Assembly (NCBI GenBank): GCA_910575545.1
Contig: CAJTFH010000025.1
Coordinates: forward strand, 1 to 57,918
Origin: Bacteroidales bacterium
GTDB lineage: Bacteria; Bacteroidota; Bacteroidia; Bacteroidales; Muribaculaceae
DNA length: 57,918 nucleotides
Direction: 5' to 3'
The number at the start of each line of letters is the position of its first letter. Positions within the stretch are counted from its first letter, which is position 1. The translations under genes and the position numbers were made by a program. This document shows, piece by piece, positions 1 to 57,918 of the stretch. The notes under the pieces are model-generated. The model worked only from the letters and a program-made list of their open reading frames with translations. It ran no database searches and was not told where the DNA came from.

Positions 1-67
1 TGAAAACAAATTAAACCGCCGTATGCCGAACGGCACGTACGGTGGTGTGAGAGGAAAGGAAACGAAA

Positions 68-99
68 GTAGGTCAGAAAACTTTCGTTTCCCGACCTAC
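68..99 (-). terminator. Possible nadE terminator with overlapping alternative hairpin
   Basis: On the minus strand, downstream of nadE, a 7-bp stem (GTAGGTC at 68-74 with GACCTAC at 93-99) is followed by a T-rich stretch. A second, 12-bp stem (58-69 with 80-91, arms GGAAACGAAAGT and ACTTTCGTTTCC) shares bases with the first, so the two cannot form at once. A third inverted repeat lies at about 14-45. Termination is an inference from position. Confidence 0.4.
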
Positions 100-128
100 T
101 CGATTTAATACCGATTGTCGTGTAGTCG

Positions 129-2096
129 TTAAAGGGTGTCGAGAGAGCGGAGCCAGAGGGCTGAGGAGGCGTCGGAGGGCATACGCCAGTCGCCACGGGG
201 TGAGAGGCAGACGGAGCCGACCTTGGGGCCGTCGGGGAGGCAGGAGCGCTTGAACTGCTGGTTGAAGAAGCGGCGGAAGAAGGTGCGGAGCCAGTGTTTG
301 ATGGTGTCGTCGGAATAACCGGGGAACGCAACTTGCGCCAGCCTGAAGATGCGCCGTGGCGGGAAGCCGTAGCGCAGGGTGTAATACAGGAAGAAGTCGT
401 GGAGCTCGTAGGGGCCAACGAGATCTTCGGTTTTCTGGGCGATGTTGCCCTGGTCGTCGGCGGGGGTGAGTTCCGGCGATATTGGGGTGTCGATTATGTC
501 GTTGAGAGATTCTGTTATCCGGGAGTCGGTTGAGCGGATTGCGAACCAGCGCACAAGATATTTCACGAGTGTTTTGGGAACAGAGGCGTTGACGCCATAC
601 ATCGACATGTGGTCGCCATTGTAGGTTGCCCATCCGAGGGCGAGTTCCGAGAGGTCGCCTGTGCCGAGCACCATGCCACCCTCTTTGTTGGCCACGTCCA
701 TAAGAATCTGTGTGCGCTCGCGGGCCTGGGAGTTCTCGTAAGTTACGTCGTGGTTGGCGGGGTCTTGGCCTATGTCGCTGAAATGCTGCATTACGGCTGG
801 GCCTATGGGGATTTCACGGATGGTTATTCCGAGCCCTTCCATCAGTTTGAGGGCATTGGAATGGGTTCGTCCGGTTGTCCCGAATCCCGGCATGGTCACG
901 CCGATTATGCCTGTAGCGGGGAGGTTGAGGCGTTTGAACGTTCTTGCAGCCACCAGAAGGGCGAGGGTGGAATCGAGGCCTCCGGATATGCCTACAACGA
1001 GGATGCGGCATTTTGTGGCTTCGAGGCGTCGGGCGAGGCCTGCCACCTGGATGCTTATGATTTCATTGCAGCGTTGGTCGATTTCGGAGTCGTCGACAGG
1101 TATGAATGGATGCGGGTCTACGCGGCGCATCAGCTGTGTGGGGAACGTGTCGGAATCAGGTATTTCCCCATTAATACTGTCAGCCGGATTTTCAGGTTGC
1201 TGCGGCAGGGATATGGTGCGGAATCCTTGTGAAGCCGATTGGTTGAGGTTTAGGGTGGCGCAGTCGGTGAATGAGCCTGTGTGGAGCCTGTCGCGGTTTA
1301 ACGCCATTAAGTCGATATCGGAAATGACATATTGCGGCTGATGCTGCCACCGGTCGTTGGCGGCGAGGATGGTTCCGTTTTCGGCTATAATGGCTTTGCC
1401 GTCGAAAACCAGGTCGGTCGATGATTCGCCATATCCGGCAGATGCATATACGTAGCCGCACAAGCATCTGGCCGACTGTTGCGATATGAGGCTTCGGAGG
1501 TAGGCGTATTTGCCGATTATGTCGTCGGAAGCTGAAAGATTGGCGATAATCTGCGCTCCTGCGAGTGATGTGGTTGAAGAGGGGGGGATTGCCGTCCAGA
1601 GGTCTTCGCATATTTCGATTCCTACGCCCACACCGTTGATGTCGAGAATCTGACGGGTTGTCAGGGGGATGCCGTTAACGGTGGTGTCGACCAACGCGCC
1701 TGAAGTCCACAGGCGTTTTTCATAGAACTCGTTATAGTTGGGCAGGTATGTTTTAGGCACCATCATCAGGATGCGTCCGCGGCCTATGGCTACGCCGCAG
1801 TTATAAAGGGCGTTGTTGTGGCGAACCGGTGCGCCGACTATTGCCACGATATTCAGGCCTTCAGTGGCTTGGGCTATGCGCCGGAGCGCTTCATCTGAAG
1901 CGTCGAGGAGGATTGATGAGTGGAAAAGGTCGCCACAGGTGTAGGCCGTTACACAGAGTTCCGGGAAGACTGCGAGGTCGACCTGGCGGTCATTGAGATG
2001 CCGGATTTGTTCGATTATAGAATCTGCGTTGGCTGCAGGGTCGGCGATGGAAACCGCCGGGACGGCGGCTGCTACGCGGAAAAAGTCAGATTTCAT
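129..2096 (-). CDS. nadE: Glutamine-dependent NAD(+) synthetase
   Basis: This cytosolic enzyme amidates deamido-NAD with ammonia released from glutamine, the last step of NAD synthesis. The N-terminal nitrilase-like glutaminase domain (about residues 1-280) shows the Glu46, Lys115, Cys163 triad, with the cysteine in EICEDLW. The C-terminal synthetase domain carries the ATP-binding P-loop GISGGLDS near residue 370 and the later GTGDLSELALGW motif. The length of 655 residues fits the two-domain bacterial form. It is transcribed away from the ribosomal protein operon and stands alone here. The start MKSDFF directly precedes the nitrilase fold. Confidence 0.95.
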   Translation of the reverse strand: MKSDFFRVAAAVPAVSIADPAANADSIIEQIRHLNDRQVDLAVFPELCVTAYTCGDLFHSSILLDASDEALRRIAQATEGLNIVAIVGAPVRHNNALYNCGVAIGRGRILMMVPKTYLPNYNEFYEKRLWTSGALVDTTVNGIPLTTRQILDINGVGVGIEICEDLWTAIPPSSTTSLAGAQIIANLSASDDIIGKYAYLRSLISQQSARCLCGYVYASAGYGESSTDLVFDGKAIIAENGTILAANDRWQHQPQYVISDIDLMALNRDRLHTGSFTDCATLNLNQSASQGFRTISLPQQPENPADSINGEIPDSDTFPTQLMRRVDPHPFIPVDDSEIDQRCNEIISIQVAGLARRLEATKCRILVVGISGGLDSTLALLVAARTFKRLNLPATGIIGVTMPGFGTTGRTHSNALKLMEGLGITIREIPIGPAVMQHFSDIGQDPANHDVTYENSQARERTQILMDVANKEGGMVLGTGDLSELALGWATYNGDHMSMYGVNASVPKTLVKYLVRWFAIRSTDSRITESLNDIIDTPISPELTPADDQGNIAQKTEDLVGPYELHDFFLYYTLRYGFPPRRIFRLAQVAFPGYSDDTIKHWLRTFFRRFFNQQFKRSCLPDGPKVGSVCLSPRGDWRMPSDASSALWLRSLDTL

Positions 2097-2230
2097 AATA
2101 ATAAAAGGCTAATAAAGGCCATGAAAGGCAGTGGAAGACCGTAAAAGGTGATGGGGAGAGAAGCTGGCGGGTGAGAGATGAGTGCGAAAATAGTAAAAAA
2201 AGACGGGAAGCGGAAAAGGTGGGGCGAAAA

Positions 2231-2262
2231 TTTGCACAAATGGCGAAAAATCACTTACTTTG
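2231..2262 (+). promoter_or_regulatory. Promoter of rpmB-rpmG operon
   Basis: TTTG at 2231-2234, 20 bases, then TTACTTTG at 2255-2262 match the Bacteroidetes housekeeping promoter apart from one base in the -7 box. It implies a leader of about 140 bases before rpmB. The 315-base gap 2097-2411 holds this promoter and the leader; no gene is seen there. The leader is GC-rich at 2285-2345 and A-rich just before the start, and I could not assign a regulatory structure. Confidence 0.6.
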
Positions 2263-2411
2263 CACTCTGATTTGTGACCCCTGCGCAAAAACCGTCGGCA
2301 GTGATGCAGCCTGCGGCGATATGAGAGCGTTGTGACGGCCACAACTCTTTTGCGTTAATTGACCGCTAACCAAGATATTAACAAAAGAAACAAGATAATA
2401 GATTAACAGCC

Positions 2412-2669
2412 ATGTCAAAGATTTGTCAAATTACAGGCAAAAAGGCGATTACCGGGAATAACGTATCGCACTCGAAGCGCCACACCAAACGCCGCTTCAA
2501 TGTTAACTTATTCAACCGTAAGTTTTATTGGGTAGAGCAGGACACGTGGATTCTTCTGACTTTGAGCAACGCAGGTCTGCGCATCATCAACAAGATGGGT
2601 CTCGATGCGGCCTTGAAACAGGCAGCTTCAAAGGGTTATCTGACCGAAGTCAAGCAACTGAATTTCTAA
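2412..2669 (+). CDS. rpmB: 50S ribosomal protein bL28
   Basis: A small basic protein of the large ribosomal subunit. The N-terminal [21 protein letters not shown] and the following run of Lys/Arg ([12 protein letters not shown]) are typical of bL28, and 85 residues is normal for Bacteroidetes. It is the first gene of a three-gene operon with rpmG and a DUF4295 gene, the usual order in this phylum. The upstream sequence is A-rich without a Shine-Dalgarno site, as expected here. Confidence 0.96.
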
Positions 2670-2748
2670 TTGATTTTTCCGGGCCGCTTTTCGTGTTCCT
2701 CCGGGAAACGTGAACAAGGCTCATAACACACTAAAGGCTCAAAGAAAA

Positions 2749-2937
2749 ATGGCAAAGAAAGCAAAAGGAAACCGTGTGCAGGTAATATTGGAATGCACCG
2801 AACATAAAGCGAGCGGCATGCCCGGCACATCGCGTTATATTACCACCAAAAACCGCAAGAACACCACCGAGCGTCTGGAGCTGAAGAAATACAATCCGAT
2901 TCTCAAGAAGGTGACTGTGCACAAGGAAATCAAATAA
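2749..2937 (+). CDS. rpmG: 50S ribosomal protein bL33
   Basis: A small basic component of the large subunit near the E site. The sequence begins [20 protein letters not shown] and ends [10 protein letters not shown], 62 residues, as usual for bL33. The open frame extends upstream to a GTG at 2710, but ATG 2749 gives the family N-terminus and is preferred. The normal zinc-type CxxC pairs are absent, so this is the zinc-independent form. It lies 79 bases after rpmB and 28 bases before the DUF4295 gene. Confidence 0.95.
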
Positions 2938-2965
2938 TAACCACGCAAAAAAGTTTTGACTCGAT

Positions 2966-3115
2966 ATGGCAAAGAAAACCGTTGCATCTCTTCAGAAAGG
3001 TGAAGGCCGCACATACTCAAAGGTGATCAAGATGGTTAAGTCGCCCAAAACCGGCGCTTACACTTTCCAGGAACAGATGGTTCCTAACGATGCCGTTAAA
3101 GATGTATTGAAATAA
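2966..3115 (+). CDS. DUF4295 small basic protein (probable Bacteroidetes ribosomal protein)
   Basis: This 49-residue gene starts MAKKTVASLQKGEGRTYSK and ends DAVKDVLK. It is basic and matches the short DUF4295 family that follows rpmB-rpmG across Bacteroidetes. From memory, the cryo-EM ribosome of Flavobacterium johnsoniae contains a phylum-specific large-subunit protein called bL38, which I believe is this family; I cannot check that link here. Its place between rpmG and the operon terminator supports a ribosomal role. Confidence 0.88.
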   Translation: MAKKTVASLQKGEGRTYSKVIKMVKSPKTGAYTFQEQMVPNDAVKDVLK

Positions 3116-3144
3116 ATCGCCCCAGTGGCCATGCAAACATAAGG

Positions 3145-3179
3145 AAGGCGTTGTGTCGAAATTCGACCAACGCCTTTTT
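3145..3179 (+). terminator. Terminator of rpmB-rpmG-DUF4295
   Basis: A 9-bp stem, AAGGCGTTG at 3145-3153 with CAACGCCTT at 3168-3176, is followed by a T-run. It starts 29 bases after the DUF4295 stop codon. Confidence 0.88.
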
Positions 3180-3387
3180 GGCATCCGGATGGAGAGGGTG
3201 CTGTCAGAATGGTTCAGATGGTAGGAGCCTGAGGGTGAGGGTGAAGGGAGTTGACTAAGGTCAATGACCGAACCCGAAGCCCTCGGGCGACGACCCAGAT
3301 GAGCCATTATGACACACCCTCTTCTGTCTGTCATGTCAGGAGGATATTGAGTGGATTATGGGCATATGTTAAATTGTTAAAATGGTT

Positions 3388-4416
3388 TTATTGGGGTGTG
3401 GCCTGTGGATTGTGGGAGGTGATGAACCGGGAGGCGATGGAGACCGAGTGGTTGAAGGCGGCGGTCTGCCCGTCGACTGTGATGAATAGATGGACTGAAC
3501 CTGGGATGAGGCTGTATTCTACCTCTTTGCCGAGCTTTTGAAGACGGGTGGCGAATGCCTGCCCCTGGTCTTTTAGGATGTCGCGTTCCGCAGCCACAAT
3601 AAGAGTCGGGGGGAGCTTTTGTAGGTCTGTGTCGGAGGCTTCGGCGGGCGATACGAGTGGGTTGTGCGGGTTGTCTGTGTATGCTTGGTTGAAAGCCTCC
3701 ATCAGTTCGCTGTCGAGGCCGAATCCAGTTGAGAACTGCTTCCAGCTGTAGGAGTTGTCGGTGTAGGCTTTTGTTACGGGGTAGAAAGTCACCAGGGTGC
3801 TGAAGGTGTTTTCCGGAAAGCTGAGGGCTGTGGATATGGCAAGGTTTCCCCCGGCGCTGTCGCCTCCGATTGATATGCTGTTACATTGCCATTTGCCAAG
3901 ATTGCCGAGGGCGGTTTTTACCGCTGAGATGCAGTCGTTGAGGGGAGTGGGGAATCTGTGTTCTGGTGCAAGTCTGTAATCGACTGCCAGAACGGTGATT
4001 CCGTTCAAGGCTAAGGCCGCACAAAAGGCGGAACAGCTGTTTATGCTTCCGAATGCCCATCCGCCTCCATGGAGATATATGAGCAGGGGGGTTGGGGAGA
4101 CGGGTTGTGGACCGGAGCGGAATATGGTTAGATTTGGGCTGATTTGTGTAATGGTTACTCCATTGGGCAGTTTCGGTGGGGTGTTGCGCGATTCTCTTAT
4201 TTGTTGAAGCATTCCGTTTTTTTCTGCCATGGCCATGCGTACTGCCGCTGCCTGGTGTTTCTGAAGGTTTTCCGGCATTGCGGCCAGGAATGAGTCTGCT
4301 TGGTGTAGATAGAGATTGCCGGGCTCATCTGCTTTTGTTTTGAAACACAGGCATCCCGCCACTGTTATTACTGCGGTTATAATGATTGGAAGGGGTTTCA
4401 TTGGCGGGAAGGTCAT
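3388..4416 (-). CDS. Alpha/beta hydrolase, HSL-type esterase, probable lipoprotein
   Basis: A secreted esterase or lipase-like hydrolase of the hormone-sensitive-lipase (acetyl esterase) group. The oxyanion-hole motif HGGG is at residues 116-119 and the nucleophile motif GDSAGG gives Ser187; the Asp in AAERDILK and the His in PGSVHLF complete the triad. The N-terminus is hydrophobic and ends in VAGC (Cys22), a plausible lipobox. Its ATG overlaps the LacI stop codon by four bases (ATGA), so the two are co-transcribed. The natural substrate is unknown; removing ester groups from a nucleoside or ribosyl substrate is only a guess from context. Confidence 0.85.
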   Translation of the reverse strand: MTFPPMKPLPIIITAVITVAGCLCFKTKADEPGNLYLHQADSFLAAMPENLQKHQAAAVRMAMAEKNGMLQQIRESRNTPPKLPNGVTITQISPNLTIFRSGPQPVSPTPLLIYLHGGGWAFGSINSCSAFCAALALNGITVLAVDYRLAPEHRFPTPLNDCISAVKTALGNLGKWQCNSISIGGDSAGGNLAISTALSFPENTFSTLVTFYPVTKAYTDNSYSWKQFSTGFGLDSELMEAFNQAYTDNPHNPLVSPAEASDTDLQKLPPTLIVAAERDILKDQGQAFATRLQKLGKEVEYSLIPGSVHLFITVDGQTAAFNHSVSIASRFITSHNPQATPQ

Positions 4417-5435
4417 GGTTTGTTGCTGAGGAGCGGGGCGACTGATTCGCGGAGGAGTATGTCGGGTTGTAACAGTAGTCCCTCGGATTGGGTGATGCCC
4501 CGTTGGATGCGGTCGATGAGCATTTTAACTGCGACTATGCTGATGCTTTCTATCGGTTGTGATATACGGGTCACCGGTGGGTTGAGGAAATCGAGGTAAA
4601 TATTGTCGTCGAAAGAAATTACCGACATGTCGGCGGGGATGGTTAGGCCGTGTTCTCTCAACGCCTTGATTACACCAAGCAAAATTGTATTGGATAGCGC
4701 AAAAATTGCGCTGATGCCGTCTTTCCGTGTGAGCGCGAGTTTTGTCTCTACATATCCGTTTTGTGTTGAGAATTCGTTGCCGCATACAATTGCCCGGTCT
4801 GACAGGCCGGCCTTGGCAAGTGTGTCGCGGTAGCCCTGCACCCGTCTCTGCGATGTGATTGATTGTGGGGGGCCTTGTATGCACATTATGTTTTTGTGGC
4901 CGGCTTTAATGAGCAGTTCGGTGGCGTCGAGTGCTCCCTGGTAGTTGTCGGTTGCGACATAGGGGAGATGGCAATTTTCAAAATATCTGTCAATCAGAAT
5001 TATCGGCTTTTCGCGGTCGAGAGCTGTCAGTGTTGACGGGTTGTCGCTGCTTGGAACCGTGATTATTCCGTCGACATTGCGCGACAGCAGGGTCTCAATG
5101 GCTTCGTTTTCATCTTTGGCACTCTCGTGGGTGTCGAGCACCATTACGGTATAGTCATATTTGTGGGCCTCGCCAATGACGGCGCTGGCAATGTTGGCAA
5201 AGAACGGGTTGTCAATGCATGGCACAAGCAGCCCGATGGTGCGTGTGGACATGTTGCGCAAACTTTGTGCGACAAAATTAGGCCTATAATTAAGAACCCT
5301 TACGGCCTCGAGAATCTTGTTTTGCGATTCTCGGCTGATTCTGAATTGCTCAGCTTTACCGTTAAGCACTCTGGATATTGTTGTCACAGAGAAGCCTGTA
5401 GATTTGGATATGTCAGATAATGTGCTTTTTTTCAT
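4413..5435 (-). CDS. LacI-family transcriptional regulator of the ribose/nucleoside locus
   Basis: The N-terminal helix-turn-helix (MKKSTLSDISKSTGFSVTTI, then SRVLNGK) and the hinge LNYRPNFVAQSLR are typical of LacI/GalR proteins. The remaining 280 residues form the periplasmic-binding-like sensor domain (IGLLVPCIDNPFF, ISFDD). ATG 5435 is chosen: the in-frame ATG at 5459 lies inside the -7 box of the gene's own promoter. It is divergent from ribokinase and probably represses that operon through the 5538-5553 operator, with ribose or a ribosyl compound as inducer (inference). The B. thetaiotaomicron rus system is, as I recall, controlled by a different regulator type. Confidence 0.9.
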   Translation of the reverse strand: MKKSTLSDISKSTGFSVTTISRVLNGKAEQFRISRESQNKILEAVRVLNYRPNFVAQSLRNMSTRTIGLLVPCIDNPFFANIASAVIGEAHKYDYTVMVLDTHESAKDENEAIETLLSRNVDGIITVPSSDNPSTLTALDREKPIILIDRYFENCHLPYVATDNYQGALDATELLIKAGHKNIMCIQGPPQSITSQRRVQGYRDTLAKAGLSDRAIVCGNEFSTQNGYVETKLALTRKDGISAIFALSNTILLGVIKALREHGLTIPADMSVISFDDNIYLDFLNPPVTRISQPIESISIVAVKMLIDRIQRGITQSEGLLLQPDILLRESVAPLLSNKP

Positions 5436-5455
5436 TGGGTTAACTTTTTCATTTT

Positions 5456-5464
5456 CCAAAGATA
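5456..5464 (-). promoter_or_regulatory. -7 box of the LacI-family gene
   Basis: On the minus strand this reads TATCTTTGG, matching TAnnTTTG. Transcription should begin near 5449, which excludes ATG 5459 and supports ATG 5435 as the start. The -33 element is weak (a TTGA about 22 bases upstream). Confidence 0.55.
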
Positions 5465-5505
5465 GTGTTTTTTGCCGGAATATTTTTCAAAAAAATCAAA
5501 AAATG

Positions 5506-5539
5506 TTGCTATTTTTTTCATGTTTTTGTATATCTTTGC
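5506..5539 (+). promoter_or_regulatory. Promoter of rbsK and the ribose locus
   Basis: TTGC at 5506-5509, 21 bases, then TATCTTTG at 5531-5538. It lies about 45 bases before the ribokinase start, and its downstream edge overlaps the LacI-type operator. Confidence 0.65.
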
Positions 5540-5553
5540 GCAAACGATTGAGC
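5538..5553 (+). promoter_or_regulatory. LacI/GalR-type operator at the rbsK transcription start
   Basis: GCGCAAACGATTGAGC is an imperfect palindrome: the half-sites GCGCAAAC and GCTCAATC agree at six of eight positions around a central CG, the layout of LacI/PurR/RbsR operators. It overlaps the last bases of the -7 box and the expected transcription start, so a bound repressor would block the promoter. A shorter perfect palindrome, TTTGCGCAAA at 5535-5544, overlaps it. Confidence 0.65.
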
Positions 5554-5578
5554 TAACCAAGCCACGTTTCAACATGCC

Positions 5579-6496
5579 ATGAAAACTGATAGGAAAATTG
5601 TAGTGATAGGTAGCAGCAATACCGATATGGTTATACGCTGCCCTCGTATGCCCGAGCCTGGAGAAACAGTTCTGGGCGGGGAGTTTATTATGAACCATGG
5701 AGGTAAAGGTGCAAACCAGGCGGTTGCGGCTGCCAAACTTGGAGGCAATGTATCTTTCATAGCTAAGGTAGGCAATGATATTTTCGGGCGGCAGACACTC
5801 GAAATGCTCAAGGAAATCGGGGTTGATACCACTCATGTTGGTGTCAGTCATGATTTTCCTTCCGGTGTTGCGTTGATTAATGTCGATGCGCAGGGAGAAA
5901 ATTCAATCAGTGTGGCATCAGGGGCAAATGCCGCTTTGTCGGAGAACGACATTGATAATGCCGCCGAAGCCATTGCCGGGGCGGATGTGATTATTGCCCA
6001 GCTTGAATGTCCCGTTGACACGATTGCATATGCTGCGGAGATGGCCAAACGCCATGGTGTGACAGTGGTTCTTAATCCTGCACCTGCGCCCCGTGAGCAT
6101 CTTCCGGAGCGGCTTTTGAGAAACGTTGACATCATTATTCCCAACAAGACCGAAGCGGAGGCAATTTCCGGGGTGGCGATAAGGGATATGGCCGGAGCGT
6201 GTGATGCCATAACCGCCATAACCGCCCTTGGCGTTTCCACAACAATCATTACGCTTGGGTCGAAAGGCGCATTATTGTGTGAGAACGGTGATTGCATTGA
6301 GATTCCGTCGGTTAAGGTGACGCCGGTTGATACGACTGCCGCCGGGGATACATTCTGCGGGGCTTTCTGTGTGGCCCTTACAGAAGGGAAGGGGCTTGCT
6401 GATGCCGTAAGGTTCGGCAACAAGGCCGCGGCGGTTTCTGTTACGCGGTGTGGGGCGCAGCAGTCGACCCCGTTCAGGTATGAGGTTGATGAATAA
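5579..6496 (+). CDS. rbsK: Ribokinase
   Basis: This PfkB-family cytosolic kinase phosphorylates ribose to ribose 5-phosphate. Family motifs are the N-terminal substrate loop GGKGANQAVAAAKLG, the nucleotide-binding NPAPAP and NKTEAE segments, and the catalytic signature DTTAAGDTFCGAF with the base Asp257. The length of 305 residues is normal. It is the first gene of the locus, directly after the LacI-controlled promoter and 87 bases before the permease, which makes ribose the most likely sugar rather than another PfkB substrate. Confidence 0.93.
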   Translation: MKTDRKIVVIGSSNTDMVIRCPRMPEPGETVLGGEFIMNHGGKGANQAVAAAKLGGNVSFIAKVGNDIFGRQTLEMLKEIGVDTTHVGVSHDFPSGVALINVDAQGENSISVASGANAALSENDIDNAAEAIAGADVIIAQLECPVDTIAYAAEMAKRHGVTVVLNPAPAPREHLPERLLRNVDIIIPNKTEAEAISGVAIRDMAGACDAITAITALGVSTTIITLGSKGALLCENGDCIEIPSVKVTPVDTTAAGDTFCGAFCVALTEGKGLADAVRFGNKAAAVSVTRCGAQQSTPFRYEVDE

Positions 6497-6583
6497 CCTG
6501 TATACGCCTGTGGGGTGTATGGATTGGAGGATTTGAGAAAAGTAGACAATCATTTATATTCCAGTCACTTAAAATTCAATACC

Positions 6584-7594
6584 ATGTTTATAGTTGAAAA
6601 CTATCCGATGGCGGTGGCGTTGTGTTTCATCACTATGCTCTGCTGGGGGTCGTGGGGCAACACGCAAAAACTTGCCGCAAAAAACTGGCGTTATGAGTTG
6701 TATTATTGGGACTATGTGATAGGCATGGTTCTGTTCTCGCTGCTTGTGGGTTTCACATTCGGCAGCATAGGCTCTGAAGGGCGGCCTTTTATGGAAGACC
6801 TTGCCCAAAGTTCGCTCACATGCCTGGGGAGCGTTATCCTCGGGGGTGTTATCTTCAATGCATCCAACATTCTTCTGTCGGCATCGATTTCGCTGGCTGG
6901 TATGGCGGTGGCTTTTCCGTTAGGGGTGGGGATTGCCCTGGTTCTTGGTGTGATTGTCAATTACATGGGAGAGCCTAAGGGGAATGCCACGTTGTTGTTC
7001 ACCGGGGTTGCGCTGGTTGTGGCCGCCATTGTTTTCAACGGAATAGCTTCGGGGCGGATGAGCAAATCGGATGATTCGGCGGCGCGTAACCGCAAAGGTG
7101 TAATCGTTGCGGTGTGTGCCGGTGTGTTGATGGCGTTTTTCTACCGGTTCGTGGCTGCAGCTATGGACTTGTCGGATTTCCGCAATCCGGCACCCGGAAT
7201 GCTGACCCCCTATACCGCCCTGTTTGTCTTCTCCATAGGGGTGCTTCTGAGTAATTTCGTGTTCAACACCATTGCGATGCGCAAGCCTTTTACCGGGGAG
7301 CCTGTCGGCTATGCCCAATATTTCAAGGGTTCGTGGGCCACGCATATGACCGGAGTGTTAGGTGGCGCCGTGTGGGCGTTAGGCACGGTGTGCAGTTATG
7401 TGGCGGCAGGTAAAGCCGGAGCCGCCATCTCGTATGCCTTAGGGCAGGGGGCGCCTATGATTGCTGCCATCTGGGGAGTATTCATATGGAAAGAATTCAA
7501 GGGTGCGGATAGGAAAACCGACCTGTTGCTGGGTCTGATGTTTGTGTGTTTCGTTGCAGGGTTGGGATGGATTATCGCCTCAGGGGCTAATTGA
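6584..7594 (+). CDS. DMT-superfamily sugar (probably ribose) permease
   Basis: A 336-residue inner-membrane protein with about ten hydrophobic helices. The start MFIVENYPMAVALCF followed by CWGSWGNTQKL is characteristic of the Bacteroidetes permeases related to the RhaT/GRP sugar transporters and plant ureide permeases. Annotation pipelines often call them multidrug DMT permeases. ATG 6584 is preferred because the upstream in-frame codons are not hydrophobic. Its position between ribokinase and SusC suggests it brings ribose or a nucleoside from the periplasm into the cytoplasm, like RusT (inference). Confidence 0.85.
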   Translation: MFIVENYPMAVALCFITMLCWGSWGNTQKLAAKNWRYELYYWDYVIGMVLFSLLVGFTFGSIGSEGRPFMEDLAQSSLTCLGSVILGGVIFNASNILLSASISLAGMAVAFPLGVGIALVLGVIVNYMGEPKGNATLLFTGVALVVAAIVFNGIASGRMSKSDDSAARNRKGVIVAVCAGVLMAFFYRFVAAAMDLSDFRNPAPGMLTPYTALFVFSIGVLLSNFVFNTIAMRKPFTGEPVGYAQYFKGSWATHMTGVLGGAVWALGTVCSYVAAGKAGAAISYALGQGAPMIAAIWGVFIWKEFKGADRKTDLLLGLMFVCFVAGLGWIIASGAN

Positions 7595-7633
7595 GAAATG
7601 ATACCATGATAAACTAAACCAATTTAGAATCAT

Positions 7634-10630
7634 ATGAAAAGTAGACTATTGCTATTGCTGGTTTGCCTGGTGTTTATGCCGGGGCTGACTGTGGCTCTGA
7701 ATGTTAGCGGCATTGTCACCGACGAAGCCAATGACCCGATAGTTGGGGCTTCAGTGATATGCAAGGGGACATCTGTGGGTACGGCGACTGATATAGATGG
7801 CCGTTTCACTCTTGACGTGCCTGAATCGGGTGCGAAAATCCAGGTGTCGTATGTGGGTATGCTTCCACTGGAGCTGCCCGTGCAGCCCGAAATGAAAATT
7901 GTGATGAAGGAGAACACCAACGACCTCGACGAGGTTGTGGTTATCGGATATGGCACTGTTAAGAAGAAAGATGTGCTCGGCTCTATCACTACGGTCAAGG
8001 ATAAAGACCTGCAAGACCGCACTTCGGGAAATATCCTCGAATCGATGCGTGGGCTGACCAGCGGTGTCAAAATCACCAACAGCGGTCAGGCAGGATCCTC
8101 GCCCTCGATGGTTATCCGTGGCCTCGGTTCATTGACCAATAACACTCCCTTGTTCATTATCGACGGTGCATATGCCGGTAATGAGCTGGGTGTAAATGTG
8201 GAAGACATAGAGTCGATACAGGTGCTGAAAGATGCCTCTTCGGCCGCCATCTATGGCTCGAGGGCTGCAAACGGCGTTGTGATAATCAAGACCAAGAGCG
8301 GCAGGTCGGGTGGACTGAAAGTGAAATTCGACACCCAGATTCAGCTCAACTGGCTTCCACGCTACGATCTTATGGATGCAGAGACCTATAAGTTATATGA
8401 CGACCGTGCGTATGACGAGGCGATTCTTGCCGGAGTGGCCGGGGTGACCAATCGCCAGGACCACTACAAGGCCAATACCGACTGGCAGGATGAGATGCTC
8501 CGGACCGGTCTGTTGCAGAACTACAATGTGGCGTTGTCGGGAGGTAACGATAACCTGAATTTCTACACATCGTTCAACTACCTCAATGACAAGGGCGCGA
8601 TGAAATATACCGGTTTTGAGAAATACGGTTTCCGTGTCAATACGGCAGGTAAGAAAGGGATTTTCTCATATGGTGAGAACCTCTACTATACCTATTCAAA
8701 GACTAAGGTGCTCAATGGCATCGGCAATGTATGGAGCAATTTCATCAGTATGCCACCGACAATTCCTGTTCGCGATCCGGAGCATGGGTCAGGTTTCGGA
8801 TATGGCGATTCAAACCATGCCAATTCCTACGGTCTGAATCCGGTGGCCATGCAGGAGCTTGAAAACAGGGTTAACAAGCAGGAATATCTGTTCGGCAACA
8901 TCTACGGCCAGGTTGAATATCCCGAATGGGCGCGCGCCAAGGTGAATGTGGCCTACAAGACATATAACGGCACTACCGACAAATTGCGCAAAACCGGGTC
9001 ATGGACAATGGGGCAGGGAGACGATGCGGCGGATATATCTTGGAACGAATCGCGTTACCATGACATCCTCATCGAGCAGACCTATGAGTTTTTCCATAAA
9101 TTCGGCGGCCACGACATCAATGTGCTTGCAGGTATGAGTTATAACCATTTCACATCGAATGACAAAGGGATATCGCGCCAGAATCCGGCCATGAGCGGTG
9201 ACCACTACCTGACGGAGATTGATGCCGCAACCGGCACGGTGACCGGATCGGGAAGCTATGGCGAATACAGCCTGATATCTTATTTCGGACGAATAAACTA
9301 CTCTTATGGCGACCGTTACCTGGTGCAGCTCACCGGGCGCCGCGACGGCACGTCGAAACTTCCGAACCAGCGCCGCTGGGGCAATTTCTTCTCAGGGTCG
9401 CTTGGATGGCGCATAAGCCAGGAAAAATTCTTTGACGTTGATTGGGTCGATGATCTCAAAATCCGCGCCAACTATGGCTCGCTGGGCAACAGCAACATCG
9501 GGAACTGGGACTATGTTGCCACGCTCAATTCGGGGCCGAGAGCCGTTTTCGGTACGGGAGAAACCGTGGCCATAGGCACAACGCAGTCGCGTCTGGTCAA
9601 TACCGACCTTGTTTGGGAGAAGAAAACGACCCTCAATGTAGGATTGGATTTCACCACTCTCAATAGCCGCCTGCGCTTCACCGCCGACTATTTCCAGTCG
9701 AAATCAAAAGACCTTCTGGTTTATCTGCCAATTCTGATGAGCACGGGTAATGAGGGCGGTGCGCCGGCTGTTAATGCAGGGAGCCTTTCTAACCGTGGTG
9801 TCGAGTTCGAGCTTTCGTGGAATGACCGGGCGGGTGATTTCAGCTATTCGGCAAGCCTGAACCTTTCGCATGTCAAGAACCGTGTAGACGACCTTGGCTA
9901 TGGTCAGACGGCATATCTGACCTCTACCTCAAAGAGTGAGATCGGACAGTCGCTGGGAATGTGGTATATGTATAAGATGCTGGGCATTTTCCAAAGTCAG
10001 GAGGAAATCAACAGTTATAAGAATGCGGATGGTAAGGTGATACAACCCAACGCATTGCCGGGCGACATCAAATATGACGATTATAACGGCGATGGCCAGA
10101 TTTCGAGCGAAGACCGCCAGATCGTGGGTAATCCCTGGCCCAAACTGGAAATGGGATTCAACTTCTCGGCTTCATGGAGAGGAATCGACTTTGCCCTTAA
10201 CTCTTACGGACGCTTCGGCCAGGAGGTCTACAACGGCGCTGCCTACGCAGCCGGTGATTTCCAGAACAACCAGAACAATTTCAACGGCATAGTTCCCTGG
10301 ACTCAGGAGCATCCGGTCAATGACCGTCCGCGAATAGTCTATGGCGATTCACGCAATACCCGTGGCGACCAGGACCGCTGGTTAGAAGACGGTTCATTCT
10401 TCCGCATCAGCGACATAACATTGGGCTACAGCCTGCCTACCCGGGCAATCCGCAAAATCGGATTGGAGAAGGTGCGTTTCGCAGTCACCGGCAAGAACCT
10501 TGTGACCTTTACCAAATATTCGGGCCTCGACCCGGAATTTGCCGACGGCGGCATCTGGACAATCGGTTATGACGGCTGTTCGTTCCCGAATCCGCGCGCC
10601 GTGCAGTTTGCCGTTTCATTAACATTCTAA
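7634..10630 (+). CDS. SusC/RagA-family TonB-dependent outer-membrane transporter
   Basis: This protein forms the outer-membrane import channel of the locus. After a signal peptide it has a CarboxypepD-like domain (about residues 22-100, SGIVTDEANDPIVGASV), the motif DEVVVIGYGTVKKKD, a plug domain with the RagA signatures PLFIIDGA and VLKDASSAAIYGSRAANGV, and a long beta-barrel ending in the aromatic VQFAVSLTF. Its 998 residues are usual for SusC. The SusD partner starts four bases after the stop. By analogy with RusC, the cargo is expected to be ribose, nucleosides or ribosyl conjugates. Confidence 0.95.
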   Translation: MKSRLLLLLVCLVFMPGLTVALNVSGIVTDEANDPIVGASVICKGTSVGTATDIDGRFTLDVPESGAKIQVSYVGMLPLELPVQPEMKIVMKENTNDLDEVVVIGYGTVKKKDVLGSITTVKDKDLQDRTSGNILESMRGLTSGVKITNSGQAGSSPSMVIRGLGSLTNNTPLFIIDGAYAGNELGVNVEDIESIQVLKDASSAAIYGSRAANGVVIIKTKSGRSGGLKVKFDTQIQLNWLPRYDLMDAETYKLYDDRAYDEAILAGVAGVTNRQDHYKANTDWQDEMLRTGLLQNYNVALSGGNDNLNFYTSFNYLNDKGAMKYTGFEKYGFRVNTAGKKGIFSYGENLYYTYSKTKVLNGIGNVWSNFISMPPTIPVRDPEHGSGFGYGDSNHANSYGLNPVAMQELENRVNKQEYLFGNIYGQVEYPEWARAKVNVAYKTYNGTTDKLRKTGSWTMGQGDDAADISWNESRYHDILIEQTYEFFHKFGGHDINVLAGMSYNHFTSNDKGISRQNPAMSGDHYLTEIDAATGTVTGSGSYGEYSLISYFGRINYSYGDRYLVQLTGRRDGTSKLPNQRRWGNFFSGSLGWRISQEKFFDVDWVDDLKIRANYGSLGNSNIGNWDYVATLNSGPRAVFGTGETVAIGTTQSRLVNTDLVWEKKTTLNVGLDFTTLNSRLRFTADYFQSKSKDLLVYLPILMSTGNEGGAPAVNAGSLSNRGVEFELSWNDRAGDFSYSASLNLSHVKNRVDDLGYGQTAYLTSTSKSEIGQSLGMWYMYKMLGIFQSQEEINSYKNADGKVIQPNALPGDIKYDDYNGDGQISSEDRQIVGNPWPKLEMGFNFSASWRGIDFALNSYGRFGQEVYNGAAYAAGDFQNNQNNFNGIVPWTQEHPVNDRPRIVYGDSRNTRGDQDRWLEDGSFFRISDITLGYSLPTRAIRKIGLEKVRFAVTGKNLVTFTKYSGLDPEFADGGIWTIGYDGCSFPNPRAVQFAVSLTF

Positions 10631-10634
10631 CCCC

Positions 10635-12218
10635 ATGAAAATGATGAAAAAGACAGCGATATTACTGGCAACCGGTCTGATGATGGCCGTTATGCCTTCT
10701 TGCAGCGATTCCGACCTCGACATAGAAAATGGCAACAGCCTCAACACATCCAATTTCTGGAAGACTGAAGAAGATGCCGAGAAAGGCCTGGTGGCGGTTT
10801 ACAACATGTTTTACCGCCAGGGGACCTGGACGCGCAACATATATACCCAGCTCAACGGCATGGCCGACGACGGTGTTAGCTATGCCGGATGGAGCGAACT
10901 GGCCGAATACAGCAAGTTCATATTCACCGACTACAATTTCAGCGAGTTCAACACAAAGTCGTATAAGGAGCATTACATTGCGGTTAACCGCGCCAACCAG
11001 GTGCTTGACCATATCGATGCAATCCCCTTTGCAAATGAGAAACACCGCCTCGACCTGAAAGCCCAGGCGCAGTTTCTCAGGGCGTTTTATTACTACTATC
11101 TGACAAATATCTGGGAGAACATTCCGGTGTGTCTCAAAACCTCGTCGGCATCGGATTATCCCGAACAGGGGAATCCCGACAGGATGTTCACTCTCATTGA
11201 GGATGACTTGAAACAGGCTATTCACAACCTGCCTCTTACACGCCCCGAGACTGAGTACGGACGTCCGACCCGCGGAGCCGCTTATGCCCTGCTGGCTAAG
11301 ACTTACGCACAGCATAAAAAGTGGGATGAAGCCGCAGAATGCCTCTATTGGATTATCGAGGGGGATGGCAAAGGACTGTATGACCTCGTTGAGGACTACG
11401 GCGACAATTTCCGCGAATCGACCGAAAACAACCGCGAATCGCTCTATGAGATACAGTTTTCAATGGCGATGGGCACGATAGGTTTTGACGGCACCGACAA
11501 CTATTCGTCGCCCAATGCCCAGCTGGGCACGCAGATTGAAATCAACCAAAGCCCATCGGGAATAGGGTGGAACAATATCGAGGCCAACCGCTGGCTGGTT
11601 GAGTGGTTCAAACGGGAGAAAACCGTTGACGGCAAGAATGATCCGCGTCTTTATTACACGCTGTTCTACCGTGAGGCGGCGGAGGACTTCCCTGACAATG
11701 ACAACTGTGTCTATAAGTGGGAAGAGTGGAATGAAGGATGGGGTAACCGTGTGTTCATCCGCAAGTATTCCACCGACACGCATGTCAACGACATATATTA
11801 CTGGAACGGCAACAACTTCCGGTCGCTTCGCCTGGCCGATATGCTTCTGCTTTATGCCGAGGTGATTAATGAAACCGACGGGCCGACAACTAAAGCTGTG
11901 GATTATATTGACCGGGTGCGTGGCCGTGCCGGTCTGCCTAAGCTGGAGAACAGCACATACTACAACAAGACGGCCATAACGGCTTCGCCGGATGCCTTCC
12001 GCAACCATATAAAGGTTGAGCGTGCGCTGGAGCTGGCATGTGAGTGTGTGCGCTGGTTCGACCTCAAACGCTGGGGAATCGATGCCAACACATTGGCGGA
12101 GCTTAAGACCCGCGATGCCGACTTCAACAATTTCGTTATCGGCAAGAGCATCCGTGTGCCTCTGCCGCAGACCGATGTGGATAACAACCCGAACCTGAGC
12201 CAGAATCCGAATTATTAA
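10635..12218 (+). CDS. SusD/RagB-family nutrient-binding lipoprotein
   Basis: A cell-surface lipoprotein that sits as a lid on the SusC channel and captures the substrate. The signal peptide ends in PSC (Cys23) followed by acidic residues, a typical Bacteroidetes surface-export context. SusD signatures are FWKTEEDAEKGLVAVYNMF near the N-terminus, LKAQAQFLRAFYYYYL, TRGAAYALLAKTY (TPR-like helices) and the C-terminal RALELACECVRWFDLKRWG. The length of 527 residues is normal. It is transcribed with the SusC gene. Confidence 0.94.
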   Translation: MKMMKKTAILLATGLMMAVMPSCSDSDLDIENGNSLNTSNFWKTEEDAEKGLVAVYNMFYRQGTWTRNIYTQLNGMADDGVSYAGWSELAEYSKFIFTDYNFSEFNTKSYKEHYIAVNRANQVLDHIDAIPFANEKHRLDLKAQAQFLRAFYYYYLTNIWENIPVCLKTSSASDYPEQGNPDRMFTLIEDDLKQAIHNLPLTRPETEYGRPTRGAAYALLAKTYAQHKKWDEAAECLYWIIEGDGKGLYDLVEDYGDNFRESTENNRESLYEIQFSMAMGTIGFDGTDNYSSPNAQLGTQIEINQSPSGIGWNNIEANRWLVEWFKREKTVDGKNDPRLYYTLFYREAAEDFPDNDNCVYKWEEWNEGWGNRVFIRKYSTDTHVNDIYYWNGNNFRSLRLADMLLLYAEVINETDGPTTKAVDYIDRVRGRAGLPKLENSTYYNKTAITASPDAFRNHIKVERALELACECVRWFDLKRWGIDANTLAELKTRDADFNNFVIGKSIRVPLPQTDVDNNPNLSQNPNY

Positions 12219-12238
12219 TCCGTATAAAAGTTGAAGCG

Positions 12239-13213
12239 ATGTCAAGAATAAGATATAATATTATGGCGGCTGGGGCGATGGCTCTGTTGGCCGCTTCGTG
12301 CAGCGATGACGAACATCTGCTGTATTCCGACCCGGATGAGTTCGGGCTGAACCCGGTGGCCATTGTGGCCGATGCCTCAGGTGGCACATATGAGCTGAAG
12401 GTGACCGGTACCGGTGAGTGGACGGCACGCCTTGGCGAGACCAATTCGGCGGCGCAGGGTTGGTGCACCCTCAGCGAGATGAGCGGCAAGGGCCAGGCGA
12501 CGGTTAAAATAGAGGTTACGCAGAGCGGTTCGTTCACCACCAGGCGCAATATGATGCTGGAGTTCACATCAGGAGGAAAGACTTTGAAATGCCGTCTGGT
12601 GCAGGGCACCCAGGTGCTTGGTGAGAATGAGGTGCTTGTTAACGGCAATGTTTGGTCGATGGTCAATGTCGATGCTCCGGGCACCTTCTGCCAGTCGCCA
12701 GACGAAATCGGGAAATTATACCAGTTCAACCGCAATAAGCCGTGGGATTTCGTGGATAATCCCGAAGGATGGTCATCGGCCTATACTGACGACGGTGTTG
12801 ACTGGCAGTCGGAAAATGATCCCTCTCCGGAAGGTTGGCGAGTGCCGACCGCGCAGGAGATGGTTGGGTTATGGGAAATCGGTGCTACCTGGGCCGGTAA
12901 GGCTCAGACAGGTTTCAGCCGCGACGGTATTGTTGTAGGTGTCGATGCCTCGACTGCCGAACTGGTAACCAAGGATAACTGCCGAGCATTGGGTGCGCTT
13001 TTCCTGCCACAGAGCGGCTGGTTGAATTCCGACGGTGTGCTCGACCGCACGTGGCTGGTGGCAGTGCGCACAAGCACTTCGCTCAGCGATACTCACGGAG
13101 GTATGAGCCTTGGCGATTCGGGAGGCTACCGCGACGCCTGGGGATGGGGCGACGGCCAGAAAGAACGGGCTGCGATGATACGCCCTGTGAAAATTCTCGA
13201 GGTTGAAGATTGA
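12239..13213 (+). CDS. BACON/FISUMP-domain surface lipoprotein
   Basis: A 324-residue lipoprotein (Cys21 after ALLAAS). The first half resembles a BACON domain (beta-strands, then GEWTARLGETNS and CTLSEMSGKGQATVKI). The second half resembles the Fibrobacter succinogenes major paralogous domain, with PSPEGWRVPTAQEM and a Gly/Trp-rich end that fits a C-type-lectin-like fold. In Bacteroidetes utilisation loci such genes after susD usually encode extra surface glycan-binding proteins, so a substrate-binding role is inferred. It overlaps the next reading frame only if that gene used an early TTG, which is unlikely. Confidence 0.78.
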   Translation: MSRIRYNIMAAGAMALLAASCSDDEHLLYSDPDEFGLNPVAIVADASGGTYELKVTGTGEWTARLGETNSAAQGWCTLSEMSGKGQATVKIEVTQSGSFTTRRNMMLEFTSGGKTLKCRLVQGTQVLGENEVLVNGNVWSMVNVDAPGTFCQSPDEIGKLYQFNRNKPWDFVDNPEGWSSAYTDDGVDWQSENDPSPEGWRVPTAQEMVGLWEIGATWAGKAQTGFSRDGIVVGVDASTAELVTKDNCRALGALFLPQSGWLNSDGVLDRTWLVAVRTSTSLSDTHGGMSLGDSGGYRDAWGWGDGQKERAAMIRPVKILEVED

Positions 13214-13242
13214 TTGTAATCACAGAAAATTTGCCAAGTGCC

Positions 13243-14310
13243 ATGAAAATTGACAGGATATTAATGATAGGTTCTTTTTGCACCGCCGCCATGCTGGCGG
13301 CCGGTGCAAAGAAGGAACTGCCGAAGGTTGTGCCGCAGGTCAACTATGAGTTGAGCGGCGGAGCGGGGCATTATGATTATGCACCGAGTTTCATAACCGA
13401 CAAATACGGGATTGTGTACGGCTATCTGTGCGAGAACCGTGAGCCGTTCAAGATTGTGGATTATATATATCTTTACAAGGGAATACCGACGCGGGAAGGC
13501 ATCAAATGGCAGCCCGGTACGGAGGTGATAGAGCCGTCGCGCACGGGTTGGGACGACTGCCATATATGCGATCCCGATGTGAGGGAGTTCTCAACCACCT
13601 ACCGTGGGCATACTTACAAATGGATTATGACCTATTTGGGTGTTGACCAGTGGGATTGCAACCATAACCAGGTGGGCATCGCCTTGGCCGACAATATCGA
13701 GGGGCCTTGGGAGAAATATCCTAAGCCGATTATTCCGTATGACAAGTTTGACAAGTGGGGCACAGGTCAAAGCACTTCTATTGTGCTGAATGACAGTACG
13801 ATTGCAACGTTCTACCATTCCACGACCGAAAACGGCCCGTTTGCGATGAGGCTTATTAACCTTAAAGACCTTGAGAAAATCGATATCGGGGAGGAGTATG
13901 CTGTTCCGTTCCTGTCGGCTAACACTTATGTGGCGGTCAGCGATGAATATATCTACACTGTGTCGGAGGGGCGGTCTGAGAACTATGAGAAGATTGTGCC
14001 GACATGGGTAGGGGATATATGCGTGGTTCGTTGCAAGCCCCGGTCGGGCGATCTGGTGGCAGATATGACGTCGCCTGTTGATGAATGGATTGAAATCGGG
14101 CGCGTAACACCCGAATTGAGCGGCTTCCCCCGTAACCATAATCCGGGATTCCTGACTGACAGCCGCGGGTGGTTGCCGTCGGATGATTCTCTGACGGTGT
14201 ATTTCACCCCGGCTGTCACAGGCGACGACTGGCTGTGGTCATATGACCTTTATTCGGCGGTGTTTGACCTGAAAGATTTTAATAAGAAATTGAAAACAAA
14301 TAAAAAGTAG
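13243..14310 (+). CDS. Secreted five-bladed beta-propeller, GH43-like, paralog 1
   Basis: A 355-residue exported protein with a signal peptide (MKIDRILMIGSF, then AAMLAAGAKK). It contains motifs seen in GH43/GH32-like propellers: CHICDPDV with an Asp-Pro where these enzymes place the catalytic base, GIALADNIEGPWEKYPKP, GTGQSTSIVL and GFPRNHNPGF. It shares this pattern with the protein at 15391-16554. A glycosidase or ribosyl-releasing role like RusGH is inferred; the catalytic acid cannot be assigned. ATG 13243 is preferred over a TTG at 13210 because it gives a signal peptide. Confidence 0.72.
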   Translation: MKIDRILMIGSFCTAAMLAAGAKKELPKVVPQVNYELSGGAGHYDYAPSFITDKYGIVYGYLCENREPFKIVDYIYLYKGIPTREGIKWQPGTEVIEPSRTGWDDCHICDPDVREFSTTYRGHTYKWIMTYLGVDQWDCNHNQVGIALADNIEGPWEKYPKPIIPYDKFDKWGTGQSTSIVLNDSTIATFYHSTTENGPFAMRLINLKDLEKIDIGEEYAVPFLSANTYVAVSDEYIYTVSEGRSENYEKIVPTWVGDICVVRCKPRSGDLVADMTSPVDEWIEIGRVTPELSGFPRNHNPGFLTDSRGWLPSDDSLTVYFTPAVTGDDWLWSYDLYSAVFDLKDFNKKLKTNKK

Positions 14311-14314
14311 TGAT

Positions 14315-15367
14315 ATGACATTGAGAATTTTGATTGGGATGGCAGCTGCGGCGATACTGTCATCGTGTGGCAATAAACAGCAGGCGGCCTGTGAAGGGGC
14401 AGCTGCGCCAATGAAGATAATTTTTGAGACAGACATGGGCAATGATGTCGATGACGCTTTGGCTATGGATATGTTGATGCAATATGCACGTGAGGGTAAG
14501 ATTGACCTGCTCGGCATATCGAGCAATAAGCGTAATGATGGTTCTACGGAGTATATAGACCTGCTGACAACGTGGTATGGTATGCCGCAGATACCTATCG
14601 GGAAGGTCGTTGACGGGGCGAAGTGTGATGATGCCGTGAATTATGCCTTGGCAGTGGCGCAGATGACTGATGCCGATGGGAAACCGTTGTTTGCCCGCAG
14701 CCACGACAACGACGGGTTCGTGGTTCCGAGTGTGGAGATGTACCGAAGGATTCTGTCGGTGCAGCCCGATTCGTCTGTGACTGTGATATCGGTCGGCTTT
14801 TCGACCAACCTGGCGCAGCTTCTCGACTCGAAAGGGGATGATATATCGCCGCTTACGGGTAAGGAGCTTGTGGCAAAGAAAGTGAAAGAGCTTGTGACGA
14901 TGGCCGGGGAGTTTACCAACAATGGGGAGGCTGACAGTTTGAAACGGATGCCGGAATATAATGTTGTGCGCGACATAGCGGCTGCTAAGAAGGTGTTTGC
15001 CGAGTGGCCCACTCCAATAGTGACCTCACCGTTTGAACTGGGGATTAAAATTTGTTTCCCGGCTGATGCGGTTGAAAACGAGTTAACGAGAGCGACACCG
15101 CATCCGGTTTCTGAGGCCTACAAGGCATATCTTCCTATGCCTTATGACCGGCCAACGTGGGATTTGACGTCGGTGCTGTATGCGGTTGAAGGCTCTGAGG
15201 GATATTTTACGTTGTCTGATACCGGAGATATAGAGGTTGATGGCCGAGGAGGCACACGGTTTATCGCCCGCTCTGACGGTACGCGCAGGTATCTTATGAC
15301 CGACTCGGTTCAGGATGCCAATATCCTAAGACGGTTTGTGGAGATGATTCCGGGGGAGAAGAAATAA
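14315..15367 (+). CDS. Nucleoside hydrolase lipoprotein
   Basis: It is predicted to cleave the N-glycosidic bond of ribonucleosides, giving ribose and a free base. The Ca-binding Asp cluster of inosine/uridine-preferring nucleoside hydrolases is present as ETDMGNDVDDAL (Asp40, Asp44, Asp46, Asp47). A lipobox ends at Cys18 (ILSSC), so the enzyme is exported and anchored to a membrane, unlike cytosolic E. coli homologues. This matches the exported hydrolase of the rus system (RusNH). It lies five bases after the first propeller gene. Specificity for purine or pyrimidine nucleosides cannot be read from the sequence. Confidence 0.88.
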   Translation: MTLRILIGMAAAAILSSCGNKQQAACEGAAAPMKIIFETDMGNDVDDALAMDMLMQYAREGKIDLLGISSNKRNDGSTEYIDLLTTWYGMPQIPIGKVVDGAKCDDAVNYALAVAQMTDADGKPLFARSHDNDGFVVPSVEMYRRILSVQPDSSVTVISVGFSTNLAQLLDSKGDDISPLTGKELVAKKVKELVTMAGEFTNNGEADSLKRMPEYNVVRDIAAAKKVFAEWPTPIVTSPFELGIKICFPADAVENELTRATPHPVSEAYKAYLPMPYDRPTWDLTSVLYAVEGSEGYFTLSDTGDIEVDGRGGTRFIARSDGTRRYLMTDSVQDANILRRFVEMIPGEKK

Positions 15368-15390
15368 GAAGCGAGAAGTAAGGATATATT

Positions 15391-16554
15391 ATGAGGTTAA
15401 GCAATTGTATTGTGCTCTTGACGATGCTTCCCCTTTTTCTCGGCGGTTGTGCCGGGAAGGAGGGGGAGTCACCTGGGCCGGCATCCGGACCGTGGCCGGA
15501 TGATGAGGCGGCTGAAGGGTGGAAGATGACTGCTAACAGCAGGGTGTTCGGGTTCACTACCCAGAACCGTTATGCCTATTGCCCGAGTGTTGTGGAGATG
15601 GCTGACGGGAGCAGCGAGGTGTTTTTCTGTGGTAATCCGGTGGCGAATGTAATGGTGGACAATATTTATCATTTCACTGTGTCGTCTGATATGTCGCGCA
15701 CGGCGCCTGTGAGAGTGCTTCAGCCCGGTGCTCCGGGGAGATGGGATAACCAACATGCCTGCGACCCTTCGGTTGTGAAGGGAAAGTTTCGCTTCAATGG
15801 GGCGGACTATGTTTATGCGATGTTTTATCTCGGATGCACTGTGGAATATTATTACAATGAGGTCGGTGTGGCTTTTGCCAATGATCTTAGTGCCAGGGAG
15901 TGGGTGAAGTATCCGTTGCCTGTGGTCAGTAAGACCTGGCAGTATGATGGCGACCAGCCGTGCGGCGGTGGGGTGTCGTGGGGTGTGGGGCAACCGTCGG
16001 CAATCTCGCTCGACAAGGGAGGAAAGGTGCTGTTGTCGTATACCATAGGGGATGTTGACGGCACTAGGATAGTGTTGCGTGAGCTTGACATGTCGGATAT
16101 GGATGATATGCGTGTTGGTGCTGCGGTTACGATGTCGAATGCCGGGCTGCTGAATATCGGAAAGACAGGATTGGATTATACATGCAATTCGGATATCGCG
16201 CTTGACGAGGAGTCGAACTCGGTGGTGATGGTGCGGCCGGTGCAGCCGCATCCGCTTGTTTATCCTGCGTTTATAAATGAGAGCCTTGAGGTTGACCGGC
16301 TTGATTTTGAGGCGTTCCGCAACGGAGTTGGTACGTGGGAGCCCCTTTTCCGTATCTCTCCTGCGGAAACAGGTTTTCCCCGCAACCATAATGCGGCCAT
16401 AGGGCGCGATGAATACGGGCATATCGTTGGAGGAGATGTGCTGCGGGTGTGGTACACGGTGGCGAAAGCGGCTCCGGATGTGGCTCCGTCGGAAGGGATG
16501 CACGCTGAATGGACGTATGAGATTTACCGGGCTGAGTTTTCGTTTGAAAATTAA
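15391..16554 (+). CDS. Five-bladed beta-propeller lipoprotein, GH43-like, paralog 2
   Basis: A 387-residue lipoprotein (Cys20 after FLGG). Colinear motifs link it to the gene at 13243-14310: QHACDPSVV, YNEVGVAFANDLSAREWVKYPLP, GVGQPSAISL and GFPRNHNAAIG. The two look like an old duplication separated by the nucleoside hydrolase. It is the last gene of the locus. A glycosidase acting on ribose-containing glycans or conjugates at the cell surface is plausible but not shown. The conserved FPRNHN motif in both copies is probably part of the active or binding site. Confidence 0.72.
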   Translation: MRLSNCIVLLTMLPLFLGGCAGKEGESPGPASGPWPDDEAAEGWKMTANSRVFGFTTQNRYAYCPSVVEMADGSSEVFFCGNPVANVMVDNIYHFTVSSDMSRTAPVRVLQPGAPGRWDNQHACDPSVVKGKFRFNGADYVYAMFYLGCTVEYYYNEVGVAFANDLSAREWVKYPLPVVSKTWQYDGDQPCGGGVSWGVGQPSAISLDKGGKVLLSYTIGDVDGTRIVLRELDMSDMDDMRVGAAVTMSNAGLLNIGKTGLDYTCNSDIALDEESNSVVMVRPVQPHPLVYPAFINESLEVDRLDFEAFRNGVGTWEPLFRISPAETGFPRNHNAAIGRDEYGHIVGGDVLRVWYTVAKAAPDVAPSEGMHAEWTYEIYRAEFSFEN

Positions 16555-16738
16555 TGGATCCTGATTGAGTGGGGGACAGGGAAAGGGCGTATAAGATTCT
16601 GTAAAGGATGGAATAGGTGTAATCCGGTTGAATACAATGGTTCGGTAAAAAACGCCGAAGGTGTTGGAATTAGGTTAATATATTGCAACTGCCGATACAA
16701 ATGAATCGCCAAAGCGTTAATTGTTAAATTCTTAGGAT

Positions 16739-16924
16739 ATGAACGTACTGGCGATTCTCAAGGTCTTCACCTCTTGGTGCAAGTCGGTGTTTGAAAATAC
16801 TATAACCGCAATGAGCAAAAGGTTTCTCAACTGGCTGATTTTAACAATACGCACTGTCGCGTTGATTCCAGGCAAGGTCAACTTCAGCGCAGTGTCGGGA
16901 GTTCGACACTGCGCTTTGCTTTGA
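16739..16924 (+). pseudogene. N-terminal fragment resembling an IS4-type transposase
   Basis: A 61-codon open frame, MNVLAILKVFTSWCKSVFEN continuing to RFLNWLILTIR and ALIPGKVNFS. The KRFLNWL and PGKVNFS segments recall the start of Bacteroidetes IS4-like transposases, which continue with QLGRYG; here that continuation is missing and the frame runs into a hairpin. I recognise it only by resemblance. The 422-base gap 16555-16976 otherwise holds the terminator and AT-rich sequence without a clear gene. Confidence 0.35.
16886..16922 (+). terminator. Strong intrinsic terminator
   Basis: A perfect 12-bp stem, AGCGCAGTGTCG at 16886-16897 with CGACACTGCGCT at 16904-16915 and a six-base loop, is followed by TTGCTTT. 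It lies inside the 3' end of the transposase-like frame and is the first good terminator after the ribose locus. Confidence 0.82.
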
Positions 16925-16976
16925 CTAATAAGACCCATAGGGGCTGATAGTGGCTAATTGGCCTTATTCGTTGGGT

Positions 16977-17660
16977 TTAGAAGGTGTAGCCGAGGGAGAC
17001 GAGGAAGTGGGAGGCGCCGAGGTCTTTGTGGAGTTTGACGAAGTCGGTTCCGTAAGAGAGACCGAGGTTGAAACGGTTGTATTCAAAGTTAAGGGCGGCG
17101 TGCCATCCGAACTGGAACCGTTTAAGACGGGCATCTCCTACATCAGATTTCGAGAAGAGGTTGTAGTCGGTCTGGGATGAAATTATACGTGTGGTGAATC
17201 CTTCCGGCCCGTCAACCGCTATATTGCTGTTGGCTTTGGCGTGGCCGTCGAGTTGCACTCGCAGGTCAAGGCCTAACTGTGGCGTCAAGTAGAAGCCCTG
17301 TGCCACCGGCACGCGGTAGCTGACGTTAACGGGAAGGTTCAGGTTTATAAACCTTGTTTTCACGTTTATGTCGACCGGATTGTAGTTGTCGGCATCCAGG
17401 ATGTTCTCGCTCCGGAAAAGAAAACGGGCATCAAGGCCTGTACCGACATATAGCGGCAGACTGTTTGAAACTCTGAAGTCGATGTTGTAGCCGATTCCGA
17501 ATCCGTTGAAGTAGGCATTGTCGGCGTCTTTGGGGTAGAGGGTGTTTAAATCGTAGAATACAGATGCTTTCTGAAGCACCGAGGGTGCGGGTTCCTGAGC
17601 GGTGGCGTTGATGCCAGCCATAAGGAACATTGCAGCGAGTGTTGTGGCGATTTTTTTCAT
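16977..17660 (-). CDS. Outer-membrane beta-barrel protein
   Basis: A 227-residue exported protein with a clear signal peptide (MKKIATTLAAMFLMAGINAT, cleavage near AQE). The body alternates polar and hydrophobic residues in barrel-like strands (GIGYNIDFRV, LYVGTGLDARFLF, LNLPVNVSYRVP, GLDLRVQLDG) and ends in an aromatic strand, LVSLGYTF, as outer-membrane proteins do. It fits the porin-like outer_membrane beta-barrel families of Bacteroidetes; the function is unknown. The gene follows a small HTH regulator on the same strand, with two TTGTTA palindromes between them. Confidence 0.8.
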   Translation of the reverse strand: MKKIATTLAAMFLMAGINATAQEPAPSVLQKASVFYDLNTLYPKDADNAYFNGFGIGYNIDFRVSNSLPLYVGTGLDARFLFRSENILDADNYNPVDINVKTRFINLNLPVNVSYRVPVAQGFYLTPQLGLDLRVQLDGHAKANSNIAVDGPEGFTTRIISSQTDYNLFSKSDVGDARLKRFQFGWHAALNFEYNRFNLGLSYGTDFVKLHKDLGASHFLVSLGYTF

Positions 17661-17668
17661 AGTCAGCG

Positions 17669-17743
17669 TTGTTAAATTTCTAACAAAGTTGTTTTGTCGG
17701 GGGCAAAAAAGGTCTTGCCGACGTCGGGTTGTTAAATAACAAC
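17669..17743. promoter_or_regulatory. Two palindromes with TTGTTA half-sites
   Basis: TTGTTA-AATTTC-TAACAA spans 17669-17686 and GTTGTTA-AA-TAACAAC spans 17728-17743. They share the half-site TTGTTA and sit between the HTH gene and the barrel gene. They could be operators for that regulator; this is inference. Confidence 0.45.
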
Positions 17744-17763
17744 GCTTTCGAGAGGGTTGTGGT

Positions 17764-18081
17764 TTAGTGGAGTGTGTTTACTGAAGCATTCGAGGCAGAT
17801 GTCGCGGGCGTTACTGACGGGGTACGGCGGAATCCGCACGCGCTTTGGAATTCGACGAAGAAGTCATGGTCGAGGGCAACGGATATTCGACATAGCAGTT
17901 CGGTGTCGATGCTTCCTTTTCGCAGGATTTTGTAGACGTTTGTGCGGTCGCAGCAGATTTCCTGAGCGAGCCATGCCGCCGGACGCCTTTGGCGCTTCAG
18001 CTCTTCGCCAATAAGTGAGCCTATGTGAACCTTAATGCCACATTCTTCGGCTCGAGTGATTACAGACGTTTGTTGGTCCAT
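17764..18081 (-). CDS. Small XRE-like helix-turn-helix regulator
   Basis: A 105-residue protein. The segment KVHIGSLIGEELKRQ, WLAQEICCDRTNVYKILRKG and SIDTELLCRISVALDHDFF matches a group of Bacteroidetes XRE-like regulators with a helix-turn-helix at about residues 20-75. The open frame continues upstream to 18276, but those residues are Cys/His-rich and unlike protein sequence, so ATG 18081 is chosen. The tail after residue 88 is Ser/Thr/Ala-rich and poorly conserved in character. It lies directly upstream of the barrel gene, which it may control through the TTGTTA palindromes. Confidence 0.8.
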   Translation of the reverse strand: MDQQTSVITRAEECGIKVHIGSLIGEELKRQRRPAAWLAQEICCDRTNVYKILRKGSIDTELLCRISVALDHDFFVEFQSACGFRRTPSVTPATSASNASVNTLH

Positions 18082-18321
18082 GGTTGTAACGAGAAAATGA
18101 AGTGGTAGAAAAGTGTTCGGAAGAGCATATGCTCCCAGCCCTCGGTGGTTTTTCGTCAAGTCAAGCTCTTTTGACCTGCAATGCAGTGAGGTGGGGTTAA
18201 AAAGCAATGCTCTTAAACCTGCCGCAAAATTAGCAAAATTTTGGTGAAAATGGCAACAGTGGCAGGTGATTAACAATCTTTAATGGGGCTGAGCCTGATA
18301 AGACAAATTAGGCTAATATGA

Positions 18322-19079
18322 CTAATCTGTTTAGAGTATGTCAAATTCAGATCCTCGAAAAAGGATGGCACGCTTTCGCGATATGAAACCGATGGGGTTG
18401 CCGTGCTCGATGCTCCGTTGAGATTCAATGCATTCAGGTTACCGACCGACAATGATAAAAACCGCACGGAATCATGGGACAGGATGGGTTTGCGCAATCT
18501 GACTGTTAATGCGGGGAACTGGAATGTTGAAGAGCGAACCGGTTATGTTGATCTTTCGATTGAAAATACATATAAATTGAAAATACATATAAAGGGAACA
18601 AGGGGCATGAGTTTTCGGTTGGTATGACATTTAAGGTTTGTGCCGACGGTGTGTTGCTTGTCAATACCGCGATAACTCCGGCAATATCAGGAGTAGTGTT
18701 GCCTAAAATCGGTTTCCGCACGGAGATGCCCGAATGGTTTGACCGTGTTGCATGGTTCGGCCGCGGCCCTTGGGAAAGCTATGCCGACCGTAAAGAGGCA
18801 TGTTTCGAGGGGGTGTATTCGGTTTATAATGAGCCGTTCAAGCTGCCACAGGGCGGTTTGGTCTCGGCGTATGCCACGGCAGAAGGATATTACGACAGCC
18901 GGATTACGACTGCTGACTGCCGGTTTGTTGTTGAAAAAGTGCCGGGCTTCACATCGTATTACACGTTTAAAAGTTCGCAGGGGTATATGAACATGGGTGA
19001 GGGAGGATGGCGAATTGTTGCTATCTTCTGATGCTGAGAGATAAAAACGAGTATCATGGCTCGGTGCATAAGGTGGTTG
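18322..19079 (+). pseudogene. Decayed C-terminal part of a GH2 beta-galactosidase
   Basis: The conceptual product contains GH2 C-terminal (Bgal small chain) motifs: KKDGTLSRYETDG, FNAFRLPTDNDK and WFGRGPWESYADRKEA. The N-terminal and catalytic domains are missing, because an in-frame stop lies at 18319-18321. A 17-bp tandem duplication at 18559-18592 shifts the frame; deleting one copy joins IENTYK to GNKGHEFSVGMTFKV without a stop. Another frame change near 19020 is possible, since the next frame reads RDKNEYHGSVHKVVV before stopping at 19079. It is not a working gene. Confidence 0.8.
18559..18592 (+). repeat. 17-bp tandem duplication
   Basis: ATTGAAAATACATATAA occurs twice with no gap (18559-18575 and 18576-18592). 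Seventeen is not a multiple of three, so it changes the reading frame of the GH2 remnant. Confidence 0.93.
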
Positions 19080-19120
19080 TGTGCCGGTGAATTGACAGCA
19101 CTCTCTCCATCAGGATGCAA

Positions 19121-19159
19121 AAACCGCGTTGGTCGAATTCTTTCGGCGCAACGCGGTTT
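19121..19159 (-). terminator. Bidirectional terminator after the M3 peptidase gene
   Basis: An 11-bp stem, AAACCGCGTTG at 19121-19131 with CAACGCGGTTT at 19149-19159, has T-runs outside it on both strands. It serves the minus-strand peptidase gene ending at 19180 and could also stop transcription from the GH2 remnant. Its loop begins GTCGAATTC, recalling the loop of the 3145-3179 terminator. Confidence 0.82.
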
Positions 19160-19179
19160 TCTATATGGTTTTATGAAAA

Positions 19180-21294
19180 TCAGTCTGTGAGGCCACGCTG
19201 GCGCAGGAGGGCGTCGGAGGTGGGGAGGTGGCCACGGAATGTTTCGTAGAGCACCATCGGGTCTTCAGCGGATCCGCTTTCGATTACAGTCTGCAGTTTG
19301 GCGGCGCTTTCGGGGTCGAAAATGCCTTTTTCACGGAAAAGGTCGAAGGCGTCGGCGTCGAGAACTTCTGCCCAAAGGTAGGTGTAGTAGCCTGAAGCAT
19401 AGCCTTCATCGCCGAAGATGTGTTTGAAGTAGGGTGAGCGGTAGCGGAAAGTGAGCTGCTCGGGCATACCGAGTTTTTCGGCTACCGAGTTTTCAAATGC
19501 CATCACATCGAAGTCGCCCTCGGGGTTAAGGTGTCCCCAGTTGAGGTCGAGCAGTGCTGCGCCGGAGAGTTCGGCGGTCATGAATCCCATGTTGTGTTTA
19601 GCGGCAGCGTTGATTTTCTGCACGAGGGAATCTGGGATGAGTTCACCGGTCTGGTAGTGGTGGGCATATTCTTTTAGGAGTTCGGGTTGGAAAGCCCAGT
19701 GTTCGTGGAACTGCGAGGGGAATTCAACGAAGTCGCGGTCGACTTTCGTTCCGCTCTGGCTTTTGAGGCGTGCGCGCGAGAGCATTCCATGGAGGCCGTG
19801 GCCGAATTCATGGAACATTGTCTGCACTTCGTCGATGGTGAGGAGTGACGGGGCGTCGGCGGTCGGTTTGGAGAAGTTGCCTACGTTGTAGACTATCGGG
19901 CGCTCAACGGAGCCGTCGGTGTTTACCCATGAAGTTTTGAGTTCTTCCATCCATGCACCCTGGCGTTTTGAGGCGCGTGTGAAGTAGTCGGTGATGAAGA
20001 CTGCGAGATGTTTGCCTTCGGGGTCTTTCACGTCGTAGACTTTCACGTCGGGATGGTATCTGGGGGCGTCGGCAATGGGTTCAAAGGTGATGCCGTAGAG
20101 TTTTTTTGCCATGGTGAAGATTCCTTTTGTTACGGAATCTACGGCGAAGTAGGGGCGGATTTCGTTTTCATCGAGGGCGTATTTATCCTGGCGCACTTTC
20201 TCGGCGAAATAATAGTAGTCCCAGGGGGCGATTTTGAAGTCGTTGCCGAGCTTGTCGGATAAAGCCTGCATTTCGGCCACCTCTTTTTCAACTTTGGCTT
20301 TCGCAGGTGTCCAGATGCTCATAAGGAGGTCTTCAGCCGCCTGCGGTGTCTTGGCCATTACTTGCTCGGTCATATAGGACGCGAAATCGGGATAGCCCAT
20401 GATTGAGGCCTTCTCGGCACGTGTTTTCACTATTTCTGCGATAACCGGGCAGTTATTGTTTTCACCACTTTGGGCGTTGTTGGTGTAGCCTTTCCACATT
20501 TTTTCGCGGAGGTCGCGGTTGTCGGCATATTGGAGCACGGGAAGGCGCGACGGGGCGTGGAGGGTGAAGACCCATTTGCCCTCTTTGCCGCGGGCTTTGG
20601 CTTCTTCTGCGGCATTGGCCACGGTTGAAGCGGGAATGCCAGCCAGGTCGGCCTCGTTGTCGACAACGATTTCAAAGGCGTTGTTGGCGGCGAGGAGGTT
20701 TTTGTTGAATTTCAGGTATAGGTCGGTCAGACGGGAGTTTACGGCTTTGAGCTGCTCTTGTTTGTCGGCAGGGAGGAGGGCTCCGTTGCGGGCAAACTGG
20801 CGGTAGGTTTCTTCAACGGCGCGGATTTCGTCGTGTGCCAGGCCAAGAGAGTCGCGGCGGTCGTAGATTTCTTTTACGCGGTTGAAAAGCCCCTGGTTCA
20901 TCATCAGCTCGTCGTTGAAAGCGGTGTAGCGTGGCAGGAGGTTTTCGGATACTTCAATCAGTTCGGGAGAGGAGTGGGCTTCGGTGAGCGACATCAGCAC
21001 GCCCATGACACGCTCAAGAGTAGGGCTGAGATAGTCGAGTGGGAGGATTGTGTTGGCGAATGTCGGCGCTTCCGGATTGTTGACGATAGAATCGATTGAG
21101 TTTTTTGCTTCGGCGATTCCGGCATCGAAAGCGGGGATGTAGTCCTCAATGAGGATGTCTTCAAATGGAGGAATCTCGTAGATTGTCTCGTAAGGTTTCA
21201 GAAACGGGTTTTCATGCTGCTTTTTGGAGCAGGAGGAGACGCTGACGGCTGTTGCCGCAGCTGCCAAGCAGAAGCCCATAAAGATTGGTCTCAT
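19180..21294 (-). CDS. M3-family metallopeptidase (peptidyl-dipeptidase Dcp-like) lipoprotein
   Basis: A zinc oligopeptidase that trims short peptides. The zinc motif HEFGH lies at residues 495-499 (MFHEFGHGLHG), and the downstream EFPSQFHEHW contains the third zinc-ligand region of M3 enzymes. The 704-residue length agrees with Dcp/oligopeptidase A. It has a signal peptide with Cys22 (VSVSSC) as lipobox, so it acts outside the cytoplasm, probably in the periplasm; Bacteroidetes often carry such exported copies. The gene stands alone, with its own terminator. Confidence 0.93.
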   Translation of the reverse strand: MRPIFMGFCLAAAATAVSVSSCSKKQHENPFLKPYETIYEIPPFEDILIEDYIPAFDAGIAEAKNSIDSIVNNPEAPTFANTILPLDYLSPTLERVMGVLMSLTEAHSSPELIEVSENLLPRYTAFNDELMMNQGLFNRVKEIYDRRDSLGLAHDEIRAVEETYRQFARNGALLPADKQEQLKAVNSRLTDLYLKFNKNLLAANNAFEIVVDNEADLAGIPASTVANAAEEAKARGKEGKWVFTLHAPSRLPVLQYADNRDLREKMWKGYTNNAQSGENNNCPVIAEIVKTRAEKASIMGYPDFASYMTEQVMAKTPQAAEDLLMSIWTPAKAKVEKEVAEMQALSDKLGNDFKIAPWDYYYFAEKVRQDKYALDENEIRPYFAVDSVTKGIFTMAKKLYGITFEPIADAPRYHPDVKVYDVKDPEGKHLAVFITDYFTRASKRQGAWMEELKTSWVNTDGSVERPIVYNVGNFSKPTADAPSLLTIDEVQTMFHEFGHGLHGMLSRARLKSQSGTKVDRDFVEFPSQFHEHWAFQPELLKEYAHHYQTGELIPDSLVQKINAAAKHNMGFMTAELSGAALLDLNWGHLNPEGDFDVMAFENSVAEKLGMPEQLTFRYRSPYFKHIFGDEGYASGYYTYLWAEVLDADAFDLFREKGIFDPESAAKLQTVIESGSAEDPMVLYETFRGHLPTSDALLRQRGLTD

Positions 21295-21435
21295 AAGTTA
21301 TGTTATTTTTTTATGATTGGTGATTCTATCGAGGTTATAGAGTGAGGATGCACCGGGGTGCATCCTTCCCGTGGGGAAATTCGCCTTAAAGTTAGTGAAA
21401 AAACAGAAATAGACAAAGAGGTGGTGTTGCTATTA

Positions 21436-21474
21436 AGATGGTGTTTAATAACATTGATACATTAAACACCATCT
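21436..21474 (-). terminator. Hairpin downstream of the EEP gene
   Basis: A perfect 14-bp stem (arms 21436-21449 and 21461-21474, AGATGGTGTTTAAT) lies just past the stop codon of the minus-strand EEP gene. The following T-run is weak. A second hairpin (AGGATGCAC with GTGCATCCT) is at 21345-21366. Confidence 0.6.
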
Positions 21475-21480
21475 AAGCTG

Positions 21481-22644
21481 CTATTCATTGCCAGTGGGTG
21501 CGGGAGGGGTTATGAGGAAGTTGGTGAGGATGGGGTAGTGGTCGGAATGTGGTGGTGTGAGGCGGGTGTATGATAAAGGCCGTAGGTTTCCACGGTAGAG
21601 GATATGGTCGATGTGGAAATAGAACCTGTTGGCGTGGTAGGTGTGGCGGGTTACACGTCCGGCTTTTGAGAAGACGGTGTGGAAGTCGTCGCGGCAAAGC
21701 AGCCGCAGGGCGTAGCAGCCGGGGATGTCGTTGAAATCGCCTGCGATTATGACGTTTTCGATGTTGAGCGAGTCGATTTGGCTACGGAGCAGTTGTGCCT
21801 GTATGGCACGGTTGCGGAATGCCTGCGAGAGTTTAGAAATGAGCTGGCGCCGTACACGGCCGAGGTCGCTGCGTGAGGTGGCTTCACCCTCAGTGAGTTC
21901 ATGGAAGAGTGCTTTGTCGTCGTTGTTGAGACCGATTGACTCGAAGTGGACGCTTACCAAAAGAACTTTCTGTCCATGGATGTCGGCTACGGCGGCTCCG
22001 AACCGGCAATAGCGGCTTTCAGGCTGGCGCAACACGATAGGGCGCAACGGGAACCGGGAGTAGACGGCTTCTCCTTCCACATCGACGCTGTTTGGCAGGA
22101 TGGTTTTCAGGGAGTCGGCCTGTAGGGTGGTGAGATGAATCCACTTGTTGACGAGAGAGGATGGGAGTTCCTGTAGACAGGCTATATCGGGGGCTATCCG
22201 CAGGATTGTTGTCATTGTGGGGTTTACGAATCCCCTGGCGTTCTCATCTTCCCACTGCTGACGGTCGTAGGGTATGTCTTGGCGGGTCCAGTCGGTGAGT
22301 TGGAAGACGTTATAGGTCATAAAAGAGAATGTGTCGCCACTGTTTGTGTCTGCCTGTTGGTCGGGGCATATGTTGAGTGGCATTATACCTGCGATGGCCG
22401 GTGTTGAGGCTGCGATGGCGACTGCCTGTAGGATTGCTGCCTTTTTGATTGTGAATAAGCTAATTATCAGAAGTAAAACCGATATGGTGAGCCATGCGGG
22501 AAATGTCATGGCGAGGATAGCCGGTATGGTTGTGACGGCCGGGTTTACCACCCCTCCGTAGGCAGAGGCTACGGTTAGGATCGCCACTGCGGCGCCGGTG
22601 GCCAGGAATAACAGCCGGAATATGGTTCTACAACGGAAAGTCAT
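21481..22644 (-). CDS. Membrane-anchored endonuclease/exonuclease/phosphatase-family protein
   Basis: The first 90 residues contain about three hydrophobic helices (LLFLATGAAVAILTVA, AILAMTFPAWLTISVLLLI, AAILQAVAIAAS). The rest is an EEP hydrolase domain outside the cytoplasm. EEP motifs are FMTYNVFQL, CLQELPS with the metal-binding Glu, VIIAGDFNDIP with the catalytic Asp and Asn, and the terminal HSDHYPI with the catalytic His. The substrate could be a nucleic acid or a phosphodiester. Its stop-to-start distance to the rhomboid gene upstream is 11 bases, so the three genes are one operon. Confidence 0.87.
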   Translation of the reverse strand: MTFRCRTIFRLLFLATGAAVAILTVASAYGGVVNPAVTTIPAILAMTFPAWLTISVLLLIISLFTIKKAAILQAVAIAASTPAIAGIMPLNICPDQQADTNSGDTFSFMTYNVFQLTDWTRQDIPYDRQQWEDENARGFVNPTMTTILRIAPDIACLQELPSSLVNKWIHLTTLQADSLKTILPNSVDVEGEAVYSRFPLRPIVLRQPESRYCRFGAAVADIHGQKVLLVSVHFESIGLNNDDKALFHELTEGEATSRSDLGRVRRQLISKLSQAFRNRAIQAQLLRSQIDSLNIENVIIAGDFNDIPGCYALRLLCRDDFHTVFSKAGRVTRHTYHANRFYFHIDHILYRGNLRPLSYTRLTPPHSDHYPILTNFLITPPAPTGNE

Positions 22645-22655
22645 GGAGTAATGGG

Positions 22656-23402
22656 TTAACGGCGTGTTGCGGAAACGCGTCCGGAACGGTTTCCTGTGGA
22701 TAGGTTGAAGAGGCGCAACTGCTCCTGGCGCGACAGGGATGAGTAGCCGGAACGATTCACTTTGTCAATGAGGGCAAGATGGTCAAGCCGGTTTCGAGTG
22801 AGGTTTTTCATTGTTTCCATGTCGCGCCGTGTATGTAGCCGCCAGATTATGGAAGAGATGATTCCGACTGCTATTCCTCCGAGATGGGCGGCTGTCTGCG
22901 AAGGTTCCATCTCGATTGATGCGAGGAAAAACAGAATCATGCCGACTGCGGCTATCCATCTTAGAGAGAAGGCTCCAATCAAGGCGAGGGTCACACGTTT
23001 CTGAGGTGCGGAAATCAGTGTAGCGGTTATCACTGCGAAAACAGCTGCCGATGAACCGAGCAGGCATGCCGATCCGGCAGATGCCATGGGGGCTACAATC
23101 ATGAACATCAAGGCTCCGGCGAGTCCTCCTGCCAGGAAATCGGCCAAAAGCCAGCGGCTTCCGGCTACTTCTGAGAGGAGTGCTCCGAACCATGCCAGCC
23201 ACAGGCAGTTTATGACCAGATGCCAGAAATCGATGTGTATGAACATGTAGGTAAGCATGGCCCATGGCGTATGGATGAGCTGCCCAGGGGTTGAAGGTAG
23301 GGCAAGCAGGTTGACAATTGCATCGACAGTGCCGTCGGGGGCGGTCAGCCACAGCAACTTTAGAACCAGGAAAACTGCTATATTGGCGATTGCAAGGCGC
23401 AT
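22656..23402 (-). CDS. Rhomboid-family intramembrane protease, divergent active-site motif
   Basis: A six-helix membrane protein of 248 residues. The catalytic dyad is probably Ser118 in LLGSSAAVFAV and His173 in AAHLGGIAVG. The usual GASGAIFG motif is changed: both glycines after the serine are alanine. The conserved FIHIDFWHLVINCLWLAWFG segment of helix 2 is present. It ends in a basic cytosolic tail (TGNRSGRVSATRR). It is translated just after the typical rhomboid upstream (eight bases between them). It may have altered activity or act as a partner of the first rhomboid. Confidence 0.88.
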   Translation of the reverse strand: MRLAIANIAVFLVLKLLWLTAPDGTVDAIVNLLALPSTPGQLIHTPWAMLTYMFIHIDFWHLVINCLWLAWFGALLSEVAGSRWLLADFLAGGLAGALMFMIVAPMASAGSACLLGSSAAVFAVITATLISAPQKRVTLALIGAFSLRWIAAVGMILFFLASIEMEPSQTAAHLGGIAVGIISSIIWRLHTRRDMETMKNLTRNRLDHLALIDKVNRSGYSSLSRQEQLRLFNLSTGNRSGRVSATRR

Positions 23403-23410
23403 GGTGTTTT

Positions 23411-24175
23411 TTAGAAGTAGGGGCCGCCTATGATGTGTTTGCGGCGCCAGTAAATCAGGATTAGCAGACCGAAGAGCATTCCGCCGAGATGGGCGAAGTG
23501 TGCTACGGTATCAGCCTGGCTGTTGTAGATGCCCATCAGCAGCTCAATGCCGGCGTAGATGAGCACAAATACACGGGCTTTGATGGGTATCGGTGGGAAG
23601 ATGAGATAGAGGCGTATGTTGGGGAACATGTATCCGAATGCAAGGAGGATGCCGAATATCGCGCCTGATGCTCCGATTGTGGGGGTATGGTAAAGCGCGA
23701 AAATCTGGTGCACTACCGGTTCGGCTGGGTTTATGCCTATGTTGAACAGTTCCTGGTTTGTGACTGACAGGTGTCGCAGGAGAGATGTCAGCGAACCGGC
23801 GTTCTGGAAAACCGATGCGTAGTGGTGGATCATTATGGCGAAGACACCTTCCTGCACCAATGCGGCACCGATGCCGCAAGAGATGTAGTAGAACAGGAAT
23901 TTTGGCGCTCCGAGCACCCGCTCCATCGTCACTCCGAACATGAACAGGGCGAACATGTTGAAGAAAAGATGCCAGATGTTTGCATGGATGAACATGTAGG
24001 TGACGAGCTGCGAGGGGATGAACTGGTCGGATGTGAAGTAGTATAGCGCACCGTATTGCTGGAGCATGTCTGACAGCGGACGGATGGCAATCATGGCCAA
24101 CCATATGATAACATTGATGATGATCAGGTTTTTAGTTACCGGGGGCATCATCTTGATATTGTCGATGAAACTCAT
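23411..24175 (-). CDS. Rhomboid-family intramembrane serine protease
   Basis: A 254-residue membrane protease that cleaves substrates within the bilayer. The catalytic Ser170 sits in TIGASGAIFG and His229 in AHFAHLGGMLFG; the FIHANIWHLFFNMFALFMFG segment is typical of rhomboid helix 2. About six transmembrane helices are visible. It is the first gene of the operon rhomboid-rhomboid-EEP. A -7 box reading TACCTTTG on the minus strand at 24240-24247 lies about 65 bases upstream. Substrates are unknown. Confidence 0.93.
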   Translation of the reverse strand: MSFIDNIKMMPPVTKNLIIINVIIWLAMIAIRPLSDMLQQYGALYYFTSDQFIPSQLVTYMFIHANIWHLFFNMFALFMFGVTMERVLGAPKFLFYYISCGIGAALVQEGVFAIMIHHYASVFQNAGSLTSLLRHLSVTNQELFNIGINPAEPVVHQIFALYHTPTIGASGAIFGILLAFGYMFPNIRLYLIFPPIPIKARVFVLIYAGIELLMGIYNSQADTVAHFAHLGGMLFGLLILIYWRRKHIIGGPYF

Positions 24176-24269
24176 ATTGCGGGAATGTTTGTAATTGTTT
24201 GTTGTTGGCCGGATGTTTCCGGTTGGAGCATGAAGTATGCAAAGGTAACAATTTTCGGCGATAAAGGGG

Positions 24270-24299
24270 TTGGCGGTTTGGGAAAAATGAGTAACTTTG
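24270..24299 (+). promoter_or_regulatory. Promoter of the rmlB-fdtB operon
   Basis: TTGG at 24270-24273, 18 bases, then TAACTTTG at 24292-24299. It is 34 bases before the rmlB start and close to the divergent promoter of the rhomboid operon. Confidence 0.55.
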
Positions 24300-24333
24300 A
24301 AAGTCGGAGGGTGGTGGAATAAACGGAATTAAT

Positions 24334-25506
24334 ATGTCTGATATAAAGAAATATCTTGTTACCGGCGGTGCCGGTTTCATCGGGAGCAACTTTGTGAAGT
24401 ATCTTCTTGCTCGTTATGGGGAGAATGTGAGGATTGTTGTGCTTGATGCGCTGACTTATGCCGGTAATCTGCTGACGATTGCCGATGATGTTGCCAGGGA
24501 GAATGTTGAGTTCGTAAAGGGCGATATCAGAGACCGGGAGACCGTGGAGCGTCTGATGCGTGATTTTGATCCGGATTATGTGATTAATTTCGCGGCCGAA
24601 AGCCATGTTGACCGGTCGATAACCGGGCCTCGTGTTTTCCTGGACACCAATATCCTTGGTGCCCATAATATGCTGGAATGTGCGCGGGTTGCGTGGCAGA
24701 CGGGTATGGATGGAGCGGGGAAGCCCTGTTACCGGGATGGGAAACTGTTTGTGCAGATTTCAACCGATGAGGTGTATGGTTCGCTACCACGCAGTGAGGG
24801 GGCTCCGATGCCTCTCGAGCTTTCTGCCGAGGTTGCCGAGGTTGCCAGCGGGCGCACCGACCTGAAATGTTATGGAGAAGGTTTTTTCACAGAGGATACG
24901 CCATTGGCTCCCCGGTCTCCTTATTCAGCGGCAAAGGCATCAGCAGATTTTATGACGCTTGCCTATTATGAAACCTATGGGCTGCCGGTGGCGATTACCA
25001 GGTGCAGTAATAACTATGGTCCGTATCAGTTCCCGGAAAAATTGATTCCGTTGATGATCGGGCATGTTCTGGAGGGGAAGGAACTTCCGGTTTATGGCAA
25101 GGGGGTGAATGTCCGCGACTGGCTTTATGTTGAAGACCATTGCAAAGCTGTCGATATGGTGGCGCGTCGTGGCCGGGTCGGTGAGGTTTATAATATCGGG
25201 GGGTTCAACGAACAGGAGAATATAAGGATTGTCAGGCTGATAATCAATCTTGTGAAGGAAATGGCCGAGACGGATGGGCGTTACCGGTCGATGCTTAAAG
25301 TGCCTTTGGATGTGATTAACGAGGGACTAATCGGCTATGTGGCTGACCGTCCGGGACATGATATGCGCTATGCTATCGATCCGGAGAAGATTGTGAAAGA
25401 GTTGGGGTGGTATCCTGAGACGAGTTTCGAGGAGGGGATAAGGCGGACTGTCAAATGGTATCTTGACAATCGTGGATGGGTTGAGAGTGTCGGGAGCGGG
25501 AGTTAA
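24334..25506 (+). CDS. rmlB: dTDP-glucose 4,6-dehydratase
   Basis: It converts dTDP-glucose to dTDP-4-keto-6-deoxyglucose. It is an extended SDR enzyme: the NAD-binding TGGAGFIGSNF at the N-terminus, the catalytic triplet Thr144-Asp145-Glu146 in STDEVYGS, and Tyr197/Lys201 in YSAAK. At 390 residues it is longer than most (about 350), because of an insertion of about 30 residues between EVYGS and FFTEDTPLAP (residues 151-185), also seen in some Bacteroidetes homologues. It heads the operon that makes a dTDP-3-amino sugar; rmlC and rmlD are not present nearby. Confidence 0.95.
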   Translation: MSDIKKYLVTGGAGFIGSNFVKYLLARYGENVRIVVLDALTYAGNLLTIADDVARENVEFVKGDIRDRETVERLMRDFDPDYVINFAAESHVDRSITGPRVFLDTNILGAHNMLECARVAWQTGMDGAGKPCYRDGKLFVQISTDEVYGSLPRSEGAPMPLELSAEVAEVASGRTDLKCYGEGFFTEDTPLAPRSPYSAAKASADFMTLAYYETYGLPVAITRCSNNYGPYQFPEKLIPLMIGHVLEGKELPVYGKGVNVRDWLYVEDHCKAVDMVARRGRVGEVYNIGGFNEQENIRIVRLIINLVKEMAETDGRYRSMLKVPLDVINEGLIGYVADRPGHDMRYAIDPEKIVKELGWYPETSFEEGIRRTVKWYLDNRGWVESVGSGS

Positions 25507-25548
25507 TAAGGCTAATAAGATTTATGGTTGCTATAAAAAGTGGAGTAT

Positions 25549-26430
25549 ATGAAAGGAATTGTTTTGGCGGGAGGCGCCGGCACAAGATTGCACCCGATGA
25601 CCCTGGGGGTGTCGAAGCAGTTGCTGCCGGTTTATGACAAGCCTATGATTTATTATCCTCTGTCGGTTTTGATGCTGTCGGGGATAAGGGAGATTCTTGT
25701 TATTTCGACTCCTGCTGACCTCCCTGCATTCCGGCGTCTGCTTGGTAGCGGCGAGGAGCTGGGAGTTAGGTTTGAGTATGCCGAGCAGCCACGCCCGGAA
25801 GGGTTGGCACAGGCGTTTATCATCGGTGAGGATTTTATCGGCGATGATGCTGTGTGTCTGGTTCTTGGGGATAATATATTCTATGGCCAGGGATTTTCGC
25901 GTATGCTCCGCATTGCTGCCCGCAGGGCGAATGACATGGCCGTGGCGACGGTTTTCGCTTATCCGGTTAAGGATCCGCGCCGTTATGGGGTCGTGACTAT
26001 AGGCGACGAGGGGAAGGCGCTGAAGATTGAAGAGAAACCTGCGAATCCGGAGAGCGATACGGCGGTTACGGGGCTTTATTTCTATCCGAATGATGTTGTG
26101 GAGATTGCCCGTGGGGTTAAGCCTTCGGCGCGCGGTGAGCTGGAGATTACAAGTGTCAACAATGCATATCTTGCAAATGACAGGCTTGCTGTTGAGGTTT
26201 TCGGGCGTGGTTTCGCATGGCTTGACACCGGCACGGTTGACTCGCTGATGGATGCTTCGAATTTCATACAGGCGGTTCAGAACCGGCAGGGATTCAAAGT
26301 GGCTGTGCTCGAGGAGATTGCTTTCCGCCAGGGATGGATTGACGGGGCGCAGCTTGTTGGGCTGGGGCAGAGGTTGCGCAATAATGAGTATGGGGAATAT
26401 CTGATGAAACTTGGACGGGAAGGTGGTTGA
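25549..26430 (+). CDS. rmlA: Glucose-1-phosphate thymidylyltransferase
   Basis: It joins glucose 1-phosphate and dTTP to dTDP-glucose, the substrate of rmlB. The N-terminal nucleotide-binding signature [15 protein letters not shown], then [18 protein letters not shown], and [15 protein letters not shown] with VLGDNIFYG are diagnostic. The 293-residue length is normal. The frame opens at a GTG three codons upstream, but ATG 25549 gives the standard start. It is 42 bases after rmlB and in the same operon, so the pathway order here is rmlB-rmlA. Confidence 0.95.
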
Positions 26431-26463
26431 GCGGGACTGTAAAATGCAAAATAACTGAAGAAT

Positions 26464-26895
26464 ATGGAAACCGGGAATTTGGCTGTGCCGCGGATTCTGC
26501 AGTTGCCGCGGATTCATGATCCACGGGGGAATCTGACGTTTGCCCAAGGGGGGGCGCAATTGCCGTTTGATCTGAAGCGGGCGTATTGGATTTATGATGT
26601 GCCTGCGGGTGAAGAGCGTGGAGGGCATTCTCACCATGAGCAGATGGAGCTTGTTATAGCCGTGGGGGGGAGTTTCAGTGTGAACCTTTTCGACGGGTTT
26701 TCATGGAAGACATATATGCTTAACAAACCGTTTGAGGGGTTGCTGATTCCCAGCGGTGTGTGGCGTACGCTTGATGATTTTTCTTCCGGCTCGGTGTGTC
26801 TGGTGCTGACGTCGAATTATTTCGATGAGGCAGACTATGTCAGGGATTTCGACGAGTTCCGGCATCTGGCGCTGGAGAGGGGGCCGTTGTTCTGA
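26464..26895 (+). CDS. dTDP-4-oxo-6-deoxyhexose 3,4-ketoisomerase (FdtA/QdtA-like, WxcM family)
   Basis: A small cupin that moves the keto group of the rmlB product from C4 to C3. The 143-residue protein has RIHDPRGNLTFAQGG near the start, the His-rich cupin motif EERGGHSHHEQMELVIAVGGSF and the second motif LLIPSGVWRTLDDFSSGSVCLVL. These match FdtA and QdtA; which epimer is made (galacto or gluco) cannot be decided by eye. It precedes the aminotransferase that would use its product by 23 bases. Confidence 0.88.
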   Translation: METGNLAVPRILQLPRIHDPRGNLTFAQGGAQLPFDLKRAYWIYDVPAGEERGGHSHHEQMELVIAVGGSFSVNLFDGFSWKTYMLNKPFEGLLIPSGVWRTLDDFSSGSVCLVLTSNYFDEADYVRDFDEFRHLALERGPLF

Positions 26896-26918
26896 GCATT
26901 TTCAAGGTTTAACTGTAA

Positions 26919-28052
26919 ATGGAAGCTATAAAATATCCGTTTCTGGATTTGGGGAAGGTCAACGAGCCTTATATGGATGGCATCAGGGAGGCTGTGGAGC
27001 GTGTTGTGTGTAGCGGGCGATATATAGGGGGCGCTGAGGTGGAGGCTTTCGAGCGTAGGCTCGGTGAGATGGCGGGTGTGGCTTATGTGGTTGGGGTCAG
27101 CAACGGGCTTGATGCTTTGAGGCTGATTCTAAGGGGATATGTCGAACTGGGTGTGATGAAGGCGGGGGATGAGGTTATCGTGCCGGCCAATACTTATGTG
27201 GCTTCGGTGCTTGCGGTCAGTGATGCAGGTCTGGTTCCGGTGCTTGTTGATGCCTCGGAGGAGACGTCGAATATTGACCCATTGTTAATTGAAGATGCTG
27301 TTACGGAGCGTACACGGGCTATAATGACGGTTCATTTGTATGGCCGGGTGAGCTGGGGGGGTGAGATTAAGGATATCGCGCGCCGTCATGGGTTGAAAAT
27401 CATAGAAGATAATGCGCAAGCGATAGGAGCGATGTCGGCTTGTCGAGGCCTTTATGGCGGGTATGCCACCGGCGGTCTTGGCGATGCTGCCGGATTCAGT
27501 TTCTATCCTACGAAAAATGTTGGGGCTCTTGGGGATGCGGGTGCTGTGGCTACGCATGATAAGGAGCTTGCCGATGCTGTCATGGCGTTGGCCAATTATG
27601 GCAGCAACCGGCGCTATCATAATATTTATCAGGGATTCAACTGCCGTATGGATCCGATCCAGGCCGCCGTTGTGGCATATAAACTTGGTTTCGCGACCCG
27701 TGAGGGTGAGGAGCGCCGTGGGTTGGCTGGAATCTATTGCACACATATAACCAATCCGAAAATCAGGCTTCCACGGCTTGAGGAAGGGCATGTGTTCCAT
27801 CAGTTCGTGGTGCATGTTGAGGACAGGGAGGCTTTTACCCGTTATCTGAGTGCTAACGGCGTTGGTTGGGATGTCCATTATGCCGTTCCGCCCCACAGGC
27901 AGCCATGTTATGCCGATATGCTTGGAAAGCGATATTCTGGTGTACTTGAGGTTACGGAGCGTCTTGCCAGGAGATGTGTGAGTCTGCCGATTACCCGGTG
28001 CACCAGCGTTGAAGATGCTATTGCTATTTCTGAAATCATAAATGCGTTTTAA
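26919..28052 (+). CDS. DegT/DnrJ/EryC1/StrS-family sugar aminotransferase (FdtB-like)
   Basis: A PLP enzyme expected to transaminate the 3-keto-6-deoxyhexose from the preceding isomerase, giving dTDP-3-amino-3,6-dideoxy-galactose or -glucose. Lys199 in SFYPTKNVGALGDAG is the PLP lysine and Asp164 in IIEDNAQAIGA contacts the pyridine ring. GRYIGGAEVEAFE and SNGLDALRL are usual N-terminal motifs. The 377 residues fit FdtB. An acetyltransferase (FdtC) and glycosyltransferases that would complete or use the sugar are not in the window. Confidence 0.9.
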   Translation: MEAIKYPFLDLGKVNEPYMDGIREAVERVVCSGRYIGGAEVEAFERRLGEMAGVAYVVGVSNGLDALRLILRGYVELGVMKAGDEVIVPANTYVASVLAVSDAGLVPVLVDASEETSNIDPLLIEDAVTERTRAIMTVHLYGRVSWGGEIKDIARRHGLKIIEDNAQAIGAMSACRGLYGGYATGGLGDAAGFSFYPTKNVGALGDAGAVATHDKELADAVMALANYGSNRRYHNIYQGFNCRMDPIQAAVVAYKLGFATREGEERRGLAGIYCTHITNPKIRLPRLEEGHVFHQFVVHVEDREAFTRYLSANGVGWDVHYAVPPHRQPCYADMLGKRYSGVLEVTERLARRCVSLPITRCTSVEDAIAISEIINAF

Positions 28053-28149
28053 CCATTTTTAGTAGTAGGGGGGTATGCACAAGAGTGACGTTGCCGCCTC
28101 TAAGTTTGGCGGATGGGTTGGAAATTTGTAACTTTGCATCGGTTATCCG

Positions 28150-28305
28150 ATGGTGTTTTTCAAGGTCAGACTTTTTGAAAAAACGCACGAGCGAAATATT
28201 CGGGAAAGTGCGGATTTTGAAAAAACAGAGCTGCCTGTGCGCCGGGAGGCGGGCTGTGTGGTTTTGGCCATTCCGGATAAAAAGATGAATGTAAGTAAGA
28301 TATAA
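28150..28305 (+). CDS. Small hypothetical protein (51 codons)
   Basis: The frame reads MVFFKVRLFEKTHERNIRES and ends IPDKKMNVSKI. A -7-like TAACTTTG at about 28129-28136 with TTGG upstream lies just before it, which would leave almost no leader. The codons look reasonable for this genome, but I recognise no family. The 798-base gap 28053-28850 also contains a 40-codon frame at 28360-28482 (MPFGFNPWLPVKETK) and the 36-codon frame listed next; none is certain. Confidence 0.3.
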   Translation: MVFFKVRLFEKTHERNIRESADFEKTELPVRREAGCVVLAIPDKKMNVSKI

Positions 28306-28551
28306 TCTCTACACTTGAAGTTGATGGCGTTATGGCCACAACATTTAGAATCACAAATCATGCCTTTTGGCTTTAATCCTTGGTTACCTGTGAAGGAAAC
28401 GAAGGATTTTTTTTGGTCTGAGACGAACAATGGCAGGTGTGGGTCGGTTATAGGTACATACGGGGGAGTTGGAACGGATTGAAGATTGATAACAGGGTTA
28501 TCATAAGGGATAATGAAATGATATTTACAGGACTTTTAAATTACGGCAACT

Positions 28552-28662
28552 ATGAATGAGAATGTGAGAGCTATCAGACTGGTGAGGATGGCGCGCCTTG
28601 GGAGGAATGTGGTTTTGTTGCTGGCAATGTCAACAGCGGCAGTGGTTCCTTTTTTGTTTTGA
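28552..28662 (+). CDS. Possible 36-residue single-helix membrane peptide
   Basis: MNENVRAIRLVRMARLGRN is followed by a hydrophobic stretch, VVLLLAMSTAAVVPFLF, and a stop. A basic amphipathic start and one membrane helix resemble small membrane peptides, but no family is recognised and no promoter is clear. Confidence 0.25.
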   Translation: MNENVRAIRLVRMARLGRNVVLLLAMSTAAVVPFLF

Positions 28663-28792
28663 TAATATTTTTTCCGGATCGAAATGCAGGGGGTAAGAGC
28701 TTGTTTAAAAATCTTTTGGGAAAAATTTTAGACAATCTCTAAATGTTGTAAAGGATTTATTTATCTTAATCTATAGTTGATCTGCACACAAG

Positions 28793-28825
28793 AAACGCGC
28801 CCGGGCCGATGGCCGGAGCGCGTTT
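28793..28825 (-). terminator. Terminator of rplS
   Basis: An 8-bp stem, AAACGCGC at 28793-28800 with GCGCGTTT at 28818-28825, encloses a second GC-rich pairing (CCGG with CCGG). T-rich sequence follows on both strands. It lies 26 bases past the rplS stop codon. Confidence 0.75.
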
Positions 28826-28850
28826 GTTTTTTCGGATTGGCAAGAAGGTA

Positions 28851-29207
28851 TCAGTTTTTGATTACGCGACGCTCTTTGATGCGAGCTTTCTTGCCGGTGA
28901 GGCCGCGGAGGTAGTAGAGTTTGGCGCGGCGCACTTTACCGTATTTGTTTATGACGATAGAATCGATGAAGGGGGATTCTATCGGGAAGATACGCTCAAC
29001 GCCGATGTTGTCGCTCATTTTGCGCACGGTGAAGCGCTTTTTAGTGCCTTCTCCAGAGATGCGGATCACAACACCGCGATACAGCTGGATACGCTCTTTG
29101 TTACCTTCTTTGATTCGGTAAGCGACTGTGATTGTGTCGCCAGGGCCGAACTGAGGATGCTGTTTGCCGGTAGCAAAAGCTTCTTCGGCAACCTTAATTA
29201 AATCCAT
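28851..29207 (-). CDS. rplS: 50S ribosomal protein bL19
   Basis: A large-subunit protein at the interface with the small subunit. [26 protein letters not shown] and [16 protein letters not shown] are standard bL19 motifs, and 118 residues with the C-terminal [20 protein letters not shown] is complete. It is monocistronic here, with its own promoter and terminator. In many bacteria it follows trmD, but trmD here is 18 kb away. Confidence 0.96.
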
Positions 29208-29289
29208 GACTAATTTAAACGTTTAAATTAAACAATACTCGCAATATACGCGGGCAGCAATGTCCCACCAGAGATTACGAAATTCGCCG

Positions 29290-29321
29290 CAAAGGTAGGG
29301 AATTTTTCGGACATGGGCAAA
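29290..29321 (-). promoter_or_regulatory. Promoter of rplS
   Basis: On the minus strand: TTTG (29321-29318), 20 bases, TACCTTTG (29297-29290). This is a perfect match to the Bacteroidetes consensus, about 85 bases before the start codon. Confidence 0.8.
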
Positions 29322-29360
29322 TCAAAGAAATCAGACCAGTTAATTTGGTTGGACTTATAA

Positions 29361-29399
29361 GTCAAATTAGCCCGATAAGCCTTATTGGGCTAATTTGAC
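29361..29399 (-). terminator. Long hairpin downstream of the SIMPL gene
   Basis: A 13-bp perfect stem (GTCAAATTAGCCC at 29361-29373 with its complement at 29387-29399) continues inward through GATAAG/CTTATT, giving almost 20 paired bases. It is 13 bases after the stop codon. No long T-run follows, so the strength as a terminator is uncertain. Confidence 0.65.
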
Positions 29400-29411
29400 C
29401 GGTAGTTGCGG

Positions 29412-30107
29412 TCAGTCTTCAAGGTAGTAGACGATTGTGGAGACCACGCGCACTTTTTTGATGAATGGGGTGGCAGACTGGTCTTCGATGGAGAACTGGC
29501 CTTGAGAGGCGGTTTTCATTTTTCCTACTTTCGACCCCGAATCTTCGGCGAACCGGGCTGCGGCCTCGCGGGCGTTTTTGGTGGCTTCGGCAATCATTTC
29601 GGGTTTTATGTCGTTGAGGGCAGTGTATTCGTAGTTGATGTAGGAATTGGAATAGGGTATGCCCTCTTTGAGGAGTTCAGACTGGCGGTCGAGGAGCTGG
29701 CGCACTTTGTCGACTTTTGAGGTTGTTACCGTGACGTTGCATGTCAGGGAGTAGTTATACCGGAAGTTGCCAGATGAATATTGGTTTGTGGTGGCGTTGT
29801 AGGTGTCGGGCGGGTTTATGGATATTTCGGATTTTTCGATTCCGTTTGTTGTCAGGAAGTTTACGATTTTTTCGTTGTTGCGGGTCATTTGGTCGTAAAG
29901 GGCAAGGAGGTCGTCGCCTGCCACGCTGTATTGTATGGGCCATGTTACCCGGTTTGCCTGCACTTCGCGCTCGGCGAGGCCTTTTACGGTTACTTGCCTG
30001 TCGCGGAAGGCCATGTTGTCGATACCGGCTTTGATGAAGATGCCGAGGAAGAAGATGCCGGCGGCTATTAGCAGAGCGCCGACAATTGTCTGAAGATTTT
30101 TGTTCAT
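29412..30107 (-). CDS. SIMPL (DUF541) domain protein
   Basis: A 231-residue protein with an N-terminal signal anchor (IVGALLIAAGIFFLGIFIKAG) and a periplasmic SIMPL domain. VTVKGLAEREVQANRVTWPI and the C-terminal ATKNAREAAARFAEDSGSKVGKM match the family. SIMPL proteins form oligomeric periplasmic assemblies in Brucella (BP26); the function in Bacteroidetes is not defined. It is a single gene, divergent from the amidase. Confidence 0.9.
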   Translation of the reverse strand: MNKNLQTIVGALLIAAGIFFLGIFIKAGIDNMAFRDRQVTVKGLAEREVQANRVTWPIQYSVAGDDLLALYDQMTRNNEKIVNFLTTNGIEKSEISINPPDTYNATTNQYSSGNFRYNYSLTCNVTVTTSKVDKVRQLLDRQSELLKEGIPYSNSYINYEYTALNDIKPEMIAEATKNAREAAARFAEDSGSKVGKMKTASQGQFSIEDQSATPFIKKVRVVSTIVYYLED

Positions 30108-30218
30108 AGGTGTTTGTTTTTAGTTACGGTAGTTAGACAAAGGTGTATGGCTGATGGTTTAGTGGTAGGGTAGATTTTCGGGTGTTTTGTTGCCTGGCTT
30201 ATTCCGGGATTTTTAAGG

Positions 30219-30250
30219 TTGCAGGAGCCGGGGCGGAGGATGTAATTTTG
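30219..30250 (+). promoter_or_regulatory. Promoter of the amidase gene
   Basis: TTGC at 30219-30222, 20 bases, TAATTTTG at 30243-30250, followed 34 bases later by ATG 30284. It supports that start rather than codons further upstream. Confidence 0.6.
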
Positions 30251-30283
30251 CGATGGAAAAATAATCAAATAACACTGATTGCT

Positions 30284-30760
30284 ATGAAAAAAGAGATTGT
30301 TATGAAAAAGGAGGACTCTGCCGGGGTTTTGGAGAAAGGATGGCTTGATGCCGGGAGTAGGAGGATTGATGAGATAATCATCCATTGCTCTGCGACCCCG
30401 GCGGGGCGTGATGTGAGGGTTGCCGATATCAGGCGGTGGCATGTTGAGGAGCGTGGCTGGAGGGATGTGGGTTACCATTTTGTTGTGTGTCTTGACGGCA
30501 GGATTGAGCGGGGGAGGCCGTTGTGGAAGGCGGGTGCGCATTGCATGGGGCATAACAGCCATTCTGTGGGGGTGTGTTATGTGGGAGGGGTGGATGTGGA
30601 GATGCGTCCGGCCGATACGAGGACTCAACAGCAGAAGGTGGCTATGAAACAGCTGGTGGGATTGTTGAGGGAACGGTTCCCCGGAGCGCGCGTGTATGGC
30701 CACTGCGATTTCGCCAGGAAGGCATGTCCGAGTTTTGATGTCATGGGTGAGGAATGGTGA
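30284..30760 (+). CDS. N-acetylmuramoyl-L-alanine amidase (Amidase_2, phage-lysozyme-like)
   Basis: A 158-residue peptidoglycan amidase of the T7-lysozyme type. The zinc ligands are probably His in IIIHCSATP, His in KAGAHCMGHNSHSVGV and Cys in RKACPSFDV; YHFVVCLDGRIERGRP is the usual central segment. There is no signal peptide, like the cytosolic or phage-type copies common in Bacteroidetes genomes, where they often sit beside HU-like genes; none is seen here. It may be a domesticated prophage gene. ATG 30284 is chosen from the promoter; ATG 30302 is also possible. Confidence 0.88.
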   Translation: MKKEIVMKKEDSAGVLEKGWLDAGSRRIDEIIIHCSATPAGRDVRVADIRRWHVEERGWRDVGYHFVVCLDGRIERGRPLWKAGAHCMGHNSHSVGVCYVGGVDVEMRPADTRTQQQKVAMKQLVGLLRERFPGARVYGHCDFARKACPSFDVMGEEW

Positions 30761-30892
30761 TATTTGTCTGATTTTTTTGCGGCGCGGGATTGGAGTGTTG
30801 TGCGAATTGATTAATTTTGTGGCGAGTATTAACCCGGAGGAGGTCTTGGCGGAAAACGAGACTTAGCCCTGCAAAAAAAATATTACCAAGCA

Positions 30893-31894
30893 ATGACTTT
30901 AGGAAAGCCCAAACTATGGATGTTTGCCAAAGATTATCTGCTGATTATATTCGGCATTTCGCTTTATGGCCTCGGTTTCTGCGCATTTATCGCCACTGCG
31001 CCCGACAAGGTTGTTATCGGCGGTATGGCCGGTCTGAGCCAGGTTGTGGATATGGTCAGTTACGGGGTGTTCGGATTCCACATCCCTTATTCGGTTACGA
31101 TTTTCACGGTTAATATCCTGATGCTTGTCATGGCCTACAAGATTGTGGGCCGTACGTTTGTAATCAGGACTCTTTTCGGTGTTGTTGTTATCTCAACGGT
31201 TTTCGCACTGTTCCAACCGCTGTTTACGAAGCCGCCTGTTGAGGGGCAGACGTTTATGGATATAATAATAGGCGCGGTGTTGTGTGGTCTGGGAATCGGA
31301 TTGGTGTTTATCCATAACGGTTCGACGGGTGGCACTGATATCGTGGCGGCAGTGGCTTCAAAGAAGAGCAATGTGTCGATAGGGCGTGCGATGATGTATT
31401 TCGACCTTTCGGTAATCAGCTCGTCGATGTTGCTGAAAGCGTTGATGCAGGATGATTTCTCATTTCAGGAGGCAGTGCCGGCGCTGGTTTATGGCCTGAT
31501 CACGTTGTTTGTTATTCCGTTTATGGCAGATTCGATGATTAACACGAACAGGATGGCGGTGCAGTTCACTATTTTTTCGCCTAAATGGCAAGAGATTGCC
31601 ACTGCAATCAACAATGAGGCCCAGAGGGGGTGCACGGTGCTTGACGGTATGGGGTGGTATTCAAAGAAGGATGTTAAGGTGCTTTTGGTGATGTGCCGCA
31701 AGATAGAGTCTGTGACTATATTCCGAATCATCAAATCGATTGACCAGAATGCGTTTATCACCCAGGCCCAGGTGAACGGGGTTTATGGCAAAGGGTTTGA
31801 CGAAATCAAGCTGAAGATGAACAAACCTCACGGGCACGTGACGCATAAGGAGGGTTTGCCGGTCAGGCCGGAGCCGACATCGAGGATAGTGTGA
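30893..31894 (+). CDS. YitT-family membrane protein (DUF161/DUF2179)
   Basis: A 333-residue inner-membrane protein: five or six hydrophobic helices, among them the motif IHNGSTGGTDIVAAV, and a cytosolic C-terminal DUF2179 domain (AQRGCTVLDGMGWYSKKDVKVLLVMCRK, then QNAFITQAQVNGVYGKGF). Such proteins are common in Firmicutes and Bacteroidetes but have no firm function; some transport or signalling role is likely. A promoter reading TTGG, 18 bases, TAATTTTG lies at 30790-30819. A perfect hairpin follows the gene. Confidence 0.93.
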   Translation: MTLGKPKLWMFAKDYLLIIFGISLYGLGFCAFIATAPDKVVIGGMAGLSQVVDMVSYGVFGFHIPYSVTIFTVNILMLVMAYKIVGRTFVIRTLFGVVVISTVFALFQPLFTKPPVEGQTFMDIIIGAVLCGLGIGLVFIHNGSTGGTDIVAAVASKKSNVSIGRAMMYFDLSVISSSMLLKALMQDDFSFQEAVPALVYGLITLFVIPFMADSMINTNRMAVQFTIFSPKWQEIATAINNEAQRGCTVLDGMGWYSKKDVKVLLVMCRKIESVTIFRIIKSIDQNAFITQAQVNGVYGKGFDEIKLKMNKPHGHVTHKEGLPVRPEPTSRIV

Positions 31895-31930
31895 GTTGGC
31901 TGAAGGTTTTAATAAAAGGCCGGAAGATGG

Positions 31931-31963
31931 ATGAGGCGCATTTCAAAACGAAATGCGCCTCAT
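31931..31963 (+). terminator. Terminator of the YitT gene
   Basis: A perfect 14-bp stem, ATGAGGCGCATTTC at 31931-31944 with its complement at 31950-31963 and a five-base loop. It lies between two convergent genes (YitT and trpS) and may act in both directions. Confidence 0.8.
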
Positions 31964-32024
31964 TTGTGGGAGGGTATGGTTTTTCCGTGGGGTGTTCGAG
32001 GGTATGTGGAGGAGAGGGGGTGGG

Positions 32025-33140
32025 TCAGCGCTTGGTGTAGAGAGCGGATTGGGATGAGATCAGGTCGGTGTCGTTGAAGTAGTTGATGCGCATGGCTGAA
32101 CGGACTTCGTCGAGGGTTGCCGCTGCGGTGGCGCGGGCTTGCTGTGAACCCTGGCGGAGGATTTCGTAGACCTGGGGGATATTTTTCTCATAGCGGGCGC
32201 GGCGCTCACGTATGGGGGCGAGTTCCTCTTCGAGTATGTTGAGGAGGAGTTTTTTGACTGTCCCGTCGCCGAGGCCTCCGCGGGTGTAGTGGTCTTTTAG
32301 TTCCTGCAGGTTGCTGTAGGCCGGGAGGTATTTGGCAAAGTGCTCGTCGCGGCTGAATGCGTCGAGGTATATGAACGGGCAGTTGCCTTCGAGATGGCCC
32401 GGAGCGTCGATGGTGAGGTGCTCGGGGTCGGTATACATGCTGTTGACTTTCTTTTTCAGCTCTTTGGGGCTGTCGGAAAGATAGATGCAGTTGCCGAGGG
32501 ATTTGCTCATCTTGGCGTTGCCGTCGGTGCCGGGAAGGCGTCGGCATATCGCGTTTTCGGGCAGGAGTATTTCCGGCTCTACGAGTGTCGGGCCGTAGAT
32601 GTGGTTGAAGCGGTTTACGATTTCGCGTGTCAGCTCAATCATCGGGGCCTGGTCTTCCCCGACGGGTACGGTTGTGGCTTTGAATGCTGTTATGTCTGAT
32701 GCCTGGCTTACGGGGTAGCAGAAGAACCCCAGGGGGATGGACTGCTCGAAGTTGCGCATCTTGATTTCGGTTTTCACCGTGGGGTTGCGCTGCACACGTG
32801 CCACCGAAACGAGATTCATGTAGTAGAATGCCAGTTCGCATAGTTCGGGAACCTGGCTTTGGATGAATATGGTGGTTTTTTCAGGGTCGATTCCTACCGA
32901 TAGGTAGTCGAGTGCTACTTCGATTACGTTCTGGCGCACTTTTTCGGGATTGTCGGCGTTGTCTGTGAGAGCCTGCGCGTCGGCAATCATAACGAATATT
33001 TTGCTGAACTCTCCGGAGTTCTGGAGTTCTACGCGGCGTCGCAGAGACCCTACATAGTGGCCGAGATGGAGCTTACCAGTGGGGCGGTCGCCAGTGAGTA
33101 TGATTTTTTCCATATTATCCATTTCTATGTTATGATGCAA
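32025..33140 (-). CDS. trpS: Tryptophan-tRNA ligase
   Basis: A class I aminoacyl-tRNA synthetase that charges tRNA-Trp. The ATP-binding signature is present as [12 protein letters not shown], and the second signature as [20 protein letters not shown] and [11 protein letters not shown] are typical of TrpS. About 365 residues is usual for the Bacteroidetes form. The frame opens at ATG 33140, which lies inside the -7 box TATCTTTG (33145-33138, minus strand), so the true start is probably ATG 33122 or 33113 (MDNMEKIIL). Confidence 0.95.
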
Positions 33141-33298
33141 AGATACGGAAAAAAAATGAAACGGGTTGCATTGGTGTTTAATGCTAAATTTATTGAAAAG
33201 GGATGGTGGGGTGGGGGAATTTTCGTAATTTTGCGGTTAAATAAGATGGGTGGGGAGAGCGTAATCGGAACTTATATAACCAATATATAATTAACAAC

Positions 33299-34297
33299 AT
33301 GGTAAGTTATAAAGAACTTGGCCTGGTCAACACCCGCGAGATGTTTGCCAAGGCTATCAAGGGTGGTTATGCCATCCCGGCTTTCAATTTCAACAATATG
33401 GAGCAGTTGCAGGCGATTATCAAGGCTGCCGCTGAGGAGAAATCTCCTGTGATTCTTCAGGTTTCAAAGGGTGCGCGCAACTATGCCAATGCCACTTTGC
33501 TCCGTTATATGGCCCAAGGTGCTGTGCAGTATGCCAAAGAACTTGGCTGGGAACACCCCCAGATTGTTCTTCACCTCGACCATGGCGACAGCTTCGAACT
33601 TTGCAAAGACTGCATCGACAACGGTTTCTCTTCGGTTATGATTGACGGCTCACATCTTCCTTATGAGGAGAATGTTGCCCTGACCAAGAAGGTTGTTGAC
33701 TATGCCCACCAGTATGACGTGACTGTTGAGGGCGAGCTCGGCGTGTTGGCCGGTGTTGAGGATGAGGTTTCTTCAGACCACCACACCTATACCGACCCTG
33801 AGGAGGTTATCGATTTCGCTACCCGCACAGGCTGCGACTCATTGGCAATCTCGATCGGTACAAGCCACGGTGCTTACAAGTTCACTCCCGAACAGTGCAC
33901 CCGCAACGCTGAAGGCCGTCTGGTTCCTCCTCCTTTGGCATTCGATGTGCTCGACGGTGTTATGAAGAAGCTCCCCGGCTTCCCTATCGTGCTCCACGGC
34001 TCGTCGTCGGTTCCCCAGGAATATGTCGACATCATCAACGAGCATGGCGGCAAGCTGCCCGATGCTATCGGTATTCCTGAAGAGGAGCTGCGCAAGGCTG
34101 CGAAGAGCGCTGTTTGCAAAATCAATATCGACTCTGACTCCCGTCTGGCCATGACCGCCGCTATCCGCAAGGTGTTTGACGAGAAGCCCGCTGAGTTCGA
34201 CCCCCGCAAATATCTCGGCCCGGCCCGCGACGAGATGGAGAAACTCTACAAGCACAAGATTGTGAATGTGCTGGGTTCTAACGGAAAGGCTGAATAA
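33299..34297 (+). CDS. fba: Class II fructose-1,6-bisphosphate aldolase
   Basis: A zinc-dependent glycolytic enzyme that splits fructose 1,6-bisphosphate into dihydroxyacetone phosphate and glyceraldehyde 3-phosphate. HLDHGDS gives catalytic Asp94 and zinc ligand His95; EGELGVLAGVEDEV and SIGTSHGAYKF provide further metal and phosphate contacts, and LHGSSSVP is also typical. The 332-residue length matches the class IIB form. A -7 box TAATTTTG is at 33226-33233. Codon use is strongly biased to C-ending codons compared with its neighbours, as expected of a highly expressed gene. Confidence 0.95.
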   Translation: MVSYKELGLVNTREMFAKAIKGGYAIPAFNFNNMEQLQAIIKAAAEEKSPVILQVSKGARNYANATLLRYMAQGAVQYAKELGWEHPQIVLHLDHGDSFELCKDCIDNGFSSVMIDGSHLPYEENVALTKKVVDYAHQYDVTVEGELGVLAGVEDEVSSDHHTYTDPEEVIDFATRTGCDSLAISIGTSHGAYKFTPEQCTRNAEGRLVPPPLAFDVLDGVMKKLPGFPIVLHGSSSVPQEYVDIINEHGGKLPDAIGIPEEELRKAAKSAVCKINIDSDSRLAMTAAIRKVFDEKPAEFDPRKYLGPARDEMEKLYKHKIVNVLGSNGKAE

Positions 34298-34329
34298 GAA
34301 TCAATCAAGATTATTTCGCTTTAATATTT

Positions 34330-34362
34330 AACCGGGAAGCTGCATTGGGCCGCTTCCCGGTT
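34330..34362 (+). terminator. Terminator of fba
   Basis: An 11-bp stem, AACCGGGAAGC at 34330-34340 with GCTTCCCGGTT at 34352-34362, is followed by TTGTTTTTG. Confidence 0.9.
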
Positions 34363-34435
34363 TTGTTTTTGATTTGTCGGACGAGGCTGACATGTCAGAC
34401 CTGTCAGACGGTCGGAATGAAAGGTGGGGTGTTGG

Positions 34436-36358
34436 TCAGTTTGTTGGGGTGATTGGGGAGATGGTGCCGTCTGGGTTGATGGTGAAGGGGTCGATGCAGA
34501 CTTCACGGTGGGTGCCGGGTGAGTCGTTGAGGTAGTTTTTGTTGATGCGGTGGTAGACGATGCGCCAGTCGTTGGTTGAGGGGATGCGTATCACGGAGTT
34601 ATGGGCGGTTCCGTAGATCCCTTTTTCGGGGCGCTGGCTGAGTATTACAGGCTTTTTAGCAACCTTTATCCGGCCGAGTGGGGAGTCGGATGTGCCGTAG
34701 GCTACGTGGTAGTTTGCCGAGCCGGTGTCGTCGACCGACCACATGAAGTAGTATGTGCCGTTGTTGAAGAATACGTAGGGGGCTTCGCGGTAGGCGTGGT
34801 CTTTGAGCGTGCCTCCTTGAGGTGTCATTACTGTGAGTGTCGAGTCAATAATGGAGGTCATGTCGGGTTTAAGTTCGGCTCCGGCCATGTAGCCGTTGCC
34901 CCAGTAGAGGTAGCTTTTTCCGGATACGGGATCGGTGAATACATCTACATCAATCTGTTGGCCCCGTCCTGTGGGAGACTGTGTGATTATGGGGTGGCCG
35001 ATGTCGGAGAATGGGCCTGTTGGGTGGTCGGCAATGGCTACTCCAATCTGCTTTCCACCTCCGGCAACGGGGTTTCCGCTGAAATAGAGGTAGTAGCGGT
35101 AGCGTCCGTTTTCATATTTTTCTTCGATTGCCGGTGCCCATGCGTTGCCGTCGGCCCATGCGACCTGGTCGGATGCCAGGTCGAGCACGACACCTTCGTC
35201 AATCCAGTCTGTGAGGTCGGCAGATGAGTAGCAACGGTAGTCTGCGCCACCCCATCCTGGTTTGCCGTCGGATGTTGAGTAGATATAGTAGCGTCCGGTT
35301 TTGTGGGAATACATGACTTCCGGGTCGGCATGGAAACCTGGTATTACAGGGTTGACGGCAGCTGTTATGTTGCCCATGTCGGCTGATGGCCAGCGTTTGA
35401 GCAGCCGGCGGAGTTCGGTGTCGGTGATTGGGATTACGGTGCCGTGGCGTGGATGAAAGTTCATTGACACGTCGGAATCTATGATCCTGAAGTTTTTGAG
35501 GTCGGTGGTTTCGGTGAACTGGTATTTGCCTTTCATGTAGACGTCATACATGAGGATGTACTTGTCTTGTCCGATCAGTTTGAATGTTCCGGCCCCCTCC
35601 ACGGCTTCGGGGGTTTGCTGCTTGTATTCGGGGTCTTCGGCCCACCGGCCGGAGGTAAGGGAGTCGGTGGTGGCCACGCGGATGCCGTTGCCGTGTCCTT
35701 CGGTTTTATAGAAGAGGTGGTATTTTCCGTCGCGGTAAACAATGTCGCCGTCGATGCATGATTTTTTGTCGGCGGGTATGAACAGCGGTTTGTAGTCACC
35801 CTCAAGGTCTGTGAAATCGGGGTTTGCGTAGGCGTAGTAGATTATGTCGGGTCCGTCTCCGTGTTGCATAGACCAATAGACGAGATATTTGCCCGCTTCG
35901 CGGTCGAAGATTGTCTGTGGCGCCCATACGCGTTTTAGGTTGCTTTGGCCGGGGTAGCGTTTCTGTATGTTGACAACGGAATGATCCCAGTTGACGAGGT
36001 CGGTCGATTTCAGGAGCACCATCGCGCGGTTGGAGTCCCATCCGTTGGCCGACACCATGTCGGTCACGACCATGTAGAATGTTCTCCCGTCTTCACATCG
36101 CAGGATATGGGGGTCGCGCACGCCTCCGGTAGAGGCTATTTCTTTTGAGTCGAGAACCGGGTTGTTGTTGTTAAGTGCGTAATAGTCATATCCGTCCATA
36201 CTGACGGCAAACCGGATCTGTTCTTCATTGATGTCGTTGCCGGTGAAGTAGGTGAAAAGATATGCGTTGAAGTCTTTCTCTGCCGGTGGTTCGGCTAAGG
36301 CGTGGGTTGCCATTGCTGTTGTCGCCGTTATGACTGCGAGCATTCTGAGTAGATTCAT
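34436..36358 (-). CDS. Secreted two-domain GH43 glycoside hydrolase
   Basis: A 640-residue exported enzyme with a signal peptide (MNLLRMLAVITATTAMATHA). It carries two five-bladed propellers. The first (about 25-310) has STGGVRDPHILR with a catalytic-type Asp; the second (about 325-630) has IPGFHADPEVM as base and YREAPYVFFNNGTYYF as the acid-containing motif. Double GH43 proteins of Bacteroidetes act on arabinan, xylan or galactan side chains; the substrate is not clear here. ATG 36358 follows the promoter at 36411-36442; the longer open frame up to 36535 runs into the rubrerythrin gene and is rejected. Confidence 0.87.
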   Translation of the reverse strand: MNLLRMLAVITATTAMATHALAEPPAEKDFNAYLFTYFTGNDINEEQIRFAVSMDGYDYYALNNNNPVLDSKEIASTGGVRDPHILRCEDGRTFYMVVTDMVSANGWDSNRAMVLLKSTDLVNWDHSVVNIQKRYPGQSNLKRVWAPQTIFDREAGKYLVYWSMQHGDGPDIIYYAYANPDFTDLEGDYKPLFIPADKKSCIDGDIVYRDGKYHLFYKTEGHGNGIRVATTDSLTSGRWAEDPEYKQQTPEAVEGAGTFKLIGQDKYILMYDVYMKGKYQFTETTDLKNFRIIDSDVSMNFHPRHGTVIPITDTELRRLLKRWPSADMGNITAAVNPVIPGFHADPEVMYSHKTGRYYIYSTSDGKPGWGGADYRCYSSADLTDWIDEGVVLDLASDQVAWADGNAWAPAIEEKYENGRYRYYLYFSGNPVAGGGKQIGVAIADHPTGPFSDIGHPIITQSPTGRGQQIDVDVFTDPVSGKSYLYWGNGYMAGAELKPDMTSIIDSTLTVMTPQGGTLKDHAYREAPYVFFNNGTYYFMWSVDDTGSANYHVAYGTSDSPLGRIKVAKKPVILSQRPEKGIYGTAHNSVIRIPSTNDWRIVYHRINKNYLNDSPGTHREVCIDPFTINPDGTISPITPTN

Positions 36359-36410
36359 GGTATTATCAGAGTTTTTTGGATTTTGATTGGTTGTTATTGA
36401 ATTGTCTGCG

Positions 36411-36442
36411 CAAAGATACGAATAAGTCGAAAACAAAGCCAA
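36411..36442 (-). promoter_or_regulatory. Promoter of the GH43 gene
   Basis: On the minus strand TTGG (36442-36439), 20 bases, TATCTTTG (36418-36411). Its sequence from TTGGCTTTG to CTTATTCGTATCTTTGC closely resembles the promoters at 38212 and 41236 but lacks their left inverted-repeat arm. Confidence 0.75.
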
Positions 36443-36503
36443 CTTTTCCATCCCCCGGTTGTTATAATCATTGGATTTAATCATGCATTTAACACCATAA
36501 AAT

Positions 36504-37088
36504 ATGGATAAGAAAAACATTCGCGGAACACGCACCGAACAGAACCTATTGAAATCATTCGCCGGAGAATCCCAGGCACGTAACCGCTACACCATCTTTG
36601 CGGAAATAGCCCGCGAAGAAGGATACGAACAGATTGCGGCGATATTCATGGAAACCGCCGAGCAGGAGCTTTCCCATGCCAAAAACTTCTTCTCATATCT
36701 CGACGAAGGTATGCTGGAAATCACGGCTTCATATCCCGCCGGCCCGATAGGCGACACCGCCCGCAATCTGCGAGAGGCAGCTGCCGGCGAACATGAGGAA
36801 TGGTCTGACATGTATGTCGAATTCTCGCGCGTGGCCCGCGAAGAGGGGTTCAACGCAATCGCCAACCTCTTTGCAAACATAGCTGTTGTGGAGCAGCACC
36901 ATGAAGCACGCTACCGCAAGCTGATTGACCGCATGGATAAAGGAGAGGTGTTTTCCGACCCCGATTCCGAAACCGTATGGCAGTGCCGCTACTGCGGATA
37001 CCTCCATAAAGGTAATAACGCCCCAAAGGCATGTCCGGTCTGCCGCAAGCCCCAGGCCTACTTCCAGCGTGTCGAAAACAACTTCTGA
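36504..37088 (+). CDS. rbr: Rubrerythrin
   Basis: A cytosolic di-iron peroxidase that reduces hydrogen peroxide in anaerobes. The ferritin-like domain (residues 1-150) has the iron-binding segments LKSFAGESQARNRYTIF, EIAREEGYEQIAAIF with ETAEQELSHAK, and AVVEQHHEARYRK. The C-terminal rubredoxin domain binds iron with two CxxC pairs (CRYCGY and ACPVCRKP). The 194-residue length is standard. Codons are unusually rich in C at third positions. It is divergent from the GH43 gene and ends in a strong terminator. Confidence 0.95.
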   Translation: MDKKNIRGTRTEQNLLKSFAGESQARNRYTIFAEIAREEGYEQIAAIFMETAEQELSHAKNFFSYLDEGMLEITASYPAGPIGDTARNLREAAAGEHEEWSDMYVEFSRVAREEGFNAIANLFANIAVVEQHHEARYRKLIDRMDKGEVFSDPDSETVWQCRYCGYLHKGNNAPKACPVCRKPQAYFQRVENNF

Positions 37089-37109
37089 CCGCCTGTAATC
37101 CACCTTATA

Positions 37110-37154
37110 TAACAGAATCCACCGGCTATTGATTGTGGCCGGTGGATTCTGTTA
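37110..37154 (+). terminator. Terminator of rubrerythrin
   Basis: A perfect 17-bp stem (37110-37126 with 37138-37154; left arm TAACAGAATCCACCGGC) and an 11-base loop. The next gene's -7 box, TAACTTTG, follows at 37168-37175. Confidence 0.85.
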
Positions 37155-37217
37155 TTCAGAAATTGCGTAACTTTGCCGTAGAAAACCGTCATAACAGAAT
37201 ACTCGCAAAACCAACAG

Positions 37218-38144
37218 ATGGATACTCGCAAAATAACAGGATACACCCTCGGCTTCATAGCTGCGGCAACCTACGGGCTTAACCCGCTATTCGCGCTTCC
37301 CCTCATGGCCGACGGAATGGATACCTCTTCCATATTGTTTTTCCGTTATCTGCTGGCCATACCCATAGTGGCGCTAATGATGGCTATTCGCGGAAAGTCT
37401 GCCGCAGTAACAGCCCCTCAGTGCGGCCTCCTCGCCATATTCGGCATACTGGTCGGACTGTCGTCGCTGACCCTGTTTGAGAGTTACCGCTACATGGAGG
37501 CTGGCATCGCGTCAACCCTCCTGTTCGTATATCCGTTGATGGTGGCAATAATCATGGCCGCCCTGTTCCATGAGAAAATAACCTCGCTGACTATCTTCTG
37601 CCTTGCAACAGCCCTCACAGGGATAGGCCTACTTTACCAAGGGGAAGGTGGTGTCACTCTCAGCGCCACCGGAACAGCCATGGTTATGGGTTCGGCTCTA
37701 TCCTATGCCTTGTATATAGTAGGGGTAAACCGCACCCGATTGTCAAAAGTGCCTACCCTGACCGTCACATTCTATGTGCTCGTTTTCGGTCTGATAATAT
37801 TCAGTCTCAATTTATTGGCAAAAGGAAGCATATGTGTGCCGCAAGGATTCTCCCAGTGGTCCGGTGTCAGCGCACTCGCCTTGTTGCCGACCGCAGTCTC
37901 ATTCCTATGCACAACCATGGCCATAGGTTATATCGGCTCAACCCCGACGGCCATACTCGGCGCCATGGAGCCGGTGACGGCCGTAATAATCGGAGTGACA
38001 GTCTTCGGAGAACAGCTGACCTTCAGAAACGTCGTAGGGTTGCTGCTGATAGTCACAGCCGTGACGCTGGTAATCGTCGGGGGCAGCATAGGCCACCCGC
38101 TGACAGCAATCCGCCGCTTATTCCCACGCCGCAAACGCCGTTGA
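37218..38144 (+). CDS. EamA/DMT-family permease
   Basis: A 308-residue inner-membrane protein with ten predicted helices in two EamA repeats (about residues 5-140 and 150-290). Motifs are TYGLNPLFALPL, FFRYLLAIPIVALMM, TLFESYRYMEAGIAS and the second-repeat AVSFLCTTMAIGYIGSTPTAIL with GAMEPVTAVIIGV. The family moves metabolites or drugs; no substrate can be assigned. The -7 box TAACTTTG at 37168 gives a short leader. A basic tail ends the protein (RRLFPRRKRR). Confidence 0.9.
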   Translation: MDTRKITGYTLGFIAAATYGLNPLFALPLMADGMDTSSILFFRYLLAIPIVALMMAIRGKSAAVTAPQCGLLAIFGILVGLSSLTLFESYRYMEAGIASTLLFVYPLMVAIIMAALFHEKITSLTIFCLATALTGIGLLYQGEGGVTLSATGTAMVMGSALSYALYIVGVNRTRLSKVPTLTVTFYVLVFGLIIFSLNLLAKGSICVPQGFSQWSGVSALALLPTAVSFLCTTMAIGYIGSTPTAILGAMEPVTAVIIGVTVFGEQLTFRNVVGLLLIVTAVTLVIVGGSIGHPLTAIRRLFPRRKRR

Positions 38145-38195
38145 ATTACGTATATACTCCGCATATTTGGCTTAGCCTGAGATACTCACGCTCAG

Positions 38196-38243
38196 CAAAG
38201 CTTAAATCAATTTGGCTTTGATCTCGGCTTATCAGTATCTTTG
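38196..38243 (+). promoter_or_regulatory. Promoter with inverted repeat over the -33 element (copy 1)
   Basis: TTGG at 38212-38215, 20 bases, TATCTTTG at 38236-38243. An inverted repeat CAAAGC-TT-AAAT-CA-ATTT-G-GCTTTG (38196-38220) covers the -33 element. The same layout with different, mutually matching arms appears at 41220-41244. It drives the truncated GH78 gene. Confidence 0.7.
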
Positions 38244-38319
38244 TGGAATCAATAAATAACCAATCGCATGGTTTGATGTTACTGTCGGGCTGTGTCTTAA
38301 AAAGTATATGTATTATATC

Positions 38320-39012
38320 ATGAAAAAGATTTTGGCGGTGGCTGTCGGTATAGTGGTGTCGGCTTCCGGTGTCCTGGCTTCAAATACCGGAAAGCGTATT
38401 GCGGCTCTTGACAATGCTTTATGGGCGTGTTCTGAATGGATTTCGGCTGCAGACGCGCCGGTGGTCGAGGGGAGGATTGATGATTTCACACTGGCCCCAG
38501 ATGGTGCGAGCTGGTTTGTGGCCGACGTTAAGAATGACAGGAAGGTGAAACGTGCGTGCTGGATGACTGCCGGACTTGGTGTGTATGACCTTTATGTCAA
38601 CGGGAAACTAATCGGTGAAGAGGTGCTTAAACCAGGCTTTACCCATTATGGCAAAACAAAGCGGTCGTTTACCTATGATGTGACCGATGCCATGGATGTC
38701 AATCCCGGGGCTTACAACCGTTTTTCTGTTCAGGTCACTCCCGGCTGGTGGGGCGATAAGATTATCACCCCCCATGGGAATGAAGGCATGATAGGGCGGA
38801 AAACAGCTTTCCGTGGGGTTATAGAGTTGACTTTCGATGATGGCACCAAGGCTTGCCTGGGATCAAACGTTGACGATTGGAAGGGGGGGATAGCCGGGCC
38901 GGTGAAACATGCTGCGATTTTCGACGGAGAGGTCTATGATGCCCGTGAACAACCCGGTTATCTTGTGGCCGACCAACCCAACAACCGCTGTTCTTCCGTT
39001 TTGAGCCGCTGA
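38320..39012 (+). pseudogene. Truncated N-terminus of a GH78 alpha-L-rhamnosidase
   Basis: A signal peptide (MKKILAVAVGIVVSASGVLA) and an N-terminal rhamnosidase carbohydrate-binding domain are visible: ACWMTAGLGVYDLYVNGKLI, LKPGFTHYGKTKRSFTYDVT and FSVQVTPGWWGDK, then IFDGEVYDAREQPGYL. Full GH78 enzymes have 800-1000 residues; this stops at 230. Near 38970 the frame leaves family sequence and reads the opposite strand of the KilA-N gene (VADQPNNRCSSVLSR), so a deletion or insertion removed the catalytic (alpha/alpha)6 barrel. It could still be expressed as a binding domain but is unlikely to be an enzyme. Confidence 0.82.
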
Positions 39013-39413
39013 AATTCCTCGATAAGATAAAGTTTGAACGGCACACTTATTGCCGAACCAAACTCAAAGACTATATCCTTATGAGCATAGGTGCCTCCAT
39101 AGCGACCTTTCTTCACTATTATTCCGATTGCATTTGTGCGCTCTATCCATTCTGAAGCACTCAACACAAAAGACGGCAAACCCGCACTCATTCTAAAGTG
39201 GTCAAATTCGACCACTTTGAAATCTGGGTTATGAATCACCTCCCAAGTACCAAGAAATTCAATAGTGTAGCGGTTTCGCAACCAGTTCTTGATTATATCG
39301 GCAGAACGGTTATCGTCCTCTTTGGCAGTTGCCATATCTGTGAGGGAGATATAATCCTGTTCCTCTACCGAGAGAACCGTGATTGGTGTATTTTGAACGA
39401 TGATTTTAGACAT
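38958..39413 (-). CDS. KilA-N domain protein, C-terminally truncated
   Basis: A 151-residue protein beginning MSKIIVQNTPITVLSVEEQD, with the KilA-N DNA-binding core (YISLTDMATAKEDDNRSADII, NWLRNRYTIEFLG, WIERTNAIGIIVKKGRYGG) and the usual YLIEEFQRLKTEEQRLLGWSA. Typical Bacteroidetes homologues run on for about 110 further residues after this point; here it stops two residues later (TR), within the GH78 junction. Such genes are found in phages and mobile regions. The upstream start at 39509 is less likely, since a promoter box lies between the two. Confidence 0.82.
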   Translation of the reverse strand: MSKIIVQNTPITVLSVEEQDYISLTDMATAKEDDNRSADIIKNWLRNRYTIEFLGTWEVIHNPDFKVVEFDHFRMSAGLPSFVLSASEWIERTNAIGIIVKKGRYGGTYAHKDIVFEFGSAISVPFKLYLIEEFQRLKTEEQRLLGWSATR

Positions 39414-39443
39414 TGTTTCAGATATGGCGTATATGCCAATATG

Positions 39444-39451
39444 CAAAGTTA
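39444..39451 (-). promoter_or_regulatory. -7 box of the KilA-N gene
   Basis: TAACTTTG on the minus strand, 31 bases before ATG 39413; no clear -33 element. The 347-base gap 39414-39760 contains this box and very AT-rich sequence (39520-39710) in which I see no gene. Confidence 0.5.
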
Positions 39452-39760
39452 CACATTTTCGCTGACATACAGCGTATTCCCTTGAAATTTCGTGCCTCTT
39501 TGCTTTCAATTCTAAATCATAAAATATTTATAAACTGTTAAGATTTAGTTAACTCTTTCATTCAAAATACACGACTTTTCTAATCCTTTCACTCTCTCAA
39601 AGCAACTTTTTTACTCCTTCATTTTCTTAACTGATAGTTGTACCGTTCTTTTCTTATATAGTTGATTTTCAGGAATAAAAGTCCTCTCATTGAAAAAATT
39701 TTTATACAGTCTCTCAATGTTCCGGATGCGGGTCTGTGTCCGGCGGATGTGCATCCGGGG

Positions 39761-40570
39761 CTATCTGGCTGCGCGGGCGTCGGTGTCGGCTTTTATTTCG
39801 ATGGCTGTGAGTGGTGCGTCGGTAGTCACGAAGTCGACTCCAAGACGGGTCATTTCATTTATGTCGGGGCGCGATGTGGCTGTCCATACGTTTACGGTCA
39901 TGCCCAGGTCGTGGGCTTCCTTGACCCACTGCGGGTTTTGGCGCAGTTCGTTCATGTGGTAGTCGATGCCGGTATAGCCTTGCTGTTTTAGCGCTGCTGG
40001 AGCGATGCCTCCTGTGAGATATGCCACTTTCGCTTCGGGGTCGTCGGCGATGATTTGCAGACATGCCGCCTGGGCGAAAGATATATATTCAACTTTATCG
40101 GCCACTCCTGCGCTTTTTACGGCGGCTACGGCAGCTGAGGCTGCTGCTTGGTTCTGGCGGTCTGTGCCGTGGTCTTTGATTTCGATAATCAGTTTTGTGG
40201 GGCTGTCGCTTGCTTTTATTATTTCGATGAAGTCGATTAGCGATGGCATCTGTTCGCCGTTGGCGAGTGTAAGTGCGCGGCATTCGTCGGCGGTGGCGTC
40301 TTTTATTGTCACTCCGTTGAATGTCATGTCGTGGTTTGCCATGAGCTGCCCGTCGGTTGTTAGCCACACGTCGGTTTCAGAACCGTAGACTTTCAGCTCC
40401 AGGGCGTTTTTGAGTGAAGCCCGTGAATTTTGCACTGCCAGGGGAGTGTCCCAATACCCTCTGTGGGCTATGACCTGTGCACCTTTGGCCTGTTCCCCGG
40501 CCATGGCATCTTGGCCTGTTCCCGCCAGAGCCATCATAATGGCGATTCCCGCCGCAATTGTTTTTCTCAT
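39761..40570 (-). CDS. Glycerophosphodiester phosphodiesterase-family protein, secreted
   Basis: A 269-residue exported protein: signal peptide (MRKTIAAGIAIMMALAGTGQ, cleavage near AMAGE), then a GDPD TIM barrel. IAHRGYWDTPLAVQNSRASLKNAL has the catalytic His and Arg, ETDVWLTTDGQLMANHD the metal-binding Glu/Asp and second His, and LIIEIKDHG the third acidic ligand. The C-terminal VNVWTATSRPDINEM and GVDFVTTDAP are also typical. It probably hydrolyses glycerophosphodiesters such as deacylated phospholipids in the periplasm. Confidence 0.92.
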   Translation of the reverse strand: MRKTIAAGIAIMMALAGTGQDAMAGEQAKGAQVIAHRGYWDTPLAVQNSRASLKNALELKVYGSETDVWLTTDGQLMANHDMTFNGVTIKDATADECRALTLANGEQMPSLIDFIEIIKASDSPTKLIIEIKDHGTDRQNQAAASAAVAAVKSAGVADKVEYISFAQAACLQIIADDPEAKVAYLTGGIAPAALKQQGYTGIDYHMNELRQNPQWVKEAHDLGMTVNVWTATSRPDINEMTRLGVDFVTTDAPLTAIEIKADTDARAAR

Positions 40571-40899
40571 AATTAAAAAAACTTAAATGTTGAATTTTAT
40601 TTTAGGTTGAATTATGTCGGTTGGATGCGTTTTTAAATTGTAAAAAATATTCTGCACAACATCTTGACAATGGATATGGCCGGGTATTGAATTAGAAAAC
40701 ATTCATTGCAAAATATTGCAATAGATAAAATGGGCCAATAGTGTAGGATGGCTTATTTTACCATAATGAGGTTGTATCTTTCAATCCTGGTTTTCGGAAT
40801 GATTATAGCCATTGCCAAATTGCCGATTGTAAAATCGTTACCACAAAAGTAATCGTATTTTGTCAAAATAAGCACACATTGATGAAATTTAATTATAAA
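40571..40899. other. AT-rich gap without a recognised gene
   Basis: The stretch between the GDPD gene and the palindromic element is strongly AT-rich. A box reading TACTTTTG on the minus strand near 40844-40851 could belong to a promoter for the GDPD gene. No open frame of interest is seen. Confidence 0.5.
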
Positions 40900-41086
40900 T
40901 AAGTGAGTCATCAAAATTATTACGCATATTATGAATCTTGAGACTTTATATCATCGGCGGAGCTTTTTCGGTGCTTTTAGCCTTCATATTCAGTCGTGTA
41001 GACAACTACACTCCTTCATTCTCAGGCTAAAATCCCTCGAAAAATCTCTCTCCGATAATATTAAAATAATTGTGACGACTTACTTA
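40900..41086 (+). mobile_element. Palindromic MITE-like element, copy A
   Basis: 187 bp with terminal inverted repeats (TAAGTGAGTCATCA at the left, GACGACTTACTTA at the right). The whole unit is a long imperfect palindrome: TTTTAGCC in the left arm pairs with GGCTAAAA in the right, around a central GTGTAG-ACAA-CTACAC (40996-41011). Copy B (57516-57701) is its reverse complement with three differences. No transposase is encoded. The short open frame inside it is not a gene. It would form a strong hairpin in RNA and DNA. Confidence 0.9.
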
Positions 41087-41219
41087 AACCATATGAAAAA
41101 TCATTATGATCCGCGGCGGATAGAGTGGTAGGTTCCATGATGGTTTGCTTCAGATAAAGGATTAATATGAACCGGATGAAATGGAACCTGGATAGGGTGA
41201 CTGAGATGCTTATGTACGG

Positions 41220-41266
41220 CAAAACTCAAGCGAACTTGGTTTTGCTCTCGCTTATTCGTATCTTTG
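41220..41266 (+). promoter_or_regulatory. Promoter with inverted repeat over the -33 element (copy 2)
   Basis: TTGG at 41236-41239, 19 bases, TATCTTTG at 41259-41266. The inverted repeat CAAAAC-T-CAAG-CGAA-CTTG-GTTTTG spans 41220-41244. It lies 27 bases before the TPR gene, so it is that gene's promoter. Its arms differ from copy 1 but remain complementary. Confidence 0.75.
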
Positions 41267-41293
41267 CGGTAATTTATAGAAAGGACGAGTTTT

Positions 41294-44242
41294 ATGAAGA
41301 TATTTTGCGGGGTGGGGATGGCTGTCAGGGCATTAGCGTTGGCAGCGGTTGTGTGGGGAGCTGCAGAGGCCGGCTCGGCTGCTGACTGCGGGGCTGTGAA
41401 CGCTCCTTTTGCCGGAAAGGTTACGGGTGCCGGAGTGCCCTCGTATATTGAGCGTGGCTCGCTGATGATTGAGGATGCCAATTTCCAGGGGGCGTCCGAC
41501 CAATTGCGACATGCCCTTAAAAGCGAGGCATTCATAGGCACAGACGAGGCTGAGACAGCACGTCTGCGGCAGGCTGTTGCCGCGATGCGTCTGCCCGGGG
41601 CTGATGCAGGTCTGCTTCTGGAGCGCTTTCTGCGTGATTATCCGTCGTCGGCGATGCGGGAACAGGTCAGAATGGATATCGGGTCGATGCTGTTCGACAG
41701 CGGCGAATATGCCAAGGCGATGAAGGCTTACCGTTATGTTGACGGTGGGGCGCTTAACCCGTCGGAGGCGTCTGCCCTTGAATACCGCAGGGCTTATTGT
41801 ATGTTGAAATTCGCAGACTATGACCGTGCGCAGCGTATTTACGACCGCCTTGCCTCGAACCAGGAATATGCCATGGCGGCACGGTTCTATCTTGGATATA
41901 TAGCTTATGCTAAAGGGGATTACTCCCGCGCCAGGGAGCAGCTGGAGAAAGTGTCGGGCGAGGGGCTGCCTGTTGCCATGAGCCGTTATTATCTTGCCCA
42001 GCTGGCATTCGAGCGGGGTGACTACCGCGAGTCTTCGCGCTTATCGGGCGGGCTTTTGGCTGGCGGCGATGCCCCTGAAGGTTTTGAGGCCGAGATGAGA
42101 CGGATTTATGGCGAATCCGCATGGCATCTGGGCGATGAAGCTACGGCGGTCAAGGAGCTTTCACGCTATGTGGCCATGGTTTCAAAGCCATTGCCGTCGG
42201 CGCTTTATATTCTTGGTGTTGATGATTACAAGAATAAACGGTGGCAACACGCCGTGGACCGGTTGACGCCTGTGTCGTCGGATGATTCCTCCATGGGGCA
42301 GAGCGCGTGCCTCTATATGGGACAGGCTTATCTGAAGCTCGACAACAGCAATGCCGCAACACTTGCGCTTGAAAAGGCCGCCCGCATGACCCATGATGCG
42401 CGGACGCAGGAAACGGCGTTCTATAATCTTGCTGTTGCACGGATGCAGGGGGGGCGGGTGCCATTCGGCAGTTCTGTGGCGATGTTCGAGGATTTCCTGA
42501 AACGTTATCCCGATTCGCGCCACACCCAGATGGTGGCCGATTATCTTGTGAGCGGCTATATGACCGATAACAACTATCAGGCGGCATTGGCGGCAATAGA
42601 AAAGGTGGCGCGTCCGTCAGACAGCGTGTTGGCGGCAAAGCAGAAGGTGCTTTACGGGCTGGGTACCCGGCGTCTGCAGGGAGGAGACCCGAAGGGGGCG
42701 CTCGGCTATCTGAATGGGGCTGCCGGAATGGGTCGCTTCGACCGGGCTGTTGCTGCCGAGGCCACGCTTTGGAGCGGTGAGTGCCTTTATGAGCTTGGCG
42801 ACTATGATGGGGCTATAAGTGCCTATAACAGCTACCTACGCAGCGGGCAGGGGACGGATGCAAACCGTGCGTTGGCATATTACGACCTTGGGTATGCGCG
42901 TTTTGCCCGCAAGCAGTTCGGGGCGGCCTTGTCAGACTTCAGCCGGTTCATCTCGGATACCCCCGACAAGAAAAATTCCCATCTCATCGCCGATGCCTAT
43001 AACCGGCTGGCCGACTGTTATTATTATGCTTCGGATTTCTCCAAGGCTGCCGATAACTACGGCAAAGCCTATTCTATAGACCCCGGCGCTGGCGATTATC
43101 CCGTGTTCCAGCAGGGACTTATGAAAGGTTTGCGCCGCGATTACGCAGGTAAGGTGGAGACGCTGAGCCGTATGATTGAGGAGTTCCCGTCGTCGGCGCT
43201 CATACCGACGGCACTTTTGGAGATGGGGGAGAGTTACGGGGAGATGAACGATGAAGGCCGTGCCATAGAGACCTACACGATGCTGGCTTCGCGTTATCCG
43301 TCATCGGCTCAAGGGCGCAAGGCGCGGCTGCTTCTCGGCATCACCTATCTCAATGCGGGCAATCCGACAATGGCTATCGAGCATTACAAGAAGGTTATCA
43401 CAGATTATCCGTCGTCGGAAGAAGCCCGTGTGGCAGCCGACGATTTGAAACAGGTTTATGCCGACCGGGGGGAGGTTGACCGGTATGTCGAATTTATAGA
43501 CCGTGTGCCAGAAGCTCCCCGGCCTGAAACCGCCGAGTTGGCAGAGCTTACATTGCAAAGTGCAGAGAAGGCTATGGAGGGGGAGCGGTATGCAGATGCC
43601 TTGAAACATGCTTCGGAGGTGGTGGGTAAGTATCCCGACAGTCCGAGCGCCGTTGAGGCGCTGGCCATCAAGGCTGATGCCGAGATGAAACTCGGCATGG
43701 GGCGTCAGGCTCTCGAGAGCTATACGGAGCTTGAGTCCAAGGCATCGGATGCAGCCACTGTCAATGCCGCGCGCATGGGGATAATGCAGGTCAGCCGTGA
43801 TATGGCCGACAACGACAGGGTGGTTGAGATGGCTGATAAACTGCTCAGCTCTTCGACCCTGGGGGCTTCGGGCAAAGAAGCAACCGCTTTTGTGAAGGCA
43901 ATGGCGCTTTACGATCTTGGGCGTGGGGATGAATCTGTTGCCATCTGGCGCGAGCTTGCTTCGAATCCTGAGGAATTAAACGGAACCAAGAGTGCGTATT
44001 ATCTGGCGCAGTATCATTTCGACCATCAACAGGCGAAGGAGGCGTTGAGCGAGGTGAACGCATTGATTGACGCCAATCCTCCGCACAACTACTGGCTCGC
44101 CCGCGGATTCATTCTTCTGAGCGATATACTCCGCTCGCAGGGGAGTGATTTCGAGGCAGACGAATATCTGCGCTCATTACGCCAGAATTATCCGGGGACT
44201 GAGAGTGATATATTCAGAATGATTGACGAGCGCTTGCAATAA
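41294..44242 (+). CDS. Large exported TPR-repeat protein
   Basis: A 982-residue protein with a signal peptide (ALALAAVVWGAAEAGSAA) and at least 15 TPR-like repeats over its length, for example SGEYAKAMKAYRYVDGG, LAYYDLGYARFARKQFGAALSDF and GNPTMAIEHYKKVITDYPSSEEA. The spacing resembles the BamD/YbgF type TPR proteins of the periplasm. Its stop codon overlaps the next start (TAATG), so the outer-membrane barrel protein downstream is translationally coupled and is its likely partner. A scaffold for envelope or transport assembly is inferred; no specific system is recognised. Confidence 0.85.
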   Translation: MKIFCGVGMAVRALALAAVVWGAAEAGSAADCGAVNAPFAGKVTGAGVPSYIERGSLMIEDANFQGASDQLRHALKSEAFIGTDEAETARLRQAVAAMRLPGADAGLLLERFLRDYPSSAMREQVRMDIGSMLFDSGEYAKAMKAYRYVDGGALNPSEASALEYRRAYCMLKFADYDRAQRIYDRLASNQEYAMAARFYLGYIAYAKGDYSRAREQLEKVSGEGLPVAMSRYYLAQLAFERGDYRESSRLSGGLLAGGDAPEGFEAEMRRIYGESAWHLGDEATAVKELSRYVAMVSKPLPSALYILGVDDYKNKRWQHAVDRLTPVSSDDSSMGQSACLYMGQAYLKLDNSNAATLALEKAARMTHDARTQETAFYNLAVARMQGGRVPFGSSVAMFEDFLKRYPDSRHTQMVADYLVSGYMTDNNYQAALAAIEKVARPSDSVLAAKQKVLYGLGTRRLQGGDPKGALGYLNGAAGMGRFDRAVAAEATLWSGECLYELGDYDGAISAYNSYLRSGQGTDANRALAYYDLGYARFARKQFGAALSDFSRFISDTPDKKNSHLIADAYNRLADCYYYASDFSKAADNYGKAYSIDPGAGDYPVFQQGLMKGLRRDYAGKVETLSRMIEEFPSSALIPTALLEMGESYGEMNDEGRAIETYTMLASRYPSSAQGRKARLLLGITYLNAGNPTMAIEHYKKVITDYPSSEEARVAADDLKQVYADRGEVDRYVEFIDRVPEAPRPETAELAELTLQSAEKAMEGERYADALKHASEVVGKYPDSPSAVEALAIKADAEMKLGMGRQALESYTELESKASDAATVNAARMGIMQVSRDMADNDRVVEMADKLLSSSTLGASGKEATAFVKAMALYDLGRGDESVAIWRELASNPEELNGTKSAYYLAQYHFDHQQAKEALSEVNALIDANPPHNYWLARGFILLSDILRSQGSDFEADEYLRSLRQNYPGTESDIFRMIDERLQ

Positions 44243-45981
44243 TGGAGGGCATGATTATGACAATGAAGAATATCAGGATATTGGCAGGGGGGTGCATGGC
44301 GGTGTCGGCGATTTCCGGCATGTATGGCCAGGAATCCTTGCAGAAAGAGATAACGGTGGAGAGGGAAATAGTGCCTGAGGTGAGGGCAGCTTCGCGGCTG
44401 AACCTATATCCGCGCACGTTGTCGTTTCGCCAGTCGCCGGCCACACTGACGTTCAGCGAGCTGACTGAGATGACCGACATCAATCCGCTTCTTGACACCC
44501 TCGAACCGGCCCCGACCGGCAGAGCTATCCTGCAGACCCCTTACCGAGGGTATGCCGATGTGGGATATTTCCCCCTTGCAAACGGGTCGCTGTCGGCCGG
44601 ATATGCCGCAGTGCAGTCAGAATCAACACGGCTCAATATCTGGGGAGAAGCTGACAACACCGATTATAAATGCCGCCCGGTTGATGAGGCCGAAAAGATG
44701 CGTATGCGCCGTTTTGCGGCGTCGGCAGGGGTTGATTTCAGCCATAGTTTCGGCGAGACAGGCACGTTTAGCGCCTCGACATCGTTGACATACAACTATT
44801 TCACGCGCCCTGATGCGGCGATAGCGGAGAGCCTGGGAGAAATGCGCCAGGTTTCAAACCGTCAGAATACATTTGCGTGGGATCTGGCTGCCGGTTGGGA
44901 AAAGTCGAGCCGCTACGGGGTGGCTTATCATGCCGAGGCGCGTTTCGGATTGATGGGTTTCGGCCATGGCATCATGGCTTATGAGAATGCCGATGCCCCG
45001 GTGCAGACCAAAGTGAAGCCTGCAGGTGAACGCACGTTCAATCTTAGTCTCGGTTTTGAAAAATGGCTTCTTTCAGGAGGTTCATTTGGCGAAGGCAGTT
45101 CATTCGGGGCTGATTTCAGTGCTGATATCGCCCATAACACCGGAGGTTGGGGCACCACTACTCCCGGGGTGTTGTCGATAACCCCGTATTTCCGGTGCAT
45201 AGAGGGTATTGTCAATCTTAAAGCGGGTGTAAAACTCGGATTTGCGCTGAATTCAGGGAAAGTGCTTCATATAGCTCCCGATGTGCTTTTTGGAGTGAAT
45301 CCGGCATCGGGATTCGGCGCATGGATCCGTGTGGAAGGGGGGGAGAAGGTCAATACGCTCCGTAGCCTGTTTGAAATCACACCGTTTATTTCTCCTGTGG
45401 CCACCTACCCGACTTCGGGTTTGCCTGTAAAGGGTGACATAGGGTTGCGCTTAGGGCCGGTGAAGGGGGCTGCCCTGATAGTCAAGGCTTCATATGGGAT
45501 GGCCAACCGGTGGCTGATGCCTGAGGCGGTTGATGACCGGGTGGTGTTTGTGGGGCATGACCTTCGCGGATGGAAATTGTCGGCAGAGGCAACGTGGAAC
45601 TACCGTAGTGTTGTTTCGCTCCGTGCCGGTTATTCCGGAGTGATCGGAGAGGATGACAAGCAAGGGTGGATGGAATGGCGCGACCGCGCACGCCATGTGG
45701 TGTCGGCGGCGGTTACAGTCCGTCCGGTTGCCCCGTTTAGCATCGATTTGTCGTATGAACTCCGTATGCGCCGCCGTATGCCGATGGTAGGGGCTGATGG
45801 GGAGATGTGGTGTAACCTGAAAGATGAGAACCGGCTCAATGCGGGGTTGGCATACCGCATCAGTGATGCTTTCACTGTTTTTGCGCGGGGAGAAAACCTG
45901 CTCAATTGCCGCAGCCTGTTGATGCCGTTTGTGCCATCGCAGGGAATTACAGGGCTTGTCGGGGTTGGAGTGAAATTTTAG
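44242..45981 (+). CDS. Outer-membrane beta-barrel protein coupled to the TPR protein
   Basis: A 579-residue exported protein. The start MEGMIMTMKNIRI overlaps the TPR stop codon; M at 44254 or 44260 gives a shorter signal peptide ending near GMYGQ. The first mature segment, QKEITVEREIVPEVRAASRL, is a conserved N-terminal linker seen in Bacteroidetes barrels of this kind. The rest has alternating strands (GYADVGYFPLANGSLSAGYAA, TGTFSASTSLTYNYF) and ends AFTVFARGENLLNCR and GLVGVGVKF, with an aromatic last residue, like the end of TonB-dependent receptors. There is no plug domain, so it is not a full receptor. Confidence 0.8.
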   Translation: MEGMIMTMKNIRILAGGCMAVSAISGMYGQESLQKEITVEREIVPEVRAASRLNLYPRTLSFRQSPATLTFSELTEMTDINPLLDTLEPAPTGRAILQTPYRGYADVGYFPLANGSLSAGYAAVQSESTRLNIWGEADNTDYKCRPVDEAEKMRMRRFAASAGVDFSHSFGETGTFSASTSLTYNYFTRPDAAIAESLGEMRQVSNRQNTFAWDLAAGWEKSSRYGVAYHAEARFGLMGFGHGIMAYENADAPVQTKVKPAGERTFNLSLGFEKWLLSGGSFGEGSSFGADFSADIAHNTGGWGTTTPGVLSITPYFRCIEGIVNLKAGVKLGFALNSGKVLHIAPDVLFGVNPASGFGAWIRVEGGEKVNTLRSLFEITPFISPVATYPTSGLPVKGDIGLRLGPVKGAALIVKASYGMANRWLMPEAVDDRVVFVGHDLRGWKLSAEATWNYRSVVSLRAGYSGVIGEDDKQGWMEWRDRARHVVSAAVTVRPVAPFSIDLSYELRMRRRMPMVGADGEMWCNLKDENRLNAGLAYRISDAFTVFARGENLLNCRSLLMPFVPSQGITGLVGVGVKF

Positions 45982-46053
45982 AATCAGAGGAGTAAAAGAT
46001 TAAAGAAAAAGGCTGTTATAGCCGTTATAGCCAAAAGAGGATTAAGGAAGATT

Positions 46054-46872
46054 ATGGGTTTCAAACCACGGTTGCTGCGGGAAACCGCTGAGATTGCGCT
46101 GACGGAAATAAAACGTTTCATTGAGCCGCGCCTGAGCGAGGATTTTTCGCTCCGCAGGGTGTCGGCGCCGATGTTTCTGCCGGTGGGTTCTGAGTTGCTG
46201 ACCCCTGGCAAACGTGGCGCAGTGGTTCGGCTTGATGCTTCGGGAACGGAGGTTGAGATTGTAGGCAGCCTTGATGTGTGGCTTCGTGGCCAGCTGTTGC
46301 GTTATGATATCGCTCCCGGTTTCGGAGTGTTCACGATTATGAACGGCTTGAGGCCTGATTTGCCCGATAACAGCACATCTTCGCCTCATGTGGCGGCGTG
46401 GGCATGGCAGCAGGCGGTTGAGCAGAACCAGTGTAATCCGGCTCATATGGTGGCTATGGCGCGGAAAGTCCACAAGCTGCTGGTCGACACTGAAAAGATG
46501 GTGCTGTCGCTTTTCCCTCATCTTCATGCTACTCTTGCCCGCGATCTGGAGGAGATGGCTGTTGATGATATGGAGCGTCTTTATCCCGGGCTGACCCATG
46601 AGCGGCGGGTGTATGAGCATCTTCACCCTGAACGGAAGGATGATGCGGGGGAATGCCGCCAGTCGGTGCTTTTGGTATGGCATACGAATGGGGTGTGCGA
46701 GGCTGTTGGTGAGCTATGGGTGTGGAACAGGATTATCGAGCATCCTGTGATGCTGGCTGATTTCGGGGCATGGAGAAACGACGGTATTGCCGGATGTTCG
46801 CTGGGCGGGAACATATGGCGCAATTTTCTTGCTTTGCAGATTCTGCATCAGGATAGGTTGATGAGGGAGTAA
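46054..46872 (+). CDS. Shortened AsnA-like protein lacking catalytic motifs
   Basis: The 272-residue sequence follows aspartate-ammonia ligase (AsnA, a class II synthetase fold) colinearly: IKRFIEPRLSEDFSLRRVSAP, then VEIVGSLDVWLRGQLLRYDI, FGVFTIMNGLRPD, DDMERLYPGL and LWVWNRIIEHPVML. AsnA has about 330-345 residues. Missing or changed here: HSLAKWKR reads GSLDVWLR (71-78), VDQWDWE reads AAWAWQQ, the SDG-HD-RAPDYDD loop is absent between residues 209 and 221, and GGGIGQSR reads GCSLGGNI (247-254), losing the ATP-binding Arg. It probably cannot make asparagine; a regulatory or new role is likely. Its codons show no decay. Confidence 0.8.
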   Translation: MGFKPRLLRETAEIALTEIKRFIEPRLSEDFSLRRVSAPMFLPVGSELLTPGKRGAVVRLDASGTEVEIVGSLDVWLRGQLLRYDIAPGFGVFTIMNGLRPDLPDNSTSSPHVAAWAWQQAVEQNQCNPAHMVAMARKVHKLLVDTEKMVLSLFPHLHATLARDLEEMAVDDMERLYPGLTHERRVYEHLHPERKDDAGECRQSVLLVWHTNGVCEAVGELWVWNRIIEHPVMLADFGAWRNDGIAGCSLGGNIWRNFLALQILHQDRLMRE

Positions 46873-46958
46873 GAAGCCGTAAGTGGAAAGTCGGAGGATG
46901 GCGGTTTTTTAGTTTTAAGGGGGATGGGGTGGTTGTGAAAAATAAGGATTGAGATAAT

Positions 46959-47636
46959 ATGAGGATTGATATAATAACGGTGTTGCCCGAGATGTTTGAA
47001 TCGCCATTGGGCTGTTCGATATTGCAGCGTGCCCGGAAAAAGGGGCTTGCGGAGTTTCATGTGCATAATCTGCGCGATTATTCAACCAACAAGCACCGGA
47101 AGGTCGATGACTATCCGTTTGGAGGGGAGGCGGGGATGGTTATGCAGGTAGAGCCTATCGACCGTTGTATTTCGGCGCTGAAGGCTGAGCGCGATTATGA
47201 CGAGGTTATTTTCACATCGCCCGACGGGGAGCGTTTCGACCAGCCGATGGCCAACCGTATGTCGTTGCTCAACAATATCATTATTCTTTGCGGGCACTAT
47301 AAGGGGGTTGACTACCGTGTGCGTGAGCATCTGGTGACCAAGGAGATTTCTGTGGGCGATTATGTTCTGACCGGCGGTGAGATGCCTGCAATTATTATTT
47401 CAGACGCATTGGTGAGGCTGATTCCCGGAGTTCTGGGGGATGAGCAGAGCGCCCTTTCCGATTCGTTTCAGGACAGTCTGTTGTCGGCGCCTGATTACAC
47501 GCGGCCGGCCGAATATAACGGATGGCGTGTGCCTGAGATTCTTTTGTCGGGTCATGAGGCCAATATCGCGGCTTGGCGGCATGAGCAGGCTCTGGAACGC
47601 ACACGTAGGTTGCGCCCCGATCTGCTGGATGAGTAA
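46959..47636 (+). CDS. trmD: tRNA (guanine-37-N1)-methyltransferase
   Basis: It methylates G37 next to the anticodon to prevent frameshifting. The SPOUT trefoil-knot region is clear: [38 protein letters not shown] and [11 protein letters not shown]. The N-terminus [21 protein letters not shown] and the C-terminal [18 protein letters not shown] are standard. It has 225 residues. It is 86 bases after the AsnA-like gene, probably in the same transcript, and is followed by a long AT-rich gap. Confidence 0.96.
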
Positions 47637-47946
47637 ACGGCGGCAGGAGATCAGGATGCTTGGCTTTTTGGCTGAAAGGCGCTATTTGATGATATGGATT
47701 GTTAAGAGTGTGTTAGGATTTAACACGTTAACGATTAATGGGGTGATGGAGACTTTTTTATAATATATCATGGAGCCTTTTTGGGCGTTTTTCACAAGTT
47801 TCTTCGGTCACTATGCCCTCATTGCTCCCTCGGATTCAGACAAAAATGGCCTAAAACAGCTCAAAAATCCTGTTGAAGAAAAAGTCAAGACGACTTTTTA
47901 AATCCGGACACTCATTAAGAAAAAAATGTAGATAAATTGGCCTCTT

Positions 47947-47980
47947 TTTGTGGTTGTTTAGGAAATTATTTGTAATTTTG
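47947..47980 (+). promoter_or_regulatory. Promoter of the pilus operon
   Basis: TTTG at 47947-47950, 22 bases, TAATTTTG at 47973-47980. Transcription would start near 47988, giving a 208-base leader before the DUF3575 start. The gap 47637-47946 has several T-rich stretches and no gene that I recognise. Confidence 0.65.
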
Positions 47981-48018
47981 TAGTCAGTCCGAATTTTATT
48001 GGAACTGGATTTTTTACA

Positions 48019-48126
48019 ATGAAAACTGCACACAGCGCAAATGAAATGAATATATCCGCCCTTTATTTAAATAGGGGGGGGGTAAATCATTCACATTCAA
48101 TATATTACATTCTTCTTACGACATAA
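48019..48126 (+). CDS. Leader peptide frame crossing a G9 run
   Basis: A 35-codon frame, MKTAHSANEMNISALYLNRG ending SIYYILLTT, starts in an A/T-rich context suited to Bacteroidetes initiation. It crosses nine G at 48074-48082 and its TAA (48124-48126) touches the first base of the hairpin. With eight G the frame stops at once (TAA 48083-48085); with ten it runs through the hairpin to TAA 48180-48182. It may be a translated leader that controls the hairpin. Being short, its translation needs proof. Confidence 0.5.
   Translation: MKTAHSANEMNISALYLNRGGVNHSHSIYYILLTT
48074..48082 (+). repeat. Run of nine G in the pilus operon leader
   Basis: A homopolymer of nine G, the kind of tract that varies in length by slipped-strand mispairing. 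It lies about 85 bases after the expected transcription start and 113 bases before the first pilus gene. Confidence 0.9.
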
Positions 48127-48160
48127 CGCAGTCTCCATTTCCCGGGAGGATGCGTTTTTG
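48126..48160 (+). terminator. Terminator-like hairpin (possible attenuator) in the pilus leader
   Basis: ACGCA-GT-CTCC, loop ATTTCCCG, GGAG-GA-TGCGT (48126-48155) is followed by TTTTTGTGTTTT. It lies within the leader, 35 bases before the first pilus gene, so it would cut off the operon unless prevented from folding. Confidence 0.6.
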
Positions 48161-48195
48161 TGTTTTAATGCTACCGGAATAACTAACAACCGCAT

Positions 48196-48768
48196 ATGAA
48201 AAAGTTGATTATGCTGTGTCTGTTGCTGTTGCCTGTTGCCATGTCCGGCCAAAAGGTGGCGGTGAAGACAAATATTCTTTATGATGCATTGCTGACCCCC
48301 ACATTAGGGGTGGAGGCAGCCATGGCGCCCAAATGGACATTCGAGCTGAATGCCTCTCTGAATGCCTGGGCGGTTGACGGCCACCGTTGGAAACAGTGGA
48401 TGGCCCAGCCGGAGGTGCGCTATTGGTTCTGCCAGCGTTTTTCTGGACATTTTGTGGGTGCGCATCTTATCGGCGGCCAGTATAATTTCGGCAATATCGA
48501 CATGCCGTTTAAATTTCTCGGCACAGACTTTTCGGTTTTGAAAGACCGCCGTTACCAGGGGTGGATGGCCGGAGCCGGTTTGGCTTATGGCTACAGCTGG
48601 ATTCTGAGCCGTCACTGGAACTTCGAGGCTGAAATTGGCATAGGTTGGATTTACACCCGTTCAGATGTTTATCTGTGTGAGAACTGCGGGCGCAAGGTGC
48701 GCACCGGAGTGCCGCACAATTATGTCGGCCTTACCAAGGCACAGCTCAGTTTTGTCTATCTCTTCTAA
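48196..48768 (+). CDS. DUF3575 outer-membrane protein of the pilus operon
   Basis: A 190-residue exported protein with a signal peptide (MKKLIMLCLLLLPVAMSGQ). KVAVKTNILYDALLTPTLGVE and FELNASLNAWAVDGHRWKQWM with VRYWFCQRFSGHFVGAHL are the usual DUF3575 motifs, and it ends in a barrel-like aromatic strand (AQLSFVYLF). DUF3575 genes commonly begin Mfa/Fim-type pilus loci in Bacteroidetes; the role is not known. It starts 14 bases after the end of the alternative leader frame. Confidence 0.88.
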   Translation: MKKLIMLCLLLLPVAMSGQKVAVKTNILYDALLTPTLGVEAAMAPKWTFELNASLNAWAVDGHRWKQWMAQPEVRYWFCQRFSGHFVGAHLIGGQYNFGNIDMPFKFLGTDFSVLKDRRYQGWMAGAGLAYGYSWILSRHWNFEAEIGIGWIYTRSDVYLCENCGRKVRTGVPHNYVGLTKAQLSFVYLF

Positions 48769-48796
48769 CCAGTTTCTTTGTCAACGGAAATCTTTC

Positions 48797-50314
48797 ATGA
48801 AACTACTGACCAATATATTGCTATGTGGCTTGGTGGCGGTGCCGGTTGCCGCCCTTGGCGCCAAAACGGATGCCTCGGTGCTGAAAGTCTACGACCTTTC
48901 GGTGATTGTTGACGAACCGGCCTCGACCGTTAGTATCGACATAGACCTCGACCTCGATGCCATCACCCCCGGCAAAGACCGCGAGGTTGTTTTCACTCCC
49001 ATGATTATCAGCGAGGAGGGGACAGACAGTCTGTTGCTTCCTCCGTTGGTGGTGGCTGGCCGCAACCGCTATTATTATCATCTCCGCAATGACGAAGAGG
49101 AGGAAATGGCCTCGATTTATCCTGCGGGGCGCGCCGGCCATGCGATTTGCCGCCATGTTGTTGATTTTCAGCCTTGGATGGGTAGCAGCACCGTTGAGAT
49201 GCGCATCGAAGCCGCTTCATGCTGCGACAGTCCTCTGAGGGTGCCGGGGCCGAGCCGCAATGGCAACGTTGAGATGGCGCGTATCAACACTTCGCGCCCG
49301 GCGATGATTGCGGAGTTCGTGTATAGCCGTCCGGCCGATGCCGGGCCTGTTGTAAAGCAGCTTGACGGGAGGGCCTTCGTGTCGTTTGTTGTTAACCGCA
49401 CCGAATTGCGCCCCGATTATATGAAAAACCGCCGGGAACTTGAAAAGATCATCCGCTCGATAGATTATGTGCGCCGCGATTCCGACGCCACTATCACCCG
49501 GGTGCATATCAAAGGATTTGCTTCGCCTGAAGGGAGCTATTCAAACAATATCCGCCTGGCGCAAGGGCGTACGGCGACTTTGAGCCGTTATGTGCGCGAC
49601 CTATATCATTTCCCTGATAGTGTTGTGACAACTTCTTATGAACCTGAAGACTGGGATGGGTTGCGGAAATATGTGAAAGACTCGCTTGATTTCAATATAA
49701 CCCACCGGCCTGAGATTCTGGAGATTATTGACAGCCCTATAGATCCCGATGTGAAGGATGCGACCATACGCAAGCGTTATCCGAAAGATTATGCGGTGAT
49801 GCTCAAGCAGATATATCCATGGCTGCGTCATTCCGATTACACGGTTACATATAATATCCGTGTCTACACAGACATTGAAGAGGTGCGGCGTGTGTTCCGC
49901 ACAGACCCTTCGCGTCTGCGGTTGGTTGATTTCTACACGTTGGCCAATGGTTTGGTTGAGGGCTCTCCGGAATATTTCGAGGTGTTTGAGAAGGCTGTTG
50001 AGATATATCCCGAAGATAACGTGGCCAATCTCAATGCTGCTAATATCGCCATGCAGCGTGGCGACTATGATCTTGCACAGAGCCGGTTGCTGAAATCGGG
50101 CTGCACGCCTGAAGCTGATTTCGCCCGCGGGGTGCTTGCCGCCCGGCGTGGCGACTACGGTGCCGCCCTCGGTCTGTTTGAAAAAGCCCGGGAAGGTGGT
50201 ATTGAGGCGGCTTCTCGCTATATCGACAATATCAATTCCATACGCGATCATCATGTGGTTACGTTGTCGGTGGAGAGAGGGAAGAAGGCGGAAGATTTAA
50301 ACCGTGAGCCGTAA
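48797..50314 (+). CDS. DUF3868/OmpA-like protein with TPR tail
   Basis: A 505-residue exported protein: signal peptide (MKLLTNILLCGLVAVPVAAL), an N-terminal DUF3868 region (about 25-190), an OmpA-like domain (about 200-310; FVSFVVNRTELRPDYMKNRRE, VHIKGFASPEGSYSNNIRLAQ) and two or three TPR-like repeats near the end (EYFEVFEKAVEIYPEDNVAN, AAIAMQRGDYDLAQ-like). It may anchor the pilus machinery to peptidoglycan. Start: ATG 48797 gives the signal peptide; upstream codons overlap the previous gene. Confidence 0.88.
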   Translation: MKLLTNILLCGLVAVPVAALGAKTDASVLKVYDLSVIVDEPASTVSIDIDLDLDAITPGKDREVVFTPMIISEEGTDSLLLPPLVVAGRNRYYYHLRNDEEEEMASIYPAGRAGHAICRHVVDFQPWMGSSTVEMRIEAASCCDSPLRVPGPSRNGNVEMARINTSRPAMIAEFVYSRPADAGPVVKQLDGRAFVSFVVNRTELRPDYMKNRRELEKIIRSIDYVRRDSDATITRVHIKGFASPEGSYSNNIRLAQGRTATLSRYVRDLYHFPDSVVTTSYEPEDWDGLRKYVKDSLDFNITHRPEILEIIDSPIDPDVKDATIRKRYPKDYAVMLKQIYPWLRHSDYTVTYNIRVYTDIEEVRRVFRTDPSRLRLVDFYTLANGLVEGSPEYFEVFEKAVEIYPEDNVANLNAANIAMQRGDYDLAQSRLLKSGCTPEADFARGVLAARRGDYGAALGLFEKAREGGIEAASRYIDNINSIRDHHVVTLSVERGKKAEDLNREP

Positions 50315-50372
50315 GTCGGGAGGAAGAAGTCGGGGAGAAGTTTACTGAAACAATGAATAAAATCCATACACA

Positions 50373-52169
50373 ATGAAAAAGAACACATTGACGAAAGTCT
50401 TGCTTACAGGAATATGCGCAGTGGCACTCGCATCCTGTTCAAGCGAAGAGCCGGTTTCCGGCAATGGTAATGAGCCTGTACCACCGTTTTCGGCTGATGA
50501 CGTGGCTTATCTTGCAATTGATATCAAAGACGCCAACACAATCAGTAAAGGAGAGGATGGCGGTTTCTCATATGGGGTGGACGAGCAGGATGTGACCAAT
50601 GCCTATTTCTACTTCTATGACGCTGAAGGGAATTTCGTTACAGAGGCTAATATCTGGGAGGGTGACGGGAACGTCAATCCCGGTGATAAGGAAAATGTTG
50701 AGTATTTCGGCAGCCAGACTGTTGTGCTTACCGGGGTGGGGGCTAACCACTCGGCCTATATGGTGACGGTGTTGAACCGCCCTGACGGTTTTGAATATGG
50801 CAACACTCTGGCCGATATGCGCGACAAGGTTATAGCTTCGTGTCGTGAAGGTGATAATTTCATTATGACTACCACCAGCTATTTCGGTGTATCCGATTAT
50901 CACGACGACACATATTATTTCGCAACGAAGCTACAGGAGAAGAACTTCCTCAAGGAAGCTCCCACTAAAGATGACCTTTCGGAAGATAACCGTGTCGAGG
51001 TGTATGTTGAGCGTCTGGCGGTGAAGGTGCAGGTGAACCTCAACCTGACCGGCGGCACAACCCTTACTGACGGCCGCACTATTTATAAGGTGCCGATGAC
51101 GGTGGCCGGTGAGACGAATCCTGGTGTAGGCGGCGAGGCCGCTACCGACCTATATGTGGCATTCGGCAAATGGGGGCTTAACTCGACCTCAAAGAAAACA
51201 GCACTTATGAAGAGCCTGGAGGGCTTTACGGCTTCTACGTCTGTGGACGGCTGGAACACCTGGAACCAAGGTGCGCTCCACCGCAGCTATTGGGGCAAAT
51301 CGTATAACTACGGTCTGAGCGGCGCCCAGTTGAGGGAGACATTCGACTATGTTACATATGAAGACCTTAAAAATGAATTCAACACCGGGGTGGCTTATTG
51401 CAATGAAAGCACTAACGAGGCCGAGAATATCGGTCAGGACGGAGCTGTTGTGCCGGCCAACACAACTTCGGTGTTGTTGAAGGCAACGGTTTGCGACAAA
51501 GATGGTAACGCTGTTGAGCTGGTTGACTACCAAGGAATCAAGTTCCTGAAATCGCAGTTTGTGACTTATGTGCTCAACGCCCGGAAATCAACCTTGCAAT
51601 ATTATACCCGCAAAGTTTCATCGACGGATCCCGATGGCAAGCCGTTGTATGAATATACCCAGATTTCACCCGATGAGGTTGAAGTTGTGGCTGCGGGCAA
51701 CGGCACCGGTTCTGTGAAAATCGCTGTCAAGAAAGATGTGTCGCTTTATGTGCTTGGCGATCCGGTCGAGAACGAAGGGCATGTCACTTATCCCGATGCC
51801 GTCCTTGCCGACAATGCCGTTGTAAATACGGCGCTTGCCAGGGCTACCGACAACAACAAGGCAGTATGCTACACCGACGGAGCGATGTATTATCCCATTG
51901 CAATCGAGCATCTCAACAATCCTTCAACCAGCGAGAGCGCTATCGTCGACGCCCAATACGGTGTTGTGCGTAACCACTGTTATGTTGTCACAATCAACCA
52001 GGTGAAGGCTCTGGGTAATGGAGTGTTTGTGCCTGAGAAGGTGGGTGAGACCGGGCCTGATCCCGAGCCTCTGATTCCGGAAACCCCCAAAGAACCTAAG
52101 TATTATGTTGGTGCACGCATCAACATCCTCTCCTGGAAAATTGTCAGCCAGGGTGTGACACTCGAATGA
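50373..52169 (+). CDS. Mfa1-family major fimbrial subunit (fimbrillin)
   Basis: A 598-residue lipoprotein precursor: Cys22 (AVALASC) is followed by a Ser/Glu-rich stretch. It has the fimbrillin N-terminal domain (about 40-230, DVTNAYFYFYDAEGNFVTEA, VEVYVERLAVKVQVNL) and a C-terminal domain ending YYVGARINILSWKIVSQGVT, the motif that closes Mfa1-like subunits. In this pilus type the lipoprotein is processed by an Arg-gingipain-like protease and subunits exchange donor strands on the cell surface. It is probably the main shaft subunit. Confidence 0.88.
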   Translation: MKKNTLTKVLLTGICAVALASCSSEEPVSGNGNEPVPPFSADDVAYLAIDIKDANTISKGEDGGFSYGVDEQDVTNAYFYFYDAEGNFVTEANIWEGDGNVNPGDKENVEYFGSQTVVLTGVGANHSAYMVTVLNRPDGFEYGNTLADMRDKVIASCREGDNFIMTTTSYFGVSDYHDDTYYFATKLQEKNFLKEAPTKDDLSEDNRVEVYVERLAVKVQVNLNLTGGTTLTDGRTIYKVPMTVAGETNPGVGGEAATDLYVAFGKWGLNSTSKKTALMKSLEGFTASTSVDGWNTWNQGALHRSYWGKSYNYGLSGAQLRETFDYVTYEDLKNEFNTGVAYCNESTNEAENIGQDGAVVPANTTSVLLKATVCDKDGNAVELVDYQGIKFLKSQFVTYVLNARKSTLQYYTRKVSSTDPDGKPLYEYTQISPDEVEVVAAGNGTGSVKIAVKKDVSLYVLGDPVENEGHVTYPDAVLADNAVVNTALARATDNNKAVCYTDGAMYYPIAIEHLNNPSTSESAIVDAQYGVVRNHCYVVTINQVKALGNGVFVPEKVGETGPDPEPLIPETPKEPKYYVGARINILSWKIVSQGVTLE

Positions 52170-52227
52170 TTGCCGCCCTGCGCGCATTGGAAATCCGGAA
52201 GCTGATATAGCTTCACATACTCAAAAG

Positions 52228-53301
52228 ATGATGTTAAGACAATCGTTACACAGAACCCTAATAAAAGCCAGGCATGTTGCCGCGGCGCTTGTATGCGCCT
52301 GCGCCGTGGCTTCATGCAACGGTTTCATCTATGAGGATGAGGGGGATTGCGCGCCGAAGTTCCGTGTGAAGTTCCGCTACGACAAGAACCTCAAGCGGGC
52401 CGATGCGTTTGCCAACGAGGTGAATGCCGTTAATCTATATGTTATAGATTCGCAGGGGCGTGTTGTGCACCGCCACACCGAGAGCGGCGAGCGTCTAAAA
52501 GCTGACGGCTATGAGATAGTGCTCGACGGCAAGGTTGCCCCCGGCAACTACCGTTTGCTGGCGTGGTGCGGCGACGGCGCTGTTGACGGCAACCATTCAT
52601 TCAGAGTGGAAGGGTCGGAGCGGCTTGAGGAACTGTCGTGCAGGCTCATCGGCGACCATGCTCTTGCGGGGCGTCCGGTCGGTGGTGAGACAACGCCTGG
52701 CGGGTTCCATTCCACACGTGACCTTCAGCGGCTCTATCACCATCTGACCGATCCGGTTGTGTTCCCCGACGAAGAGGGATACCACTATTATACACTTCCT
52801 CTGGTGAAAGACACAAATGCGGTTAGGATTGTGCTTCAGAACCTTTCAGGAACACCGATAGATGACAAGATGTTTGATTTCACAATCACCACCTCTAACG
52901 GGCGGATGAATTATGACAACGAGCTTCTGCCACACGAACCTGTGGTTTATCATGCCTGGGAGATTGGCGGGGGATCGGCTGTCATAACCGGTCAATATGG
53001 CTCCCCGGGAGTCTATTCGGCCTTGATTGCCGACCTGACGATGGGGCGGCTGGTTGAGGGGGAGGATGTGCGCCTCGACATAACACGGAAAGACACGGGT
53101 AAAAACGTGTTCTCGGCTCCGCTCATAGATCTGGCGCTGATGTTCAAGCGCAGTTATTATGGCGACCTGACCAACCAGCAGTATCTCGACTATCAGGATG
53201 AGTATAATTTCACATTCTTCCTCGACGAGAACAAAGACTGGGCCGTTACAGACATCTATATCGAAGACTGGCATGTTGTTTTAAACAACCCCGACATTTG
53301 A
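52228..53301 (+). CDS. FimB/Mfa2-family pilus anchor lipoprotein
   Basis: A 357-residue lipoprotein with Cys30 (CAVASC) as lipobox. The mature start CNGFIYEDEGDCAPKFRVKFRYDKN followed by ANEVNAVNLYVIDSQGRV is the hallmark of FimB/Mfa2 proteins, which anchor the pilus to the outer membrane and limit its length. NYRLLAWCG and the end DWHVVLNNPDI also fit. The start may be M at 52228 or 52231. It follows the main subunit by 58 bases. Confidence 0.9.
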   Translation: MMLRQSLHRTLIKARHVAAALVCACAVASCNGFIYEDEGDCAPKFRVKFRYDKNLKRADAFANEVNAVNLYVIDSQGRVVHRHTESGERLKADGYEIVLDGKVAPGNYRLLAWCGDGAVDGNHSFRVEGSERLEELSCRLIGDHALAGRPVGGETTPGGFHSTRDLQRLYHHLTDPVVFPDEEGYHYYTLPLVKDTNAVRIVLQNLSGTPIDDKMFDFTITTSNGRMNYDNELLPHEPVVYHAWEIGGGSAVITGQYGSPGVYSALIADLTMGRLVEGEDVRLDITRKDTGKNVFSAPLIDLALMFKRSYYGDLTNQQYLDYQDEYNFTFFLDENKDWAVTDIYIEDWHVVLNNPDI

Positions 53302-53338
53302 AAAATATTATCTGATGATTGACAGGTACCTCCATATT

Positions 53339-54448
53339 ATGAGCCGGATAATTCCGACTTTCGCTGCAGCCATGTTGGTTGCAGCTATGGCGGGATGTAG
53401 TTCCGGCAAAGGCGATGACATGCCGCCGATGCCGGTGAAACCCGGCGCTCCGGTGGAAGTGGCAGAGTATCAGGCCGGTTTTTTCATAACTGTAAGCGAC
53501 AGTGGTTCCCCCGTTGGGCGCGCCACCCCCGAAGGGGATTATGAGGCGGGCTATGGCTGGGAAAACCATATTGACCTTGACGGCCGGAGTCTGCATATAG
53601 CGGTTCTTGACGGGGAGGGGCGGTTTGTCTGCGAGCTTACGGATTTCGACATAGTGGCCTATGCCTCTGTGCCCGGTTCTAAAACTTATCATGTGGTGGC
53701 CACTGTGCAGTCTGACCAGGTGTGGCCGGCTCCGTTCAAAGTGGTTGTGATGGCAAACTGGCCAACCTATCCCGACCTATCAAAGGGGATAGAAGCCTTG
53801 TGGAACGCCTCATATGATTACTCTTCTCCGGTGTTGTCGGCCTCAAACCTTATTCCGTTTTATGGTGTGAAGGATTGCACAGCGAGTCTTGTTGCCGATA
53901 AGTGCGTGGATCTCGGCACGGTGCACCTGCTCCGCGCCATGGCTAAAATCGAAGTGGAACTGAAGCAGTCGGAAGGATATAACTGGGAATTCTCCACCTT
54001 GCAGCTTACCCGTTATAACCGGTCGGGTCTTTGTGCTCCTGCCGGTGTGCTTGAGGAAGGTGGATATGTGCATGGCAACTATGATGATGGTTATGTTGAC
54101 GCTCCGTCGATTCCCGAGAGGGTGGAACCGGGTGAAAATCTCGATTTCGTTAAGGTTGACGAGCGGAAATGGGTTGTGTATGTGCCGGAATATTCCAATA
54201 CCGCCCCGGGTGCGCAGGTCGCCCGCATAAAGGTGGTGTTCAAAGACAGCTTCAATTCATCGCCCGACAAGCCCGAATTCATAGATTTTAAACTTTACAA
54301 CGAGCCCGGCCAGCCTGTTTTCGACATATTGCGCAATTATTGCTACCGGTATGTTGTCAGCAAACTTTCAGAGAACCAGAATCTCAATCTGGAGGTGCAA
54401 GTGAAGCCGTATGGCCAGGTTGAACTGCGTCCGGGCTTCGGACAGTAA
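53339..54448 (+). CDS. Accessory Mfa-like fimbrial lipoprotein
   Basis: A 369-residue lipoprotein: signal peptide ending MAGC (Cys20). The domain layout resembles FimB/Mfa2 and other accessory fimbrillins: a first beta-domain with HIAVLDGEGRFVCELTDFDIV, then AMAKIEVELKQSEGYNWEFS and YRYVVSKLSENQNLNLEVQVKPYG-like strands at the end. It is probably a minor pilus component, in the position of Mfa3/Mfa4. The frame opens at 53315, but ATG 53339 gives a good signal peptide. Confidence 0.75.
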   Translation: MSRIIPTFAAAMLVAAMAGCSSGKGDDMPPMPVKPGAPVEVAEYQAGFFITVSDSGSPVGRATPEGDYEAGYGWENHIDLDGRSLHIAVLDGEGRFVCELTDFDIVAYASVPGSKTYHVVATVQSDQVWPAPFKVVVMANWPTYPDLSKGIEALWNASYDYSSPVLSASNLIPFYGVKDCTASLVADKCVDLGTVHLLRAMAKIEVELKQSEGYNWEFSTLQLTRYNRSGLCAPAGVLEEGGYVHGNYDDGYVDAPSIPERVEPGENLDFVKVDERKWVVYVPEYSNTAPGAQVARIKVVFKDSFNSSPDKPEFIDFKLYNEPGQPVFDILRNYCYRYVVSKLSENQNLNLEVQVKPYGQVELRPGFGQ

Positions 54449-54473
54449 TGCTCATCTGCAAATTAATGAAACT

Positions 54474-57400
54474 ATGTCATTGAATCCGATCAGACATAAA
54501 ATAATATATATAATGACATCCCTGTGGCTGGCCGCAGGGTTTGTGTCGTGTCTCGACGAGCCTCTCATGGATGATGAGGAGATAGGGGAGGGCACGGCCA
54601 TGGTCAGTTTCGACATAACATCGGTGCCGCAGACCGATGCCGAGCTTGGCAAGAGCCGTGCCGAGGGGGAGGCTATAGGGTCGATAAACAATGTTTTTGT
54701 GGCGTTTTATAAGACTGACGGCAAATTGGCCTACCGGTTCTATTTCGACAGCCCTAAGACTGAACAGATAAAGCTGGAGGGGTCGGAGACGGAGGAGTAT
54801 ACCGAATGCACCCGCAACCTGAAAGCACAGGTGAGCTTCGGGAAATACCGGGTTTATTCGGTGGTGAACTGCGGCGACCTCGATGCCACGCAGCATGACG
54901 CGATACAGACTGAGGAGGGTCTGAAAAAAATACCGTTCACCTGGAGCAGCACGGTCAGCGAGAATTGCCAGATGTCGGGATATTTCCACACCGACTTGTC
55001 GCAGACGCTCAACAACGAGGTGAAGACAGTGACAATCAATAAAAGCGCTGTTTCGCTTTATTCGTGGGCTAAACGCCTGGCGTCGAAAGTCACGGTAGCT
55101 TTCGATGCAAAAAACCTAAACGAGAATGTTTATATCTATCTGAAATCGGTGCAGATACGCGACATTCCGGTGTCGTGTCAGCTGGTCAACGGCAATACGC
55201 CTGCCAAAGCCGGTGAAATCACTGCCGAAGGGGAGACAATGCTCTATTCAGAAGAGGCTGATTATGAGGAATGGCCGTGTCTGGCCAAGGGGCGTGGCTC
55301 CAACACCTACGGAAGCCATAAAAACACCGATAAGGCTCTGTTTTTCTACGAGAATCTCCAGGGCAAGGATCCGAATAAACACCAGTATCAGAATTTCGAC
55401 AAGAAAGACAATAAGCCTTACGGCACATATGTCGAGGTCAAGGGCTATTATGTTAACAACTCAAAGAACAATCCTTCTTATGGCAACATAACCTACCGGT
55501 TCATGCTGGGGCAGAATGTGACCGACGATTTCAATGCCACCCGCAACACCCACTATAAACTCACGCTGGTGTTTAACAACGACGCCAACGATCCCGACTG
55601 GCATATCGAGTTCGGCTACAAGCCGAACCCGCCGCAAATTGTGACCCACGATGTCTATATCTCCTACCTCTATAACCGCTCGACCGATATCCCGGTGAAA
55701 GTTTATTTTGACAAGAACATTGTGGGTGATCTGGCGGAGGTCAAGGCCGGGATTATACGCAATCCGTGGGAATATGACTATGATGAGGAGAGCGGGTTGC
55801 CGCCACATCCGTTCAGCGGCGATCTTTACCCTGGTGAGCATTGGGCGAATACCAATCTGACCCATGGCTTCCTGACCCTGAAAAAATGGGACAAACGTGT
55901 TACAACCGTGCAGACCAAAGACGTTGTGACCCAGAAAAATGACTATAAAGCGAGTTTCACGGAAAGCTTCGACGAAGAATATAAGAGCGACCTTATGGAT
56001 GGGGTGATTCCGGTCTACACCCGTCCTCTTTCGATTCGCGGTGTCAGAGGCGCTTCGGAGAATGTTGATAACGGGTTATCGGGAAATAACTTCTATGTGG
56101 GTCGTACGCGTACGGCTAAACTGAAAATAACAGCATCGTTTACAAATTCTACTGCAACGATTGATACGATTATAGATGTCATACAGGTCAAGCGCCTGGT
56201 TAATCCTAAAGGTATATGGCGAAGCGCAGGGAATATGAATGAGTTCCATGTGATTCTCTATGACACGAGTTCCTCACCCGAATCGGCGGAGTTCTTTGAA
56301 CCCATACAGTCGAAGGGGCCATGGAGGGCTGAGGTGACTGATGGCGATTGGGTTCAGATCCGCGACAGTGAGAGCGGCTCTTGGGGCAAGGTTGTAGAGG
56401 GGTCGACATTGTCTGAAATCGAGTTCTATTACAGGCCGGTTTCAACTATAGGCTCTACGGAGCCACCGAGATTCGGCATGATAGATGTGACGTATCACGA
56501 CAACACATGCGACCATGTTATCCTTGTCAGCCAGGGCTATGGAACGGTTGATATGGGAACGACGTCGAAAGATGGCAAGCCGGTCCGGTGGCATATGGGG
56601 AATGTGCGCCACGCCGGTGTTGGAGGCGATGTGGTTAATCCTCTCGAGGGTGGCGCCATGTTCATGTTCGGCTCAAGCATAGGCTTGAAATCATCGAACA
56701 ACCTCAGGCCTGGCTATGGTTTTGAAGCCGATATTTCCGGCAAGCAACTGGAATGCTGGGAGGCCGACGGCAGTGAGGGTTTAACCACATTCAATGAGTT
56801 GCGCTCGTCAAACAAGGGCTTTGGCAGCGACTTTACGGGCAGCGAATCAACAAGGGTGTCTGATTTTAACGACTGGAACCAGTTTTTCGAGAATATTGAC
56901 ACTTATCAGCGTTACTATGGAGTTATGTATGGCGATGAGTGTATGGAACCCGAACAGTCAAATACGACATCAAACACCTATACCGCACCTGGAGACAAGA
57001 AGGGGATGCGTGGTGTGTTTGTGCGCAATGTAAACACGGGCCAGCAGTTGTTCTTTCCTATAGGCAATACCGGTTATGGGCGTAGAAAGGGGCATTATAA
57101 TGACCCGATAGGCACTTTGCGCTATGCCAACCGAAGTGCATTAATGGATTTTAAAACTGTGCAAAGCCTGAATGCACCGGCTCTCTATACAATGAAGAAC
57201 CAGCTGGGTGCGCTATATTGGCTGAATGACGTGGAATATCGTATTGACGTAAAAGAGCCTAATATAGTTGATGGGAAAGACACCCCACGGCCGTTTTATG
57301 CCTGGGATTTGAATTATACGAGCTTCGGTTTCGGGCCGTATCAGACGAGAATCTTCTATAAGGATGATTTCAGCTCTCTTTATGGGGCTGACCATAACGG

Positions 57401-57491
57401 AGAAAAAGATGGCGACGTTGTGACATCAAAGATGCCTGCGGTTGGCACTACAGATGCAGTATTTGTGCGCCTGGTTGATGTGGGGAACTGA
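54474..57491 (+). CDS. DUF4906-family large fimbrial lipoprotein (probable tip)
   Basis: A 1005-residue lipoprotein with Cys26 (GFVSC). The N-terminal fimbrillin-like domain (GSINNVFVAFYKTDGKLAYRF) is followed by several beta-rich domains, including a BACON-like segment near residues 590-690 (FHVILYDTSSS, RAEVTDGDWVQIRDS), and a FISUMP-like C-terminal part (GYGRRKGHYNDPIGTLRYANR). DUF4906 proteins close Mfa-type operons and are likely pilus tip adhesins or large accessory proteins. Asn and Thr are frequent. It starts 25 bases after the previous gene and is followed by the palindromic element. Confidence 0.83.
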   Translation: MSLNPIRHKIIYIMTSLWLAAGFVSCLDEPLMDDEEIGEGTAMVSFDITSVPQTDAELGKSRAEGEAIGSINNVFVAFYKTDGKLAYRFYFDSPKTEQIKLEGSETEEYTECTRNLKAQVSFGKYRVYSVVNCGDLDATQHDAIQTEEGLKKIPFTWSSTVSENCQMSGYFHTDLSQTLNNEVKTVTINKSAVSLYSWAKRLASKVTVAFDAKNLNENVYIYLKSVQIRDIPVSCQLVNGNTPAKAGEITAEGETMLYSEEADYEEWPCLAKGRGSNTYGSHKNTDKALFFYENLQGKDPNKHQYQNFDKKDNKPYGTYVEVKGYYVNNSKNNPSYGNITYRFMLGQNVTDDFNATRNTHYKLTLVFNNDANDPDWHIEFGYKPNPPQIVTHDVYISYLYNRSTDIPVKVYFDKNIVGDLAEVKAGIIRNPWEYDYDEESGLPPHPFSGDLYPGEHWANTNLTHGFLTLKKWDKRVTTVQTKDVVTQKNDYKASFTESFDEEYKSDLMDGVIPVYTRPLSIRGVRGASENVDNGLSGNNFYVGRTRTAKLKITASFTNSTATIDTIIDVIQVKRLVNPKGIWRSAGNMNEFHVILYDTSSSPESAEFFEPIQSKGPWRAEVTDGDWVQIRDSESGSWGKVVEGSTLSEIEFYYRPVSTIGSTEPPRFGMIDVTYHDNTCDHVILVSQGYGTVDMGTTSKDGKPVRWHMGNVRHAGVGGDVVNPLEGGAMFMFGSSIGLKSSNNLRPGYGFEADISGKQLECWEADGSEGLTTFNELRSSNKGFGSDFTGSESTRVSDFNDWNQFFENIDTYQRYYGVMYGDECMEPEQSNTTSNTYTAPGDKKGMRGVFVRNVNTGQQLFFPIGNTGYGRRKGHYNDPIGTLRYANRSALMDFKTVQSLNAPALYTMKNQLGALYWLNDVEYRIDVKEPNIVDGKDTPRPFYAWDLNYTSFGFGPYQTRIFYKDDFSSLYGADHNGEKDGDVVTSKMPAVGTTDAVFVRLVDVGN

Positions 57492-57515
57492 GGTTCTGAT
57501 GTTGTAGGAATGGAA

Positions 57516-57701
57516 TAAGTAAGTCGTCAAAATTATTTTATATTATCGGAGAGAGATTTTTCGAGGGATTTTAGCCTGAGAATGAAGGAGTGTAGTTGTC
57601 TACACGACTGAATATGAAGGCTAAAAGCACCGAAAAAGCTCCGCCGATGATATAAAGTCTCAAGATTCATAATATGCGTAATAATTTTGATGACTTACTT
57701 A
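57516..57701 (-). mobile_element. Palindromic MITE-like element, copy B
   Basis: 186 bp, the reverse complement of copy A (40900-41086) except for two substitutions and one missing base. It carries the same terminal inverted repeats. It starts 24 bases after the DUF4906 stop codon and could act as the pilus operon's terminator through its hairpin. No transposase is encoded. Confidence 0.9.
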
Positions 57702-57743
57702 ATACACAATGATTCGGTAAAATTTGAGGTTGTTCATCCTTGG

Positions 57744-57918
57744 CTAAGCCGCTAACTGAGCCAACCGATGATTTATTTTCTGAATTATTTTGATATGCGG
57801 AGATTTTCCGCAAGTCGAAATAATTGTTGAGGCGAGATAAGATTCAAACATAAGCCGTTTGAACTGCGCTACCGAAAGATCCGGATAATCCTTCCTTATG
57901 ACCTCTTTGCAGACATTG
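57744..57918 (-). CDS. C-terminus of an unrecognised protein (cut by the window edge)
   Basis: The last 57 codons of a minus-strand gene are visible: NVCKEVIRKDYPDLSVAQFK, then RLMFESYLAST, and the end KINHRLAQLAA before TAG. It reads like real coding sequence without stops, but I recognise no family. The 5' part is beyond the window. Confidence 0.55.
   Translation of the reverse strand, partial: NVCKEVIRKDYPDLSVAQFKRLMFESYLASTIISTCGKSPHIKIIQKINHRLAQLAA

Follow-up and report, generated by a model that had tools for sequence, protein, structure and literature searches.

A candidate poly-G attenuator ahead of a Muribaculaceae pilus operon and a family-wide poly-G promoter element

For the Bacteroidales of the gut, most discussion of phase variation concerns DNA inversion, and within this order the Muribaculaceae are common in the mouse gut. 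Switches that depend on repeat tracts have been described in other bacteria, and the closest to the locus analysed here is the pil1 pilus operon of Streptococcus gallolyticus. As given in excerpts of Danne et al. 2014 (PMC3894217), the pil1 leader contains GCAGA repeats, the low-expression state has a leader stop codon 39 bp before a terminator, the high-expression state has the leader stop within or past the terminator, and the switch was shown with terminator and start-codon mutants. Excerpts of further papers describe homopolymeric tracts: such a tract separates the two promoter elements of Neisseria porA, opc and fetA (PMC2791445), in Bordetella pertussis fim2 and fim3 a C tract lies in the promoter region and insertion or deletion of one C abolishes transcription, fim3 losing its expression when the tract is one C shorter (PMC10172299), and in Bifidobacterium breve slippage of an intragenic G tract switches the pili of a gut commensal (PMC9187656). 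For the Bacteroidales themselves, an excerpt of PMC7366714 gives the promoter consensus as TTTG at -33 and TAnnTTTG at -7, and mentions that Bacteroides thetaiotaomicron has long leaders whose short frames recall attenuation. Among the open-licence papers listed by literature searches, in several cases the best 8-20 of more, no title or abstract start names a Bacteroidales promoter or attenuator with a poly-G tract.

The leader of the pilus operon

The window, by which we mean the whole stretch of 57,918 nucleotides that was analysed, is a single contig (C25) of a 3.27-Mb Muribaculaceae genome and holds a fimbrial operon downstream of trmD. An earlier note on this DNA had described, ahead of the operon, a promoter, a 35-codon frame starting at 48019, nine G at 48074-48082, a hairpin and a first pilus gene at 48196, and had proposed that the G run may decide whether the hairpin forms; every one of these coordinates was confirmed. 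The features are as follows.

47947-47950 (TTTG) and 47973-47980 (-7 box TAATTTTG), + strand: promoter P1, box score 13.3
48019-48126, + strand: predicted leader reading frame, ATG at 48019, 35 codons with G9, stop TAA at 48124-48126
48074-48082, + strand: G9 tract, then TA, with TTTAAATA just before the tract
48126-48155 (core) with T5 at 48155-48159, + strand: terminator-like hairpin, from fold and consensus scan
48196-48768, + strand: first pilus operon gene, DUF3575 (PF12099), E 1.4e-70
48797-50314, + strand: second gene, weakly DUF3868/TPR-like, with matches under the curated cut-off; the start at 48797 is our choice, the mechanical frame opening at 48665
50373-52169, + strand: fimbrillin, Fimbrillin_C (PF15495), E 1.3e-16
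52228-53301, + strand: Mfa2-type fimbrial anchor (PF08842), E 2.1e-53
53315-54448, + strand: operon gene without a Pfam match
54411-57491, + strand: DUF4906 protein of 1026 aa, E 1.2e-6

Transcription from P1 is predicted to start near 47986. The P1 box has the top score within 47637-48195, close to the median of 13.6 for exact boxes, and when the intergenic stretch was shuffled 1000 times, 20 shuffles reached it; the score was trained on exact TAnnTTTG boxes and for that reason favours them. The TTTG and the box are spaced by 22 nt, which is slightly long, run-free promoters of the family peaking at 19-20. Short DNA matches to the P1 stretch occur in many family genomes. A promoter between the run and the gene was sought, and no good -7 box was found from the run to the first gene (to 48195): the best score there is -1.1, the 5th percentile of the family boxes being 9.6. 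Since the P1 box, 93 nt upstream of the G9 tract, is the sole good box at the locus and none follows the run, readthrough of the hairpin seems to be needed.

The predicted fold of 48115-48165 has an energy of -17.3 kcal/mol (z -3.4), equalled by 2 of 200 shuffles, and the hairpin is one of two terminator-like sites returned by a terminator consensus scan of 47637-48300, in which shuffles average 0.7. As a terminator it has flaws, namely one mismatch, an 8-nt loop and just five T before a G.

A repeat tract is found inside a short predicted leader frame (G9, 48019-48126) ahead of a pilus operon starting at 48196, and the three frames after the run have their stops ahead of the hairpin, at it and beyond it (48083, 48124 and 48180). 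The stops that the earlier note gave for G8, G9 and G10 are correct: with G8 the frame stops at 48083-48085, about 40 nt ahead of the hairpin stem; with G9 it stops at 48124-48126, overlapping the first base of the stem; and with G10, likewise G7, it stops at 48180-48182, beyond the hairpin. When 48083-48195 is shuffled with its dinucleotides preserved, 21.7% of the shuffles have a frame with a stop near the base of the hairpin, and 7.2% show the full three-way pattern. Runs of nine or more G are not rare either, with 15 distinct runs in the 3.27-Mb genome. The window arrangement alone exceeds chance only modestly. A pure chance G run was rejected as a full explanation, ten of the 15 long runs being followed by TA and two (in the window and on contig C21) preceding fimbrial operons. 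A looser pattern (TTAA, gap, G7, TA) proved unspecific in the same genome, with 11 matches versus 6 for its reverse. Elsewhere in the window, two G7 runs at 26548 and 26664 are separated by 116 nt; their flanks agree at 90% over 197 nt, and they represent a short duplicated stretch.

In the closest ortholog, locus L100, the first pilus protein shares 81% identity with that of the window, and upstream of its gene lie the same G9-TA, CCGCC before the run and a hairpin with a T-run. This hairpin, at -26.7 kcal/mol (z -6.3), is much stronger than that of the window. The L100 promoter and start codon are out of view because the contig starts 27 nt before the run; the frame that is in phase with CCGCC, as in the window leader, ends with a TAA 4 nt short of the hairpin. 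Counted from the base of the hairpin, the three L100 frames have their stops at -15, -4 and +82, none of them as far ahead of it as the G8 stop of the window. No good box was found after the L100 run, the best score (-0.7) being reached by 19% of shuffles; TACGTTAG, one letter off the consensus, lies 18 nt past the run. The tract is G9 in both species' assemblies (one genome per species), with no length variation seen. Just upstream of the run, CCGCC is common to the window (in the stretch 48055-48082) and L100 (in the stretch 15-36), and it could pair with the run in RNA.

We searched for terminator-like hairpins up to about 75 nt from 170 distinct G/C runs of at least 7, each read in both orientations (340). 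Five runs had one (the window, L100, L151, L075 and L032), a figure that is not a genome-wide rate because the loci surveyed had been picked for fimbrial genes and poly-G sites. In L151 and L075 the run is followed at 12 or 18 nt by a good box, L032 is a C run, and only the window and L100 join the G orientation, a hairpin and the lack of a good box after the run. The leader of L101 has C8 and, in the scan, no hairpin of the window kind. At L075 (1583-1613) and L151 the terminator-like hairpin lies in the presumed leader, after the -7 box of a poly-G promoter, and attenuation might there be added to a promoter switch. A DNA search with 47950-48195 against 397 family genomes returned, beyond the window itself, short matches only, mostly at P1 or the run region, with 103 genomes matched in all; conservation of the leader in further relatives was accordingly rejected.

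A poly-G promoter element in the family

The pattern GTTAA-N6-TTAA-N(1-6)-G7 was found in 87 of 119 family genomes and the reversed pattern in none. In a sample of 247 genomes of the order, the pattern was present in 8 and the reversed pattern in 1; the 8 comprise 4 of 4 Muribaculaceae and 4 of 243 others, and the comparison of 87/119 with 4/243 gives a Fisher p of 7e-51 with genomes treated as independent. We analysed 93 distinct family sites, which are part of those found. The GTTAA-N6-TTAA pair lies upstream of the tract at these sites by virtue of the search pattern, which also sets the lower limit of G7 and the linker of 1-6, the 5-31 nt range for the box being our own choice. In the window and in L100 the GTTAA repeats are degenerate, and TTTAAATA before the window's G9 is half of the family GTTAA-N5-GTTAA element. 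TA directly follows the run at 83 of the 93 sites, the number of G ranges from 7 (the pattern limit) to 12 with a mode of 9, and an exact TAnnTTTG box stands 5-31 nt past the run at 61 sites; 15 sites lack an exact box within 120 nt.

Repeat and box are 25, 26 or 32 nt apart at 29 of these 61 sites (permutation mean 12.0, p about 5e-5), and their distance is concentrated in this way though the linker, the run and the remainder all vary. G length alone compensates the spacing in one of three classes (p 0.0014); in the other two this explanation fails (p 0.31 and 0.18). In the class of 25-27, TT precedes the run at 11 of 20 sites, making a TTG element, and of the 15 runs with a T before them, 11 have their first G at a distance of 19 or 20 from the box. 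Forty run-free promoters with the same repeats have their TTG mostly 19-20 nt from the box, and because the spacing with a run matches that of the run-free promoters, the run in class 25-27 fills the -33/-7 spacer. What characterizes a spacer homopolymer is found at family sites other than the window: a tract within the promoter, a conserved total spacing and a varying tract length. Repeats and box 24-27 nt apart with a free spacer occur in 80 of 119 genomes, with 146 matches versus 7 reversed, and about 49 of the 146 hold G7 or more (these match sums were made by eye).

The same promoter layout with interrupted runs, such as GGGGAGGG, was seen in G068, G077, G137 and G008, and these promoters are possibly locked former switches. 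Length variation between near-identical copies was looked for and discarded as a line of evidence: the listed pairs that differ in length have flanks at most 92% alike (L072 with G11 and L075 with G9, for example, have flanks 77% alike), and for this reason the differences in run length show evolution and not slippage within a strain.

The proteins encoded just downstream of the poly-G sites number 84, nine of the 93 sites having no downstream frame by our rule, and they include 13 with DUF3575 and 13 with a TonB plug. In the run-free set, which may include chance matches and serves as background (40 sites, of which 3 without a frame were dropped, giving 37 proteins), DUF3575 and the TonB plug account for at most one protein each: both are absent from the list of 25 families, and every family left off that list has a single member. 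Fimbrial and TonB-receptor genes are enriched behind poly-G sites (26 of 84 versus at most 2 of 37, p 0.001).

Within the window's own genome, poly-G tracts with repeats that deviate slightly from the strict pattern precede two DUF3575-DUF5119-Mfa_like operons (contigs C8 and C21), and a further poly-G site with repeats precedes a SusC/SusD pair (C38). Strict repeats followed by a box 8-34 nt on occur at four places, three of which hold G8 or G9; the site at C7:79735 has no box. There are four DUF3575 loci in this genome, with a run upstream at C25 (the window), C8 and C21, and no run of at least 8 close to the gene at C5 in the stretch examined. Two similar cassettes were seen directly behind a poly-G promoter (L215:1033-3128, G000 C2; L039:4-1849, G000 C14), each with an unmatched protein of 200-226 aa followed by a caspase-LRR protein, and at the C2 poly-G site there is a small protein with a sub-threshold match to a secretion tail.

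Of 36 related DUF3575 genes, 19 have a G/C run of at least 7 in the 430 nt ahead of them; the 36 derive from 39 loci, with L137 and L138 left out and L105 dropped for missing upstream sequence. Upstream of the DUF3575 genes at L108, L113 and L121 the element is reversed, with the C run first and the repeats nearer the promoter box; at L108 and L113 the C run lies upstream of the repeats, farther from the box. The length of such reversed tracts would not alter the spacing from repeat to promoter, and a pure spacer model does not explain them. At L125 and L126 the C run is in the forward position. L104 (JAMPDC010000001.1, 2.6 Mb, titled Staphylococcus sp.) encodes a Bacteroidales-type pilus protein, and its title is probably wrong.

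Possible attenuation and the alternatives at the window locus

The best explanation of the window locus, in our estimate just on the favourable side of even, is a phase-variable transcription attenuator. RNA from P1 would carry the short leader frame with G9 and then the terminator hairpin, and the Mfa/Fim-type pilus operon would be transcribed only when the polymerase gets past the hairpin. Slippage in the G tract would shift the leader frame. With G8 or G11 the ribosome would come off at 48083, some 40 nt short of the stem, so that the hairpin would form and the operon would be off; with G9 the ribosome would end on the first base of the stem (48124-48126), and with G10 or G7 it would pass through the stem to 48180, the hairpin in either case being blocked and the operon on. 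The parts, their order and the frames are seen in the sequence, from which we infer slippage, translation of the leader, and termination with its relief.

Attenuation is the best fit in that the ortholog L100 keeps G9 and the hairpin and the stop geometry matches that of pil1. The restriction to two species, the 7% chance of the three-way pattern, the 22-nt spacing of P1, the flaws of the window hairpin, the identical G9 of both assemblies and, in L100, the hidden promoter and start codon and the lack of a stop as far upstream as that of G8 count against it. The ortholog and the family pattern together make the observation more convincing than the window alone. At this locus the family promoter element seems to have been relocated to a transcribed leader: the G tract and the TA after it probably derive from the family-wide element, and within the leader the tract would most likely act by attenuation. 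The reading offered in the earlier note thus holds in part, being the best fit for the locus, with P1 upstream and with G9 and a hairpin in L100. Its statement that no pilus operon with such an arrangement was known is wrong, since S. gallolyticus pil1 is a precedent, as excerpts of PMC3894217 make plain. The widespread poly-G promoter element of the family could not be visible to that reader.

An unlikely alternative, although the best of those considered, is that G9 is a decayed family promoter element, with steady expression from P1, an unused leader frame and a hairpin that serves RNA stability or terminates leakily. In its favour, the run keeps part of the signature (TTTAA, three bases, G9, TA) but has neither first repeat nor -7 box in the window, and 19 of the 36 related DUF3575 genes have a G/C run upstream; decay does not readily account for a tract that is unbroken in both species despite the lack of a good box, when interrupted runs like GGGGAGGG exist in the family, nor for a hairpin with a T-run standing, in both species, where a frame stops.

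We consider it improbable that the G tract is still a phase-variable promoter here, with a weak or non-consensus -7 box and RNA starting just before the hairpin. An exact box 5-31 nt past the run occurs at 61 of 93 family sites, and the L100 sequence 18 nt past its run misses the consensus by a single letter, but the best window score at 10-31 nt past the run is -8.6, matched by 77% of shuffles, the best L100 score of -0.7 is matched by 19%, and the repeats are degenerate in both species. A spacer promoter of the porA/opc/fetA type was rejected for the window locus on the same ground, no good box following the run.

That the tract is a fixed-length protein-binding site or structural RNA element, such as a leader hairpin with the upstream CCGCC, is very unlikely: CCGCC precedes the run in both the window and L100, and the predicted fold of the leader pairs the run with upstream C and U, but a fixed length is not suggested because the number of G varies from 7 (the pattern limit) to 12 across the 93 family sites.

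A Bacteroidales invertible promoter was likewise rejected, the best repeat pair around P1 being 75% complementary over 24 nt, with four such pairs in 1 kb. That pair, an imperfect inverted repeat (47863-47886 and 47991-48014) that flanks P1 where an invertible promoter would carry one, is probably due to chance.

Taking attenuation at the window together with the promoter sites elsewhere, we tentatively propose, at somewhat less than even confidence, a contingency system present across the Muribaculaceae in which poly-G tracts with GTTAA pairs would, through promoter spacing, turn surface genes such as those for fimbriae and TonB/SusC receptors on and off, and in which one lineage would use the tract for leader-peptide attenuation of a pilus operon: one module with two mechanisms.

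Relation to known switches

The larger result lies outside the window, in a family-wide poly-G element with many runs in the promoter spacers of surface genes. A slippage-based system of this kind, if true, would escape surveys of DNA inversion, and a single assembly would represent one of several states. The window, in turn, would be a second attenuator of the pil1 type, in another phylum and with another repeat.

The comparisons that follow rest, for the known systems, on excerpts of the papers cited. The window resembles pil1 in that a pilus operon is preceded by a repeat tract in a short leader frame and by a terminator hairpin before the first gene, and in that the frame would set the ribosome to stop either well before the hairpin (39 bp in pil1, about 40 nt in the window) or at it. 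It differs in that pil1 has GCAGA pentamers, streptococcal pili and the support of mutants, whereas the window has a G mononucleotide tract and Bacteroidales Mfa/Fim-type pili and is known from its sequence.

The family promoters resemble porA, opc and fetA (PMC2791445) in having a homopolymer between promoter elements whose length would change their spacing; the Bacteroidales -33 TTTG and -7 TAnnTTTG elements (PMC7366714), together with the upstream GTTAA pair, set the family sites apart from Neisseria. The window itself is unlike porA, opc and fetA in that no good box follows the run. With B. pertussis fim2 and fim3 (PMC10172299) the family sites share fimbrial genes and a homopolymer in the promoter region; there it is a C tract beside a site for the regulator BvgA and here a G tract beside GTTAA repeats, a putative regulator site, and the window site is without the fim geometry. 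The B. breve tract (PMC9187656) lies inside a gene, whereas the tract of the window lies in a leader and those of the family in promoters. The invertible promoters of the Bacteroidales also phase-vary surface structures, and in the same order, but they do so by inversion between repeats; around P1 there are only imperfect inverted repeats (75-79% complementary), unlike those of invertible promoters.
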